DNA of 64,000 bases. Source: Rusavskia elegans (lineage: Eukaryota; Ascomycota; Lecanoromycetes; Teloschistales; Teloschistaceae). Of the stretch, positions 1 through 64,000 are shown in pieces. The translations under genes and the position numbers were made by a program. The notes under the pieces were generated by a model. That model did no database searches, was not told where the DNA came from, and saw nothing but the letters and a program-made list of their open reading frames with translations. Numbering within the stretch: the first letter of the stretch is position 1; each line of letters starts with the position of its first letter. The stretch is from the NCBI GenBank assembly GCA_011316305.1, contig SAUG01000165.1, forward strand, positions 1 through 64,000, written 5' to 3'.

Positions 1-648
1 AGAGGAGGTTTTGCCCTTTTCATGACCTGAAATGGTACCTTTCTTACTTGGGTCCGGACGTGGGCGGTGATCTGTCTGTTTGTCTTTCCGTATGCATGGG
101 ACGGCTACTTCCTGCTTCCATTGCCTGTTGCTGGCGTTGAGAGGACGAAGAAACTGTACAATTTTAACGGCTTTTGGGACGAGTTCACCGCAGGCATTTT
201 ACGGTTGTATAGACTGAACGACGGGGGAAAATGAGAATTTGCAAATCGATATAGAATCAGGTGCTTTTCACGCGCGCATCGTCTCTCAGTCGCTGTTGCT
301 ATTTTTCGCTTTCCCAAAAAGCCTCCACCCTGTCCTCGTTGGCACACTCTCAACCAGCCAAAATATCAAGCGACCTTTCACCCTCACCATCTTGGCAGCA
401 GAGGACGTATCTCTTCTGCCGCTGGAGTCTCCAATTCAGGGGAGAAGTCGCATGGCAAAACGTCGATTCCGCAGAGATCTAGTCCGGCACCGGAAGCACT
501 ACGGCAAGACATGATAACGTCCCCTACCCGTCTACATAAAGTAGCTTCTCATCGACATCCCATCATCAATTCATACACACCCATTCTCCCATCACCATAA
601 CCGCCGCCCTTTTCACCCTGCCATCTCTCCTCCCTATCTTTCCCTTCC
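1..648. other. No gene recognised
   Basis: Only short unrelated open frames are present. None carries a recognisable motif. The end of this stretch is pyrimidine-rich and is the 3' flank of the minus-strand gene that stops at 649. Confidence 0.5.
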
Positions 649-1759
649 CTATCTCTTCGCTGTTAAACTTCCCATGTAGTCGAGTATGATCATCGGCAGT
701 TTTTGGTTCTCGTCCTCTCTTTCGCTTTGTTGGTATGCGGGGATGTGGAGGCGCGGTATCGGAGGAGGTCGATATCCTTGTTGAAATGTTGGCCGGCGGA
801 TTGGAGAGAGGTGTCGAGGTGGTAGGGGTGGAAGTGGAGGTATTTCGGATCCAGAGGTAGGCTATGATTTTGATCTCGGGGAGGGTGGGGTGGGCGGTAC
901 GTTGCTGCTCAAGGCAATTAATTCGCATTCGTTGATCGGTTGTGGTGTTTTATGTATGCGGGAATTTAGTAGGGAGTTGGAGGAGAGGAAAGGAGGTGAG
1001 AAAGAGGAAAAAGTGAAAGGGGAGCATACATGATAAAAGTAAACCTTGACGTTCCCAGCTCCATCCCTTCCTCCGAACATGATGGAGAAATTGCCGAAGA
1101 GATGGTAATTGTGTTCCTGCCGGTGGTCGGTGCGGTCAGCTCATCCTTCTTCTATCTCGCTCATCCCTGAATTTGTTGTAGCGGCCGCAGTCGTTATCGT
1201 TGTCATTGTGCGTGTGATTCCTTCGCGCCGCTATGCCCTTCCTTCCCTTCATCTCCTTCCGCTTTACGTTCCGCAAAAACAACAAAACACGCACCCCAAG
1301 AAAGGGGGAAAAAAAAGAAAGGAAAAAGGAAAGAAGACATACCAACACCGCCGCCATCCCCTCCAAATCCCTCCACTCCACCATCTCCTTCTCCTCCCCA
1401 TCTTCCCACCCATCATTCACTCTATCCAACCCCCACCCATTTGCCATCCCACGTCTCCCATCATGAAAACAATCCCACATCGCCCTCAAGCTCTTATCCC
1501 TCCAATACACGAAATACGCCCCATCATCGAACGCCTCGGTGTACATATTCGGGTTGGTTGTATAGGTTGGGTAGGCGCGGGGGCTTAGGGAGGGAAGGAT
1601 GGAGGTTGGGGAGATGGTTTTAGGGGTTGAGGCTGTGAGGTGGGTGGTAGTGGTGTTTTTGAAGGTGAGGGTGGTGGTTGTTGTTGTTTTGATGGGAGGG
1701 TGTGTGGGTGTGTCGTTCGTGAGGGTTGAGGGGGAGGAGGAGTCGGTTTGAGAGGTCAT
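649..1759 (-). CDS. Hypothetical protein, three exons, 238 aa
   Basis: I do not recognise the family. Exons are 1759-1343, 1116-1030 and 861-649. Both introns have GTATG-type donors, both junctions fall between codons, and the joined frame ends in TAG at 649. The N-terminal 60 residues are Ser/Thr/Pro-rich and look disordered. After them comes an acidic, aromatic stretch (FDDGAYFVYWRDKSLRAMWD) that looks folded. The short second exon reads HLFGNFSIMFGGRDG. The third exon begins with a proline-rich run and ends in a more hydrophobic tail. The uninterrupted longer frame through the first intron is lysine/arginine-rich read-through. It could be a fungus-specific cytosolic or nuclear protein; no function is inferred. 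Confidence 0.6.
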
Positions 1760-2136
1760 GATGTGGTTTTGGGAGGGATGGATGGAGGGATGGAGAGTGT
1801 GGGTGGGAGGACGAAGAAGAGGATGTGGTTTGGGGAATGTTGAGTGAGGGGAAACTTATGGAGTGAATGAGTTTGGTGTTGTAGTGTTCAATGGGATGAC
1901 ATGCGAAATGGTTCCTTCCTAGATCACAACCCTTAGACTGGTTTATGCAGACTTTACTCTTCACGTTCCGGTAGATATGTCCTGAAAACTGTTCAAGGGC
2001 ATTACAACAAATCCATCATCAAGTGTAAGTCCTGGTCGCTGTTCGTTCACTAGCTCGAAAGGAAGGCACTGATACTTATAGTTGCCCTTCTACGTGTTTG
2101 GTATTCGAAGAAACCATGGACCCTGTGCATAGAGTT
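1760..2136. other. Intergenic, no gene seen
   Basis: This lies between the start of the 649-1759 gene and the stop of LYS1, both on the minus strand. It should hold the LYS1 3' end and the promoter of the hypothetical gene. A GT-rich strip at 1780-1830 is low complexity. Confidence 0.4.
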
Positions 2137-3900
<1,764 letters not shown>

Positions 3901-4311
3901 TGAGCTGCTGCAAAACTTTGATGATGTTCCTTGGCCGACTACAAGGATATTCTCACTGTCTCGATCCTTTTCAGATGGACAATTTCTCGGGGCCACCTCG
4001 GCCACAAGTCGCTCTAGCGTTAGGGCTAGGGCCTGCGCGTCCATTTGCTCGGCGCCTAAGGTATCCATATCGACAAGGTCCGAAAAGCTAGCCAGCAGTC
4101 TCGAGAAAAGCTTGGTAGAGATTATATGAGGGTGATGAAGGTAATGCACCGCGGCAGCCGTCCAATCTCTCCAATCAGTATGTATCAACCGGTCTTGACA
4201 CTTCGACCGATGTGGCTGGCAGTCGAGGTATCGAATGCCCACCCCGTCAGTCCAATGGGAACTACGCACTGTGATGTGGAGGTTGTCCATACCGAAAAGT
4301 CTGGATGTCAT
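3901..4311 (-). other. Open frame of 137 codons in frame with the LYS1 start
   Basis: An ATG at 4311 opens a frame without stops that runs straight into the LYS1 initiator. It contains WTDGVGIRYLDCQP, closely resembling the tail of the F-box-like gene near 12.4 kb and a relic near 51.3 kb. LYS1 does not normally have such an extension, so this is more likely a gene relic or part of the 5' leader than a real N-terminus. Whether it is translated cannot be decided here. Confidence 0.35.
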
Positions 4312-4477
4312 GGGGGAAAAAGGGCCATCAGCGCAAACGACTCAGCTGCTCCTTCCTCACTAACAAGCTGGGCACATTGCATGCATTGCCTTCCCAAAGC
4401 ATAGAAAATGCAATCTGGAACAAGTCTACTCCGACACAGATAGCCCTGTCAAGTGGCCTCCTATCATCGACGAGAAC

Positions 4478-6363
4478 ATGTCAACCCTCGCTCCTGTTGA
4501 CCCGGATAATTACGCCTGGAGGCAGGCTAGTGACCATTCCCCTCTATGGCAGCGCCGAGCTTGTGGCGCTGAGGTGCCCATTGCCGTACTAACCGGCGGA
4601 AGATACTTTGACTCCTATGCTTTTACTACAATGCTTGTTGACGGCAAATACTCCCTTCAAGATCTCAAGCGTGCTACCCGGGCTGCTTGGCGACTACTTC
4701 GCTACGAAGAACCTCACATAGCAGGCACCGCTGCCGGAATTCAGGGTAGACCTGTCCTACAGTACCACATCCCTAAAGACGAAGAGGAGGTTGAACAATG
4801 GCTGGACAGAACTATCCTGGTGGAGGCTAGCAGCAGAACCCCACTGGTCATCAGAGATGCCTACGAGGAGGACAGGAGGAGAAAGAATCTTGGTGTTCCC
4901 GAGGCTGCCAGGATCTACATTGCAGCTTCTGTGCAAAACGAGTTGACTCCTCTGAAAGGTGCCCCTGTTCGGATTCTGTTTCAAGTTTATACTCTGTTCT
5001 TCGATGGTATCGGCTTTCGCTGTATGATCGCATCTTTCTTCCGGGGTCTCGTCGTTCAGCTCTCTACGTCAGACGCTATTTCCCACAATGAGCTCGACTG
5101 GAGAAAGAGCAAGGATAACCTTCGTGAAGCTTATGTCAATCTTTTAGCGCCCGAGCAATACGCCTCTGGACCGGAATTCAACGCAAGCTTCGAAGAGCTG
5201 TTCAGTGGGCGAAGCCCGGAGTCTGTAAGTCCCTAGCAATATCTCGACACATCATTGTGTGCTGATGAGACAGCGCAATTGTTCCCTGCTGGTGGCTAGA
5301 TACCCTGCCGATTGGGGTCTACCCAAGACACTATGGCATAACTTCACCAAAGAGCAGTCTGAGAACATGATCACCGCTGTTCAAAAAAGACTCGGACCTG
5401 GCTACTCCATCACTCATCTTGGTCAAGCAGCTTGTCTGCTTGCGCAAATTAGAATGAATCCAGGCGACATTCCAGTAAGTAGTCGTGGGAATTCCTTCGG
5501 TCCCGCACGCCTTGGGAGCTATCCTGGGCAACTAGGAAGTCGACACCTCGATTGACACGTCAACGGGATGGCCTACCACGCCAGGGAGATGAGACCCCGA
5601 GACAGTGGTAGTGCAGGCGTGCTGACTGCGAAATATACTGCAGGCATCTTTCTACTGGTCTTGCTTCACCGCGATCAACGGGCGCCGCTACATGCGAGAG
5701 CCTTACAAGAGCTACCAGAAGCCATATTTCCCCCACTGTCAAGTCACTGGCTTTGTTGCCTTCGATGAGATTACGAATTACGTGCAGAGAGAACATCGCG
5801 GCAAAGACGCCAAAACAGTGGAGCTCCTGATGAGCGCCGCGAAGCAGTCCAGGGATGGGTTTGAGAAAACCACCAACCTACCTCACATCATGGCCATAAT
5901 GGTCCCAATCGCCGAGGGGATTTGTGAGGGGTCGTATGGGATCGCTCAACCGGTATTCATAACCCTCCCCTTTGCCAAATTAATCCACTCAAAGATCGCG
6001 CTTTTAGATGTACACCAGCTATGGCATCGACAAGCAGTACATTTCCCGGCACTTCAACAACGACAAGGGCGAGCAGGCACTTTCACTCGGTGACCTCCGC
6101 TTCTGGAGTGAGAATTACGCCCCTTACCCGTAAGTTCTCGATCTCCCGTACCCAAATCCAGTCAATAGTACTGACAGCTCATCAGGACGGTCCACCTCAC
6201 GAGCTGGAGAAAGGCGTGCCGTGTCACGGTGGAATGGAACAGCGGATGCTTTAACGAAGCCTTCATGAGAGTCTTCTTGGCTGAGCTGGCAGATCTGATG
6301 CTCTTTTTTGCTTCTCCCGAGTCCAAAGATCAGCAGCCGGAAGACAGAGCTGAGGAGGCATGA
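4478..6363 (+). CDS. Tri3-like acyl-CoA-dependent acyltransferase
   Basis: Five exons (4478-5224, 5274-5474, 5644-5952, 6008-6129, 6186-6363) join in frame to 518 aa. The layout (N-terminal RRACGAEVPIAVLTGGRYFDSY, central ARYPADWGLPK, FYWSCFTAINGRRYM, then SYGIDKQYISRHF and a C-terminal SWRKACRVTVEWNSG) resembles the fungal family of trichothecene 15-O-acetyltransferase (Tri3), chloramphenicol-acetyltransferase-fold enzymes that esterify secondary metabolites. The usual HxxxDG active-site motif would lie at the TLFFDG segment (about residue 178), where the histidine position reads Thr. No terpene synthase or other biosynthetic gene is adjacent, so no product is inferred. It is divergent from LYS1 with about 580 bp between the starts. 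Family assignment is fairly sure; activity is uncertain. Confidence 0.8.
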
Positions 6364-6887
6364 TGTTAGAATGAGCAGGATGTTCGCGTCAGCATTGTTT
6401 TCGAATACAGCTTAGTCGTATGGAAGAGAGAGGAGGCGAGTGAGAGTGAGAATGGCGGATATCAAGATGGAGACATGAAGAGGTTGTAAGGGTAGAGAAG
6501 TCCGTTGACTGTGTATCCTCGACGCGGGTGGATTCGTGGCAGGAGAGTATGTTACAAAGGCTGAACGACGACGCTTAGCCTCATATAATTTGATCAGTCA
6601 AGCCATGATCGATTGGATTCTTGGAGTAGGGTTCAACATACGATCATCAGAGTTAAGCTGCCCCTACGTACACATTAATAGGATAGAGCAATGACAGAGA
6701 CGATTATGATGTGCACTACCCAATGGCTATCGTGTCGTCTGATCTTAAGCATGCGGCATCGAGACTGGAGAGCGGAAGTGTGGTATATTTACGGTGTTGG
6801 AGTCTTATCCCTTCCGCAGCTACTGCTGGGTTTCGTACGCCTACCAGTAGCAGCGGAAGGGATAGGGACGAGTGACGGCTGAGATAG
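6364..6887. other. Intergenic region holding an inverted-repeat element
   Basis: No coding potential is recognised. It contains the inverted repeat listed at 6806-6864. Confidence 0.5.
6806..6864 (+). repeat. Short inverted-repeat element, copy 1 (MITE-like)
   Basis: The left arm TATCCCTTCCGCAGCTACTG and right arm CAGTAGCAGCGGAAGGGATA are near-perfect inverted repeats around a loop of about 20 bp. A longer relative lies at 53550-53627 in the opposite orientation, with the loop motif GTACGCC shared. Both copies end in TA, as expected of TA-target (Tc1/mariner/pogo-type) non-autonomous elements. This copy looks like an internal deletion of the longer one. Confidence 0.7.
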
Positions 6888-7361
6888 CTATATCGGATGA
6901 TCAGGAATGGGACGATATCTATACGTGAGGATATCTCGTAGGGAAAAATTGTCAGGGGGTCGAAATTGGATCATCTGGCGACTCACAGGGTTTGCATACA
7001 TGGTGTCATAGACCTTGCTCTGAAGGGGGGAGATAGCAATTCTATCTTTCAGCCATGTGGATGAGGACCACGACGGTGCATGGGATAGTGGATTGGATGT
7101 AGCATTCACATAAGCTGGGCCCATAGGTTCAGGATTGCCATCCAGGCATTGGCGGATGGTTGTTTCAAAGGGAAAATCACAAACGTCTGCTGATAGGATG
7201 TAGTATATAGCCGAATCGCAGGGCTTGTGGGCTGTCTTTCGACTTTCTTCAAGCTTCAAGCAATTCCGCCGTTGAGGTTGGACCAGCAAGGTCTGAGAGA
7301 CGCAAACAAACCTTTCATCCTCGGAACCTTTCCAAACAGAAGTCCACTCAAGCGTGTTCAT
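6888..7361 (-). other. Open frame of 157 codons, unassigned
   Basis: An ATG-started frame begins 16 bp after the stop of the MFS transporter, on the same strand. It has no signal peptide, membrane segment or recognised motif. It may be a chance frame in the transporter's 3' untranslated region or a small gene. No function is assigned. Confidence 0.2.
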
Positions 7362-7376
7362 GGTGTCATCAGCTTT

Positions 7377-9401
7377 TCAAATGGTATACCTGAATGCTTC
7401 CGATCCCTCGTTCACTTTCTTGCCTTTGTTGGCTTGCTTGTTCGCATACATGTAATAACCACTCAGCCCCAATACGCATACGATGACTAAACAATTGCAA
7501 CTACCACGTGCGAAGCCGTCAGCAAATCTCGGTTCCCGGGGCTTCATCAAGAAAGAACGGAAGACTCACGCAATCGCCGCACTGATCCCCGGAATATATC
7601 TCGGCGCATCCTGGGACCTAAAAATCGTCCCTCCACTGATCCCGCCAATTCCTCCACATCCTACGAACAAAGCGCTGGTCAACGCTCGCTTCCACTGCCC
7701 ACGGACGTTGTTGGCCTGGTAGGCTAGAGCAGTGGGGATATTGGCGTTCGTGCCAGCCGTCACGAGGAACACGCCGAAATAGCGGGCGCTACTTGAAGAA
7801 GCAAACCCCATAATTGGGAGGCCGACTAGGGCGACTAGGGAATTGAAAATAAGGATGGGACCACGGACGTGGAAGCGATCTCCAAGGTAGGCGGAGGTGA
7901 CCATGAGGATAGCCGCGACGCAGTACTGTGGATGAACCAGTTAATGCGGCTTCGTGTGGGGAAGAATTGCACAAGTTTCGTCTGAGACAGTACTACATAA
8001 TGGAACAGAGACCAAGAAGTAGCGTGGCCAAGAGACATGTACTCACCGGAGGAGCTATCAAACATTGCGATTCCGCGATAGTGAAACCCAGACCATTTCT
8101 CAGGATGATGGGTAGGAAGACTGAGATCGAGGTAGTGACTGTGATGATCAAGCTTGATAGGGATGGGTCGTTAGCCGCAAGGACATTTCCTAACGCATAT
8201 CACGTTGAGAGCGCTTACAAAGATATGAACGCCAAGATCCAGATTTTGATGTCAAGCGCTGGTCTCAAGAAGCGTGCCAGGGTAAACTTTTCAGGTATTG
8301 CATCGTCTCGGTCCTTGTTGATCCGCCGAACGATGAAGTCACGTTCGTCTTTGTTCAAGAAACGCCAAGATTGATCCGCCTTTTCTGGAAAGTCGACCAG
8401 GAAGAAATAAGCAAAGAAGGAGGTCGCGCAAGTAAACTTGAGGCAAGGTAGCCAGAGTCAGTGTCATAGCTGATTTGGACGGAACAGGGAGAGAGCTTAC
8501 AACACCCTCCATGATGAAGATCCATTGCCAGCCTCTCATGCCGGAAAGACCATCCATTTGCATGAGGCCATAGGCCAAGACACCCCCGAACGCGAGAGCA
8601 AGACAACCAATGACGTAGAAAGCGCAGTATCGCTTACCCACGTCGTCTGTAAGAGATCGTTAGGTCCAAGGGGAAGAGGTGCTTTCGTGGTTTTATGCGA
8701 CTTACAGCGCGAGTACCAAGTTGCCAGCAAATACACCACGCTTGGGTAAAGTCCAGCTTCCAGTATACCGAGGGCAACGCGGAGTCCGATCATGTCGGTC
8801 CATTTTTTAGCAAAACCAAATCCCTAGCTCAGTCAGTACTTTTGGCCCACTGTGATTGTCGAGACCGCACCCACAATCTCGAGTGCACCCCATAGTAAAG
8901 TTATGGACGCCAAAAACTTCCGCGGCCCCAGCCTTCGTGACAACAAGGTCGCAGGAGGCTGAAAGAGCACATATGTCGGGAAGAAGACCAAAACTATAGT
9001 CGACTGGCACTCTTATAAGTACGAGTTTTAATTAGCAAGGGAACGCCTATGGCCTACGTATCGAAAGCCGACTTTCAGCTTCAGATCATCGGTCATGCTA
9101 AAGCACCGTCAGACCAATTCGCGCGATATGGGCCATGTTGGCTTGATTAAGGAAAGACCCACCCTGCGATGGAGGCATTGCCGAGATTGCCACGGTCGAT
9201 GAGAGAGAAGCAGTAGATGATGCCACAAGTGATGACTAGTCGTCGGTCAATGCGATGGATGATCTTTCTCTGCTCCCTGTACGAATAGACGAGGTCATTG
9301 TCGAGAGCCAGACGGGAGGAGTCCGAGGCAGTCTCTTCATTGAGTGCATTCCTGCTGTTGGTGCTACCGTCGCTAGTTTTCTCGTTAACTTGATTGGCCA
9401 T
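7377..9401 (-). CDS. MFS transporter, anion:cation symporter (Dal5/allantoate permease-like)
   Basis: This is a plasma-membrane proton-coupled transporter, most likely for an organic anion or vitamin. Nine exons (9401-9163, 9097-9058, 9003-8875, 8823-8706, 8646-8501, 8436-8219, 8152-8047, 7925-7570, 7500-7377) join without phase errors to 491 aa. Visible features are a hydrophilic N-terminus of about 55 residues, then RRLVITCGIIYCFSLIDRGN (TM1, with the family's DRGN), LGPRKFL after TM2-3, GILEAGLYPSVVYLLATWY, GWQWIFIMEG, a long central loop (about residues 240-290), GDRFHVRGP between TM8 and TM9, and ANNVRGQWKRA. The C-terminus EAFRYTI matches the common FRY ending of this family. Substrate cannot be read from the sequence; allantoate, nicotinate, biotin or tartrate types are all possible. 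Confidence 0.9.
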
Positions 9402-10472
9402 GTTGGAGTAGATGTTCTAAGCGTACCTCATTCGCGACACGGAGGGTTCCTTGGTTTATATTGCAGGGTCCTCGTTGGCAGGGACTTTCCAGGGCACGCG
9501 TTGGTTGATTTCTCCGCACGATGTCGTGCAGGATGTCGTCCCCAGTGCCAAGCCATGGCCAGATCTGAGTGGGCCTATCAGTAGGATTGCAGGAAGATGC
9601 GTGGGGTAGAGCATCTCAGATAGGCTCACGAGATGGATGATCCTTTGATGAGGCAGCTAGAGAATCTCATTGGCGGATTGGACTGCTCGAAGTCCATGTG
9701 TATGCAGGTTGCGGTCACTGTGACAGCTGGACTTTTAGCCGTACAAGTCAGGAAGCTCGCTTCGGCTGGACTCGCTAGGGGAAGAAATGCACTTCTGCTG
9801 GAGAAAGCTTGTACTCTGAACGTCGATGGCAAAATTCGATGGACGTACCAAACAATTTAACAATCTGGACGAGGATGTACCAAGTACGTGGATATCGCGA
9901 CTCGCGATTCGTGAGTCCATCATCCACCAAGTCTGACGTCACCTGCTCGAGGTCAGGGACTAGGGTTCTGGCTTACTCAGCTTCGGCAAGACGGCCGAGA
10001 TTGGCCGACGTTCACTTCGTCGCAAAGAGATGGAGACTTGTACGAGAACTATGAAATTTCAGACCGAAAGTGGCTCATATACTTGTGGTTGAAGAGAATT
10101 GGTGTATAGCAGCGTAAAAGAAATCGACACCATCGACGCCCCACAGTATCATGGACGGCTGATTCAGAGATGCTCCAACGATCAGAACATGCTTCATTCA
10201 TGCGTCACAAATTTACTGGACCGTCTTCACAGAAGCGTGAAAAAACAACTTATGAGGAGAGCTTGGGATTACAGTAGAAGGTGCTCGTGTGGACCAAGGA
10301 ACAGTAGCATGCTAAGCAATCCATCAACTAACACTATCTTGCTCGAATCCATAAGCTCCGATGCAAGCATATCATTCTCACCATTTCCAGCACAATGAAT
10401 TCCCCCTACTCCGTACCCCTAAAGCAAACACCACCCATTTCATTTAAAGCCTTCAAGATCTAGGCCCCCACC
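9402..10472. other. Intergenic, no gene recognised
   Basis: This should include the promoter of the MFS transporter. Open frames up to 99 codons exist on both strands but none shows a domain, signal peptide or plausible splice partner. Confidence 0.5.
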
Positions 10473-11177
10473 TTATCTTCTGTGTCTTCCGAATCCTCCG
10501 TGTCCTCCATGTCCTCCATGTCCTCCACGTCCTTCATGTCGTCCATCTCGTATCCCTCCGGCCTGCCCGTGCCCATGACGTTGACGGGCGTCTCGGCCTG
10601 GATATGAGGTTGGTGGGAAGTCCATGGGATGACCTTGCTGCCTGTGTCCATGAGGTCTTTCTCGTCCTGGCGGTCCTTCTCGTCCTGGCGGTCTTTCTCG
10701 TCCTGGCGGTCCGAAAGGATCCGGGCGCTGACGATGCCCGGGATTATGATCGTACGCATCTCGGGGATAACCACGTCCCGGAACTCCTTGGTGATGTCTA
10801 GCATCGCGGCGTGGGTCCATGCGAGGTGCAGGTCCATGCCCTTCTCGACGAGCTCGCTCAGGGCCCCCACTAAATCCAGGAGCCCAGGAATCCGAGGACC
10901 CGTCTGAATAGCTATCATCGCCTAGAGAGGAGACATCAAGGATGTCGGAAAATGAGTCGTCCAACCATCCGTCCTCATCAAGACGGCCGTGAAAGTGGGT
11001 CCGGTAATAACCGCCAGGAGATCCGTAAAACGCGGAGGGAGATTCTTGGGAACGACGCCCATATACAGCGCGGCGTGGAGGTCCGTAAGCTCGGAATGGA
11101 TCTTGTTGAGGACGATGGCCGTGTCCGCCACGGCGTGGATTTTCGCCACTCATCGGTCTTCTGTCCCTCCCGTTCAT
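10473..11177 (-). CDS. Disordered Arg/Gly/His/Pro-rich protein, 234 aa
   Basis: A single-exon frame starts at ATG 11177 and ends in TAA. Residues 1-80 are Arg/Gly/Tyr/Pro-rich. Residues 81-115 form an acidic stretch (DEDGWLDDSFSDILD), then the sequence returns to Arg/Gly/His/Pro with three copies of PPGRE[RG] and a closing run of GGHGGHGG. This resembles RGG-type RNA-binding or condensate-forming segments, but there is no folded domain. A second minus-strand frame over the same DNA is open in two blocks (11149-10922 and 10918-10460) and reads as amphipathic helices (for example LVGALSELVEKGMDLHLAWT); a splice removing its single stop could make it the true gene. The longer unbroken frame is preferred, but confidence is moderate. 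Confidence 0.45.
   Translation of the reverse strand: MNGRDRRPMSGENPRRGGHGHRPQQDPFRAYGPPRRAVYGRRSQESPSAFYGSPGGYYRTHFHGRLDEDGWLDDSFSDILDVSSLGDDSYSDGSSDSWAPGFSGGPERARREGHGPAPRMDPRRDARHHQGVPGRGYPRDAYDHNPGHRQRPDPFGPPGRERPPGREGPPGRERPHGHRQQGHPMDFPPTSYPGRDARQRHGHGQAGGIRDGRHEGRGGHGGHGGHGGFGRHRR
10658..10712. repeat. Three tandem 18-bp repeats inside the disordered protein gene
   Basis: The unit TTTCTCGTCCTGGCGGTC occurs three times with one or two changes. On the minus strand it encodes the repeated PPGRE unit in one frame and RQDEKD in the alternative frame. Confidence 0.8.
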
Positions 11178-11580
11178 GACTGTCGTACAAGTCTTCAGAT
11201 GCTAGTACTGGTAGTTGTTTCTTATGCGTATGTATGCTGGTAAATTGGGGAAGTGATGGGAAGTATGAAAGACTGAGGAATCTAGAACGACCAGGAGCAG
11301 CTTTTATAGCCATGATCTGAGCCGCCACAGCAGTCACCGTCACGAAAGACGTTGTGAATGTTCTTCATGACGCAAGCTAGACTATACTACAAGTTGACTC
11401 ACATCGACATTGCGCCCACTTCGCTGGTACGAGCGACAAGGCTAAAATAAACTCATATCTGCTCAGTCACATGAGCTTACCTGAAAACCGTTGATCGGCA
11501 GTGCAATTTTCAAACCTTTAACTTGAAAAACTCTTCCAAATTCCATTCGTCTGATTTATTCCATCGTGTGTACGTTTGTT
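11178..11580. other. Divergent intergenic region
   Basis: This lies between the minus-strand gene at 11177 and the plus-strand F-box-like locus at 11581. It presumably carries both promoters. No clear TATA box or other element is recognised. Confidence 0.4.
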
Positions 11581-12692
11581 ATGGAGAAGCTCCGCATTCG
11601 AATAGAGGTACGGTATCAATCGCTTTTCCAGCATGGTCTCAACTCCGAAGCCATCGGAAGTCTATCTTCCATCGATTCACTACGTCCTCGCTTCGATACT
11701 GATGCGATACAGAAGAGGCGTAGCCCGCAACCTTTCAACTTTCTGCCACCGGAAGTCCGACTGGAAATATATAGACACCTGTTAACAACACGTTCGATTA
11801 TCGCTGAGCCAAACGGTGTTGATTGTAGCAATCACCCCAATCTCGATACCTCAATCCTACGTACATGTCGCCAGATCTACAATGAGGCTCTACCCGTACT
11901 CTACGGCGACAACATCTTTTGGTTCAAGTATCAAGATTGTATAGAAGCATTCAGATCTGAAGGCCTTTCCAGAAGTAGTCTGGCATGTAAGTACTCCTTG
12001 AGTTGAGGGAAAATGTTCCAGAACTAATTGGATTTCCCAACACCAGCTCCAGATCCAAAGGAGTCCTTTGGAATAGATGGGGCACCACTTACGCTTATTA
12101 CCAACCCATAAGGCCGCCTGACATTACTACGAAAGTTGCATATAGTTTTCAGGGGAAACTTTGACCTACCAGTCTTCTGGGAGTCAGGAGGCCGTTGTAA
12201 CAGCCGCGTTATGATAATGGCACGTTGGCCATCATTCTTCCGTTGCGGAAGATATACTGAAAGTGAAATACGTTTCCCTGCGCTCGCCGAACTACGACTG
12301 GACTTTCAGAATTTGTGTCTTGGAGAAGATGGTCTTATCATATATTACCAGCAATTCTTACACACTCCTCCTTCAACTGATGGGCTAGCCATCCAATCCC
12401 TCGATTTTCAGCCCACTGGTGTATGGGATACTGAGGTATACGTATCTGTACTAAGTTTGCGCAGACGGAGCCTATGATTGACAAGTTTCAAGTCCCTACA
12501 GGCCTCAAGGAACTTGGAATCAAGGGTGTGAAGCATCGTGCGACTTTGGACGAACTTAGGAAGAGGTTGCTCAAAGAAAATGGGAAGTTCTTTACCGATT
12601 TTCCCAGTAACGTTCGACATAAACAAAGATGCTCGATATTGCGTGATTGTGCATCATATGAAGGTCATAAGACACAGGATACCGGAAGATAG
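11581..12692 (+). pseudogene. F-box-like (2EXR-type) gene interrupted by one in-frame stop
   Basis: The first exon carries the hallmark FLPPEVRLEIYRHLL followed by SILRTCRQIYNEALPVLYGD, typical of large fungal families of F-box-like/2EXR proteins that probably recruit substrates to ubiquitin ligases. A good intron (about 11988-12046, branch ACTAAT) joins in phase to PDPKESFG. The frame then meets TAA at 12109-12111 and resumes in the same frame as LTLLRKLHIVFRGNFDLPVFW, which is clearly more of the same protein. A further intron (about 12419-12500) leads to TGLKELGIKGVKHRATLDEL and a stop at 12692. The TAA fits a CAA Gln codon changed by C-to-T. Either this is a recent pseudogene or an unusual 47-nt intron removes the stop. 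Confidence 0.6.
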
Positions 12693-13502
12693 CAATGGAG
12701 AGTTTAATACTGATCATGACACTACGCGATCAAGGCGACATTCAGTGTTGGTTACTAACACGTGGCCGTTACTTCTAGGAAGGGCAAGGAAGAGCGTAAA
12801 ATCATTAGACAGCTTGCTGTCTTTCTACCGTCGATTTTTGGCATTTCCTTACCCCTATTCAGGCACGCTAAGATATCTACCCGCTTATCCATTGGCTGTG
12901 AAGCATTGTCGCATACGTCCGATATATCCGGCGGACCATCAAAATGCAAGGTGTCCACAATCCTGGCCAGAGCAAGGATCCCTGAGTTGTTCTTACTTTC
13001 AACAGTGCTCAGACCAGTTCCCGGATTGGGCATCCTACTTGGCATTTTTCGGTCAATATCCGAAGATACGGAGCCGAATGGAGCAGCTTTTTGAGTCTAG
13101 TATTGAGGAAAGGCATGCAATGCTGTCACATTGGAAGACTATTGGTTTCAATCGGTGACAGTCGTCCTGGAAAGAAGATCATCTGTGATCATCGCCAAGC
13201 CGGACTGTGTCGCCGTAACAATTGTTGATGTGTGTCTATCAGGGTTCGTAATCGGCATGCATTGGAAAGCGCCATGAGACGACAAACCGTCACCAAGAGG
13301 CAAGGTTACCACGGAGTTCTCGATGGTCTGACGTCAGTCCCTCTGGGAGCATGTTCCCCTCTTGACATATGGGGAGACATACACAACCATGATCCATTCC
13401 TACTCTCGACGAAAGATACCGGCTGCGATCCTTGCCACCAACATCTGGCGATATTGACTTCGACCTGCGAACCTTCTATCCCACGCAAAACCTTCGATCG
13501 CA
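12693..13502. other. No gene supported
   Basis: Several overlapping frames are open here on both strands (the longest, ending at 13158, begins inside the F-box-like locus), but none has a recognisable domain. The last part is the upstream region of the cyanamide hydratase gene. Confidence 0.4.
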
Positions 13503-14317
13503 ATGTCCGACGCTGTCAAGACATACGGATGGGAGGCTAAGCCTCGGGACCCTTCAGTCATTTTGGCTGGGAAGAAAAACATCAAGGATCCCAAGCCTCA
13601 GACCGTCGCCAGCATCAAGCTGCCGGACAGCACTCTTGCCGCATCAGTCCTCAAGTATGCCTCGACGGAATTGAGCACCGCGACCTTCAACCATAGTATG
13701 CGAGTCTTCTACTACGGTATGACGGCCTTGATCGGATTTGCGACTTTTCTGATGACCCAACGTCAGGGATGGCTATCCACATCCAGCAGTTCCCGGAATG
13801 GCAATTCACTGAAGAGACATACCTACTAGCCTGCCTCCTCCACGATATCGGCACTACCGACAAGAACATCTCGGCTACAAAAATGTCCTTTGAATATTAT
13901 GGTGGTATGCTTGCGCTTGATCTGCTCTCGAAAGAGCTCCATGCACCAATCGAGCAAGCCGAGAGTGTCGCAGAAGCCGTGTTCCGGCATCAAGATATTG
14001 GAGAAACCGGCATGATTACAACCATTGGCCAACTTTTGCAACTGGCAACCATCTTCGGTACGAGACGACCAACAATATCCGAAACTGAGAAGCTGACGAC
14101 AATGGTAGACAATATGGGGGGACACAAAGACCTGGTCCATGAAGACACCATCAAGGACGTAACGGCGCGTTATCCACGGAACAAATGGTCGTCGTGCTTT
14201 GCAGCAACGATCCGGAAAGAGAACGGATTGAAGCCATGGGCTCATACAACCACGCTGGGCGAAGACGACTTCCCCAACGGCGTACAGAATAACAAGCTCA
14301 TGCAGCCGTACGATTAA
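13503..14317 (+). CDS. Cyanamide hydratase-like HD-domain enzyme
   Basis: This probably hydrates cyanamide (or a related nitrile) to urea, using a metal held by an HD domain. Exons 13503-13716 and 13767-14317 join in phase to 254 aa, a usual length for this family. The N-terminal helix region is followed by TFNHSMRVFYYGMAI (first metal histidine), LACLLHDIGTTDKN (the HD pair), MSFEYYGG, and FRHQDIGETGMITTIGQLLQLAT (second histidine region). The C-terminus has WSSCFAATIRKENGLKPWAHTT, as in the Myrothecium-type enzyme. The gene is convergent with the acetyltransferase at 14430-15008. Fungal cyanamide hydratases are patchily distributed and usually involved in detoxification; the natural substrate here is unknown. 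Confidence 0.9.
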
Positions 14318-14429
14318 TCAAATATCTTATTCATGACAATGAGGCATTGGGCCCCTGACTTTTCCAGTCCCGTTATCCATCTATTGAAACACTGGCCATC
14401 ATAAGTGTGTGGAGTAGTCCTCCTGCCAT

Positions 14430-15008
14430 TCAATCTTTCGGCCTCTCCAACTTCAGGTCAAGACTGTCGCACCAGCCCAGGTGCGTTTCCCACGTTTTCT
14501 CTCTATACCCAGTCTCCTTGAACCCGAAGCTTTTCAACAGACCTATGCATGCGCCGTTCCTGGGGTCTACGTCGGCCACGATTTCGTCCTGTGCTTTCAT
14601 GTCTTCGCGCTGCCAGAAATCACGGAGTAATTCGGCCATTGCTTCTTTCATGTATCCCTTACCCCAGAACGGGCGGGCCAGCATGAATCCAATCTCATGA
14701 CCGTCCCAGACGCCAAGCTTGCCAATCAATTTGGGTGTAGTCGACGGTGGTGCGTAATCGATGACAAAGTCACAGCGGCTGTTATATTTCCCATCTATCA
14801 TAGAACGCAAAGTGTTCTCGGTCTGTTGGAGCTGTGAATGCGGCGCGGTAGACCTGAAAGAAAGACTGAGTCAGAAGATGGGCTTTGCGATTAACTTTAG
14901 CACACGGATGATTGTTCACCAATATCGCATCACTTCCTCATCCGTGTAGAGCTCATGCAAATCCTGTAAGTCGTTCATCGTGGCTGCGCGAAGCTTCAGA
15001 TGAGGCAT
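14430..15008 (-). CDS. GNAT-family N-acetyltransferase
   Basis: Two exons (15008-14920 and 14853-14430) join in phase to 170 aa, the usual size of a single-domain GNAT (RimJ/RimL type). The start MPHLKLRAATMNDLQDL gives the typical first strand and helix. The core shows LIGKLGVWDGHEIGFML, the acetyl-CoA loop region PFWGKGYMKEAMAELL, and the DVDPRNGACIGLLKSFGFKETG motif where the co-substrate is held by strand 5 and helix 4. It would transfer acetyl from acetyl-CoA to an amine; the acceptor is unknown. An upstream in-frame extension exists, but the chosen Met starts the conserved fold. Confidence 0.85.
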
Positions 15009-16065
15009 AATACCGCTCGATGTTCTCAATAAACCGCTGGTACGTATGCTGTATTTTTGTCGCCGGACGACGGACAGGGAATGGCTTTTTGTCTCGTTAT
15101 CAAGCTCCTTATGATATCGAAAATGTTCCGCGCTCCAGTGATGTATCACTTTTCAGGTGCTGCCTTGCCTAGGACTGGATTGGAAACCGCATCCGATGCT
15201 GACAGTCAGTCCGCAACCTTCCAGTAACCATGGATACAGTAAGCAGGACCGGAAGCCTCGGAAGCCTCGAATGCCCATAGAAGTACCGATGCGCAAACGC
15301 CCTGTAACAATCGAGGTACCGATACAACACATACTTGTCTGACCAGCGAAGCACGTTACCAACTCCAACATGAATTTGTTAGACCACTATTAGTTTCAGG
15401 GCCTGTTCAGTCGTCGACCTGGTACATCAGAAGCTGCTTGCTAACTAACCTCTTCTCCGCTTCGTTGGGTGCTATATCCAGTGATTATCACATCATGGCT
15501 TCATTCGCCCGATTACTCCTGCCGAGTCAGAGTCTGCATTGGCCCTTCCGTCAACGGGGCCGTCAACGGCCGAGTAGGATTTAGGCGCGAGTCGAAGCCA
15601 ATCACGTGCGGAGGGGCTTACGGCACGTCTGGGAGCACCTGTCGCAGATTTGTCTGCAAACTTGCCACGCGGGCTGCTGAAACTCTTCGTATCGTTTCTG
15701 AGAAGCGCGGCTACAAGAGATGTTGTTTCGTGCGGCCGGGCGGCTGGAAGCGAACCACTCTTGCCACTTAGCGTCGACCCGCGTTCAAATATCAATCGGA
15801 ATCCTGTGATGTTTGTTTCGGTAGGGATCATGATGTTCCCTCCGCACGGCAGCTGAGACGTACTGGAAACATAACTCTCTACAGTTTTGCTGAGACGAAG
15901 GACTTAGAGAGCTGGGCGTTCGCAACCCTCCCCATGCGGCTATAGAGTAGTCATCTATTGTAAGTACTTGTAGGGCCCAACATTCTGCTTCATCTGCACT
16001 TTCATGATTGTGTGATTGTTCTGGTATCAATTTTCACTTGTAATTTCTCTTTCTCTTCCGGGGTC
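15009..16065. other. Intergenic, no gene supported
   Basis: The longest open frames here (about 112 codons) have no domain. The segment around 15240-15330 is a mildly repetitive CCTCGGAAGCCTCG-like stretch. The right end should contain the promoter of the secreted barrel protein. Confidence 0.45.
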
Positions 16066-17085
16066 ATGTTACTTAGCATTTATCTCTGTCCTCTCTTTTT
16101 CTTTCTCATCCATGCAACTCCACTGCATCGTGCTCGTGGGGAATATGGATCACTTAAACCAAAGTCATGGCAATATAATAGTCCCATCACGCCTAGTTAC
16201 GTTAAACGCGAGAACCCGGACGACACGAGCTTGTACTCGACCCCGACTGATCTAAACTTGAACGACGACAGTGCCAACAACGACGACAGCGCCAGCAATG
16301 ACGACAACCCAAACAGCGACAAAAGTCCGAGCAATGAGGATCAAAATTCGAAGGAGGATGAAAACTCGAACAGCGATGATGAAAGTTCGAACGACAAAAG
16401 CTCGAGCCATGAAAGCTTGGGCGATGCGAAGATGAATGGCGTCGCAATGAAGAAGAAGCAGGGTGCTACAACGAAGAACGCCATAAGCTCGGAGGACGCG
16501 GCAAGCTCGAAGGGCCTGAGCAAGGGGAGTCAATCCATCATCCGAGCATCCTTTACCTCCAACCCCAAATGCGGTCAAACGATCTCATGCAACGCCGGCA
16601 AAACCAACGACCACACCGGCGTCAACGGCACCGGAGCCGCCGCCGTCAACGGCATGCTATTCGGCGGCCCACCCGGCGTCTACGACGGCTCAGGCGGCTA
16701 CACCAACATCAACGGCGTCGGAGGAGCATGCGGCTCCTGCTGGACACTGACCCCAGGCTACAACTACTACGAAAGCAACGGCAAATCCCTAGGGAAAACA
16801 GTGGTGGTCCGGATCAACGACGCGTGCACGGATCCGGGCTACTGCGATCAGAAACCCGACCAGCCCTTGAACACGGGACCGACGGACGGGGTGCAGAAAA
16901 GTGGGAAATTCAACGCACCCGTGCATTTCGACTTGTGTGAGGCTACGGGGGTGGCGGCTGCGTTCTTTGGTGAGATCAAGACGGGGGTGGCGATTGGAGC
17001 TGCGCAGTATAATCCGGATTGTACTGGGCTTGAGGATGGGGAGTTTGGGGCCAAGACGGTGTCGAAGTTAGCGATGCCGTCCTAG
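16066..17085 (+). CDS. Secreted double-psi beta-barrel (expansin/barwin-like) protein
   Basis: The ATG at 16066 opens with a signal peptide (LLSIYLCPLFFFLIHA). The next segment, about residues 60-130, is an acidic Asn/Asp/Ser linker built of repeated NDD[SN] units, followed by a Lys/Ser-rich part. The C-terminal barrel of about 170 residues has SNPKCGQTISCNAG, GGACGSCWTLTPG, VVVRINDACTDPGYC and VHFDLCEATG; these cysteines and the HFDLC block are the signature of fungal expansin-like/GH45-like and barwin-like domains. It probably binds or loosens plant or fungal cell-wall polysaccharide after secretion. It is a single exon of 339 aa. An upstream GTG extends the frame but would bury the signal peptide. 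Confidence 0.8.
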   Translation: MLLSIYLCPLFFFLIHATPLHRARGEYGSLKPKSWQYNSPITPSYVKRENPDDTSLYSTPTDLNLNDDSANNDDSASNDDNPNSDKSPSNEDQNSKEDENSNSDDESSNDKSSSHESLGDAKMNGVAMKKKQGATTKNAISSEDAASSKGLSKGSQSIIRASFTSNPKCGQTISCNAGKTNDHTGVNGTGAAAVNGMLFGGPPGVYDGSGGYTNINGVGGACGSCWTLTPGYNYYESNGKSLGKTVVVRINDACTDPGYCDQKPDQPLNTGPTDGVQKSGKFNAPVHFDLCEATGVAAAFFGEIKTGVAIGAAQYNPDCTGLEDGEFGAKTVSKLAMPS

Positions 17086-17914
17086 ATGGAGGGTGGTTGT
17101 ATGTTGATATGGTGTGAATGTGTCGCTGGAAGACAGATATGCTTGGACATGACATCTCATCACATCTATCGATATCAGGATGGAAAGCCGAACGGTTTAT
17201 CCAGAGAATTCTTTCCCTTGGTACTGACATCTCTAGCATCTAGGTACAGACCGAGCATCGAACTCAATTTTCTATGTACCATCGATGAATCTTTGCTTCC
17301 AATATCGCAAATCGCCGTAGCCTTTCTAACATGATACTGTTCCTCCATACCATGCATGACTTCACTCTCACGATCAACGATCGTTGTACAAATACCCAGA
17401 CGGGGGTGTTTAAGAGATCAAAGCGGATATTAGTATTTTGAAGTTTTGAATAATGTGCCCCTACGAGTTCGGCCAGGACGATTGTGGGGAGGAGTAAATG
17501 TTAGTGGGGCGGTTTTGATAGGGGAGTCTTGAATCTAATGGAGTCGTTTAGTGTTCTTTTCTCGTTTCTGGAATGTCTGGATTGAGAACTCATGTCAGGA
17601 TTGAACAACTTCTTGCGGTGCACAATGGACGATGCATGCTCCTTCCCTTAAAGATGCCACAACGCGTGTCAGTTGCCTCTTTTCCCCTGGCTTTCCAGCC
17701 CTGCCCTAGGGTTTTGGTCGCGAGGTTGCCTGTCGTATGGCAGCTGTAATATGACAGCCAAGCAATCGTTGAAACGACATCTCCTATCAAGGTAGCGACT
17801 GTTCTATCGCCCGGCACTACTTCATTCCGAGTGTCCCAGTGCTTTGACGCAGCTAGGTTGATATTGCACTATCTACATTCCCATTCTTCAAACCCTATCA
17901 TCATTCTCATCACC
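17086..17914. other. Intergenic, nothing seen
   Basis: This is the shared 3' region of the convergent barrel gene (+) and hydrolase locus (-). Only short chance frames occur. Confidence 0.5.
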
Positions 17915-19024
17915 TTACTTTGTCATCTCTCTGACAAAAGCACAAGCGGCCTCAAGACATTTATCCCAAGGAAACAACGTATACCAATGCGGCGCTCCGG
18001 GCAATATTTTCACAACCGCCTTCCTGCCATTCATTTGCCATCCAGCTGACATCATCACCGTGTCATCTAGCAAATAGTCCTCGGTACCGCAAGTGAATAT
18101 CGCTGGCGGCAGGTCTAACCCTTTCAAATTGTAGTAGAACGGTGAGACGGAGGGATGGCGTAGTTGTTCTAGCGACATGTTGGGCCAGAAGGCGCTTCGA
18201 TAGTGCTCCATGAGTTCCTTTTCTAGGATTAAGGTTTCACTCTGTTTCAAATGGTGGATTTGCGGCAAGAAGGAGAGGTCGAAGACGCCGTAGTTGAGGA
18301 TTAGGTCCGAGAGGTTGAAAGAGGGGTGGGAGGTAGTGAGATGGAGATAGGTGGAAATGGCGAGATGGCCGCCCGCCGACTGAGGTTATTGGGTCAATGT
18401 CTCGAGGTGCGTGATGAATGGGACTAGTAAGGGAGTGGGAACTACCTCTCCACCGACGAATTACAGATCAACCCCAAATTTCTCCTTTGAGTTATCAATC
18501 AGCCACTCGACTGCATCAAAGCGATCCTCCTGTCCTGCTGGGAACGGGCTTTCGGGTGCCAATCTGTCGCCGACCAACACAACGATAACGTCCGCAAGGT
18601 CCGCTATCTTTGCTAGGACAACGTCGTTCCTGATTTCCGTTAGTATCAATATTAATATCGACCATGCTGTGTCTGTATCTTACTCTTTCTCCGACGACAA
18701 CACCAACCCACCACCATGGATATGCATGAAAACCGCCTTTGCCTCGATCCCATTTTCTGGCGTCATGACTCGACAGGGAATTTCTCTCTCAGCTTCCCTA
18801 GAAGGGATAGACATATTTCGACCTCGATCAAGCACGACAGCTTGTGGAAAAACAATCTCGCCTCTTGCTCGCATTTCTCTGTATTTAGCACCACCGACCT
18901 CGAACCATTTTGGCCCCTTTTTCATAGTATCCATGAGGTATTCGTTGAGATTTCTGACCTCATTGCTAGCGGCTTCTGGCCGGAACTTCCAAGCATCTAT
19001 GGTGAAGTCGCTCTGGCGCGCCAT
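17915..19024 (-). pseudogene. HSL-type alpha/beta hydrolase with one in-frame stop
   Basis: Exons 19024-18684, 18629-18446 and 18379-17915 join in phase and would give about 330 residues, normal for hormone-sensitive-lipase-like esterases. The oxyanion motif HIHGGGLVL, the YRLAPE-equivalent VGDRLAPESPFPAG, and the nucleophile elbow GESAGGHLA (Ser just after the second intron) are present. GTEDYLLDD holds the acid and GAPHWYTLFP the histidine, so all catalytic residues are intact. The frame is cut by TAA at 18463-18461, six codons before the elbow; a CAA Gln with one C-to-T change would restore it. Using GTAATT as an alternative donor would delete the GGE of the elbow. I read it as a recently inactivated esterase; a sequencing error is possible. 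Confidence 0.75.
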
Positions 19025-19853
19025 GATGTCTGGAATGCCTACGAGATGATGGAATAGGAAAATGGGTACGGAAAGGAAGATGGCAGGTCCTTTGTGGCAA
19101 CTTGTAGACAGACTCTTACTAATGCGCGCTGGTGATCAGGCTCTACAAGCCCTTTTTGCGTTACGAAACACAGTCCATACAGTCATATTTGCTCTGATCG
19201 GCCGAGAGATTAAGACATACGTATATATCATTGAATCACTCGAAACGAGTCGGCCCATGACGGACTGGCTTTCAGGCGGGAATTACTCGTTGTGACATTT
19301 AATTCGAAACTAGAAGGGTGGCATTCAGGTCGTTTTGTAGCTGCAAGAATCGCAATTACGTCACGAGCGACCTAAACTTTACGAAACGCGTGATTGTTTC
19401 GAACGAAAGGGTCCAGATATATATACCTTACTCAAGGCAGTGTTTCGGAACGGGACGAAGGAGACGCCTACTCCGTAGGCTTATAGCCGACCCGCAGGCC
19501 AGACCGTCGGCTACACGCACTATGAGAGCCAAATTTGGCCGTGGGCTGGCGAAACAACGCCCTGATTACGGATTTTTGTCATGTCTTTTACCGAGCTTAT
19601 TATATACCATTCTAGCTCCATCAACACTTCTCCATCGTTGCCTTGGCGTCTGTCCAGCGTCGCAGCTAGGTTTTAGGGGTGACGAAATGAGATGAAGATC
19701 GCGTGTCGCAAAGCAAAGGTTTTGCGCTGCAAGTTATAAGAAGCACGGATATTTCGTGTTACTTTCCAATCACGCGACACATCTATAAACCTGCAGCATC
19801 AATCATTGATCGTCCATTTCAATAAAACAAAAACTTTTTACGTCCCAGCCATC
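19025..19853. other. Intergenic with promoter of the next gene
   Basis: A 125-codon open frame (19318-19695) has no recognisable domain and does not begin with a convincing start. A TATA-like CTATAAACC occurs at about 19783-19791, some 65 bp before the ATG at 19854. Confidence 0.4.
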
Positions 19854-20465
19854 ATGCGCGTTCAGGCACTTCTCCTTTTATCCTTCACTTTCAGCCTCGA
19901 GGTTCTTGCCAAAGGACGTGGAGGTGGAGGACGTGGAGGAGGTGGAGGAGGTGGAATAGGTGGAGGTAGTTCCGTGGGGTCCGGAACGTATAGTAGTAGC
20001 CCTATTCATCGCGATTCTCTGGGGCATCTGGGTGCATCCTACTCGTGTTCCGCCGACACCTCGGAAGCCACTCCCGACAACTTCGCCGACGATATCTGGA
20101 AACCGCAAGTCCTTGGCTGTCTCAACATGATGAATTCCAGTTCATGGAACGGGGTTCACTGCCAGCCGGTCCATCCAGACGGAGTGACGCCATATGGAGT
20201 CTCAAGCTATGGGTTCTACAAAAGCAACAGCAACCAGGCAGGGGCCGGCCAACAGTGCTTTGACGTTTGTGCCCCTTGCATCATGAAGGGTATCAATGCC
20301 GGGAGAGCCGTCACTACGCATTGTGATTACAACTGGGGAGTCCACGGCGCAGCAAGGCATAGGTGTGGCATGGGGTTCGATTGGGGAGATGCAGAGTACG
20401 AGGCAAAGCACGACTGTTCTGCGACAAATCTGTGCAAAACAACGCTCAAGCCGGATGGCGAATAG
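19854..20465 (+). CDS. Small secreted cysteine-rich protein with Gly-rich N-terminus
   Basis: The ATG at 19854 begins a 203-aa protein. Residues 1-19 form a clear signal peptide (MRVQALLLLSFTFSLEVLA). A low-complexity RGGGG stretch of about 25 residues follows, then a mature domain with ten cysteines, including a CFDVCAPC cluster, suggesting up to five disulfides. There is no transmembrane segment or known enzyme motif. Size, secretion and cysteine content fit a candidate effector or cell-wall-associated protein, but no family is recognised. A TATA-like element lies about 65 bp upstream. The frame extends upstream without an ATG, so this start is firm. Confidence 0.75.
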   Translation: MRVQALLLLSFTFSLEVLAKGRGGGGRGGGGGGGIGGGSSVGSGTYSSSPIHRDSLGHLGASYSCSADTSEATPDNFADDIWKPQVLGCLNMMNSSSWNGVHCQPVHPDGVTPYGVSSYGFYKSNSNQAGAGQQCFDVCAPCIMKGINAGRAVTTHCDYNWGVHGAARHRCGMGFDWGDAEYEAKHDCSATNLCKTTLKPDGE

Positions 20466-21478
20466 AGATGGGTGGTCATCAATCAAGATGTCACCGTGAA
20501 TGTTAGCACAACTTCCATAAGACACGGGTTGGGCCCTTCTTCGATATAATCACGCGGTGGACACTTACACATTTTGTACAATTCTGTCAAGTACCGAAAC
20601 CAATGACACAATCTGGTACAGTTGAACTCGTGATTTATCCAGTGATTAAATATCAAGAATCACAACCATGCCAGCTGAGGACTTAGAAAAATTCAGCGTG
20701 GTCCAGATCTTGACTTACTGTCGTTGTCTTTAGGCCCAATCGGCAACATCGCAGTGAACGTGCTAGATCCGAAATTGATCACATGTAGGTGGATAGTTCA
20801 AGAAAGCGATGAAAGCAGTGGAGAGACAGGAAGACAGGTGGGCAATGGCGTGGAGGCCCCAAGTAGGAAGGCTGTTGTCGAGGCCCCTAGTCTCGCTTCC
20901 CTGCCGCTGACGCTTGGTCCAGCCAACGCAAAGATCGAGAGACGGAGATTATTTTTCCAGTTCATGGTAGGTGGCCTTCTCCTTCCTATTACACGATATC
21001 AAATTCAGCATAGCTATTCAGGAAAGCGGAAGAGCTGCACTTTCCTGGACTATTTAGAGGTCCTATACCATCTGGCGAAGTCAAACTAAAGTAAATCAGC
21101 CATTGAATGAAAGCAACGAAAAGCAGATTGAAATATGAAGTGAAATATTGGGTAGTAGTCTGATTTGCTTGACAAGTCCTGCCTGATATCTCTGATATCG
21201 ATACAGTGAAAATTTGATTATTATTAACTGCATATTCCCTAATTTTCCCGGGCTCTTGATAAGGAATACCAAAGGCCCGGTCTCTTACTTAGATTCAAGC
21301 AGCCATTGCTAATGTGCATCGTAATCGATCCCTTCTTATACGACCCCAGACTCGCAGCCTCACGTATTTCAATCATGCAATGTATAAACCACTTTCGTCA
21401 GAACCAGCCGGCCTTCAGATCTAGCCAACAGAAGCAAAGATGTGCACCACGGTCTCGACGGCCTTCTACAAAGAGGCA
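20466..21478. other. Intergenic, no gene supported
   Basis: A 121-codon frame at 20724-21089 lacks an ATG start and any domain. Nothing else is seen. Confidence 0.45.
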
Positions 21479-22450
21479 CTAGACTCTTGTACTAGTCCTC
21501 GGGGGATCACTGGATTTCATGCTGCTAGCTCTGAAGGTAGTACTCAAGAGTCCCACCGTCGTATTCATCGCGGCGGCTTTACACTCGAGCTTGTTCCCGT
21601 CGCGGGTGGCTTCAAACCTGAGCACCCGCGGCGAGGACGCACTCAAACATGGCCCACTCTGACATCCATTGCCACAAAACGCCGTCGTATTCCCACAATA
21701 TCCCGAACTCAATAAACGACTCCCACTCATCTATTTCCCCCACGTCAAATACCCGTACGCCAGTCCGCAGGTGCCGTCGGTGGTGATTCCATCAACGGTG
21801 CAGTTCTCGCTTTGGCAGCCATTGCCGCGGTAGGATGAGCCGGAGCCACAGAAACCGGAGGAAGAGTAGCAGTTTCCGGATAGCCCGTTGCCGCAAGATG
21901 GTGCCTCTGTTGACGGGGCCGCAGGTGCCGGAGGTTGTGTTGGCGGGGGTGTTGCCGCTGAGGAGGACATTAGTGGGCTAGGGTTTTAGACGTTGGAGGA
22001 AAAGAACAGCTTGCCTTCCTGTACCGCTGTTATATAAGTCGACGGACTATATTAGTGTTCTTGCCTCTCTCGGCTCGGTTTGGATTGGAGGATGACGTTT
22101 CTAGAAATCGTTACGGTATTCCCCCGAAACGCCGGCCATCGGCCCAAGCCTTCTTCAATACTATCGTTTCAGCATCATCATACCCGATCCACTGATCAGC
22201 CCAAGCGATCTGCTTCATCTGAGATTGTGAAGAAACAGATATACTGAAGATCATCCTACACAAGCGAAGAGTATGAATCTACGTGTGATAGCGCTTACCT
22301 CGAGCCTTTTGTGGCTGTAACCACACGGAGGGCGCGCTTGATCCGACGTTGCAACCCGTGTCCGACATGAGGAAGTCCGCGAAGGATCCTTTGGCGGTTA
22401 CGTTGCCGTCTGATACTCTCGATACGTTCAAGTCGAACCCACCAAATCAT
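21479..22450 (-). pseudogene. Decayed chitinase-like gene: GH18 remnant, linker and two CBM18 modules
   Basis: Read on the minus strand, 22218-22141 encodes a piece resembling the end of a GH18 domain (QIAWADQWIGYDDAETIVLK). After an interruption, a Pro/Ala/Thr linker at 21970-21900 leads into hevein-type chitin-binding modules. The first has SSSGFCGSGSSYRGNGCQS; the second, past a TAG at 21731, has SSGYCGNTTAFCGNGCQSGPC. The TAG falls where Trp would be expected (TGG to TAG) and some framework cysteines are lost. Upstream minus-strand sequence to 22450 keeps a short open block but no clear chitinase motif. It appears to be a degenerated secreted chitinase or related chitin-binding protein. 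Confidence 0.6.
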
Positions 22451-23300
22451 TCAAAAGGGCTTGCTAGTGCTTCCTCCGCGCTAGCTAAATAAAGCACAAA
22501 GCTTTCTATGAAGGGAGCAGACACACTCTCCTTCATACCTCTCGACAAAGGTAGGGATTGCACCGTCTGGAACTGCCAGCTTGATGGCGGGGTCTGGAAA
22601 ATCCAGAGCAGGCGGCATGCATATTTTGATCTTCGAAAGTGTGCTTATGAAGTGGTACACGGTTCCACCAGAGGGGGAGAAGTAGGCATTGAGATCCTAA
22701 TATTTCGAAATGACGGCGTTCTAAGTACCGCGTACTTCATCGACGTCACATCACCTCGTTGGGACAACGTGTAAGCGACAGTTTTCGTGAGCTGAGAACT
22801 TGGGTCTTTGATTGCTTCTCAGGGTAACACACTGGACTGAGGTCTCTGCTATGAGTAGTCAGCAAGAGGCTGGTGGAGTTGATGGACTCCGGTCAAGAAT
22901 GGCTCATGACATTCAGAAAAGAGATTTTAGTTGTAAAGAAAATTCTGTGGGAGTCATTAACACAATACAAGCCAGATATTTGGAGACGGCTAGCCTCAAT
23001 TGGCTCAGATATATCAGATAACCTCGTCTTTGCTGCATTTGGGGGTTTTATTGTGGAGGATGAGCTGGCTGGTGCTTGTAATCAGCGATGAATGCGATGG
23101 TTTCATGATCAGTGGTAGACCACTCCGGTACCAATAAAAACTATCGAAATCCCCTCGTCCGCTAGAATGCGTGCTTGCTTCGACTCATCATGTCATAAAT
23201 CCCTCGGAATGAGAGGCGCAAAGCAGTCGCTACCTCGATGAAGAATTCCGTCCCAGCTGCTACTTCAAATTGAAAAGATGCCTGAACACTATATGGAGTG
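22451..23300. other. No gene supported
   Basis: Frames at 22508-22774 and 22873-23091 (+) have no recognised domain. The right end may hold the 3' end or a last small exon of the NLR gene. Confidence 0.4.
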
Positions 23301-26300
23301 TCAGTATGGCTTAGTTCTGATAAGATAGCGCCACCGGATTGACTTACAACCACCGACGCCCTCAGCATCTCCCTTAAGACCTGCGATCTCCCACTCGATC
23401 TCATCCGCCTCTTCGTCTCTATCACTCTCCCGCAGTAGATCTGCAAGCCTTTCCATACTGCCCAACGTGTCCGGATGGCCTTTCCGTAAGACCTTCTTAC
23501 CAGTTTGCATCACATAGCGATACAGCTCTTCAGCTTCGTCCTTCTTTGTAGACCCAAGTATCCACGCTAGCATGTGCATCGAACTCAATGTCGTAGGATG
23601 CTCTATCCCTAGTGATTGTTGCCATTCCACCACCACCTGACGCTGAATCACCTCCGCCTCTTCGTCCCTGCCATCGTTCCGCAGTAGATATGCAAGCCTA
23701 TTCATACTGAGTAACGTGTCCGGATGCCCCTTCCGTAGTACCTTTTTCTTTATTTGGACTATATAACGATACAGCTCTTGAGCTTCGTCCTTCTTTGTAG
23801 ACTCAAGTATCCCCGCTAGATTGTGCATCGAATCCATTGTCGCAACATGCTCCATCCCTAGTGATAGTTGCCATTCCACCACCACCTGACGCTGAATCAT
23901 CTCCGCCTCGTCGAATCGGCTTTGACTTCGTAATACCGCAGCCAGAAATTCCATGGTATTCAGCGTCAAACCATCATGCTTCGGTAGAGTTGACTCGCAC
24001 AATTGGAGTGCTTTGCGAGCTAATGCTTCGGACTCTTCGTATTTACTTTGTCGGAATAGTGAAAAGGCTAAGAAAGACATGCTCGCTAGCGTATCATGAT
24101 AACTTTTCCCCAAGACCTCTTGTTGCAATTGCAGTGTCTTCCGCTGCAATGACTCAGCCTCGTCATACCGGCCCAAATGCAGAAGTCCCCGAGACAGTTC
24201 GGTCGTGAACAAGAGCCGATCTGGATGCCTTTCATCTAGCGTGTTCTCACGGTGTTGCTGACATCGATAACTCAATTCTAGGACTTGCTCATTCTTTCCT
24301 TGCGCCAGCAGCACCCGAGAGAGATTTGTGAAGTGCCAGATGTGCGCGTTCTCATTGTTTGTGACTCTACGCAACAGTCTCTCTGCTGAATCAAAGCGGC
24401 CATGCCTTAAATACGCTGAAGCGAGCACATCTGCTGTGTGGTAGCTGGTGTCCTCGTTACCGAGATTTTTGTGAGGTTCAGACAGATGCTCATCGTTCAG
24501 CATACACGCGTCGATGTGAGATATGAGCGCAGCTCTCTGATCAATGCTGATACTCGCGTGATTTCTATTGGATATTTCGGCAGTACTTCTAAGGATAGCG
24601 AAAGCCTGCGCGATATACTGCCGATAGTCTGTCGACTGGCCCCGGTGTTGCAGCCAGTCTCGGACCAATGGGTGTAAAGAGAACGAGGCTCCTTGGGTAT
24701 CCTTCTGAATATTCTGCACCAATGACAGGTTATGTATCTTCGTCAGCGAGTCCCAGAACCGGTCAGGGTCCCATTGGTCTTCAGGCTTCTGATGTGATAG
24801 GTCCCCTTGCCCCAGATCACTATTCGTGCCAATTGTGCACAGCCATGACGCACGCGTATCATTGGCATTGCTTGCCTGAGACTTCTTCCTCCTGAATAAG
24901 CTGCGAATCTGACGCGACTGCGCACGTTTAAGAGGAACGTCATTCCTACTTTGGAATTTCGCCCAATGGTTGCGAAAGATTGACTCTTCTATCCTGGCAG
25001 GATTGAGGTATGCAGACAGTCTCAGAAAGCGAACGATAGCATCCTTCTGGCGTGGGTTATCCTTGATCAGCTGTTTCATTGATATTTCCCAAGTCGTGAA
25101 GGCGTTTATCGCCTTGGTCCGGTCTTCTTTCCCAAGAGTTTGCATTGACCCGTACTCCCAGAAATGACTCGGTGTGTATGACATTATTTCTTTCCTTTGT
25201 GTCTCATACGTTTCAAGAAATCCATGTAATTGGTGTGGTGGAACACGTCTATGTGCAATGTACGCTCCCGCTTGATCAATGGCCAACGCAAGCCCACCGA
25301 GTCTGCTGATAATCTCTTTTGCAGTTTTTAGGTTCTCCGCGATTTCTTGGCGACTGTAACCACGGAGAAGCAGATTTACACCTTCGTCAGGGCTCAGTGC
25401 TCCAAGCTCCATTAAATCGCCGAGGCGGTCGAGGTCTCGCCGGCGACTCGTGATTATCACGTGGCCATGTTCACCTGTTCAACGTCAGTCTCTCTAAAAT
25501 GTGAAATGAGACTCTGGACAATGGCTATCAAGCGTATTGGTTGACAACCCTAACTGAATGACTACGAAATAGATAAAGCTCTGATTGGTGTCGACTTCAT
25601 TGCATATCTAGTGGATGCTACTTGATATCGCTTTTCAGACGTGTTGAAAGATGATAAACATATAAGAGAATACAACTCTCGTGTAAGCTTACCTCGTGGA
25701 AGGAATCGTCGAATATCGCCAAATTCATCTGGCTTATCGTAGTCATCGAAAATTAGAAGCCATGATTCATTCCAGTCCTCCAACAGATCTTTAACCGTTT
25801 CGATTATCTGTTCTCCATCCTCAACCTTTGCTTGAGTCTGACTGCTCAAGGCTGTTGCGATCCGCGTATACGATTGTAATGCTAATGATCTTGAGCTGGC
25901 ATTGACCCAGAATATGCCTGGGTAACGTTCGCGCGAACGCTGGCAGTATTCGAGCACGATCTGGCTCTTCCCCTGACCGCCAAGTGCGTGGAGTATGAGC
26001 ACTCGAGGCTGTTGCATCGATGCAGCTGAGAAATATGCCGACATCTCGTTAAGCTGAGTTTCGCGCCCGACAAAGCCTTTGACACGATTCCATGGAACAA
26101 GGTAACAATGCTTCAGCGGCGACGGCACAGATCTTGTGTTATTGACGGCTTGGTGATCGCTTATCAGCATGCTATCAGATGTCTGAGCAGTGGGATTGCT
26201 TGTAGACAACCGTGCGACGCCATTGGTTACACCATCAAGCAGTCTTAACCTTTGTTGTTCATTGGATTCAATGACCCAACGTCTTCGGATCGTTTCGGGA

Positions 26301-27199
26301 GCATCAGTTGCGTAGCGCTGGATGGCGTCCGTTACCACGGTAAAACCTGGGGTACCTTCGTTGTCAAACGTGCACATGTGACTGTGATCTTGTTGGATAC
26401 CAGTTCGCTCTACATCCTGAATGACAGGAGCTGCAGAAGCCTCGTCGACAAGAAATTGCCAGCCATCGTCCAGCCATGTTGGCTTCATCTCGTGAAAGTA
26501 GAAGATGTGGTAGTCGCTCGCGAGCTCGACAAATTGTCGCTCAATGTTCTGTAATGTCTCACTGTTCGGTTTCAGGGCCTTGATAAGTCGTCCTTGCAAC
26601 CCATGCTTCAGTGTTACACAGGTAATATTATCTGACCAAGAAGTCCATTTCGCAATATCACAGCCGAAATGTGGTGTCCCAAGGAAGAGAATGCCATACG
26701 TAGAGACGTTGATGGATCTCAGATGCTCCGTCTTTCTCCCCCTCTTTCCTGACGAGTAGATCAAGGCACGCTTCACCACGATACCTCCCAATGAATGAGC
26801 GACGAAGACAATTGGATTTGTGGCCTGATGAGACCCTCGATTTGCACACAATGTGGCGACGAGCTGCTCTGCATAATTATGTATCCTGTCCTGTGCTAGC
26901 CCGTCATGTGGCCTGAGATTCCTTGACCGACCGTCACGGTCGAGGGCTGTGCTAAACAACGGGGACTCGCCAGTGGGAGATACAGTGTCTGCATTGTAAC
27001 CATAGACCAACACTCGTGCTTTCGCTTCCTTGATGAAAGGCGGCAACAGCTGAGCTGGCCAGAAGGTCCTATCATTTTCGGAAGTCCAAGTGTCTGACGG
27101 GTGTCCATTGATACCATGTACGAAGACAATGTCGACCTTGCTGCCATCAGCGGGTGTAAAGACCTCAGTGAGTCCGTAAGGGTTGATAGAACGCTCCAT
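23301..27199 (-). CDS. Fungal NLR/STAND protein: alpha/beta hydrolase, NB-ARC, TPR repeats
   Basis: Exons 27199-25693 and 25474-23301 join in phase to 1226 aa. The N-terminal effector domain is a SesB-like serine hydrolase: VDIVFVHGINGHP and the nucleophile elbow VAHSLGG (Ser136). Next is an NB-ARC switch with P-loop GGQGKS (407-412), kinase-2 LLIFDDYD (481-488), HVIITSRR, and LGGLALAIDQAGAYI (the GLPLA equivalent). The C-terminal half is tetratricopeptide repeats of about 42 residues, the last pairs nearly identical. In fungi such proteins are intracellular receptors: the repeats sense a ligand, the NTPase oligomerises, and the hydrolase triggers a response, as in heterokaryon incompatibility or non-self defence. 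The C-terminal ten residues may differ if a GTAAGT near 23340 is used as a donor. Nothing points to inactivation. Confidence 0.92.
23403..23900 (-). repeat. Two near-identical 83-codon TPR units in the NLR
   Basis: Units starting at 23900 and 23651 are exactly 249 bp apart. Both encode IQRQVVVEWQ, STKKDEA, KKVLRKGHPDTL and RDEEA at the same positions. High similarity between adjacent units suggests recent duplication or concerted exchange in the sensing region. Confidence 0.85.
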
Positions 27200-28088
27200 A
27201 TCAGCAAAAGAGATTCGAAAGCAGGTAGTAGCGCAGTATAGAAAATACTCAATATTGTTTGTGATATTGCGTTACAAGACGCTGACATTCATTGGGATAG
27301 CTCGCTACTCATGGAAATAAGCAAGCATGGCGGGGCAACCGATGCAGCGATGCACGGAGGCGACGAAAACCCAGCTGCTCAGCTGTCGCAATAAGAGGCG
27401 CCAGATGGGGAGAACACCAGCAATGGCGCACCGCTGAAAGATTTCTCTGTCAGTTTAGGCTGGGCCTAAGAACGACTGGCATCAAGCCTTTGATTCCAGC
27501 GACGGCATACACATTCCATCGCAGACTTCTTGGATAGAAAGGTTTCGGGAAGGATGGAACGTCCGAGAGCTGCACTTCGAGGCTGATGACAATCAGCTCA
27601 GGTCACGTGAACTACTGTGCAAGTACTGCAAATTTGCATAACTTCAGCACAAGTTTCAGGTCTCCCCTTTATTCTGACATCTTCCTTTGCTCGTTCGCTT
27701 TGGTGCACACGGCCTCTTTGTTGCTGAGTAGCATCTCTTTTGAATACTCCTGTCTTTGGAAAAGTTTCGCCTGCTCATCGTCGACGAGAGACATCCTCAA
27801 TTCGCATGCGTCGTAAGAGCAAGCATTCTGGGTACGTGAAAAAGCTATTCAGGGAATAATGAGTCCCAACGCGACTGGATTGGAAGTTTTCGAACCCTTG
27901 TAATTACGCAATGTACTTGACACTCATCTATGAATTATTATGGCGTACTGATGAAACGAGACTTACAAGACAGGGTGCATAATCGGTCCGATGTCATCTA
28001 CGTTAATCTGCTAGCTATGTAGTGATCATTTCCTGATTCATGAACCTGCGAAACGAATCACATGCTCACGCCCAAGTCATTCATCATC
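27200..28088. other. Intergenic, no gene supported
   Basis: This contains the NLR promoter and the 3' flank of the P450 relic. A 76-codon frame at 27586 has no domain. Confidence 0.5.
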
Positions 28089-29715
28089 CTAAGCCCCTCC
28101 CCCTTCCTTCTGCTTAAACATCGCCATCAACCCATTACTCTTTCGACTCGGCATCTGATTGAAAGCACCATTAACAGTATCGATATCCCTCTCCCTCTCC
28201 GTCTCAAACAACTCCATCTCCCGCCCGAACCTGCGTAACATGTTCGCCAATCTCGTCAAAAGTTCTGCCTTCGCCAACTCCATGCCCACACACATCCTGC
28301 TGCCCTTCCCAAACGGTACAAGATACTTGTAGGGCGGATTGGGTCCCTGCCAGCGGCCTGGGTCGAATTCGTAGGGGTCCGGGAAGTAGCGCTCGTTGTC
28401 GTGGATGTGCAATTGCGACATGGAGATGGGTGTTCCTGGTGGGATGGCGATGTGCTTGTATCGTAGAGTGCGGTTGGGGAAGATGCGTTGAAGACGGTGG
28501 GAGACGCCATAGAAGATGCGGAGGGTCTCGTGCATGATCGCTTGGAGGTAGGGCATTTGTTCTAGATCCCTCAGGATTGGGGGTTTTTTCGGATATGGAA
28601 TGTGTTCTTCGAGTTCGGTCATCACGTGGGAGTGGTCGGGGTTCGCGAGGATGTGGTAAGTTGCTGCTTTGAGGCCGTGTGTGCTGGTCAGAGTACCAGC
28701 GTCTATAGCGATCTGCGCTTCGGCTTTGATTCGCGATGGCGTCTTTTCCAGTTCAGGTAGGGCAGGAGAGTCCATGAAGGCTTCGATCATTGAGGACGGG
28801 TGGTCGTTTCTTTGTGTCTGGGTTACCAGATTGTTTGCTCAGTTCGATCGCCTGTTTCAGTAGAATCTTTTGACTCTGCAAAACGAGGTACATCTCTGGG
28901 CTTGTCCGTTCAGTGATCCACATTGGAATTGAGTCGAGCAGCGGGTACAACCATCCAAATTGCTTCAAGACGTGGCTCATGTTTGACAGGCCCGACCAGG
29001 CTTTGTATGTGCAGAGTCGAACTCCGGCCTGTCAAGGAGATTATAGCCTTCTGGGAAACTGTATTCGGAGATGATATCGGAATTAACACACGCAAAGACA
29101 CGAATTATTACTACCGGCTTGCCGGCTTTCTGGTACTCTCGCAATCTCACACACAGCTTGTCTACAATTGCTTGAACAAGCAGAGGTTGGAGACTTGTAA
29201 CGGACTGCTTGGAGGAGTATGGGTTCCAGGGTTCGTGACGTTGGCGATGCTTGTCGTGGTCTATGGTATCGAATGCAGAGACGTCTTGCTGACCGAACAT
29301 ACGCATCGGAGGGCATTTCAGAGGGCACTATCCAGTCAGGAGTAGGGTATAATACTGACCGACCAATACCACTTATTTAACTTGCCGTTGCTTCATCCAA
29401 CATAAGAGCTTATCGTAGAGTTCTGGGTTATTAATATAAAATTCGAATAGATTGTAACTAATTACAGGACCCGATATAGTTAAGCTTTCGCTGTATCTAA
29501 TACTCGGACAAAATTTTACCATATTGCTCATGATACTCAAGTAGCTTCCAGGTATAGTTTCCACCCAGCCACACGTCGTAGTAGAATTCATTCCAGAAAG
29601 TCAATGCAGCTAAGCGTGGACCTGGTATGTGAGCAACCGGAGAAAGGTAAATGCGCCACCCTGGACAGTAGAGTATATAGATAGATAGCGAGGCCAGCAA
29701 TACAAGCCAACACAA
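28089..29715 (-). pseudogene. Cytochrome P450 (trichodiene-oxygenase-like) pseudogene
   Basis: The N-terminal anchor and proline hinge are readable (LVLLASLSIYILYC then HIPGPRLAALTFWNEFYYDV). The next roughly 150 bp is AT-rich with several stops although it still reads YNLFEFYINNPELYDKL. The middle part (MRMFGQQDVSAFDTIDHD, then KAGKPVVIIRVFACV) runs into a stop because one base is missing near 29003. A second shift lies near 28805, before SSMIEAFMDSP. The C-terminal third is open with ExxR (HETLR), EFDPGRW and heme loop FGKGSRMCVG, but the I-helix motif is AGTLTS where the acidic residue of AG[TG][DE]T is expected. Stops, two frameshifts and the altered I-helix show it cannot make a working enzyme. 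Confidence 0.85.
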
Positions 29716-30701
29716 ACAGGATTGGTGGAGACACGTCAGTCATAGGCAGATTTAGGACTGTCATGCTCAGCGCTGATACGAGATACGTGAAATTACAGGT
29801 CTCTCTGAAGAAGATGACTGTTCAGAGAATCGAAAGGACCTTGAGGTGTTAAGGAACAAAGACACAGTGGAGATAAACAGCGATGACTGGTATTGCAGAT
29901 GTATGCAGCTTGTGACTCTGTCACCGCACGATCAGATCTATCACAGCGGTGATTGGTATCAACATCAACAAGGCTGCATATGTGCTAATGTGGCGTACGT
30001 CAGTGTGGGAAGCCTTGCAGCATGCTAGTCATATGGCACGGGAAGGATGATATCAACCGTGTGATAGGAGAGACAATTGGGACTTGAGGCTTGAACCTAA
30101 TGTAGGGATATATTGACATGTGTGGTAGCTTGAGCTATGGTGCTAGAAGTTCAAATTATCATCATCCCAGCTCAGTCTTTTACAGAGCACAGATAGTAAG
30201 AGAGTCCGCCGATAGAAATGCAGTTGCAATCTTAGCTTAGTTCTTTCATATTGACTAGGTCCAAATTCTTGTACGGAGTACGTGCTCGATAGAATTTATG
30301 GATTGGATAGTCACCCACATTAATAGTGGAGACGCTGGCGTTGGGATGGCTATCATTGGCCGTTCTGCATATCACCAAAACCCACAGTACGGCAACAGAC
30401 GGTTCCCATTCATACCGCACTCATTCGTCTTGTTCTTTGCAAAACATCCATTGATTTCTCTCAAGCAGCTAGACCCAAGCGTACGGCCGTAACTCAATTT
30501 GGCATACTAACATCGAGCGGCTCATGAGATTGTTGGTGGTAGATGTATGGCATATATTGCGATTTATTTTCCAACAATAAGAGACGCTGTACGGGGTAGG
30601 TCGAGCCCTGAATCGAGTGCCACAATCAGCGGGGGAGGTAATAACTTCCATTACCGGGTCTGGCTCAAATGCTGCCTCACAAGTGGTCACACCAAGTTCC
30701 A
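29716..30701. other. No gene supported
   Basis: Only short frames occur. It contains a perfect palindrome-like GTACGGAGTAC near 30271-30281. Confidence 0.45.
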
Positions 30702-31016
30702 TCAAGGGACTTGCACAATTGCAAAGATCCTGCCATCATCGCGTCCGGTAACTGATCCTCCAATGCAGCCTGTCCATCCACTTGACATCAAGTTTGACAA
30801 CTGCATCGCAACCTCCCGTATCAGGCACCATGGGATGGTCGAACCTCCTTCAACCCGAATAGCGAAGGTGATGCGCCAGTTCGGAACAGCGAACTTACTT
30901 GGCTGTGGGAGCAAGCTCCATTCGTTCGCTGCTTGGTCTGCGATAGAGTCGTAGAAGGCTTTCAGATGGAATGCTGCTATCGCGATGGGTAGGAAGAGGC
31001 TCGGAGGCTCGATCAT
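30702..31016 (-). pseudogene. Fragment of a secreted-protein family also seen at 60.2 kb
   Basis: The readable part (AFYDSIADQAANEW, STIPWCLIREVA, SGWTGCIGG, FAIVQV) has the same order of features as the intact secreted protein at 60202-60834: an FY...QAA helix, then IPW.L..E.A, then a Gly turn and a V.V strand. No signal peptide precedes it in frame, and the first Met begins inside the domain, so an upstream exon is missing or lost. It may be a truncated gene or a relic. Confidence 0.45.
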
Positions 31017-33019
31017 GACGAGGGAGATGTGTCGCACACCACATGTAGTGTGGGCTGAAACATCTCATGCTCGTTGAGCAGGCGCCTCGTTTGGTGACTT
31101 CTGTCGGGCGTTTTCACCTTGATAGTTCAGCAGGGATGTGTCAAACCAGTAAAAGGGGATCTATAGGACTTGTTGAAGTTGAGCAAAACGCCCACAGGGC
31201 TCTTATACAAAAGGGAGTGTCTGCTACAGACTTGAGTGAAATCGGTCCCTATGATTATAATAATGTTCGGTCAAACCCAGCCAGAGAGGGCTGCCTTTTC
31301 TGCTGACTCTCGAATACTTTCCGGTGCGCCTACTGTATTTAAAGAGCCGCTGTTTGACGGTTCAGCATCGCTACTTCGACTACCAGGAGTATTATAATCG
31401 AAGTCCGGTTAAGCTTCCCCCGCAATTACCGTACCCGCAATTCGTGCATTCGCACCGGCACGAAGAGCAAAGTCCCATAAGGTTATCGGCCCCGAATCCA
31501 TTCAACCGAAGATAGTAAGCTCCCGAGATCTGTAGCGGAGAGGCGGTTCAGTTGACTGATAGTCCCTTGTCACTCCCTATATGGATGCTACCAGGCTGCC
31601 GCTGCAGTGGCTGTGTAATTCAGTCCTCGACTGCAAGAAGGCGTAGTCTGTCGTATGAAGATCAGTCCAGTTCGCATTCTCGAAGAAACCATCTTCGTGG
31701 AAATGACTCCACGGGTTATCGCTAGCAAAGGCTCAAAGTCGTCGTTGTCTTCGTCAGATAGGAGCTGCCTGCAGTACTCGCCTGGACGGAGGCTATCACA
31801 CGCTTCGCCAGCCCAGGGCGATCACAGTGTGACAGAGGGATAAGTTGATGGAGGCCAGTCCAAGATGTTGTTATCAATATCATCATCAAGCCCAAGGTCA
31901 GAATGTGTGGTTTGAGTGAACAACAGAATTCACTCTTTATACCGCGAGAGATTAATTGTTTGGAGGATGCTAGGTTTGAGTGTTTCTGTGAACGAGAGCC
32001 CAAGGACGACGTTGGAGATTAGGTGAACCTATGATCTTGCGAGATGTAGAGGTTGGAGGGTCGATATCCAATCTCCATATGCACCTCCAGGTGAGCTGTT
32101 GGCTTGCGCTCAGTCCAGGAGGAGGCTCGAGCATAGGCGATAAACATATCGCAAGTGTACAGGCACGAACTCGCAACCTTCCGCTCGAAACAGTCGAACA
32201 GATAATACAACCGATGATGTAAGCCCCATCGCGCTCAGAGCAGAAAGGACAACTCGATGGCAGCTGAAACGAATGCTGGGATAAAGAACCAAGACATTTC
32301 TCCTTAACCAAGCTTCTTCGCAATTCTGACATTTCGCTTAGGACAGCACAGACTGCGCTCTGACGAAGAATTCTCTGCAGCACTGACATGTCGCTAGACC
32401 CCAGCAGCACTGTATTCGGGTCAGCAGAAAAAGCGCTCCTACCATTTGCACTCTTTTACATTACTGTGCTAAGAGGATCAAGGTGCTTTGTTAATCATGT
32501 GAGATACTCCTGTCGACATTATGCGCTAGTTGTCATCTCGGTTCGTCACCACAGCAATGTAATGCCTTGTCTCGCATGTCAGCCGTTAGATATTGTTGTA
32601 GGCCAGATATCTGAGATTAATGGCTGCTGGGATGATAGCAAGACCGAAGAAGGCGGCAGCCAGAAGGCACTAGCACAGGTAACTGTATAATCTGCAGGAG
32701 GATCTGTCATCTTAGACTATTCCCGAAGATCAGGCATGATGGGGTGGAGAGCTGATACCAAAGAAAGATGTAGAAGCGAGGGTTATGGTGGAGGTAGGCA
32801 GTCCAGATATGAAGTGAAGATGAAAGAAAAGGTAGGCGGTTGAGCTTAAGTACCCATGTCATTTCGTTTTGTAAGATCTTACCGTACAGTGAAAGGATAG
32901 ACGATAGTAACCTTCCCATACAGTAGATGACAATAGCGTCCCCAGCAAAGCATCGACCGACAGGAAAATTCCCTCTTGCCACCACTTGGTTTTACTTGAT
33001 ATCCGACCAATGTATCGAT
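31017..33019. other. Two kilobases without a supported gene
   Basis: Frames up to 146 codons on both strands overlap each other and show no domain. A small stem-loop (TTCGTGC...GCACGAA) sits at about 31441-31465. The 13-mer GAGGCGGTTCAGT at about 31542 recurs near 40653. The region may contain degraded repeat DNA. Confidence 0.4.
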
Positions 33020-35529
33020 TCATGGGCAATGTCCGTTGTGAGTATCGACGGAAGCATTCAGTTCTTCTCCTCGTTGCCTCTCAGCAGCTCCGCATATAGC
33101 CTCCCGCACGTCTTCATATGCATCATACCATTGTTCCTCTACTTTTACAGGGGTTTCGGGTGTGTCCGACCGAGGATCGTCTTCAAGGACTTCCAGCAGC
33201 GAGTCCTCTTCGACTATATCAAGAAATTTAGTGCTTCCTTTCCGCGGTACAGCAATCATCCGTCTCTTCAGTTTCCCTTCCCCATGGCCTTGGTGCGCGA
33301 CGAATCCGTAATGATCGTCAACAATCTTCTGAATAAAGCCCATAAGCGTTGTATATAACTTCTCAGGGTCCTCGTCCGACGTGAGTATTCCTTTGAGGTA
33401 TCGCGCCCCGTTCTGGTTATCCCGCCTGCGCGAGCATACGTACTCATATGGCGTCTTCCACCCGTACATATCTGGGCTATTCAGTATTGTGCCAACATTA
33501 GATGTCGTATATCTGAAAGAGCAAAGAAGTTCAATGGTTCGGACACTTGCGTGCCAAGCGGCCATGTGAAGAATGTTGCATCCCTCGTTAAGCCGCAAGT
33601 GATATTGTCCTTTGAGGTAATGGAACAGGATGCTCATAACATCATGCCGGTTTTTAAAGACCGCTACGGCTACTGCGTCGAAACTTGGATCCCAGAAAGT
33701 CCCTACTGTAGGATCTGCCCCGTGGTCCAGGAGAAGTCGAACGATGCTTGGGCATCCGATTCCACAGGCAAGCCATATGCATGTGTAGCCATGCCGGTTT
33801 CTCTGCGTCGCTGACGTCCCGTTTTCTAGCAGAAGGCGGACTGTCGACCTGCTCAGCTAATTGAAGCCTTGGTACCACCGGAGATTCGCTCACCTGTTGG
33901 CTCATCGGTCCATCCAATAGCTTTCGTAAGTAGTGTGTGGCCCAAGGCATCAGCAGCATCAATATCTCTAGGAGATCTGAGGCTTGCTCGCAAAGCGTCA
34001 TGTGTGTCTTCCCCTCGATAGATTCTGTGCAGCGCAGGCTCCTCTAGAAGATCAGATTTAGATGAGTTGTCGAGACTGCTGTATTGCTGTAAAAGCAACA
34101 GCCTCTTGTCGCGCGTAGGGCCACACGGAAGGGAGTACTGGTAGTCGAAGAGCAGGCAATGGCGTGGGGTAAGGCCGAACCCATCTTCGGCAGCCCAATC
34201 CGCGCCTGAATAGATAAGGAACGAAACCATATCAACCCGGCAGCGATGCATAGACCAATGTAATGCCGTCATACCATACTTGCTATCAACATCATGTAGA
34301 CTCGCTTGCTTACAATCAATCAAATACTTCAAGTCCTCAACAGCCCCCGCTCGGACAAACGTACCCCAATCGCTTTCGAAAGGACGCACACATGGGAATC
34401 TCAGGACCAGTTCCGGACTGGGTCCACCACCCAAGAACGCGACGTGGATGGCTCGATTCCAAAACCAGGCAGGAAATCTGTATGTCAATTTCACATGCGT
34501 AAGGGATTGCTGGCGGCAGTTGTATACGTCGCAACGCCGAAAAGGGGAAGGAATGCCAGTGTATCCCATGAATAGGCTCCCGACGAGTCTTTCGAGTGTT
34601 CCTGGCGATACTAGCCGTTGGGTTCGATGACATGAGCAAGAACAAGCCGAATGACATGGACGTCGCCGTAGGACGCGGACGTTAATGTTGGGGACAACGG
34701 CGTCATCGTCATGTCTATTCGGTGGTAGTATGTTGCTGATAGGGCCCTTGCGCGCCGTATAGCTGGGCTCAGCGTCTGATTTGGCAGGCGTGACCACTCG
34801 ATCTACCTGATGCCGTATACCAACTAGTCGATGAGCGATCTCCTGCTGATATCGAGTATTGTCGGTCATGAAAGCCTCCATTTGGTATCCGAGACGTCGA
34901 AACTCGTGATAAGAACGCATCAACAAAGACCTAAGTGAGGTTAGTAATATTTCTGATGCTACTTGGTGATCATGCAGTACGCGGTGACGATAGACAGGAC
35001 ATTCGAAAGACGGATGCGGCAATCGCGGACATCTTGCAATAGCCGGTCAATACGACCCTGCGATCGAAGCCATGTCAACCGGTCCACCCTGGACAGGTCG
35101 ACTCTACTACCAGGCGTTGTGAGCTCGTAGGCGATCAGCTTTTCCAGAGCCAGGAGCACTTCTTTCGTTCTCACGATCGTCCGATGGAAGGTTGGAGTGA
35201 TTGCTTCGTGTAGCGTGCCATGATGTTTCTGCTCGAGGAGTTGAAGGTCTTCCTATCAGATCATTAGGACGACCTAAGAGTGATCCATCATCTCGCAGGG
35301 CATTCAGCCCAGGTATTGAATGACACAAAGGGTGCGACGCTAGGCCGCTGAGTTAACAAGTCGAGCGACTTACGACAATGCACTGTAGATCCACGACCTC
35401 ATTGTTCAATGCCAATAGTATCTCAGGCGCATGCCTCAATTCTGTAAGCTTTGCGATGCCCTCGACAGCCTTCCGCGATGTGTTGACAAGCGCAATCACG
35501 CTAGCAGCAATGGCAAAAGCCTCTGCCAT
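33020..35529 (-). CDS. Ankyrin-repeat protein with fungal STAND-type N-terminal domain
   Basis: Exons 35529-35374, 35252-34981, 34930-33894 and 33840-33020 join in phase to 761 aa; the second intron has a perfect TACTAAC branch site. The N-terminus MAEAFAIAASVIALVNTSRK is the typical helical 'fungal N-terminal domain of STAND proteins'. It is followed by helical segments, a CHSACSCSCH cysteine cluster near residue 235, and a conserved FPAWFWNRAI block. Ankyrin units follow from about residue 340: LKYLIDCKQ with TALHWSMHRCRVDMVSFLI, TVRLLLENG with GYTCIWLACG, IVRLLLDHGADP, and CNILHMAAWH. There is no NTPase domain. The last 120 residues are charged and disordered. It probably acts as a scaffold or sensor; its ligand is unknown. 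Confidence 0.85.
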
Positions 35530-36464
35530 CGCAACTATACGGATTGATATGCCAATTCAGGATCATGGAATCCCAACTGCTCAGTAGATCAATTCCAGTA
35601 ATAAGGCAAGCGCAGTAATGCACAGCCCGCCAGACGTCATTGCACATATGTCGTGCAACATATGATAGAACAATGAGAACCACTCACTGCTTGACTTCAA
35701 CGGTTCTTTCTCGTATTACCAAGACAATCAGATCCAGGCGCGCATCAAAGTAAATTACCGACTGAGTCCCGTCATTGAGTCTGAGGACTCTGCGGATGGC
35801 GCACAGAAATCGTCGAGGCACACATCAACAAGACCCATATTTACCGGTCACACCGATAGCCGGAGTCGAAGGACACGGATTTTGGAAAAACAAAAGACAA
35901 GGGTTCAGGTGCAAATTACCTCCATACATCCCAAGCTCGATAAATGTTATCCACCAGCCCCCCAGGAGCGCCATTGCACCAACTCCACCAGTCCCAGCTG
36001 CTCCAACGAACGAGTGTATTGGTTCGCGTTCTGTACTTTGACCGATGTCGTGCTGCTCAAGTCCTTGGTATGAGACCACGGTGGTGGTAAAAAAAGGTAG
36101 GTTTGTTCATTGTGCAAAGTTGAATAGTGCGCCCTCAGGCTTGGCATTCATCCCCATCCGGCCTGGCGCATCTCAAACATCGAAAGCAGCCGTGGAATCC
36201 AACCAAGTTTCCCAAGCAATGTACCAATTCGGCGAAAAGATGGTATGAATTCGGTAACATATTCTCTGACCTGTCTCGTGGTAAGCAGAATCGTTCGGAT
36301 ACTCTCAGCGGCTATCACTTCGACCTGGCGGAGTAGGTATCCGCTACCTCGACTGCCAACCTAATCGAATGCCCTACCAACGTAAAAGATAATAGCCCTA
36401 GTGTCCGGATTTATCTACTCATCGCGAGCCTGTCGACTCCCGTATATCCAATTTAACACCACCA
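35530..36464. other. Divergent intergenic region
   Basis: This lies between the ankyrin gene (-) and the RRM gene (+). A glycine-rich, hydrophobic minus-strand frame at 36079-35825 (GAAGTGGVGAMALLGGWW) is not supported by a start context or domain. Confidence 0.4.
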
Positions 36465-37522
36465 ATGGCAAATCGATCTCAGCTCTCCAGCAACTGGCGT
36501 GCCAAAGCTCAGCCCCCATCTGATATCGAGCAACCTAATCTCGAGAACGATAATCCCCAAGATTATAACGCCATTCTAGCAGCTTCAAATCAGGGAGCTA
36601 TGACAAATATCTCTCCAAAGTCGCCCATTGGAGCCGAAATCCGCGGCGAAGACGATCCCCGCACCCTCCATGCCATCGCCGAAGGCCGACGCCTCTACGT
36701 AGGAAACCTCGCCTACATGGCGAAAACACAAGACATCCAAGACCTCTTCGTATCTAACAACTATAAAATGTATGCCAAACCCAACCCTCTCTTCATCATA
36801 TCCAATAACCCAAAAACCCATCTACTAACAAACCCTCTTTCTCAGCTCACACATAAACATGTCCATAGACCCCTACTCCGGCCGCAACCCATCCTACTGC
36901 TTCGTCGAGCTCACCAGCAAATCGCAAGCCGATAGCGCCATGCAAGAACTCAGCGGTAAACTCCTTCTAGGTCGACCCGTGAAAATCGGACCCGGCGTCG
37001 CTGCTTCCAAGAAGCGGAAAGCAACGACGACCCAAAGTCGAAATCGTGAAGCCTATCCTGAGGAACCGGTTTTCCAACGCTGGACAAGAACCGACGCATC
37101 CGATCATTTCGATTACGGCAAGCAAGGACGACGGGTATGGGTAGGCGGGTTGCCGAAGATGGGAGCGCATAGTGCTGTTAACGCGGGCGTTCGGGAGCTT
37201 TTTGCTGGGTTTGAAATGTAAGATGCGTGCATGCCTTTTCTTTATTTGGGTGGTTTGCTGATGTGGTTACTCTAGCGAGGCTGTCAGCAAAGTCGTGATT
37301 CCAGCCACACATGGTTCTGGTGAACGGGATAGACGGAATCATCGCTATCTGTTTGTGGATTTCCCGAGCGCCGAGGAAGCAAGACGAGCTGTCAAGGCCA
37401 CGGATGGGAGATATGCATGGGGTGTCAAACTCAGGGTCCGAATTGCGAACGGTGATGAATCTCGTAGAACGCGCGAAAGAGGCGAGTGGGATGAAAGTGT
37501 TGGGGCTGTGCAACCTGCCTGA
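36465..37522 (+). CDS. RNA-binding protein with two RRM domains
   Basis: Exons 36465-36769, 36846-37217 and 37276-37522 join in phase to 307 aa. RRM1 (about residues 75-165) has RNP2 RRLYVGNLAYM and RNP1 SYCFVELTS; the first intron splits this domain. RRM2 (about 205-300) has RNP2 RRVWVGGLPKM and RNP1 RYLFVDFPS, split by the second intron. The N-terminal 70 residues are disordered. The short basic linker ASKKRKA between the domains may be a nuclear localisation signal. It binds single-stranded RNA; which transcripts or process cannot be said. It is convergent with the DEAD-box helicase gene. Confidence 0.88.
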
Positions 37523-37835
37523 TGTTTTTCTATGGTCGTCTATTGGATATCGGTTTATGTAGATCACATCCTGGAATCTGGACCAGGACGAGATGAAGCC
37601 CCCTCTATTCGAAGTTTCGATGTCGTTCTATTACCTGAAGCCTCTGCCTTCTCTTTACCGTCGCATCCGCTACCTCTTTGTCGCTGGCCACGGCGGTTCC
37701 TCGAACAAGTCGTGAACCTGCCGGAAGTGAGCATAAAAGAAAAAGCCACTCTATCGGGTAAATTGAACCTTCTATAGCCAAGCAGTCGGAGCGTTTTGGT
37801 GGCTTGCGTGTACTTTGATGGATTATTCGACTGGG

Positions 37836-39927
37836 TCACTGATGACGCTGCCGTCGCGAGGGAGCTTTCTCGTTGTTGGAAGCTGAAGGAGCAGGGCGCT
37901 TGTTCTGCTGCACGTGGCCCCAGTTTTGGCTCGCCTGTTGTCCGTATGTAGGTCGTCCACCGTTGCTCGATGGTTGTCCAGCTTCCACATATGAGAGGCC
38001 AGGAACCCCTTTAAGGCCCATTTTCCTAGATAAAGCAATAAGTCAGCTGGAGCTACACAATGAGAGATTTGAAGCCTGTCATGGATGAAAAATGGGCTGG
38101 CGATCGATGACTGCGACGTACCCGACGGTCTTTTTCTCTAGTCTTGGCACCTCATTGCAGTACATTCCCTCCAGAGCAAATTGGTTTGCCATCTGCACCA
38201 GTCCCGCAGCAGTCAACTTCATCTTGTTCATGGACGTTTTCATGAAACCCAAGTACGCGGAGTAAGCCTTGTCTTTGGACACAGGGTCGGCTGCCTGTAA
38301 GGCTGCCGTGATTGGACTCGGCAGACTGAGCGATGCTTTGATCTTGGCAGAGGCTGGATGGGCTTTGATCGGAAATTGAGGATTGATTCTGAGGTAGAAG
38401 GACTCGATCTCTGTTAAAAGGATGACTGCTCGCCCGTCTTTGCCTGCTCGAGCTGTCCGGCCAACTCGATGGGTGTAGGCATCCGCGTCAGATGGCAGGC
38501 CGACTTGAACCACGAGGGATACGTTGGGGAAGTCCATCCCACGACCGATGACTGTTGATTTTCATTATTAGCCTAGGTCTGATCACGATGGAAATGGTAC
38601 TTTACCATCTGAAGCGAACATGATTCCCTTCTTGACTGTCTTGAATACATCGGTGGTTCTCGTTCGGGCTGACTGTGACAAGCGACTGTGAAGTTCAAAC
38701 ACCTCAAGTCCCAATTGTTGTTGGAAGATCTCAGCAAACAACGCAACGATCTTGGCTGTTGTACCGAACACAATGATCTTAGGGTCGCCTTCTGTAGACT
38801 GAATCTCTTCTTGCAGAAGTGAATACAGAGCTGTGAAGGTGTCCTTGACATTAGGCACAACAAGCGAGAACTGTGGTACCTTGTCCAGTGTCGGTGGCTC
38901 CAAAGCATCAATCGTTGAGATTTTGGCATGATTCGGCTTGAGGACGTGCGAAAAGACCTGCTTCATCTGCGGTGGGATGGTGGCGGAAAAGCACATTCCT
39001 TGCCAATTCGCACTTTGCTTTGAAGGTAAGGCCTTGAGAATTCTGAGAATATCGGGGAGGAAGCCTATGTAATTAAATTTAGCCACTTCGCGTCAAGCCA
39101 TTGCAATAAGTTGTATACCTTGATCCAACATCCTGTCCGCTTCATCCAAAACCACGGTCCTTATTGACTTGAATTTTGAGATGACATCCTCCTCACCCAG
39201 GTAGTCATTGAGTCTCCCGGGTGTAGCAATCAATATTTTAGGGTCTCCCCTCTTGAATTTTGCTAGGATTGTAGCTTTTGCTGTCCCCCCAAAAGCCGTG
39301 TGGACCTCAAGTGTAGGATTGATCTTCGAGACAAGGAGGTTTGCCTCCGCAGCGATTTGTAGTGCGAGCTCCCTGGTAGGCGATAGGACCAAGATAGAGA
39401 CAAGGCCTTTAGCAGGACGACTTCGAAGGGTGTTCTGGATGGCTGGAAGGAGAAAGGCGATCGTCTTGCCGGTGCCGGTCTTAGCCTGCACGAGACTGAA
39501 TCAAGAAGTAAATTAGCATGCTGTTCACCCTCTCAAAATTGTCTCTCAAGCTTCCGCTTCTCTTCGATAATGAGAACAAGTCGCGGCCGAGCGGAGGGAG
39601 TTTTCAGCATGATCCGGCTTACCAGTCACTACCTATTTCAGGTAGAGTCGCCATAACCTTCTCCTGCACTGGACTCATTGTTTCGAACTTCATGTCTTTC
39701 AAGGCAGCCAGAAGTGCTGGATCAACCTTCCCCTTCAAGGCGTTGAACGATGTCGCTTGGGAGGCCATGGGCTTAGTCTCCATGGTAGCCGCTGCTGTCG
39801 TAGACATGCTGACTATATATTGAGGTGATGGTCCGCAGAAGCGCAAGATATGAAGTGGGGAGATCGTTGTAGCAGTCAGAGGCCGAAGTAACGGTTTAAG
39901 AACAAAGCGAGCAGCAATCGTGGTCAT
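37836..39927 (-). CDS. Mitochondrial DEAD-box RNA helicase, MSS116/CYT-19-like
   Basis: This is an ATP-dependent RNA chaperone that probably helps group I and II intron splicing and RNA handling in mitochondria. Exons 39927-39623, 39495-39119, 39064-38606, 38551-38122 and 38025-37836 join in phase to 586 aa. The start MTTIAARFVLKPLLRPL is an Arg-rich, acid-free presequence. Motifs follow in order: Q-motif region FETMSPVQEKVM, Walker A AKTGTGKT, PTRELA, TPGR, DEAD, SAT (FSATIP), the IVFGTT and VIGRGMDFPNV segments, and HRVGRTARAG. The extended C-terminal domain ends in a basic tail, GLKGVPGL followed by Gln/Asn/Arg-rich sequence, as in CYT-19. All catalytic motifs are intact. Confidence 0.93.
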
Positions 39928-41423
39928 TCCGCCAGTTCCGCGATGCGCCGTATTTACTGGTACGATTACTGGACTGTCCAGACATTGTGACAGCTCTGCC
40001 AAATATGGAGTGTCGCTTGGATACAAGTGATCCAAACAAAGAGATGCAACCGACTATTCAATGCAGAGGAAGTCTGGTGTCGAGATCTCAAATCTAAATT
40101 TTTATTGGAGTTTATCATAGCGGCGGCTGATCGACATACTTGGCGCATGCAGGGTCCTCTTGGCGATCAGGGGCTCAACTTAATTTAACGACCGTAAGGT
40201 TCCATTCATCTGCAGAGAACATCCGGTCGGAAGCTGTCTGGAAATTTGATCATTGTCTCGAATAATACCTTCAAATGGATGCAAAATGGTCTAGTAGCGA
40301 CGCACCATTGTTTTCAACTAATGTAAACCCTAACTTAGCTTCCCATACTTGAGGAATAAGGTAGTTTTCCTCGTTCTAAGTCCCGTCCCTTGTTCAAATC
40401 TTCCTCTCCGCACGTTTGGCAGCCGTGCTGCCTCTCAATCGCAGCTTTTCTACCGCGACATGACTTGTTATCTCTTGAATGCCCCGGGATATCAAAGAAC
40501 CTGACAGGGATCATATAGCTCCCTAGTGTCGTGACAAGCATGCTTATTTGTTCACGCAAACGCAAGATACGGAGGATATACGGATATTACGGTTGAACTC
40601 GAGCATAATGGCTCCACCGCTCGGCATCACATAAGCACTACCATATTGCGAGGCGGTTCAGTACACTAGGGTAGGTTGAGTTGATTACTTCCTCTCCCAT
40701 ATTCATAGTCAGAGGGTTCCCCGATTTCGGGGTTTAATTGTGCCCAACAGACGCAAACCTAATTACAATCGAAGCCTGCGATGATTATATCATCAAAGTT
40801 GAAACCAAGATCCAGGTCATGCGTTCTTTGTTAGTTGTATGCCCATCTGATGGCGTGGTAAAGAAACTGAGTAAGTAGCCTTGGGACCGGATCAAAAGTT
40901 GACTCCCTCAAGCTTGTGGTTAAATGTATGCAACGATGGCGGTGCAGCAAGTCCATGAGATTTCGGTAGCATGTGGTGCATGTGAACACCAACCAATGAA
41001 TGTGGTTTTTCTCTCCATTTGTTCTCATACATTCACTGTCACACGGAATTTATCTACTGAAGTCAAGTCGTTGATGACCCACTTTTAAGGAATTTAATGA
41101 ATTGCAAAATAGTGAAGATCCTAACAGAGCACCGAATTCAGAGGAGAGACCTTTCAGAAAAAGATTGAGGGATTTCTTCCCTCTTGCATGAATGGAAGCT
41201 ATCCTCGAACAAGCAATTGTAGAAGCCTCTTTTCCAATATTTACATGCCACGAATACATGTCTCATGGCAACGTCTTGTATTATCATCACTTTCGGTGTT
41301 GGCCCAAAAAAGACACATCTTTCCCCCGCTGCGGTTTCCTCGCATGTTGCGACATCAGGTTTCTCCGAAGTCTATTATCCAGGAATACAAAGGCCAGGTT
41401 GTTTACAGGGATCGTGCTTGGGG
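39928..41423. other. Intergenic, no gene supported
   Basis: This contains the helicase promoter and AT-rich sequence. Short frames only. The 13-mer GAGGCGGTTCAGT near 40653 matches one near 31542. Confidence 0.5.
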
Positions 41424-42572
41424 CTATACCGGGACCAGATCCCACAGCATACACCAAACGCCCCTATGGTTCTTGAAGATATGAATCCTTGGCTTCCTCC
41501 TCCCGAGCGTCGCAGCATGATCCAACATAATGTATGCTGTAGCAAGGCTGTTCGGAACAACCAGAAGCGCCTTAGCCTCATCCGTATCAATATCGTACCA
41601 CAACCCAGGCCATGGTAAATCGATCTCATCGTCGCCAAACCGGGCGATAATGAGATACTCCAGAATGCTTGTTGTATCTCCCGTGACGATGAAGTCGTGG
41701 CCGATGTAGCGTAGGAGTCCTGGGTTGGGGGCAACTTGCGTCCAGACATACCAGGAAATGTCGGAGAGACGGTGCATCGGCGGGATTAATGTGGGGATAT
41801 CTTTTTCATCGACTGCGTGTCCGTAGGGCGAGTCATCGTTGTCGGCCAGACGAGCTGAGGGGCTTTGGACGTTCGTTGCGATCATGGCAGACCAGCCCGG
41901 AACGTAAAGTATGTCATGTCTTCCTTCCGTCGGAGTCTAGTAGAAATTCAGCGTATATTCGGGGGTGATATGAGCATGTGAGAGAATCACCACCACCTGT
42001 CGGCCTGCGATGTTCTTAAAGGTCTTGCTTTGCACCGCAACCCGACGGAGGATGAATTGTTGACCGGGTACTTGATTGAAGGCAAAGCTTCTGAACGCAT
42101 CATCCCAGTGTCCGCCAGCAGGCAATCCTTGATTCGGTTCCGGGTTCAGAGCCCAGGCTTCATCGAATTCTAATTGTCCGAATTGTGATCCTGGAGGACG
42201 TTGACCATTGAATGCGCTCTGGATATCAGCCCAAAGGGGACGGCCCTTGCAGACTGCGTACGCGTAACTCAGTACATCGACGCGTTTGACACGACGATGC
42301 CCGAAGGTCGAGTTGACGGGGTAACTCCGAGGACCAAAGTGTGCGGTGATGCTTCCAAAATCGTCATCGGTGTCGATATTGAAGGCATTTTCGAGCTCGT
42401 CCAAAGACAGACCGCTGCCTAGATTCTTTGACGATTGATCCTTCAACGTTGTTTGGGAAATCTGCAAGAACAATGGCTGCAAGAAGGATAAATGGCGGGA
42501 TAGTAGAGAGATCGAAATCAAGAAGGCTACCACTGCTCCCACGGTGCGATTTGAAAGACGGTTGGTGGCCAT
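41424..42572 (-). pseudogene. Membrane-anchored hypothetical protein split by one in-frame stop
   Basis: The ATG at 42572 starts an N-terminal signal anchor (TVGAVVAFLISISLLS), then a lumenal or extracellular domain (RSYPVNSTFGHRRVKRVDVLSY, AVCKGRPLWADIQ, GRQVVVILSHAHITPEY). A TAG at 41937-41939 interrupts the frame. Beyond it the same frame continues open for 170 codons with PTEGRHDILYVPGWSAM, RLSDISWYVWTQ and GLWYDIDTDEAKALLVVP, ending CMLWDLVPV. Both halves read as one conserved fungal protein of about 380 residues; a CAG-to-TAG change explains the stop. I recognise the type as a common but functionally unknown fungal protein. Alternatively the first half could be a complete shorter protein. 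Confidence 0.6.
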
Positions 42573-43442
42573 GTTTGATGGCAGAGAACTTGCTAATAGC
42601 TTATCCAAGACTGATAGCAATGAGGTGTAGGAGTGGAAGTGCACCAGCAAACGAACAGAAGAAAAATGATAGCTGAGCCGAGTCAGATAAGAAAAACAAT
42701 GATCTCAATATACGTGGGGCAAAGGTCAACAGAACATGTATAAAGTCACAAATGAATGAAGAGAAATGTTGTCCTGGAATTTATACAGCCCTACCTTAAC
42801 CCTCCGATCTTTCATACCTTGCAGGTCAGCTACAGACTTGCCATAGCCATATCAGTAAAATCCCAGTCACGTTTCTGGTTGCTTCGCCCCACCATCAGAC
42901 AGGGCATGTACCGGACTCGGTGAGACAGCAAAGCTGCCCAGAGCTTCTCAAGCAGCAATTTTTCGTTACAGGGTTAGTATGGCCCGTGATGGCTCACTTT
43001 CCCCGATGGCATGGACATTCGCTATTTGTGATGTAAGTAAGCGGCAATAACCTCGAAAAAGTCACTTTTTCGGTGTCTCCGACAAGATTCTTCACGCAGT
43101 GCGGCTGCTCATGAGTCTGCTCTAACGTAAAGTTAGGTTTTGCACATGCCTGTCCATTTGAATTGGACCCACAAGCTGCATTACACACTTTCACTTCGCC
43201 TTCCTAGTTTGAACGATTATTTCAGAAAGTGGAAAAACGGTTGTGATCAAGATTTGTAAGCTATCTCATCTTCAGTATTGTTCAAAGCTCAAGTGCCTGT
43301 ACGCATGCAGTACCGCTTGCAAGTCGACTCCGTATCTCCAGCACAATACTTGCCGCATCGATCGATGGCAGCCAACAATTCTAGCAATTCTCGAACGCCG
43401 AAATCTTGAGTGTCGTGGATGTAGTCAAGCATGATCTGCCCA
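42573..43442. other. Intergenic, no gene supported
   Basis: This is the promoter region of the anchored protein and the 3' flank of the reverse-transcriptase gene. Only short frames. Confidence 0.5.
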
Positions 43443-46127
43443 CTAAACATTCCACTTGATCCGCTGCTTCCTTGCCATCTCTATCATACCTGTCGGTAAG
43501 AGTTTCTCTTCAACAATGTGTACCCCGCCGAAAGACTTAAGCAATTCCTCTTTGTGAAGCTCCAAAAGCCAGAGATTGTAGGTAGAGTAGCTCTCGACTG
43601 CATCTTTGCCCCCAAGCATCCCTTCAAGCTCCTCGGAAATTTGCATTTCACCTGGCTTTGGATTTTGTAAAAGGTGATTGTAGGCTTGGAGGAGTTCCAC
43701 ACTAACCTCTTCCCGCCGTTTGATATAATCAGGGAAGGGTAAAAATGTTTGACTAGGCTTATACTGATTTTCCCGAGATATTCTGATCTTGCCTGCTTTG
43801 TAGGAGGCTTGAGCGTTCGCATAGGCCTCTTCTTCGGCCTTACGGAAATCGTCCATGATCGTCTCAGGCTTCTTGACCACTTCTCCGTCCAGCTGGGCCA
43901 GTGCGACGAACGGGTTTTGAACATTCAAGCCGCCGAGACTGATGGGTAGGAACACAAACGCATCAATCACGTCAGATTTGAAGGAAGGGAAGCGCTGCTT
44001 GATTTGCTTCCGAATGTGGTTGGAAACAATCGTGTCCCCTGGAAACACCCTCGCATGGATACGATGGAACATGCGCTGCATAATGTCCAGATGTTGAGCT
44101 CCGAAACAGTGTGCCAGCTGATTGCCACCGAGCAGCGAAGTGAAGAAGTCCACGCCGTAAGCGTTCCAAGTACGGATCCAACCAAAAAGAGTCTTACACA
44201 ATGCGAGCTCTGTGATCAACGCTTCGATATGCTTTTCCGCCAGGCCCTCGTCTAGAACAAAATGCCCACGCGTTCCTAGCTTCAAGAACCCATAGCGGAC
44301 GTCACCTTGAGGAAGGGTAGAAGGAATTGGAAACTGGTTCAAAGAGACAAGCACACACCCAGACTTTGCGGTGTTAAAATTGAGACCCATTACCGTGGCA
44401 AACTCGTTCATAGCTTGCCAGCCTCGGGTACACGACTCTACCGGTCCCCACAGCCAGATGTCGTCGTGGAATCGGTACAGGAGTGATCCAGAAGTGCGTT
44501 GATGTACCAGAATATCCATACAGAAAAGAATCAGTTCACCCCACACGTCTGCCAGAGGAGAGCTCATAGAAGTACCTCTTCGACGACGGCGAACCTCAGC
44601 ATGCGGGCCGTCGTCTTTGAAGATAACTGGTACTTCTAGGACTCGCAGAAAGAATCCTATCCAATGCTCGGAGAAACCGAAAAACTCCAACACCGCAGCG
44701 ATGGTGCTATGGGGGATAGAAGGTCCAAATGACTGAAAGTCAGACTGAAGTACCATGACTTGGTGGTACAATTGTTTCGAGATATGTACCTCTGTGACGA
44801 GAAGCTGGATCAAGGAATGCTTCAACTCACTCGCGGATTTACGTATCTTCAGCGTTTCCTCAGCCTTAGCCTTCCCCTTGCCCCAATCCTTGCTCCGGTT
44901 ATTGCCGCGGTTATTCCTCCAGTTATTGCCCCGGTTCTTGCCCCAATCGGAGTTTGAGTCCGATTCCTGCTCCGCTGTCTCATTGTATGCTCGATCCACC
45001 TCGGCTTCATCTCGCAATAGCTGCGTGACAAAGAAGTCCGAAAGATACGTAGATAAACGTTGGCCTCGAACTCCCGTAACGTGTTCCTTTTTGTATCCCA
45101 TGAAGCGTTCACGCCTGTCAAATTCTTCTTTGCCGAGCGGACTCTCCGATGACAGCCATGTCGATTTGGAGAAAGTGGTCAAACTCTTACATATGTGGAC
45201 CGACAGCTTCACTCCAATGTATCGAAGTAATAGAGCATCCATGATGTCCTCGTCATGGAATATACGATGTCGCGATCCCACCTGCCTACGTTGTTCGGCC
45301 ACCACGCCCGAGCTCGGCCAGGCCCAACGATCCAGCGTGTTGATCCTCATGTTGAGCTCATCGATCACATCCCTCAACGCGGCATGGTCTTGCTGCATTG
45401 CCTTCAATTCCAAGCGTTTCGCGTCTGTCATGAGATCGCTCCTGAGAAGACCTTCAATGCACCAGACGATTGTTTTCTGCGTAAAATGGTCTTTTTTGTC
45501 TTTCATGGTTTTTTCGAAGTCCGCCACCTCGCTTTTTAGTGTATCAAGAGCTTTCTTCATTTTATTTGTGGCGTGCGTTGCGGATGCTGAACCAATGAAG
45601 AGTTCTTCAAGCCATTTCACTATTGCAGACTTGTCTTTCTCCACAGGGTTGAAGACTAGCGATTCCCACATTTTTCGATACTCATCTTTGGACGGGGTAG
45701 CGTCTTGAATCTCCAAAGTGCTGTCGCCATCTGCTACCTCGGGCTCATCAGGATTATTCATCCACTCCTGCATGACTTCAATCCAAAGGATTGCGTACTC
45801 ATAACGTAAGGCTTGAATGTCTAAAATGCGCTTCATACGCGCTTCCCACTCCGGTACTCTCATTGTCAATGTTGGATCCCGGTGCGCTTGGGCCAAGAAC
45901 CGTACAAGGTTGATCACGAAAGTGTCCGTACTGTTGTTCATTTGCGGCATCAAAGGAAGATCTTTATAGACTTCGAGCATAGCTTCGAGACGTTTCAGCC
46001 TATTAGGTTCGAATTCGAGTAGATGTTCGAGCGCTGATTTCCCTTCCTCGAACCGTGCACGCTGTCGCTCCACCTGTCGAGCTTTGCTCGAAGTTACCGA
46101 CCGCAAGGTCAGTGAGAGGGCTTGCAT
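43443..46127 (-). CDS. Reverse-transcriptase-related cellular gene (rvt class)
   Basis: A single intronless frame of 894 aa. Residues 1-330 are helical and charged, with coiled-coil-like stretches (around 10-55 and 180-265). The polymerase core follows. Motif A is MVLQSDFQSFGPSIPH with Asp463; motif B RRGTSMSSPLADVWGEL (about 516-531); motif C YRFHDDIWLWG with Asp555-Asp556; motif D VMGLNFNTAKSG; motif E VRYGFLKL. All three catalytic aspartates are kept. A low-complexity Trp/Gly/Asn/Arg insertion (about 385-425, repeated NNRGNN) precedes motif A, where rvt proteins carry their long 2a loop. About 280 residues follow the palm, without RNase H, endonuclease or integrase motifs. No terminal repeats or poly-A flank it. 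These traits match the domesticated single-copy rvt genes described by Gladyshev and Arkhipova, not a retrotransposon. The cellular role is unknown. Confidence 0.9.
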   Translation of the reverse strand: MQALSLTLRSVTSSKARQVERQRARFEEGKSALEHLLEFEPNRLKRLEAMLEVYKDLPLMPQMNNSTDTFVINLVRFLAQAHRDPTLTMRVPEWEARMKRILDIQALRYEYAILWIEVMQEWMNNPDEPEVADGDSTLEIQDATPSKDEYRKMWESLVFNPVEKDKSAIVKWLEELFIGSASATHATNKMKKALDTLKSEVADFEKTMKDKKDHFTQKTIVWCIEGLLRSDLMTDAKRLELKAMQQDHAALRDVIDELNMRINTLDRWAWPSSGVVAEQRRQVGSRHRIFHDEDIMDALLLRYIGVKLSVHICKSLTTFSKSTWLSSESPLGKEEFDRRERFMGYKKEHVTGVRGQRLSTYLSDFFVTQLLRDEAEVDRAYNETAEQESDSNSDWGKNRGNNWRNNRGNNRSKDWGKGKAKAEETLKIRKSASELKHSLIQLLVTEVHISKQLYHQVMVLQSDFQSFGPSIPHSTIAAVLEFFGFSEHWIGFFLRVLEVPVIFKDDGPHAEVRRRRRGTSMSSPLADVWGELILFCMDILVHQRTSGSLLYRFHDDIWLWGPVESCTRGWQAMNEFATVMGLNFNTAKSGCVLVSLNQFPIPSTLPQGDVRYGFLKLGTRGHFVLDEGLAEKHIEALITELALCKTLFGWIRTWNAYGVDFFTSLLGGNQLAHCFGAQHLDIMQRMFHRIHARVFPGDTIVSNHIRKQIKQRFPSFKSDVIDAFVFLPISLGGLNVQNPFVALAQLDGEVVKKPETIMDDFRKAEEEAYANAQASYKAGKIRISRENQYKPSQTFLPFPDYIKRREEVSVELLQAYNHLLQNPKPGEMQISEELEGMLGGKDAVESYSTYNLWLLELHKEELLKSFGGVHIVEEKLLPTGMIEMARKQRIKWNV

Positions 46128-49100
46128 TTTGATTGTCTGAAATCTTGGTAGTTGGTAGACAAACAGTATGATGAAGGTCGAGACAGATGCCGTGATAGGT
46201 GATGAGAGATGCCTGTCAAGACCTTTGGTGAAGCGCGTTGATTGACTTAGGCGTAAGACGAAGAAAGTAGTCGAGGCGTTGGCTGGGGAAATGGCTTCCT
46301 ATCGGCACTGAAGGAAATGTGAGGGGATATCAACTGATTTTCCGAAGCAGGGGCTCTTTTGTTGTCGAACTTGGCACCTCATGCAATGCTAGAAGATTGA
46401 ACCTCGAGTATAGCTGCCGTATTGATGTACGTGTCGACTACAGCGACAAGACGCACAGCAGCACTGGGAGAAGATGGCTGCAGATAGTTGGTAGCGTAGT
46501 TGAGATATCTGATAGGTATGACAAATTGTCCGAGGCTAGGCTATGACTGGATGATGATCTAAGGTGGCCAGTCTTCTGCAAGATAATTAGCACATTCGTA
46601 CAGTTTGGCAGACAATAGACCTCGTAACAGGCAGTACCAACTAGCAGCAGCGCCGTCTTGCTCGATCCAATTGGGCAAGTTAGGATTTGCTGAGTTGAGA
46701 TGATGTGTTTTAAACATAGCCGTGAGGCCCGTAGAGCTGGACACCTGAAGGTTTCGCACCAGATGGTGATTAGGTAACTTGTCCGCAGTTCGGTTGGTGC
46801 TGCTCACAAGAGTGAGAAACGAGAGAAGATAAAAACAAGAGTTGAGTGATGGTGATGGTAATGGAGGGATGATTGGTGGGGTGTAATCAAAAGCACGAGT
46901 GAATGAACGCCGTAATGAATGCAATGAAACTTAAAGTACACCGTACAGCCCCAACCCGGTAGGTACCTTAAGGTAGCCTTGGTCCTTTGAAGAGACGGAA
47001 AATGAGTGGCAACGAGTCCTGATTCGGGATGTAGGAATCTTGGAAAGACGCCGAAGCTGTTTCATGCCAGATTGTACACGAAGACTGAGGAGTTTCTCCC
47101 ACGTGAAATGTTGCAAAAGCTTACTGACTGTGAACTAAACGACGAGCAAGACCTACTGCAAATACATAGAATTGAACTAGCTAAAATTTCCGTTGAACCT
47201 CCTCAACGCTGTGGCGACACATCCAAGAGTCCCTCCTAAGACGTTCCTAAACCCCAGGGGTGACCTCCATCTAATGTGTAGAGTCGGTAGTGACCGTGAG
47301 CTATCACAATCCATGGGCAGATTGGTTTGCAGCATCCTGGCTCTCAACGACAAAGAGATTCCTAAGCTCATGTGCCAGCTGTTTACTGCCGTAGTTAACG
47401 AACAGATCTCGACGAGGTTGGTGCAATTCGAAGAAATCGCATATGGTCAGAGCTTTGCACTTCGATTCTTCTTTGGCAATCGTAGCAAGGTAGGACTGTC
47501 GGGGAAGGCAGTTATCAGGCTTTGCATCTACAAAGGCCCCTGAGGCGCTAGACTTCTCGGGTGGAAGGTTGTCCTGTGGTGATGGACATAATGGTCGATC
47601 TGGGACACTGGGCCGATGACGGACAGCTTTGGGGCGGTAGGGCTTCGGAAATGCTGATGAATAGCACATCCAGCAACAGCCAATACCACTTGATATGCTT
47701 TGTCCCCAACCTCAACTTTGATCTTGACTCCGGCTCACGGTGTTACTAAGCTACTCTAGCCCAGTCTCAAAGTCTTTACTGACGTGATGTTCCTGGTCCA
47801 GCAGATCAATGATGGGATCAGCACGAGGGTCTTTGGAAAGTGCTTTGCGCAAGGCAACACCCATGTCTGAAGAGTGTCTGAAACCATCCCCCCCCCGTGT
47901 TGTGCCCCCTGGTCATTCTGCACCATCTTACCCACCTCCTTAGCTCTTCCTCTTCCACATTGTAGGTGGTGACGAGTGCTCTAGAGGTTGGACATTGGCT
48001 TCTCCATCCCTGAGTCAAAGTTTGGAGCAGGATGAGCACGGGCTGATACGATACTGCTTCTCAAGGCTCGCCGTCATGGCTAAGCAGGAGTCGACTCCCT
48101 GATGAATCGCGTCAGCACTGGCTATGGGAACATTGCAAGCAGATAGACGACCAGTCGCAAAAGAAACCCATCCAAGATTTTGATCTGAAGCACTGACGCT
48201 GTAAGTCCTGCCCTACTCTCAGGGAAGTCAGTATTAGAAGTCCATACTGAGCGGTAGACTGGCGACCAATCTTCAAAGACCCAAGACAATGCCACCAAAT
48301 ACACGGCTGATAGTTGTAATGTTGATAGAATAGAGAAAGTTGCTGGTTCCAGAAAGTCAGACTTGGGCTTACTAATCCTCGCTTGCACACCTTTCCATTG
48401 ACCTGCTCCAACATCGTGACTCCTGGGAGCGAGGGCCATGTGACTACACCGCATTGACTGCTCCTTATGCATTTCAACTCTTTGTCCGGCTCAGTGTCAC
48501 ACCTCCCAGCGGACATTTGGCACCACCTCGTCTCCAATGCATTGGAAGCTGCTCGATCTGCAGGTCATCTAGCGTGACTAGAACCGCCGATGAACGGCAC
48601 CAAAGCACCAATGGCTTCTTCCGTCTCAGTAAAGTAAAACTCGCGAGCCTGGGATCAAAGAGGTCGAGGCTTCGAGCAACATCCCGTCTTGGCGGACTTT
48701 CTGTGAATTCTTTTGGCGCACATATTGACTCATGGCGAGGTTGACAACAGATTCATCCCGGGTAATTTGATACAACCCAATCACATCTGAGGCGGCGTTG
48801 CACCTTAACAGTTGGCACTCCACGTAAGCTGTCCAAACCCTTATTGTCCACTTCAGGAATGCCACCAGGTGGTCGCTGTACTCTTGGAAGACAAGGCTGG
48901 ACAGTACCCTACCTCTTCCAGTAGGGTCATTTCCATCCAATGGCCTCTCGAACCCGAGCCCGTCTGATATTCACCAGACCCCTTGAAACTTCCGGATCCA
49001 CGTCAGAGGCACCGATCAGAACCCGACATGGAACACGTTGAAAACCCTTCCGAGTGAAACCTGCGATGATCAAAGTCCGCCATCAGCCCATCTCGGTCCT

Positions 49101-49236
49101 ATGGAAATCGTAAAGAGAACTGACATTCTCTCTTGAGTTTTGTCTCGACACTGAGTAGCCATTCGGTCTTCCAGCACAACTCCTCGAAGCTTCAAACATA
49201 AACAATTGCCTGCATCACCTCAAATCAACGCTCAAC
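46128..49236. other. Three kilobases without a supported gene
   Basis: This includes the upstream region of the reverse-transcriptase gene. A plus-strand frame at 47193-47543 has a faint BTB-like opening (FLNPRGDLHLM) but no completed domain. Minus-strand frames at 48472-48122 and 48940-48626 contain a hydrophobic stretch but no motif. A perfect palindrome TACCTTAAGGTA sits at 46964-46975 and a run of nine C at about 47889-47897. It may hold old gene relics. Confidence 0.4.
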
Positions 49237-49523
49237 ATGCGCTTCTTCGCCGCCGCCCTCATCCTCCTCACATCCTTGATTGTCGCCAACCCTCTTGAAG
49301 TGCGTGAATCATCCCCTTCATGGCCGGAGCGATTCGCTTTGCTCGATCGTGATGGGTGCTATAAGGTGAAGAGAGACCTTGGGCTCAGAGACGTATGTTG
49401 TCTCTGATCCCTGGCATTGTTCAGGGGTGGAGCTGACTCCTTGCACAGGACGCCATCCCTGAATACATGAAGCGTCAATGCGATCCTAACAACCCGTGCG
49501 TCTGTCTTAGTGGAGGATGTTGA
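49237..49523 (+). CDS. Kex2-processed pre-propeptide with a four-cysteine C-terminal 15-mer
   Basis: Exons 49237-49392 and 49449-49523 (donor GTATGT, acceptor TTGCACAG, phase 0) give 76 aa ending in TGA. Residues 1-18 are a strong signal peptide (MRFFAAALILLTSLIVAN). The propeptide has a KR dibasic site at 45-46 and another KR at 60-61. Cleavage after the second would release QCDPNNPCVCLSGGC, with cysteines spaced C-x5-C-x-C-x4-C, probably two disulfides and a Gln that could cyclise to pyroglutamate. The arrangement (signal, pro-region, Kex2 site, short cysteine-rich end) fits a secreted bioactive peptide or effector. I know no family for it. The gene is too short for usual ORF scans because the intron splits it. 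Confidence 0.7.
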
Positions 49524-50071
49524 GTTACTTTATGTCGCTGGCGTCATATGCCGGCAGGTACCCTTGCAAGATTTAGGCTATGGTCGATCCTTCAGTACTA
49601 TGCCCATGTATCCATTCGTGTTCATACAAAATAACCGCGGCAGTCCGCGAGTTAAGCAGGCAAAGAAAATATCGAAATTCAAAGCTGCGCTGTTTCGTCA
49701 TCACTTCGCTTGTTCTCGTGCGGCGCATGTCAACGTTGCCATCCTTTTGATTAGCAAGCCCGGCAATCTGGCTGCCCGGAAATCACTGGATCTCACTCAT
49801 TGAATCAACTATCGACGATTATCGCATGAAATGTTCCATTGGCTCGATGACGGTCTCTAACAGAACTAGGAGGTCGGCAATGTGGAGAAAGCTGGGGGAT
49901 TTCCTTCGAAATCGCGCCGAATGACATAATATGTGGTGAAGTAATAGTCCGGACCGTTTCCGAGTAGGTTTTCGGACGAGCTGTTTAAATGGCCAGGATG
50001 AGAGATCAAGACTACACTATTCGGTACTAAGTACCTACCCAGTCTTCGACCTATATATATCGTCGAAACAA
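49524..50071. other. Intergenic, nothing seen
   Basis: A 97-codon frame at 49510-49803 overlaps the end of the propeptide gene in another frame and lacks a domain. Nothing else. Confidence 0.5.
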
Positions 50072-51010
50072 TCATTCTACTAATGGGACCTGATATCCTA
50101 CAACAATCTCATAGTCAAAGTCTTCGTCGGGCTTGTTCTTTACTTTCACCATCCCCAATCTAGCCCACCTGCGTCTCAGGTACCGATTCCCTCTCCTCGA
50201 CGGTGGACGCGGCATCACCGTCGTCGGTCTTTGCGCACTTAAAGCAACGACGCTTGAGCAGACATATCCAGCGCCTCGCAACCGTTGAACCATCTTGCTC
50301 CCTTTTGTCCCCTTCCTTCAACTCAGCATCCGAACTGCATTCAATTCGCTTCATAGAAACTCCCTATTAATCCCGCGGGCTGGCGTAGCATGTAGTTGTG
50401 CCAGCCCCGTGGAACACCCGCAAAGCGCAACCATGTCTTTCTGAACACACCAATGTCATATTACGGGGTGACGGTTCCCCGCGTTTCCCAATGGCTGGAC
50501 CAATTTGCTCCTTCTTGCCTCCTTCATAAACTCCCACATAATTGAATTCAACCCGCGTCCAAGGAATTGTACCTTCCAAGTGGAATACGGGCGAAGCACA
50601 ACCGTTTGGGCTCCTGCACGTCGCTTTCCGGTCATGGCCTGGTCTATGCCTTCTCGTGACCCCGTGCTTCCCACTTGCAGTCGCTTCCTGCGGCTTGGGC
50701 TCTTCTGTATAGCAGGTGGCAGCACCGTTGGCGATCTCTGCACATTTACAGCAACACTTTCCAGGCTTGTCGCATTTTTCTAGGGCTCCAGGCATGATCC
50801 CGCTTGTCGATCGTGTCCTCAGGTGGCCATTCCTCAGGTGGCCATTGGATATCCTTGCCGACGTCATCGGTGCAAGTCCGTGATGCCCTCTGGGCTCTCG
50901 CTAACTACAACGGTGGGCGTGGCTGAGCTCGCGCCGTTGCGGATCTGGGGGAGGGCTGTAATGTGGCTGCTGCAAAGGAGGAAGAGGTAGACGAGAGGTA
51001 GGATGCGAGG
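50072..51010 (-). other. Cysteine-rich secreted-protein locus, broken or multi-exon, internally duplicated
   Basis: On the minus strand a hydrophobic leader-like stretch (ILPLVYLFLLCSSHITALP, about 51005-50945) lies upstream of a frame at 50867-50367 that carries KCDKPGKCCCKCAEIANGAA, then two related blocks (CRSPNGCASPVFH and CSERHGCALRVFH). A second frame at 50354-50160 repeats the first block in diverged form (CLLKRRCFKCAKTDDGDAAS). No single splice model joins leader and cysteine-rich parts without a shift, and ATG starts are internal. It could be a multi-exon secreted cysteine-rich protein or a decayed tandem duplicate. Function unknown. Confidence 0.4.
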
Positions 51011-51225
51011 TATCTTGGATGGCGATTGATGTCTCGGAAGGTCCGGAGAAGATCAATAATGGCTGGCGTTGTCTACGAGGGAGGATCTCCATCTCCTTCT
51101 GCAGGGGAATAAGATGTGGTTCAAGTCTTCTCGAGACGATCTGCATACTGACGTGGAAGCGAAGAATTCTAATCAAGCTGAAATGGATCACTCAGATGGG
51201 AGAAGCGATCTATGGGAAGATTACT

Positions 51226-51570
51226 TCATTGAAGGAGATCATACTGGCTACGACACGGAATGGTTGAGATGTAGCGATGTACGGAAGGGGGCAAGATGTT
51301 CATATACCCTATGTTGTAGAGGGGTCTCCGACTTGGCTGGCAGTCGAGGCATTGGATGCCCACCCCACAACTAAAGGGATACGCAGAAGTACTCCCGTCT
51401 AAAATTTCGGCAAGCCACCGACGGTCCATCACGGCAACACAGATCCAGCCACGGAACAACAACTCAAAGATCTTATCTCCCCACCGTTGGCATATTGTAA
51501 GCATTGAGGAACTCTGATGGAAGAGAAGCCCTTCGCATGAAAGCACCACGCCGAGCGCAGTGGAAGCCAA
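51226..51570 (-). pseudogene. Relic of an F-box-like gene tail
   Basis: This frame contains CGVGIQCLDCQPSRRP, matching GVGIRYLDCQPHRSK near 4.2 kb and LAIQSLDFQPTGVW near 12.4 kb; the DNA is also alike over about 35 bp (GGCTGGCAGTCGAGG then ATGCCCACCCC). No F-box motif is found around it, so only a fragment remains. Confidence 0.4.
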
Positions 51571-52575
51571 GGTGGACGAGTTAAGATCAAATTGCTAAGA
51601 AACACTCAAATGGAAAAGGGTGAAGTCTAGAAAACATAGGAACGCGGGTGAACCAGCTTCAACCTAAACATCTCAACAACCTAGACATAATGAGTAATGT
51701 CATGGAAAGTGATCGAATGGGAAGGGGAATTTTATGAAAAGAGCGAGGATGATGGTGTGGAATTCATATACAAAACTTGGCCGGAACAGGTCAATATTGT
51801 GTCTGGAGATACCGTGCCATCTTCTACAAAGCAGAGTAAGAGGCTTGGAGATGAAGGCAGGAGAGAGCATTGCATCGTAATGGGGTCTCGGTTGTAGTCC
51901 CCCGGCTGGCCCCATGATTTACCAAGGCATCTCAGAATTATCAAATTCGACAGCTAGATTTGCAGAACTAGTTCCAGCTCTACCCTCTAGAAGTCTACAT
52001 AAGCTTTCGTTTATTCAGAAATGTGGTTCAGTGTCGGCCCTGTGGCTTGACTGGTGGCGGTTTGGTTCTCGGGTAGAAAGGCGTGGAAATATGAAACGCC
52101 TCGCATCCATTCCGTGATAAGGCTGTTCGTCTACTTTATTTACTTTAAGGCACCCAGTGGCGTCTCGAGGAGATGAGGGATGCACTAGACGTCTTTAACA
52201 CACTATACAGCTTAACCAATGATTTGCGAGGTAGCTTACAATGATCATTAGATGTAAGTGTTTAATAGGTGGGACGCATCACAGAGGGTTATGTATACAA
52301 CTTAACAGCACACGGCTCCTGTATAGGAAAGTACGAGGCTCCAACTAGAGCTTACAAATCGGTACCGAATAAAATACTGATACAGATTGCTGAACGAGTG
52401 TAGGTTGGAGCAAATTCAAGGATGCTAGTACTGCAACGCTGTGGACAAACAAGCGCTGGTGGTTCAGCCATTTTCCACGAGCGCTAGAAAATACGGTCTT
52501 TGTCCGTGGAGGTTGAAAAGAGCGATAATCGAGGCTTCACGTCTTCAGCCGCTCCTGATTCAACCCTCATACTTG
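51571..52575. other. Intergenic, no gene supported
   Basis: Frames of 60-71 codons at 51697-51944 on both strands have no motif. Nothing else is seen. Confidence 0.5.
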
Positions 52576-53034
52576 TCAATGATGATGTAGACACTTCTGA
52601 GACAGTAGTTGGTCATTTTTATAGGCGACGTTATGGATAGCACAATGCGTGTGAAAATCCAGGTGGAGATCCTGGAAAATTGTCCTAAAGGCTTTGTCTA
52701 CTGGAATGCTAGCTCTTGCGACGACGTCGTCGTAATCTCTAGCGAGTATGCTGTCATACTGGACTACTTTTTGGGGCTCAACAGAGTCCAGCTGTTGTTT
52801 CATTAGGTCCCAAAGCTTCCTGCCTTGTGTCTTGCAAGAAGCCCAGTCGGTACACCTAGCTGTGGGATCGATGTCTTCGTCTCGAGTCACCAAAGCTTTG
52901 GAAACAGATCCGTCGGACCTGCCTTCGAGGTGCCCAAGATGGTCATTGAACAGTTGAATGGCCGAGGATACAGGACCAGCCTGTACAAGGGAAGGGATGG
53001 GAAGTAAGAGAAGTGCGAGAGAGTCGAAACGCAT
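52576..53034 (-). CDS. Small secreted protein, 152 aa, four cysteines
   Basis: The ATG at 53034 gives a signal peptide (MRFDSLALLLLPIPSLVQA) and a mature protein of about 133 residues. It contains RCTDWASC near the middle and HCAIHNV and KCLHHH near the end, so two disulfides are possible. The central part (LWDLMKQQLDSVEPQKVVQYD) looks helical. The frame extends upstream through 59 further codons, but those precede the signal peptide and are probably leader. It ends in a His-rich tail. No enzyme motif is visible; it is a candidate effector or secreted protein of unknown role. Confidence 0.65.
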   Translation of the reverse strand: MRFDSLALLLLPIPSLVQAGPVSSAIQLFNDHLGHLEGRSDGSVSKALVTRDEDIDPTARCTDWASCKTQGRKLWDLMKQQLDSVEPQKVVQYDSILARDYDDVVARASIPVDKAFRTIFQDLHLDFHTHCAIHNVAYKNDQLLSQKCLHHH

Positions 53035-53971
53035 GTCAACAAGATGGTACAAGTGAATGTTTGCTGTCTGAGAGGTACTGTGGAGTTCTTTCGTGGATTG
53101 GGTTTGGATTTGGGTCGATATATTGGTAGCGGAGCAAGAGGAAACAAAGACAATTATAGAGCCATATACTACTGTAAGGTCTCTTGGAGCTCCAAGGACT
53201 TTGGTTTGCAAGCCTGCATTAGCCTATCCCCAGGGATTTATGTTGGTCTCGGCTGCCTACGATGTCAAGAGCAGGGGTGGGTACGACACAGTCGCCCGCC
53301 CAATGTATTTCGCAGCGGGTTTCGAACCTAATTGCCATCGATCTACGATTTCTGTGACATAGCCAGCAGTTAAAGTACGTATGATCCTGGCGCAAGGGGG
53401 CCGGCACATACATAACACTTTAGGAACATTGGGCTTGTCTAACGGTACGATGCACTGAAACATTACCTTGGGAAAACATATTAGGGTTGGGTCTTATCCA
53501 GATCTTCGAGAGTCGCAACGTCATCTCATTTGTGAAATACGCCATTGGATATCCCTTCCGCTGCTACTGGTTCCATGTTGCTAGGCGCCAAGGCGTACAG
53601 AACCCATCAGTAGCAGCGGAAGGGATAGATCCATTCTTTCTAGTGCGTGGTACGAAGTGCCGCAGTCCAGGCCTGTATCATGACTGAGGTCAAGAGGCAA
53701 GCGCTCAGGGGCTACTTATTGATGGGAGCGGCCTCTTTCCGCCCCTGCGGCACCGAGGCGGCTGTAACTCAACGCTGATTGGCTTTCCGCAGCCGCTTTC
53801 ATCGTGTCACCACTGGTGCCATCACCGGGGTGCCTCGCGAGTTTCATGTTTCATCGAGCTCAGCCCCTCTGCAAGCTGTGCAGTGCTCACATCAAATCCG
53901 AGCTTCACCACGTCTTCCCACAACTCGCAACTCTACCAAATACGCCTTAGATCATTTGTCGCCGTTGGACG
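53035..53971. other. Intergenic, with inverted-repeat element
   Basis: No gene is supported. It holds the longer copy of the TATCCCTTCCGC inverted repeat at 53550-53627. Confidence 0.5.
53550..53627 (-). repeat. Short inverted-repeat element, copy 2 (MITE-like, 78 bp)
   Basis: Arms TATCCCTTCCGCTGCTACTG and CAGTAGCAGCGGAAGGGATA are perfect inverted repeats of 20 bp around a 38-bp loop. It matches the 59-bp element at 6806-6864 in the opposite orientation, with the difference confined to the loop. Confidence 0.75.
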
Positions 53972-54736
53972 ATGACGGTCACCATCGAAGAATTTGAAGC
54001 TGAGGGCTTGAGCAAGGATGAAATGATCGAGCATTGGGAGTGGAATAACAAATCATGGCAGCCAGCCAAATTCGTCCAGCACCACCTTGCCCCAGTGTCG
54101 CTCGACCTGTGGTGGCCGCTCAAGGACGTCCACGACTTTTGCTTGAAGCTCTGTGCCATATATGCAACAGTCGACATTGCTTTCCCTAGAGAGCTCGCTG
54201 AGTATTTGTGGACCAAGTGGTACCGACCAGGAGAGACGCCCTGCCGCTTTCTTAATTTCTTTGCTAGATTCGTTGGTTCTTACAAGCCTGGATGCCCCAA
54301 GACAATCGCTGACCTCCTGGATGCCCATCGTCGTATCTGCGCCCAAGTCTTACTTCGACAAGTTACACTCACTGGCGACGACAATAAGCCTGAGCCACTG
54401 GCGGTTGACGATCGCGCGGACAACCCATACGAGGATCATGAGAACTACAAATTGGAGCCTATTTTCCTTGCAATTTTCATTGTGATGGATACACTACCTC
54501 CGTTAAACTCATGTCACGACCGAGACCCCAGCGATCGAGACTTCGTTTCCGTCACACCCGTCCTTTTGGTGCGTACTGGCGAATATCAGGACTTGAGAAG
54601 GGGTCCCGTGGACTTCGCACCTATTCGTGAGGTATTGGAAGATGTAGATGGGAACGCGGACGTACGGCGTATTGCTTTAGGTGACGCCGTGGATTTCATT
54701 CTTGACTTGAAAAAGAAGAACGACGTGGAGCGTTAG
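53972..54736 (+). CDS. Hypothetical protein, 254 aa
   Basis: A single-exon frame from ATG 53972 to TAG. It is acidic and mostly helical, with no signal peptide or membrane segment. Segments such as SLDLWWPLKDVHDFCLKLC, RFLNFFARFVGSYKPG and AVDFILDLKKKNDVER look like a folded cytosolic protein. Length, ATG context and absence of a competing frame support a real gene. I do not recognise the family. Confidence 0.55.
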   Translation: MTVTIEEFEAEGLSKDEMIEHWEWNNKSWQPAKFVQHHLAPVSLDLWWPLKDVHDFCLKLCAIYATVDIAFPRELAEYLWTKWYRPGETPCRFLNFFARFVGSYKPGCPKTIADLLDAHRRICAQVLLRQVTLTGDDNKPEPLAVDDRADNPYEDHENYKLEPIFLAIFIVMDTLPPLNSCHDRDPSDRDFVSVTPVLLVRTGEYQDLRRGPVDFAPIREVLEDVDGNADVRRIALGDAVDFILDLKKKNDVER

Positions 54737-55866
54737 ATGTAACGCTAGTTACACTATAGGACCTTCTTTACGGGGTAATTTGTACTACGATGCGGTCTTT
54801 CAGGGTTCCCATTCGGTCATGAAGTACAACGGTGGGGCGGTCAGAAGTGGGTGGAGGTCACGCTTCTGGTGTACGAAATTTCATGGTGGGACTGACCCGA
54901 ACCATTGGTGGTGGTCGAAGCCGGAGCTTGCAATCAAAAATCACCAGTCGACGCTTACCACGGTCAGTATCCAACGACGTGTTTTTATTCGATTGGAGAC
55001 AATTGGACTGTGCCTCTTTGCCTTCAAAGTGCAAGGCTGGACGAGAGGCCCAAACTGGAGCGAGTCTTTATACCGGAGGATTGCGGCGATGCAACGATAA
55101 CGCATGCGAATCCTTCTAGTCCCAAACGTTAGGCCCAGCGCCTAGACGCTTGACCACGGCACAGTCAAAGCTGTGCTAAATTGTCCACATATACATGGTC
55201 ACACAGCATAGGACAGTTCAGGTACACCACAATTTCCTCTCGCAGAAATCACCAACTCCCACGTCATATCTACAATGAGGTCGAGTTGAGCCTCTTCCTA
55301 CAGGATTGCTCCCCACTACCTTCAATGCTGAGCCGCCATAGGCGGGTGGTACTTTGGAGTAGGATCTCGATATCAGCACGACAGTGCCTCATCGGATCCT
55401 TCTGCTGTTTCACGTTCCTGGGTGAACATCCACTCATACACTCCTTTCACGTTTGCCTGGATCGAGGCACAACCATTATCACCATGTTCACTCTATGTCT
55501 GTGGTTGACTTTCAAATCTGCCGAGTAGTGGCACACGGAATTGCGAGTGGTGGAGAATCTATCACATAGACCCATTACATTGCCACCTTACGAAGAGGAG
55601 CCAGGATGCAGCTCTGAACCCCATCTATGCCGCATGTTACATGACGCACGATGTACTGTAACAAGTTGCTCAGCCTGTTCTGTCGCTGTACTTGGTGCCG
55701 TAACTCAGGGAGTTGGCTGACTTAGTTGTCCATATCGAGAGCAGTTGGTTTTGCGAATTTTTACTCCATGGTTATCCTGTATTGCCCCCACCACCACCTG
55801 TCATTTTCAACAGCATTCGTTCTGCGTCTTCGTTTCTGAGCGCCGGTCTGGAGGGTTTTCGATAGG
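54737..55866. other. Intergenic, no gene supported
   Basis: Overlapping plus-strand frames at 54780-55132 and 55181-55528 show no domain. The end of the stretch is the AIM6-like promoter. Confidence 0.45.
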
Positions 55867-57190
55867 ATGACTTCGTTCGGTAGCGTCAGTGCCCTTGAAA
55901 GTGGCATAAGTGACACCTCAAGTCAAGGCTCTGGATCACGAGACAGCTTCCACGATGACAGCATATGCAGAGGCTTCAACGCTCATACTTTCGATCAGAA
56001 AAACCTTTCATCTACTCTGGTATCTCCACCGCAGTTGTCTCAGAATGCTAGCCCATGTCAACGATGTGGCCAAAACGCAATGCGTCGGTCCAGAAGTTTC
56101 CCCTCAGAGCACTTCTCATTCTTTGGGACGAGAAGCAACATACTAGGCACATTGGCGACCATTGTGAATCTGTGAGCGCTTCAGCCTCCATCAGACTAGT
56201 CTATTGGTGTTGACAATCAACAGGGGTCTCATTATAGCTCTCCTGGTCCTTCTTTCCCAACTCAATCACGACCGTATACCGATCGACGATGTTCAACGAG
56301 TCCTTGCAACATGGGAAACACGAGGAGCTGGAGGCTCGCAGACGTCGATGCAAGCTGGAAGGTCCGAAGATTACAATAATACAGGAATCGAGCCTATCTC
56401 ATGTCATTCACACAATGACTACGAGCGACAAGTGCCACTATACGACGCCTTGAACGTCGGCTGCATAAGTGTAGAGGCAGACATCTGGCTGCAAGGTGGC
56501 GATCTCCTTATCGGCCATACAGAAGGTTCCCTAGACCGGTCGCGCACCCTCAAGTCGCTTTACCTGGACCCTCTTACGTCCATAGTCGGAGACCGGAATC
56601 CGGATGTAGATCTGATCGATGGCAAGAATCACTCGGGTTCCTTGAAAGGCATATTCACAGCCAACTCCAGCGTTTCTCTCGTACTGCTAGTCGATATCAA
56701 GACCGACAGTGCAGATACCTTACCCGTACTCAGGGATCAATTGGTCTCTCTCCGCAAACAGGGACTACTCACCCACTTCGACGGTTCCCGTACAATCCAT
56801 GGACCAATCACCGTTGTCGGCACAGGAAACACGAACTTTGAGACCATCATTCACGAGAAGGACCGATCTATTTTCTTCGATGCCCCACTTGAAGAAAGCT
56901 CGACCGATTCCAATTTGTACAACAAAGACAACTCATATTACGCGAGTGTCTCTTTCGAAAAGGCAATAGGGAAACCATCACTCTTGGGAGATCTTTCAGA
57001 TTCGCAGATGAAGAAGGTCAAAGACCAGATCCGAGGAGCACATAGCAGAGGGTTGAAGGTAAGGTACTGGAATACGCCCGGGTGGCCTGCGGGAGAGAAG
57101 ATTTGGGTACAATTGTGGAAAGAGGGAGTGGATGTACTGAACGCGGACGATTTAAAGAAGGCTAAAGACTTCTTGGAGAAAAGATCGTAA
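55867..57190 (+). CDS. AIM6-like PLC-type phosphodiesterase
   Basis: Exons 55867-56171 and 56224-57190 join in phase to 423 aa. The intron falls inside a transmembrane segment (NILGTLATIVNLGLIIALLV, about residues 90-109). The N-terminal 85 residues are Ser-rich and disordered. The catalytic domain opens with the family signature SCHSHNDYERQVPLYDAL, then VEADIWLQGGDLLIGH, resembling glycerophosphodiester phosphodiesterase/PLC-like TIM barrels. It closes with VRYWNTPGWPAGEKIWVQLWKEGVDVLNADDL. This matches 'altered inheritance of mitochondria protein 6', whose yeast member affects mitochondrial inheritance through an unknown reaction. His and Glu/Asp pairs of the barrel (HSHND, EAD) are intact. 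Confidence 0.88.
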
Positions 57191-57711
57191 ACATTGTAAC
57201 AAGCGGAATTTTTTCCCGGAAAATAGCGTCATATTTGTTCCCTTGTTGTGCCACAAGTCTGTGCGCATGCCACTCGAACGGCGTTCTGTATCTTCCGACC
57301 TTAGGCTGAAATTCAACCCTAGAATATGCATGCTTTCCTCGCTTTGACGATGCAGAAGCTCACTGGACTGTGCTTTCGAATTCAGACGTGGCGCACTGTT
57401 GGCTTTGGTGGGAAGCGTCTGACCGTAGTCTGGTGGAACCCCGGGCGTTTCCAGATACATGAAAGACCAAAGATTTCGCTTGAAAGAAAAAAGTTAAGTA
57501 TATTTTACGCCTGAGTGTTATGATAATTACATACGGCCACAGACAGAGTAAAGCATGGATACCCGTCCGCTCATCCTGAATTAAGCCTCTGATCGGGAGA
57601 TTAGTACTCAGGTCGGTGACGACTGGGGAATCCCTCCTGCTGTATGTTTTTGCACTTTCGTGACCCTGCATGCAGATTCTGCACTTTCCATTAATGAGGA
57701 AAGGTGTTTAA
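57191..57711. other. Intergenic between convergent genes
   Basis: This is the 3' regions of the AIM6-like gene (+) and the F-box gene (-). No gene is seen. Confidence 0.5.
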
Positions 57712-58824
57712 CTACCGAAACCCGAATACAATATCGCTATCCCAATCCCGAAATCTCTCCTTATCCCAAATACAGAAGCCACGCTTCTGGAGCTCGATCT
57801 CCTTGTGCCGATATCTCACGGTAAGAGGCCACACTACATGATGTCTTCGATGTTGATACCTCATGAGAACCTCCCATCCTTCATTAGGTTCGTTGACGAA
57901 TCCATCATCCCAAGAACTCAGCGGCTTCTTGGTTTGACGATACCAAGTTGGCCAGATAGGGAAGGTCTTTTGGAGAAAGTTTGTCTTGCTCTGCTCTCCC
58001 CTGCGACAGCTATCCAGACTATATGGCGTCGGTTCGTCAAGATTGAAACCAACAGCTGTCGCTAAGCTGCGGACGATTGTCGACTGCGAACGAATAGGGA
58101 CCTTCTTTTGCCTGCTGCGGGACGGATCTACCGTGGGAACTGCCATTTCCAGATACTGATCACGTAGATGGAAGTAGACGCATTCCATCTCCACGTACTC
58201 CCATCCTAGCCATCCCGTCAACCAGCGCATGCGCATATCACCACCACTAATTTGTCGTCTCTGGCCAGTGCTTCCCAGAGTCGATCTCGGATACGCCACT
58301 TCACAAAGGAATTGAAACCTCCAAAGAGCACGTCTGATCCGGTGTGTCTCTGTGGCGGAGAGTGGTTCCTGTCCGGCTGGATCCAGACCACAATGCAAAA
58401 AACAGGATCTTGTGAACGTCCCCATAAAATGATTTATATCTTGAAAAGTCCATGCTATGTCACGAACCGCCTCGACAGGGTCCGCGATGCAGCTGACGGT
58501 GAATTGTATGTCCAGAGGTCTTGGCTCCTTACATAAATGTTCCTTTGTGTCCAGTGGATATCCGCAGCATTCCGCTCGAGGGTTGTAGCGCGAGGCTAGG
58601 GTGGCTGACACGAGATTTCGATATTCAAACGGTTCGATACGACTTATCAGGGGTATAAGTATTGCTTGGTGAGAATGCTTGAGAAACTCCGAGGCCAAGG
58701 GATAAGCTAGTGTGAATTTTCTTAATGATATGAAGTCTGGCATAAATTTGAGGATATTGTAGAGGATCTCGTTCGGCAGCGTCGGCAGCCGTATGACAGG
58801 CCGGTCGATCAATGAAGAAGCCAT
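57712..58824 (-). CDS. F-box protein
   Basis: The single-exon frame from ATG 58824 encodes 370 aa. Residues 12-55 form an F-box (LPTLPNEILYNILKFMPDFISLRKF then LAYPLASEFL), the Skp1-binding module of SCF ubiquitin ligases. The remaining 310 residues have no leucine-rich or WD repeats. They contain a segment with conserved-looking aromatics (WTFQDINHFMGTFTR, IRRALWRFQFLCEV, WLTGWLGWEYVEMECVYF) typical of uncharacterised fungal F-box proteins. The upstream in-frame extension lacks an ATG. Its target is unknown. Confidence 0.75.
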   Translation of the reverse strand: MASSLIDRPVIRLPTLPNEILYNILKFMPDFISLRKFTLAYPLASEFLKHSHQAILIPLISRIEPFEYRNLVSATLASRYNPRAECCGYPLDTKEHLCKEPRPLDIQFTVSCIADPVEAVRDIAWTFQDINHFMGTFTRSCFLHCGLDPAGQEPLSATETHRIRRALWRFQFLCEVAYPRSTLGSTGQRRQISGGDMRMRWLTGWLGWEYVEMECVYFHLRDQYLEMAVPTVDPSRSRQKKVPIRSQSTIVRSLATAVGFNLDEPTPYSLDSCRRGEQSKTNFLQKTFPIWPTWYRQTKKPLSSWDDGFVNEPNEGWEVLMRYQHRRHHVVWPLTVRYRHKEIELQKRGFCIWDKERFRDWDSDIVFGFR

Positions 58825-60201
58825 TGTGATCGTGTTGCCTGCAGTGCAAGAGGTCAACAATTACTCAGAAGGCAGTGTATAGATGAATACGAAACGTGAA
58901 GAAGAACCCAAGGTGGAGAACTGAGAATACATGGCAGCAACCTGACTTATATGAGTAGGAAATTTCCGTGATCGATATATGGTAACCCCCGCAAGCTAAG
59001 TTTTTCTTGCTCACATGCCGCAAACTTTAAACATTAATTATTTCACAGAAGAAGCGGAGTTAAAAGATCAAATTCTTTAAAAAGACATCAACAATATCCT
59101 GTTGAAACGGGCACGTTGTCAAGGAAATTCGTCGAGGGCTGAGATTCTGCTTTCCAAATGTATATTATGGTCGCCACAAGGATTTTGCGGATCGAGCGAA
59201 AATCCAGACCCCCGATTCGCAGTATGTAGTCTTGCAAAACTTTTCTCCAGATGGTACTTAGTGGTACTGCTCTGGCTCTCTGTTCAACGCAGAGCGAGTT
59301 GGACGTCATCGACATGTACGATAGTGCACTGCTATGGATTTTTCACCGTTTTGTCTGGTCGCTGCTAGCTAACTAGTCAATGACAAGCCAATCATCGCCA
59401 ACGACTTTCGGGAAAATTGTTTTTTTGCTCGTCTTTCCATGACAATAGATAATTGAGAGCCTGCATAGGGGTTATCATATTGGAGATGATAATTTGGTGG
59501 ATGCATATTGACCAATAGAGTTGGATTACTAATAACGGAAAGCCCCTGATCTTGCCTGAATAGGTTTAGCGCGGTCTTGGCGAATCCTACTTTTCCTTCA
59601 CCATCTTTTTCCCATAGCTACAACCAACCACCTGCATGCTGTTGCCTACATGCTCACAATAACTCTTCTCTCATCTGCCATGGGCCCGTAGCGACATGGC
59701 GGGATTTCCATCCTAATCTGCGTCCGGAAGTAGGTCCTGTAACGGCGCGCTGACGAGACGTAACCAGGAAGATAACCTACAGGTGATAGCGGAATATTAT
59801 ATATCTGGAAGAGATTGAATGTGGAAGACGAGAGCCGGCATGTGACAGGCCCATTATCATTTACTGATGGTAAGTCACATATTCCTCTATAAAGGGTTTA
59901 GAGTGATCCTGATCGAGCCTAGCGCTTACAATCTTTTCTATAGATCTCGATTCTTCATCAATCAATCATATCATGACCTCTACGTGCCTGCTGCCTGCTT
60001 GCCCTCAGAAGACTTCTAATACCCACCACGATGCAATGATTTGCGAGCGACTAGATTCACTCAGATCATCACAATCATTCGGCGAATTGCGTCGGCAAGC
60101 CCATACCGATGAGTCTAGAGCAGGGCAGTCGTGACACTAAGCCGACAAGCGGCAAGTCCGCGCGATTTATTTTCTGTTATCTAAGGTAGCGGGCTTAAAT
60201 C
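58825..60201. other. Long intergenic stretch with a probable promoter
   Basis: No supported gene. A TATAAA at 59888-59893 is followed by an untranslated-leader-like sequence and a 53-codon frame (59973-60134) before the secreted-protein start at 60202. The small frame could be an upstream ORF or a separate tiny gene. Confidence 0.4.
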
Positions 60202-60834
60202 ATGACCATGTTGTTCATTAACTACTTCGTTGGACTATCGATCTCTACAAAGATGATCTTCCCCATTCGGCTCCTACCACTCCTTCTTCCCATCCTCTCG
60301 AAACTATGCATCGCCAACCCAGTCTCTGTCTCGAGAAATTTGGACACCACCGGAATCCAATCAAATGAATCAGTGGGAGGCACCCATGCCATCCAAACAC
60401 GCGACGATAACGACAACCGCTGGTATCTAGTCCACTACACCGCCGGCTCCATCATCCAACCCGTCGACTTCGGCGCCTCAGTGATGGCAGAATTCTACAG
60501 CCTCGTCCGCCAAGCCGCAATGGGCAGCTGGCGCCAACGAGAACCGGTTCGCCTGCAACTCCGGATCGCGTGGCACAGAGTCTCCATGGTGATTATAGCC
60601 CAGGGAATCGAACATATCCCCTGGGAACTTGTGGCCGAGTATGCGCAGGGGATGCTCAATTGGGTGAATAATGGACACGTGGCTTTTACTTACGATGGGT
60701 TTTTCTTGAGGCCTACCATGACGCCGTTTCCGCATGGGTTGTATGTGGGTGTTAGGATTGTCGGGCAGCAGGAGGGGGTGAATAATTATTTGGCGGGTGG
60801 GAGGGATGGGGTTTTGGATCCTAGCCGGCCTTGA
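60202..60834 (+). CDS. Small secreted protein, IPW-type fungal family
   Basis: The frame opens at ATG 60202, but a second ATG at 60253 begins a better signal peptide (IFPIRLLPLLLPILSKLCIA), so that start is likely the true one (about 193 aa). After an N-glycosylatable region comes a domain with RWYLVHYTAG, EFYSLVRQAAMGSW, EHIPWELVAEYAQGML and a Gly-rich turn leading to GLYVGVRIVGQ. It has no cysteine-rich core. A fragment of the same family is at 30702-31016. It is a candidate effector or secreted protein of unknown function, with a TATA-like element upstream at 59888. Confidence 0.65.
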   Translation: MTMLFINYFVGLSISTKMIFPIRLLPLLLPILSKLCIANPVSVSRNLDTTGIQSNESVGGTHAIQTRDDNDNRWYLVHYTAGSIIQPVDFGASVMAEFYSLVRQAAMGSWRQREPVRLQLRIAWHRVSMVIIAQGIEHIPWELVAEYAQGMLNWVNNGHVAFTYDGFFLRPTMTPFPHGLYVGVRIVGQQEGVNNYLAGGRDGVLDPSRP

Positions 60835-61158
60835 TGAATGGATAGATATATTGTTGTTAGTTTCAATTAAAATTTGATGTTGTGCAAGAGAAGACGATTG
60901 CGAGAGCGTTGAATGGCAATTCTGGGTTGACAAGTTGACAGCCAGCCTACCGGACTCTTGGTCGCCATCAGGCTGGTGAGAAGCACAGAAGGATCCAATG
61001 GAGGTGCAATGTAATGATGCGGTGGAGACAGACAGTACTTACGAGATGACCTCAGCAACGCAAAGGCCCGTCTGTAGCCTTGTCACGTTATACAACGAAC
61101 CTTGGATTCTATTCTTCGTCGCAGGACTGCCGCTCACTTACAAGTAGGAGAGAAGCCA
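60835..61158. other. Intergenic with a diverged duplicate
   Basis: The sequence at about 61044-61078 (AGATGACCTCAGCAAC...) recurs in diverged form at about 62366-62400. No gene supported. Confidence 0.4.
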
Positions 61159-61897
61159 TCACCGGGGACGCTTCCTCCCACCCGAAGGCCAAACACTCTC
61201 CACGGTATCACCCAGCTTCCAATCCCATGGCTTGACAGCTCGTATCTCAGATTGCTCGACAATTCTCCGCAATCTGCTATGGTCCCGACATTGGTGCTGA
61301 TATCCTTCGCCGTCAACCATGAACTGCGTAGCCTGACCCGACTTATCGAACGTTATCTTAGAGGGCTCGATGGTGCTGTCAGCGGCACACATCAGATGCT
61401 AGTAGTGCAAAAATCAGTGGCATGTCTGCATCATCCTCAATGGCTTTTCATACCTGAGCGATATACCCAATGCAATGTCCGATATGATTCATGCTTTGCG
61501 AATGCTCTTTGTGTTCCCCAGTGTGTTCACTCCCCTTCGTAGCAGGATGACTGCTTTGAATGACTTCCCTCAACATTTTCAGACAATGAAGCCCATGAAA
61601 CATCGATATGCCATACGGTCGCTCGGCCGTTACGTTGTACTGGACCCACAGAAAACCACCTTTCGGTGTCAGGAGAGCGCGCTCCCACTCTTCGTTTGCA
61701 GAAGGGGACAGATTTTCCAAGATGGGTCGGTCCTGGAAAACGGTGGTGATTCGATGTGGTTGGTGCCGACTGGACTTGAGACTTCTGAAGGCGGAGTCTA
61801 TGTTGGAGTGGAATATTATTGATAGCATGACAAGGACTGCTATGATTGATGAGGCAATTAATGGCAATGATGGTGTCCGAGAGCCTGTGGGCGCCAT
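61159..61897 (-). CDS. UstYa-family (DUF3328) oxidase
   Basis: Exons 61897-61454 and 61398-61159 join in phase to 227 aa. The N-terminal transmembrane anchor (IASSIIAVLVMLSIIF) is followed by the lumenal domain with two HxxHC motifs: FHGLHCLKMLRE, and HIGHCIGYIAQHLMCAAD across the intron. These are the hallmark of UstYa/UstYb-like proteins, copper-dependent oxidases that form ether or other cross-links in ribosomally made fungal peptides (dikaritins) and act in some other secondary-metabolite pathways. It ends with QCRDHSRL. No repeated Kex2-flanked precursor was found beside it; the nearest membrane gene is the PTH11-like receptor at 62762. Confidence 0.88.
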
Positions 61898-62761
61898 CTT
61901 CGACGAAAATCAAAGTTGCTGCAAAGCACGCGAATATGCGGTGAAGAGATCCGTCTTGACTATACAACGCTGTGAGTCTGGAGTTCTCTGAGGGCAGACC
62001 TGGGTTGCTTGGGCTTTGTCTCCGTCCGGGAAAGGCCCAATTTGGTGATCAATAACCCAAAGCTGGGGAGAGAGACAAAGGATTGACCAAGGTTGGACAT
62101 TCGATTTTCCGTACCAGCAATCTTTGACTCTATGCAACTAACTGTTAAAGCACACCCGGCACCGCTGAGAATGGACATGGCGCGTTCGATGTGAGCTTCC
62201 AAGCATTGCGACAGAAATTTAGTCTCTAGCTTGGTATTAGATGTAGGCTATCATTTCGACCCTCGAATCATGTTTTGGAGGTGCCTAAGGTACCTTTTCG
62301 GACGACATGTTGTAGAGGCGATCAACGTAAGTGCGTTGATGGGATGGGGGATATTCGCTAATTGCAAGATGACCTCAGCAATACACGGGCGCGTTTGTGG
62401 GCTCCACTGTCTTAGACGGTGCGTCAGGGCGCATCCCAGAACCTTGATATCGATGTATATGGTGAAGACACGCGAGTTTTCGGTCAAGCGATCAAGCCGG
62501 AAGGATGGCCAGGCTTTTTACTGCATCGAAACCCTGAGCATTGATTTCCTTTGAAATAAGTAGATAATTGGATTATAGAACGTCTGAAAACTATTCAGAG
62601 ATGTCATTAGCGTTGGACGTCTCGTCTTAGATACTTTGATACCCAAGTGCTTGATGTCGAGAACTGTTGACGAAGCCGTATATCCTGCCAATGAATGTAT
62701 TCTGTAGGTGTTGCCCCTGGATTCGATGCAGTGGCCGAGAGGCGATAATCTCATGCAGCCA
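61898..62761. other. No gene supported
   Basis: Minus-strand frames at 62202-61960 and 62487-62251 have no recognised motif. The segment near 62366-62400 resembles one near 61044-61078. Confidence 0.4.
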
Positions 62762-64000
62762 TCAAGGCTCAATTCGTTCGGCCTGGCGACGATATGTAGC
62801 GTTATCCTTTTCACCTCCAGGACCGTCCAAATTGTTCGGAGCTCCCCCCGTCTGCTTCTTTCCGAAACGCTCGCGGAGATGCTTCCAAAACCCAGGCACT
62901 GCAGGCATGCAACCACACATGATACCCGCGGAGATCTCAGCATAGCTGTTTACATATTACCTCACGATCGGTGATGGGTACAGAGGACAACATACGACCA
63001 GAGTTGCTCGGGATAGGTCTGCCATGTCGGGTCACTGTAGCCGTTCATACCTTTCACGTACAGAGCCAGGCGGACCAAGCTGGCAACACATCCACTATTC
63101 AGCAGATCAGTCGACGGGTTATTCTCAAGGGGAGGCACATGAGCGTACATCGTACCAGTCGCGAAGACAGCTGAGATCGCCAATTTCCTTTTTCTCGCCA
63201 TCTTCAGCGTCCATATCATGGATATCGGAATGATCAGTATAGCAATGTCGGATACTGAATTGAAAGTAGCCGAGCCTAGTCCCAGAGCTCTCCCACTCAC
63301 TTTACCAGTATTGTTTGATCCAACGAACCAAGAAATGCCTGCACCGAAGCCTATGATATAAACAGCGACATTGGTCCAGAGATTGATGTGGATGATGATA
63401 CGCATAGTTTTGGAAGGGCGGAAAATCCGAAAGTATAGAAGCAGAATTGAAACCTTGGTTACAAGGATCGCTGAGACGTATACCACTTCTCCCACCTTGA
63501 TCCACTACTGAGCTGTTAGCAAAGTCAGACCTCTTAGATGAGACACGGAAACCTTGATAAATCCGACATAGTCCCGCTGATGGATATGCCGGAGGTGTTT
63601 TCCGGCGCCATGTCGATCTTGTTGAAACAACACGCAGCCAAAGACAATGAGCCCAATCTGTGTAAAACTTAGACTGGGTCGGAGCAATTGACCTCAAGTC
63701 CTTCATACCCATGCGACCACTGACGTAACTAATGACCGAGGTCAGTTGTTGGGCAGTAGCAATAGTACACGCGATAGAATGCTTACAATCGTCCCAGCCT
63801 AGAATTTTGAGAACACGGCCTTTAGTATAGATCCTCAGTAAAAGAAGGATTGTCACTAGAGTGAGGCAAACGGTCTGGCAGAGTATATTGTATGGCTGCA
63901 GCGATGGATTGGCACCGTAAGTCGACTTGGTCCCGTGCGGTGGTACATGAGCAGGCCATTGTAGCCACGCAGCTGTCCGCTCCTGATTGTCTTCATTCTC
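62762..64000 (-). CDS. PTH11-like rhodopsin-domain integral membrane protein, 5' end cut by the window edge
   Basis: This is the C-terminal part of a fungal seven-transmembrane protein of the rhodopsin/PTH11-like type. Readable segments run TILLLLRIYTKGRVLKILGWDD, then WIKVGEVVYVSAILVTKVSILLLYFRIF, NLWTNVAVYIIGFGAGISWF, SVSDIAILIIPISMIWTLKM with the cytosolic RKRK, and CVASLVRLALYVKGMN. An intron near 63008-62946 leads to SYAEISAGIMCGCMPAVPGF and a charged tail ending at 62762. Several introns are present; the one just after GWDD at about 63785 and a poorly resolved exon near 63600-63720 keep the middle uncertain. Such proteins are G-protein-coupled receptor-like sensors in fungi. The start lies beyond 64000. 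Confidence 0.8.

Follow-up and report, generated by a model that had tools for sequence, protein, structure and literature searches.

The window analyzed here, a 64,000-nucleotide stretch of DNA from the lichen-forming fungus Rusavskia elegans, carries a gene whose product, judging from its sequence, is almost certainly a member of the rvt class, the reverse transcriptase (RT)-related cellular genes reportedly described by Gladyshev and Arkhipova in 2011. The original prediction, namely that this is a single-copy rvt gene that is apparently kept by its host and is not a retroelement, is supported in substance. The finding adds an apparently retained, single-copy gene of an already known class in a lichen-forming fungus in which the RT repeats are otherwise mostly decayed. 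The rvt genes are among the few immobile eukaryotic RTs besides telomerase. The explanation that we favor, with modest confidence, is that the single rvt gene of this fungus encodes a non-mobile cellular polymerase of the RT fold that would be active and engaged in stress-linked, non-templated or protein-primed synthesis.

Gene structure and family assignment

The gene is located on the minus strand, from 46127 to 43443, as one uninterrupted frame of 894 codons plus stop within a stop-to-stop frame of 951 codons; the plus-strand reading of 43443-46127 is interrupted by stops. The intact, intronless 894-codon frame had been predicted at exactly this position, with the strand omitted. Chance is excluded as the source of the frame because 27 proteins match its product at E <= 1e-3, 25 of these at E <= 1e-115. 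The features of the gene, with the evidence for each, are as follows.

43443..46127, minus strand: rvt gene read without introns, 894 codons and a stop codon (frame, copy count, homologues, RT_UG37 match)
45318..46127, minus strand: residues 1-270, helical N-terminal domain common to bacterial RT_UG37 proteins (structure model, alignment, RT_UG37 match from residue 11)
44208..45305, minus strand: residues 275-640, RT core spanning the motif 2 hairpin through motif E, with loop 2a inside (model, alignment, tree)
45264..45266, minus strand: Arg288, motif 2, fingers (64/66 eukaryotic and 8/8 bacterial proteins)
44763..45242, minus strand: residues 296-455, between motif 2 and motif A, holding the insertion loop 2a (model, alignment)
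44985..44987, minus strand: Tyr381, candidate protein-priming residue (conservation)
44890..44944, minus strand: 12-bp tandem repeat coding for a Trp/Gly/Asn-rich insert, lineage-specific (alignment, repeat search)
44739..44741, minus strand: Asp463, motif A (residue tally)
44460..44465, minus strand: Asp555-Asp556, motif C (all 74 aligned proteins)
43446..44207, minus strand: residues 641-894, thumb and conserved C-terminal extension (model, alignment)

The catalytic residues named in the prediction (D463, H554 and D555-D556) are all present, and Pfam finds none of the RNase H, endonuclease and integrase domains that had been said to be lacking. Flanking repeats had likewise been reported as absent, and no direct or inverted repeat of at least 25 bp occurs within 40000-50000.

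A profile search against the RT classes, proposed as a check along with the prediction, gave a strong match to the PADLOC model RT_UG37, a sub-threshold match to Pfam RVT_1 and nothing in NCBIfam for the window protein. Specifically, RT_UG37 aligns with residues 11-751 (E 3.6e-51) at 172.1 bits, against 19.1 bits for the second-best PADLOC RT model, and matches all 19 members of the family alignment A1; RVT_1 scores the window protein at 19.6 bits (E 8e-4; 29.6 bits required) and matches 13 of the 19 members (best E 6.6e-6). The PHROGs search assigned no class. The NCBIfam group II RT/maturase model weakly matches 6 of the 19 members (best E 7.4e-8), and the solved folds nearest to the window protein model are those of R2 and LINE-1, so that the RT core alone leaves the class unsettled. 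The closest match to a solved structure by sequence is DRT9 (E 0.0017), and the BFVD matches are to RT and RdRp folds in general; TERT is among the Foldseek matches of one search and absent from the best 50 rows of another, which is uninformative.

The link to rvt comes through Herpetosiphon aurantiacus, the organism whose bacterial rvt protein has been studied. Exactly one RT_UG37 match at E <= 1e-8 is present in this genome, and it is full-length and scores 1234 bits; three other bacterial genomes searched alongside gave no match at this threshold. The equation of RT_UG37 with bacterial rvt, based in part on this origin of the studied protein, is probable. The predicted rvt membership of the window protein agrees with the full-length RT_UG37 match, the H. 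aurantiacus gene, the end-to-end homology described below and the long insertion that separates motif 2 from motif A.

Pfam domains were sought in 10 neighboring frames of the window that were picked by hand: four contain domains (TPR, alpha/beta hydrolase with an NTPase domain, P450 and ankyrin), the other six contain none, and no sign of a transposon beside the rvt gene was detected in this set. Two adjacent minus-strand frames at 23301-27199 jointly resemble a fungal NLR-type gene, with an alpha/beta hydrolase, an NB-ARC/AAA-type NTPase and TPR repeats, and a 5S rRNA gene is encoded on the plus strand at 57529-57648 (Rfam, 75.3 bits). TGASTCA, the consensus of the starvation-control site, was not found within 1.8 kb upstream of the rvt gene.

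Relatives in fungi, oomycetes and bacteria

The nearest database protein is 97% identical to the window protein over 557 residues; this entry, which is partial and comes from 'Xanthoria sp. 1 TBL-2021', keeps both the frame and the repeat insert. Further close relatives (P0002-P0021), which are 46-57% identical to the window protein, include those from Caloplaca, Flavoplaca, Loekoesia, Pyrenodesmia, Blastenia, Polycauliona, Squamulea and Xanthoria, all genera of Teloschistaceae. With a mixed bacterial and fungal alignment as the query, 77 proteins were retrieved, among them representatives from Coniochaeta, Diaporthe, Colletotrichum, Thozetella, Penicillium, Aspergillus versicolor, Macroventuria and Camillea as well as the oomycete Pythium brassicae. 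The fungal, oomycete and bacterial proteins are alignable from the N-terminus to the C-terminus; the fungal and bacterial proteins share sequence near the N-terminus around Lys15, in motif 2 and throughout motifs A to E, as well as one block that terminates in GGL/GGLG and another at the C-terminus, and the window protein is 22-23% identical to the bacterial rows over the shared core. This full-length homology ties the fungal rvt class to the bacterial RT_UG37 group; in the scenario that we propose, the window gene would be kin to the rvt-type genes of other Pezizomycotina and a whole-length homologue of the bacterial RT_UG37 genes.

The trees and residue tallies included 66 eukaryotic proteins of at least 780 aa (P0016 was removed by hand and shorter proteins were left out), together with 8 of the 12 bacterial proteins that are near-complete. 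In the full-length tree of these 74 rows, the window protein belongs to a 14-row clade (100*) in which the named rows represent Teloschistaceae genera and which is nested in a 17-row set (99*) together with Heterodermia and two more rows. A second, deeply separate rvt lineage is also present in Teloschistaceae in this tree (P0007, P0034, P0058 from Gallowayella, and P0039); Blastenia crenularia (P0007, P0034) carries both lineages, and the genome of the window contains only one RT_UG37 place.

The untrimmed RT-wide alignment misaligned LINE and TERT, and the RT-core tree was built from 28 rows trimmed to the RT cores. Here, 15 eukaryotic and 6 bacterial rvt rows come together (branch 93/97, not starred), with one UG RT as the next branch (88/75); the LINE-like frame and TERT of the same genome and four group II RTs are separate from the rvt rows. 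The length of the LINE, TERT and UG branches makes the evidence from this placement moderate, and with that reservation, the position within a retrotransposon clade that had been named as refuting the prediction was not seen in this tree. In both trees, the rvt rows of which were collected through the searches described here, the window protein groups with the H. aurantiacus RT_UG37 gene and other Chloroflexota.

The patchy distribution that had been cited for rvt genes is seen among bacteria: RT_UG37 matches at E <= 1e-20 were detected in 15 of 400 Chloroflexota genomes (12 near-complete and 3 partial; one per genome for the near-complete genes), and 0 of 398 genomes of a second phylum matched in a search in which the controls also gave none. 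The tblastn searches of plasmids with four family proteins as queries yielded nothing beyond short, partial RT matches and unrelated hits (a Rhodococcus UG RT, group II RTs and a DUF262 protein; the Microvirga frames were inspected), and a profile scan of genome contigs with alignment A1 gave no confirmed match.

Six Herpetosiphon-type loci (L067-L072, including H. aurantiacus) have the same gene order, with the rvt gene 14-28 bp after hisG in 6/6; the run also holds genes of the SMC, cytochrome c and CopC/CopD types, as named from the H. aurantiacus copies alone. Among the six other loci, L073 encodes a TIR-domain plus beta-helix protein (7702-11780) 77 bp upstream of the RT_UG37 gene on the same strand, and L065 and L066 have one neighbor family in common. 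This bacterial context is more in keeping with a fixed chromosomal gene than with a mobile defense island; the latter was considered for the bacterial relatives and rejected, the evidence for it being weak and mixed. The hisG linkage, seen in one lineage only, is of interest beside the link to starvation reported for rvt (PMC10680173).

These contexts bear on an alternative that we consider unlikely, namely, that the window protein is a eukaryotic defense RT that performs UG/DRT-like DNA synthesis, perhaps off an ncRNA, against viruses or mobile elements. PADLOC catalogues RT_UG37 among the DRT candidates, although a catalogue label is no functional test, and the DRT9 match, the UG RT as the adjacent branch of the RT-core tree and the TIR-domain gene of L073 point in the same direction. 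However, the six Herpetosiphon-type genes follow hisG in a housekeeping-like run, and when 65 of the 66 neighbors of at least 100 aa from the other six loci were scanned with PADLOC (one ran off the locus), the matches listed, for 25 of 63 families, had one member each and resembled generic kinases and helicases. In the window itself, no defense partner was recognized in the 10 frames scanned with Pfam or in the Rfam scan, where the only ncRNA was the 5S rRNA 11 kb away from the rvt gene, with the proviso that a novel ncRNA would escape Rfam.

Copy number, repeat-induced mutation and signs of retention

The genome (44,163,098 bases, or 44.2 Mb, in 217 contigs) contains one place encoding the window protein, and the RT_UG37 family occurs in it once, even at E <= 10. 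The copy-number count that had been proposed as a check thus yields a single copy; several dispersed copies with repeats, put forward as contrary evidence, were not found in this genome.

The fate of other RT sequences in the same genome is different. Among the 150 RVT_1 candidates scored for stops (out of 422), 148 contain in-frame stops; of the two stop-free matches, one is a LINE-like frame, identified as such by eye, and the other is part of the telomerase gene. The mean GC of the 29 RT repeats measured is 0.24 and their mean RIP composite index is +1.19 (0.89 to 1.41), compared with 0.49 and -0.63, respectively, for the rvt gene, which is not RIP-like; the index is likewise negative for the LINE-like frame and TERT. 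The repeats at loci L003-L031 are strongly AT-rich and stop-ridden, a strong sign of repeat-induced mutation. From the decayed, RIP-like RT repeats on the one hand and the non-RIP-like rvt gene on the other, we infer that repeat-induced mutation hits the multi-copy elements in this genome and has probably spared the rvt gene.

It is extremely improbable, then, that the gene is a LINE, LTR or group II retroelement or a remnant of one. Such an origin would account for the RT fold, the best fold matches to R2 and LINE-1 and the weak group II maturase match in some members, but it is at odds with the single copy, the lack of flanking repeats and mobility domains, the decay of the genome's RT repeats as opposed to the rvt gene in stops, GC content and RIP index, and the tree that separates rvt from the LINE-like frame, telomerase and the four group II RTs. 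We reject a retroelement remnant on the grounds of copy number, repeats, RIP index and tree. Telomerase was rejected as well: only one Telomerase_RBD match exists in the genome, and it belongs to a separate TERT, on contig C16, with which the window protein does not group.

In 50 runs of a neutral simulation in which the rvt gene drifted to 55% identity, the mean number of stops was 21 and the minimum 13. Database entries for the full-length relatives of Teloschistaceae type have 785-968 residues, a comparison that is only suggestive because a false intron in a gene model could conceal a stop; P0017, with 785 aa, is without a stretch that is present in P0012. There are 16 differences between the window protein and P0001, and the 13 that are scorable fall at less conserved sites (p 0.013). 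Judged by these protein-level proxies, the rvt gene is apparently a kept host gene. Purifying selection on rvt has been reported (PMC10680173).

Catalytic residues, loop 2a and comparison with known systems

Asp555 and Asp556 are retained in all 74 aligned proteins and Asp463 in 64/66 eukaryotic and 8/8 bacterial ones, so that the complete catalytic triad is present in these same 64 and 8 proteins, the window protein included. Given these residues, the window protein is predicted, with high probability, to be an active polymerase. The exceptions, P0025 and P0060 (Macroventuria anomochaeta), have lost Arg288 and Asp463 (replaced by Gln and Ile), and both have an acidic residue two places after the lost Asp463. 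They are the only proteins in the tally without these two residues, and keep Arg552, Asp555 and Asp556. Their long open frames are kept, so the fold can persist without the standard active site, which lends some weight to the improbable alternative that the window protein is a catalytically idle scaffold with the RT fold retained only for binding RNA or protein; the Ser in place of Gly518 in P0012 and P0017 from Xanthoria parietina is compatible with this alternative too. The three Asp residues in nearly all family members nevertheless favor an active enzyme. The Ser of the two X. parietina proteins occupies an otherwise near-invariant position of motif B'.

The segment from motif 2 to motif A spans 174 residues in the window protein, within the range of the 16 other rvt rows (121-203), as opposed to 54-62 in three comparison RTs from outside the class; residues 382-424 are disordered in the structure model. 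The Trp/Gly/Asn-rich insertion that had been noted before motif A is real (approximately residues 393-420) but is not a feature of the class. It is encoded by 4.6 copies of the 12-bp repeat and is missing from the other 18 rows of A1, in which P0009 has a short insertion and P0025 a long one near this site, both of other sequence; being present in P0001, which is nearly identical to the window protein, it is a lineage-specific expansion.

A 2018 study of rvt is said to have found that the bacterial protein multimerizes via its N-terminus and that C-terminal tyrosines are implicated in protein priming. The latter are partly replaced in the family, with His in the window protein, and 27 of the 74 proteins contain a strict C-terminal pattern, Y..W(3-5)Y. 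In contrast, Tyr381, which is in the loop preceding motif A, is retained in 64/66 eukaryotic and 8/8 bacterial proteins, and the exceptions are again P0025 and P0060, sister rows in the full-length tree. The joint loss of Tyr381, Arg288 and Asp463 is the pattern expected of a protein-priming tyrosine. We tentatively propose Tyr381 in loop 2a as a candidate for the residue providing the hydroxyl that starts the chain; equally tentatively, this one near-invariant residue of a variable loop could serve as the protein primer throughout the rvt class, in bacteria and fungi alike. The joint loss is, however, a single evolutionary event, and if 3 of the 31 near-invariant sites were lost at random, a given site would be among them about 1 time in 10; in P0060, a further Tyr precedes the aligned Phe by three residues, and the conservation of Tyr381 depends on aligning a variable loop that is hard to align. 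If the proposal is correct, loop 2a would be a priming arm that carries the tyrosine to the active site, and the P0025/P0060 pair would mark the point where the priming chemistry was abandoned. Tyr381 offers a direct test of how rvt enzymes begin synthesis, as a testable lead and not a result.

In the mechanism that we envisage, the protein would multimerize through its helical N-terminus and make short non-templated or protein-primed polynucleotides under stress, as extrapolated in both cases from published work on other rvt proteins, and, in our own proposal, Tyr381 would supply the chain-starting hydroxyl. By analogy with these proteins, we rate stress-linked, non-templated or protein-primed synthesis by the window protein as an evenly balanced possibility. 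In published rvt, the catalytic residues are reported to be needed for both non-templated polymerization and stress relief (PMC10680173).

Among the known systems, TERT is, like the window gene, an immobile single-copy RT, but it has a Telomerase_RBD domain, is encoded on another contig and leaves the window protein outside its branch of the tree. DRT9, DRT2, DRT10 and the Abi RTs of the UG class have the RT fold in common with the window protein, and protein priming and unusual products are known for UG-class RTs (PMC12483538, PMC12632851). However, the solved DRT9 chains have approximately 490-500 aa compared with 894, motif 2 and motif A are 54 residues apart in the one UG RT measured compared with 174, and, unlike these RTs, the window gene has no ncRNA partner that we could find. 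The bacterial RT_UG37 proteins, including that of H. aurantiacus, show full-length homology to the window protein with the same motif order and C-terminal block, at about 22-23% identity over the core, and are encoded after hisG in Herpetosiphon-type genomes. The published rvt genes resemble the window gene in the RT core, the long loop 2a between motifs 2 and A, the N- and C-terminal extensions, the single copy and the lack of mobility domains; they are known in fungi, oomycetes and bacteria, the same spread that is seen among the homologues of the window protein. No feature beyond the repeat insert in loop 2a was found that would set the window gene outside the class, and compared with other rvt genes, it is the lichen-fungus member with a 12-bp-repeat insert in that loop.
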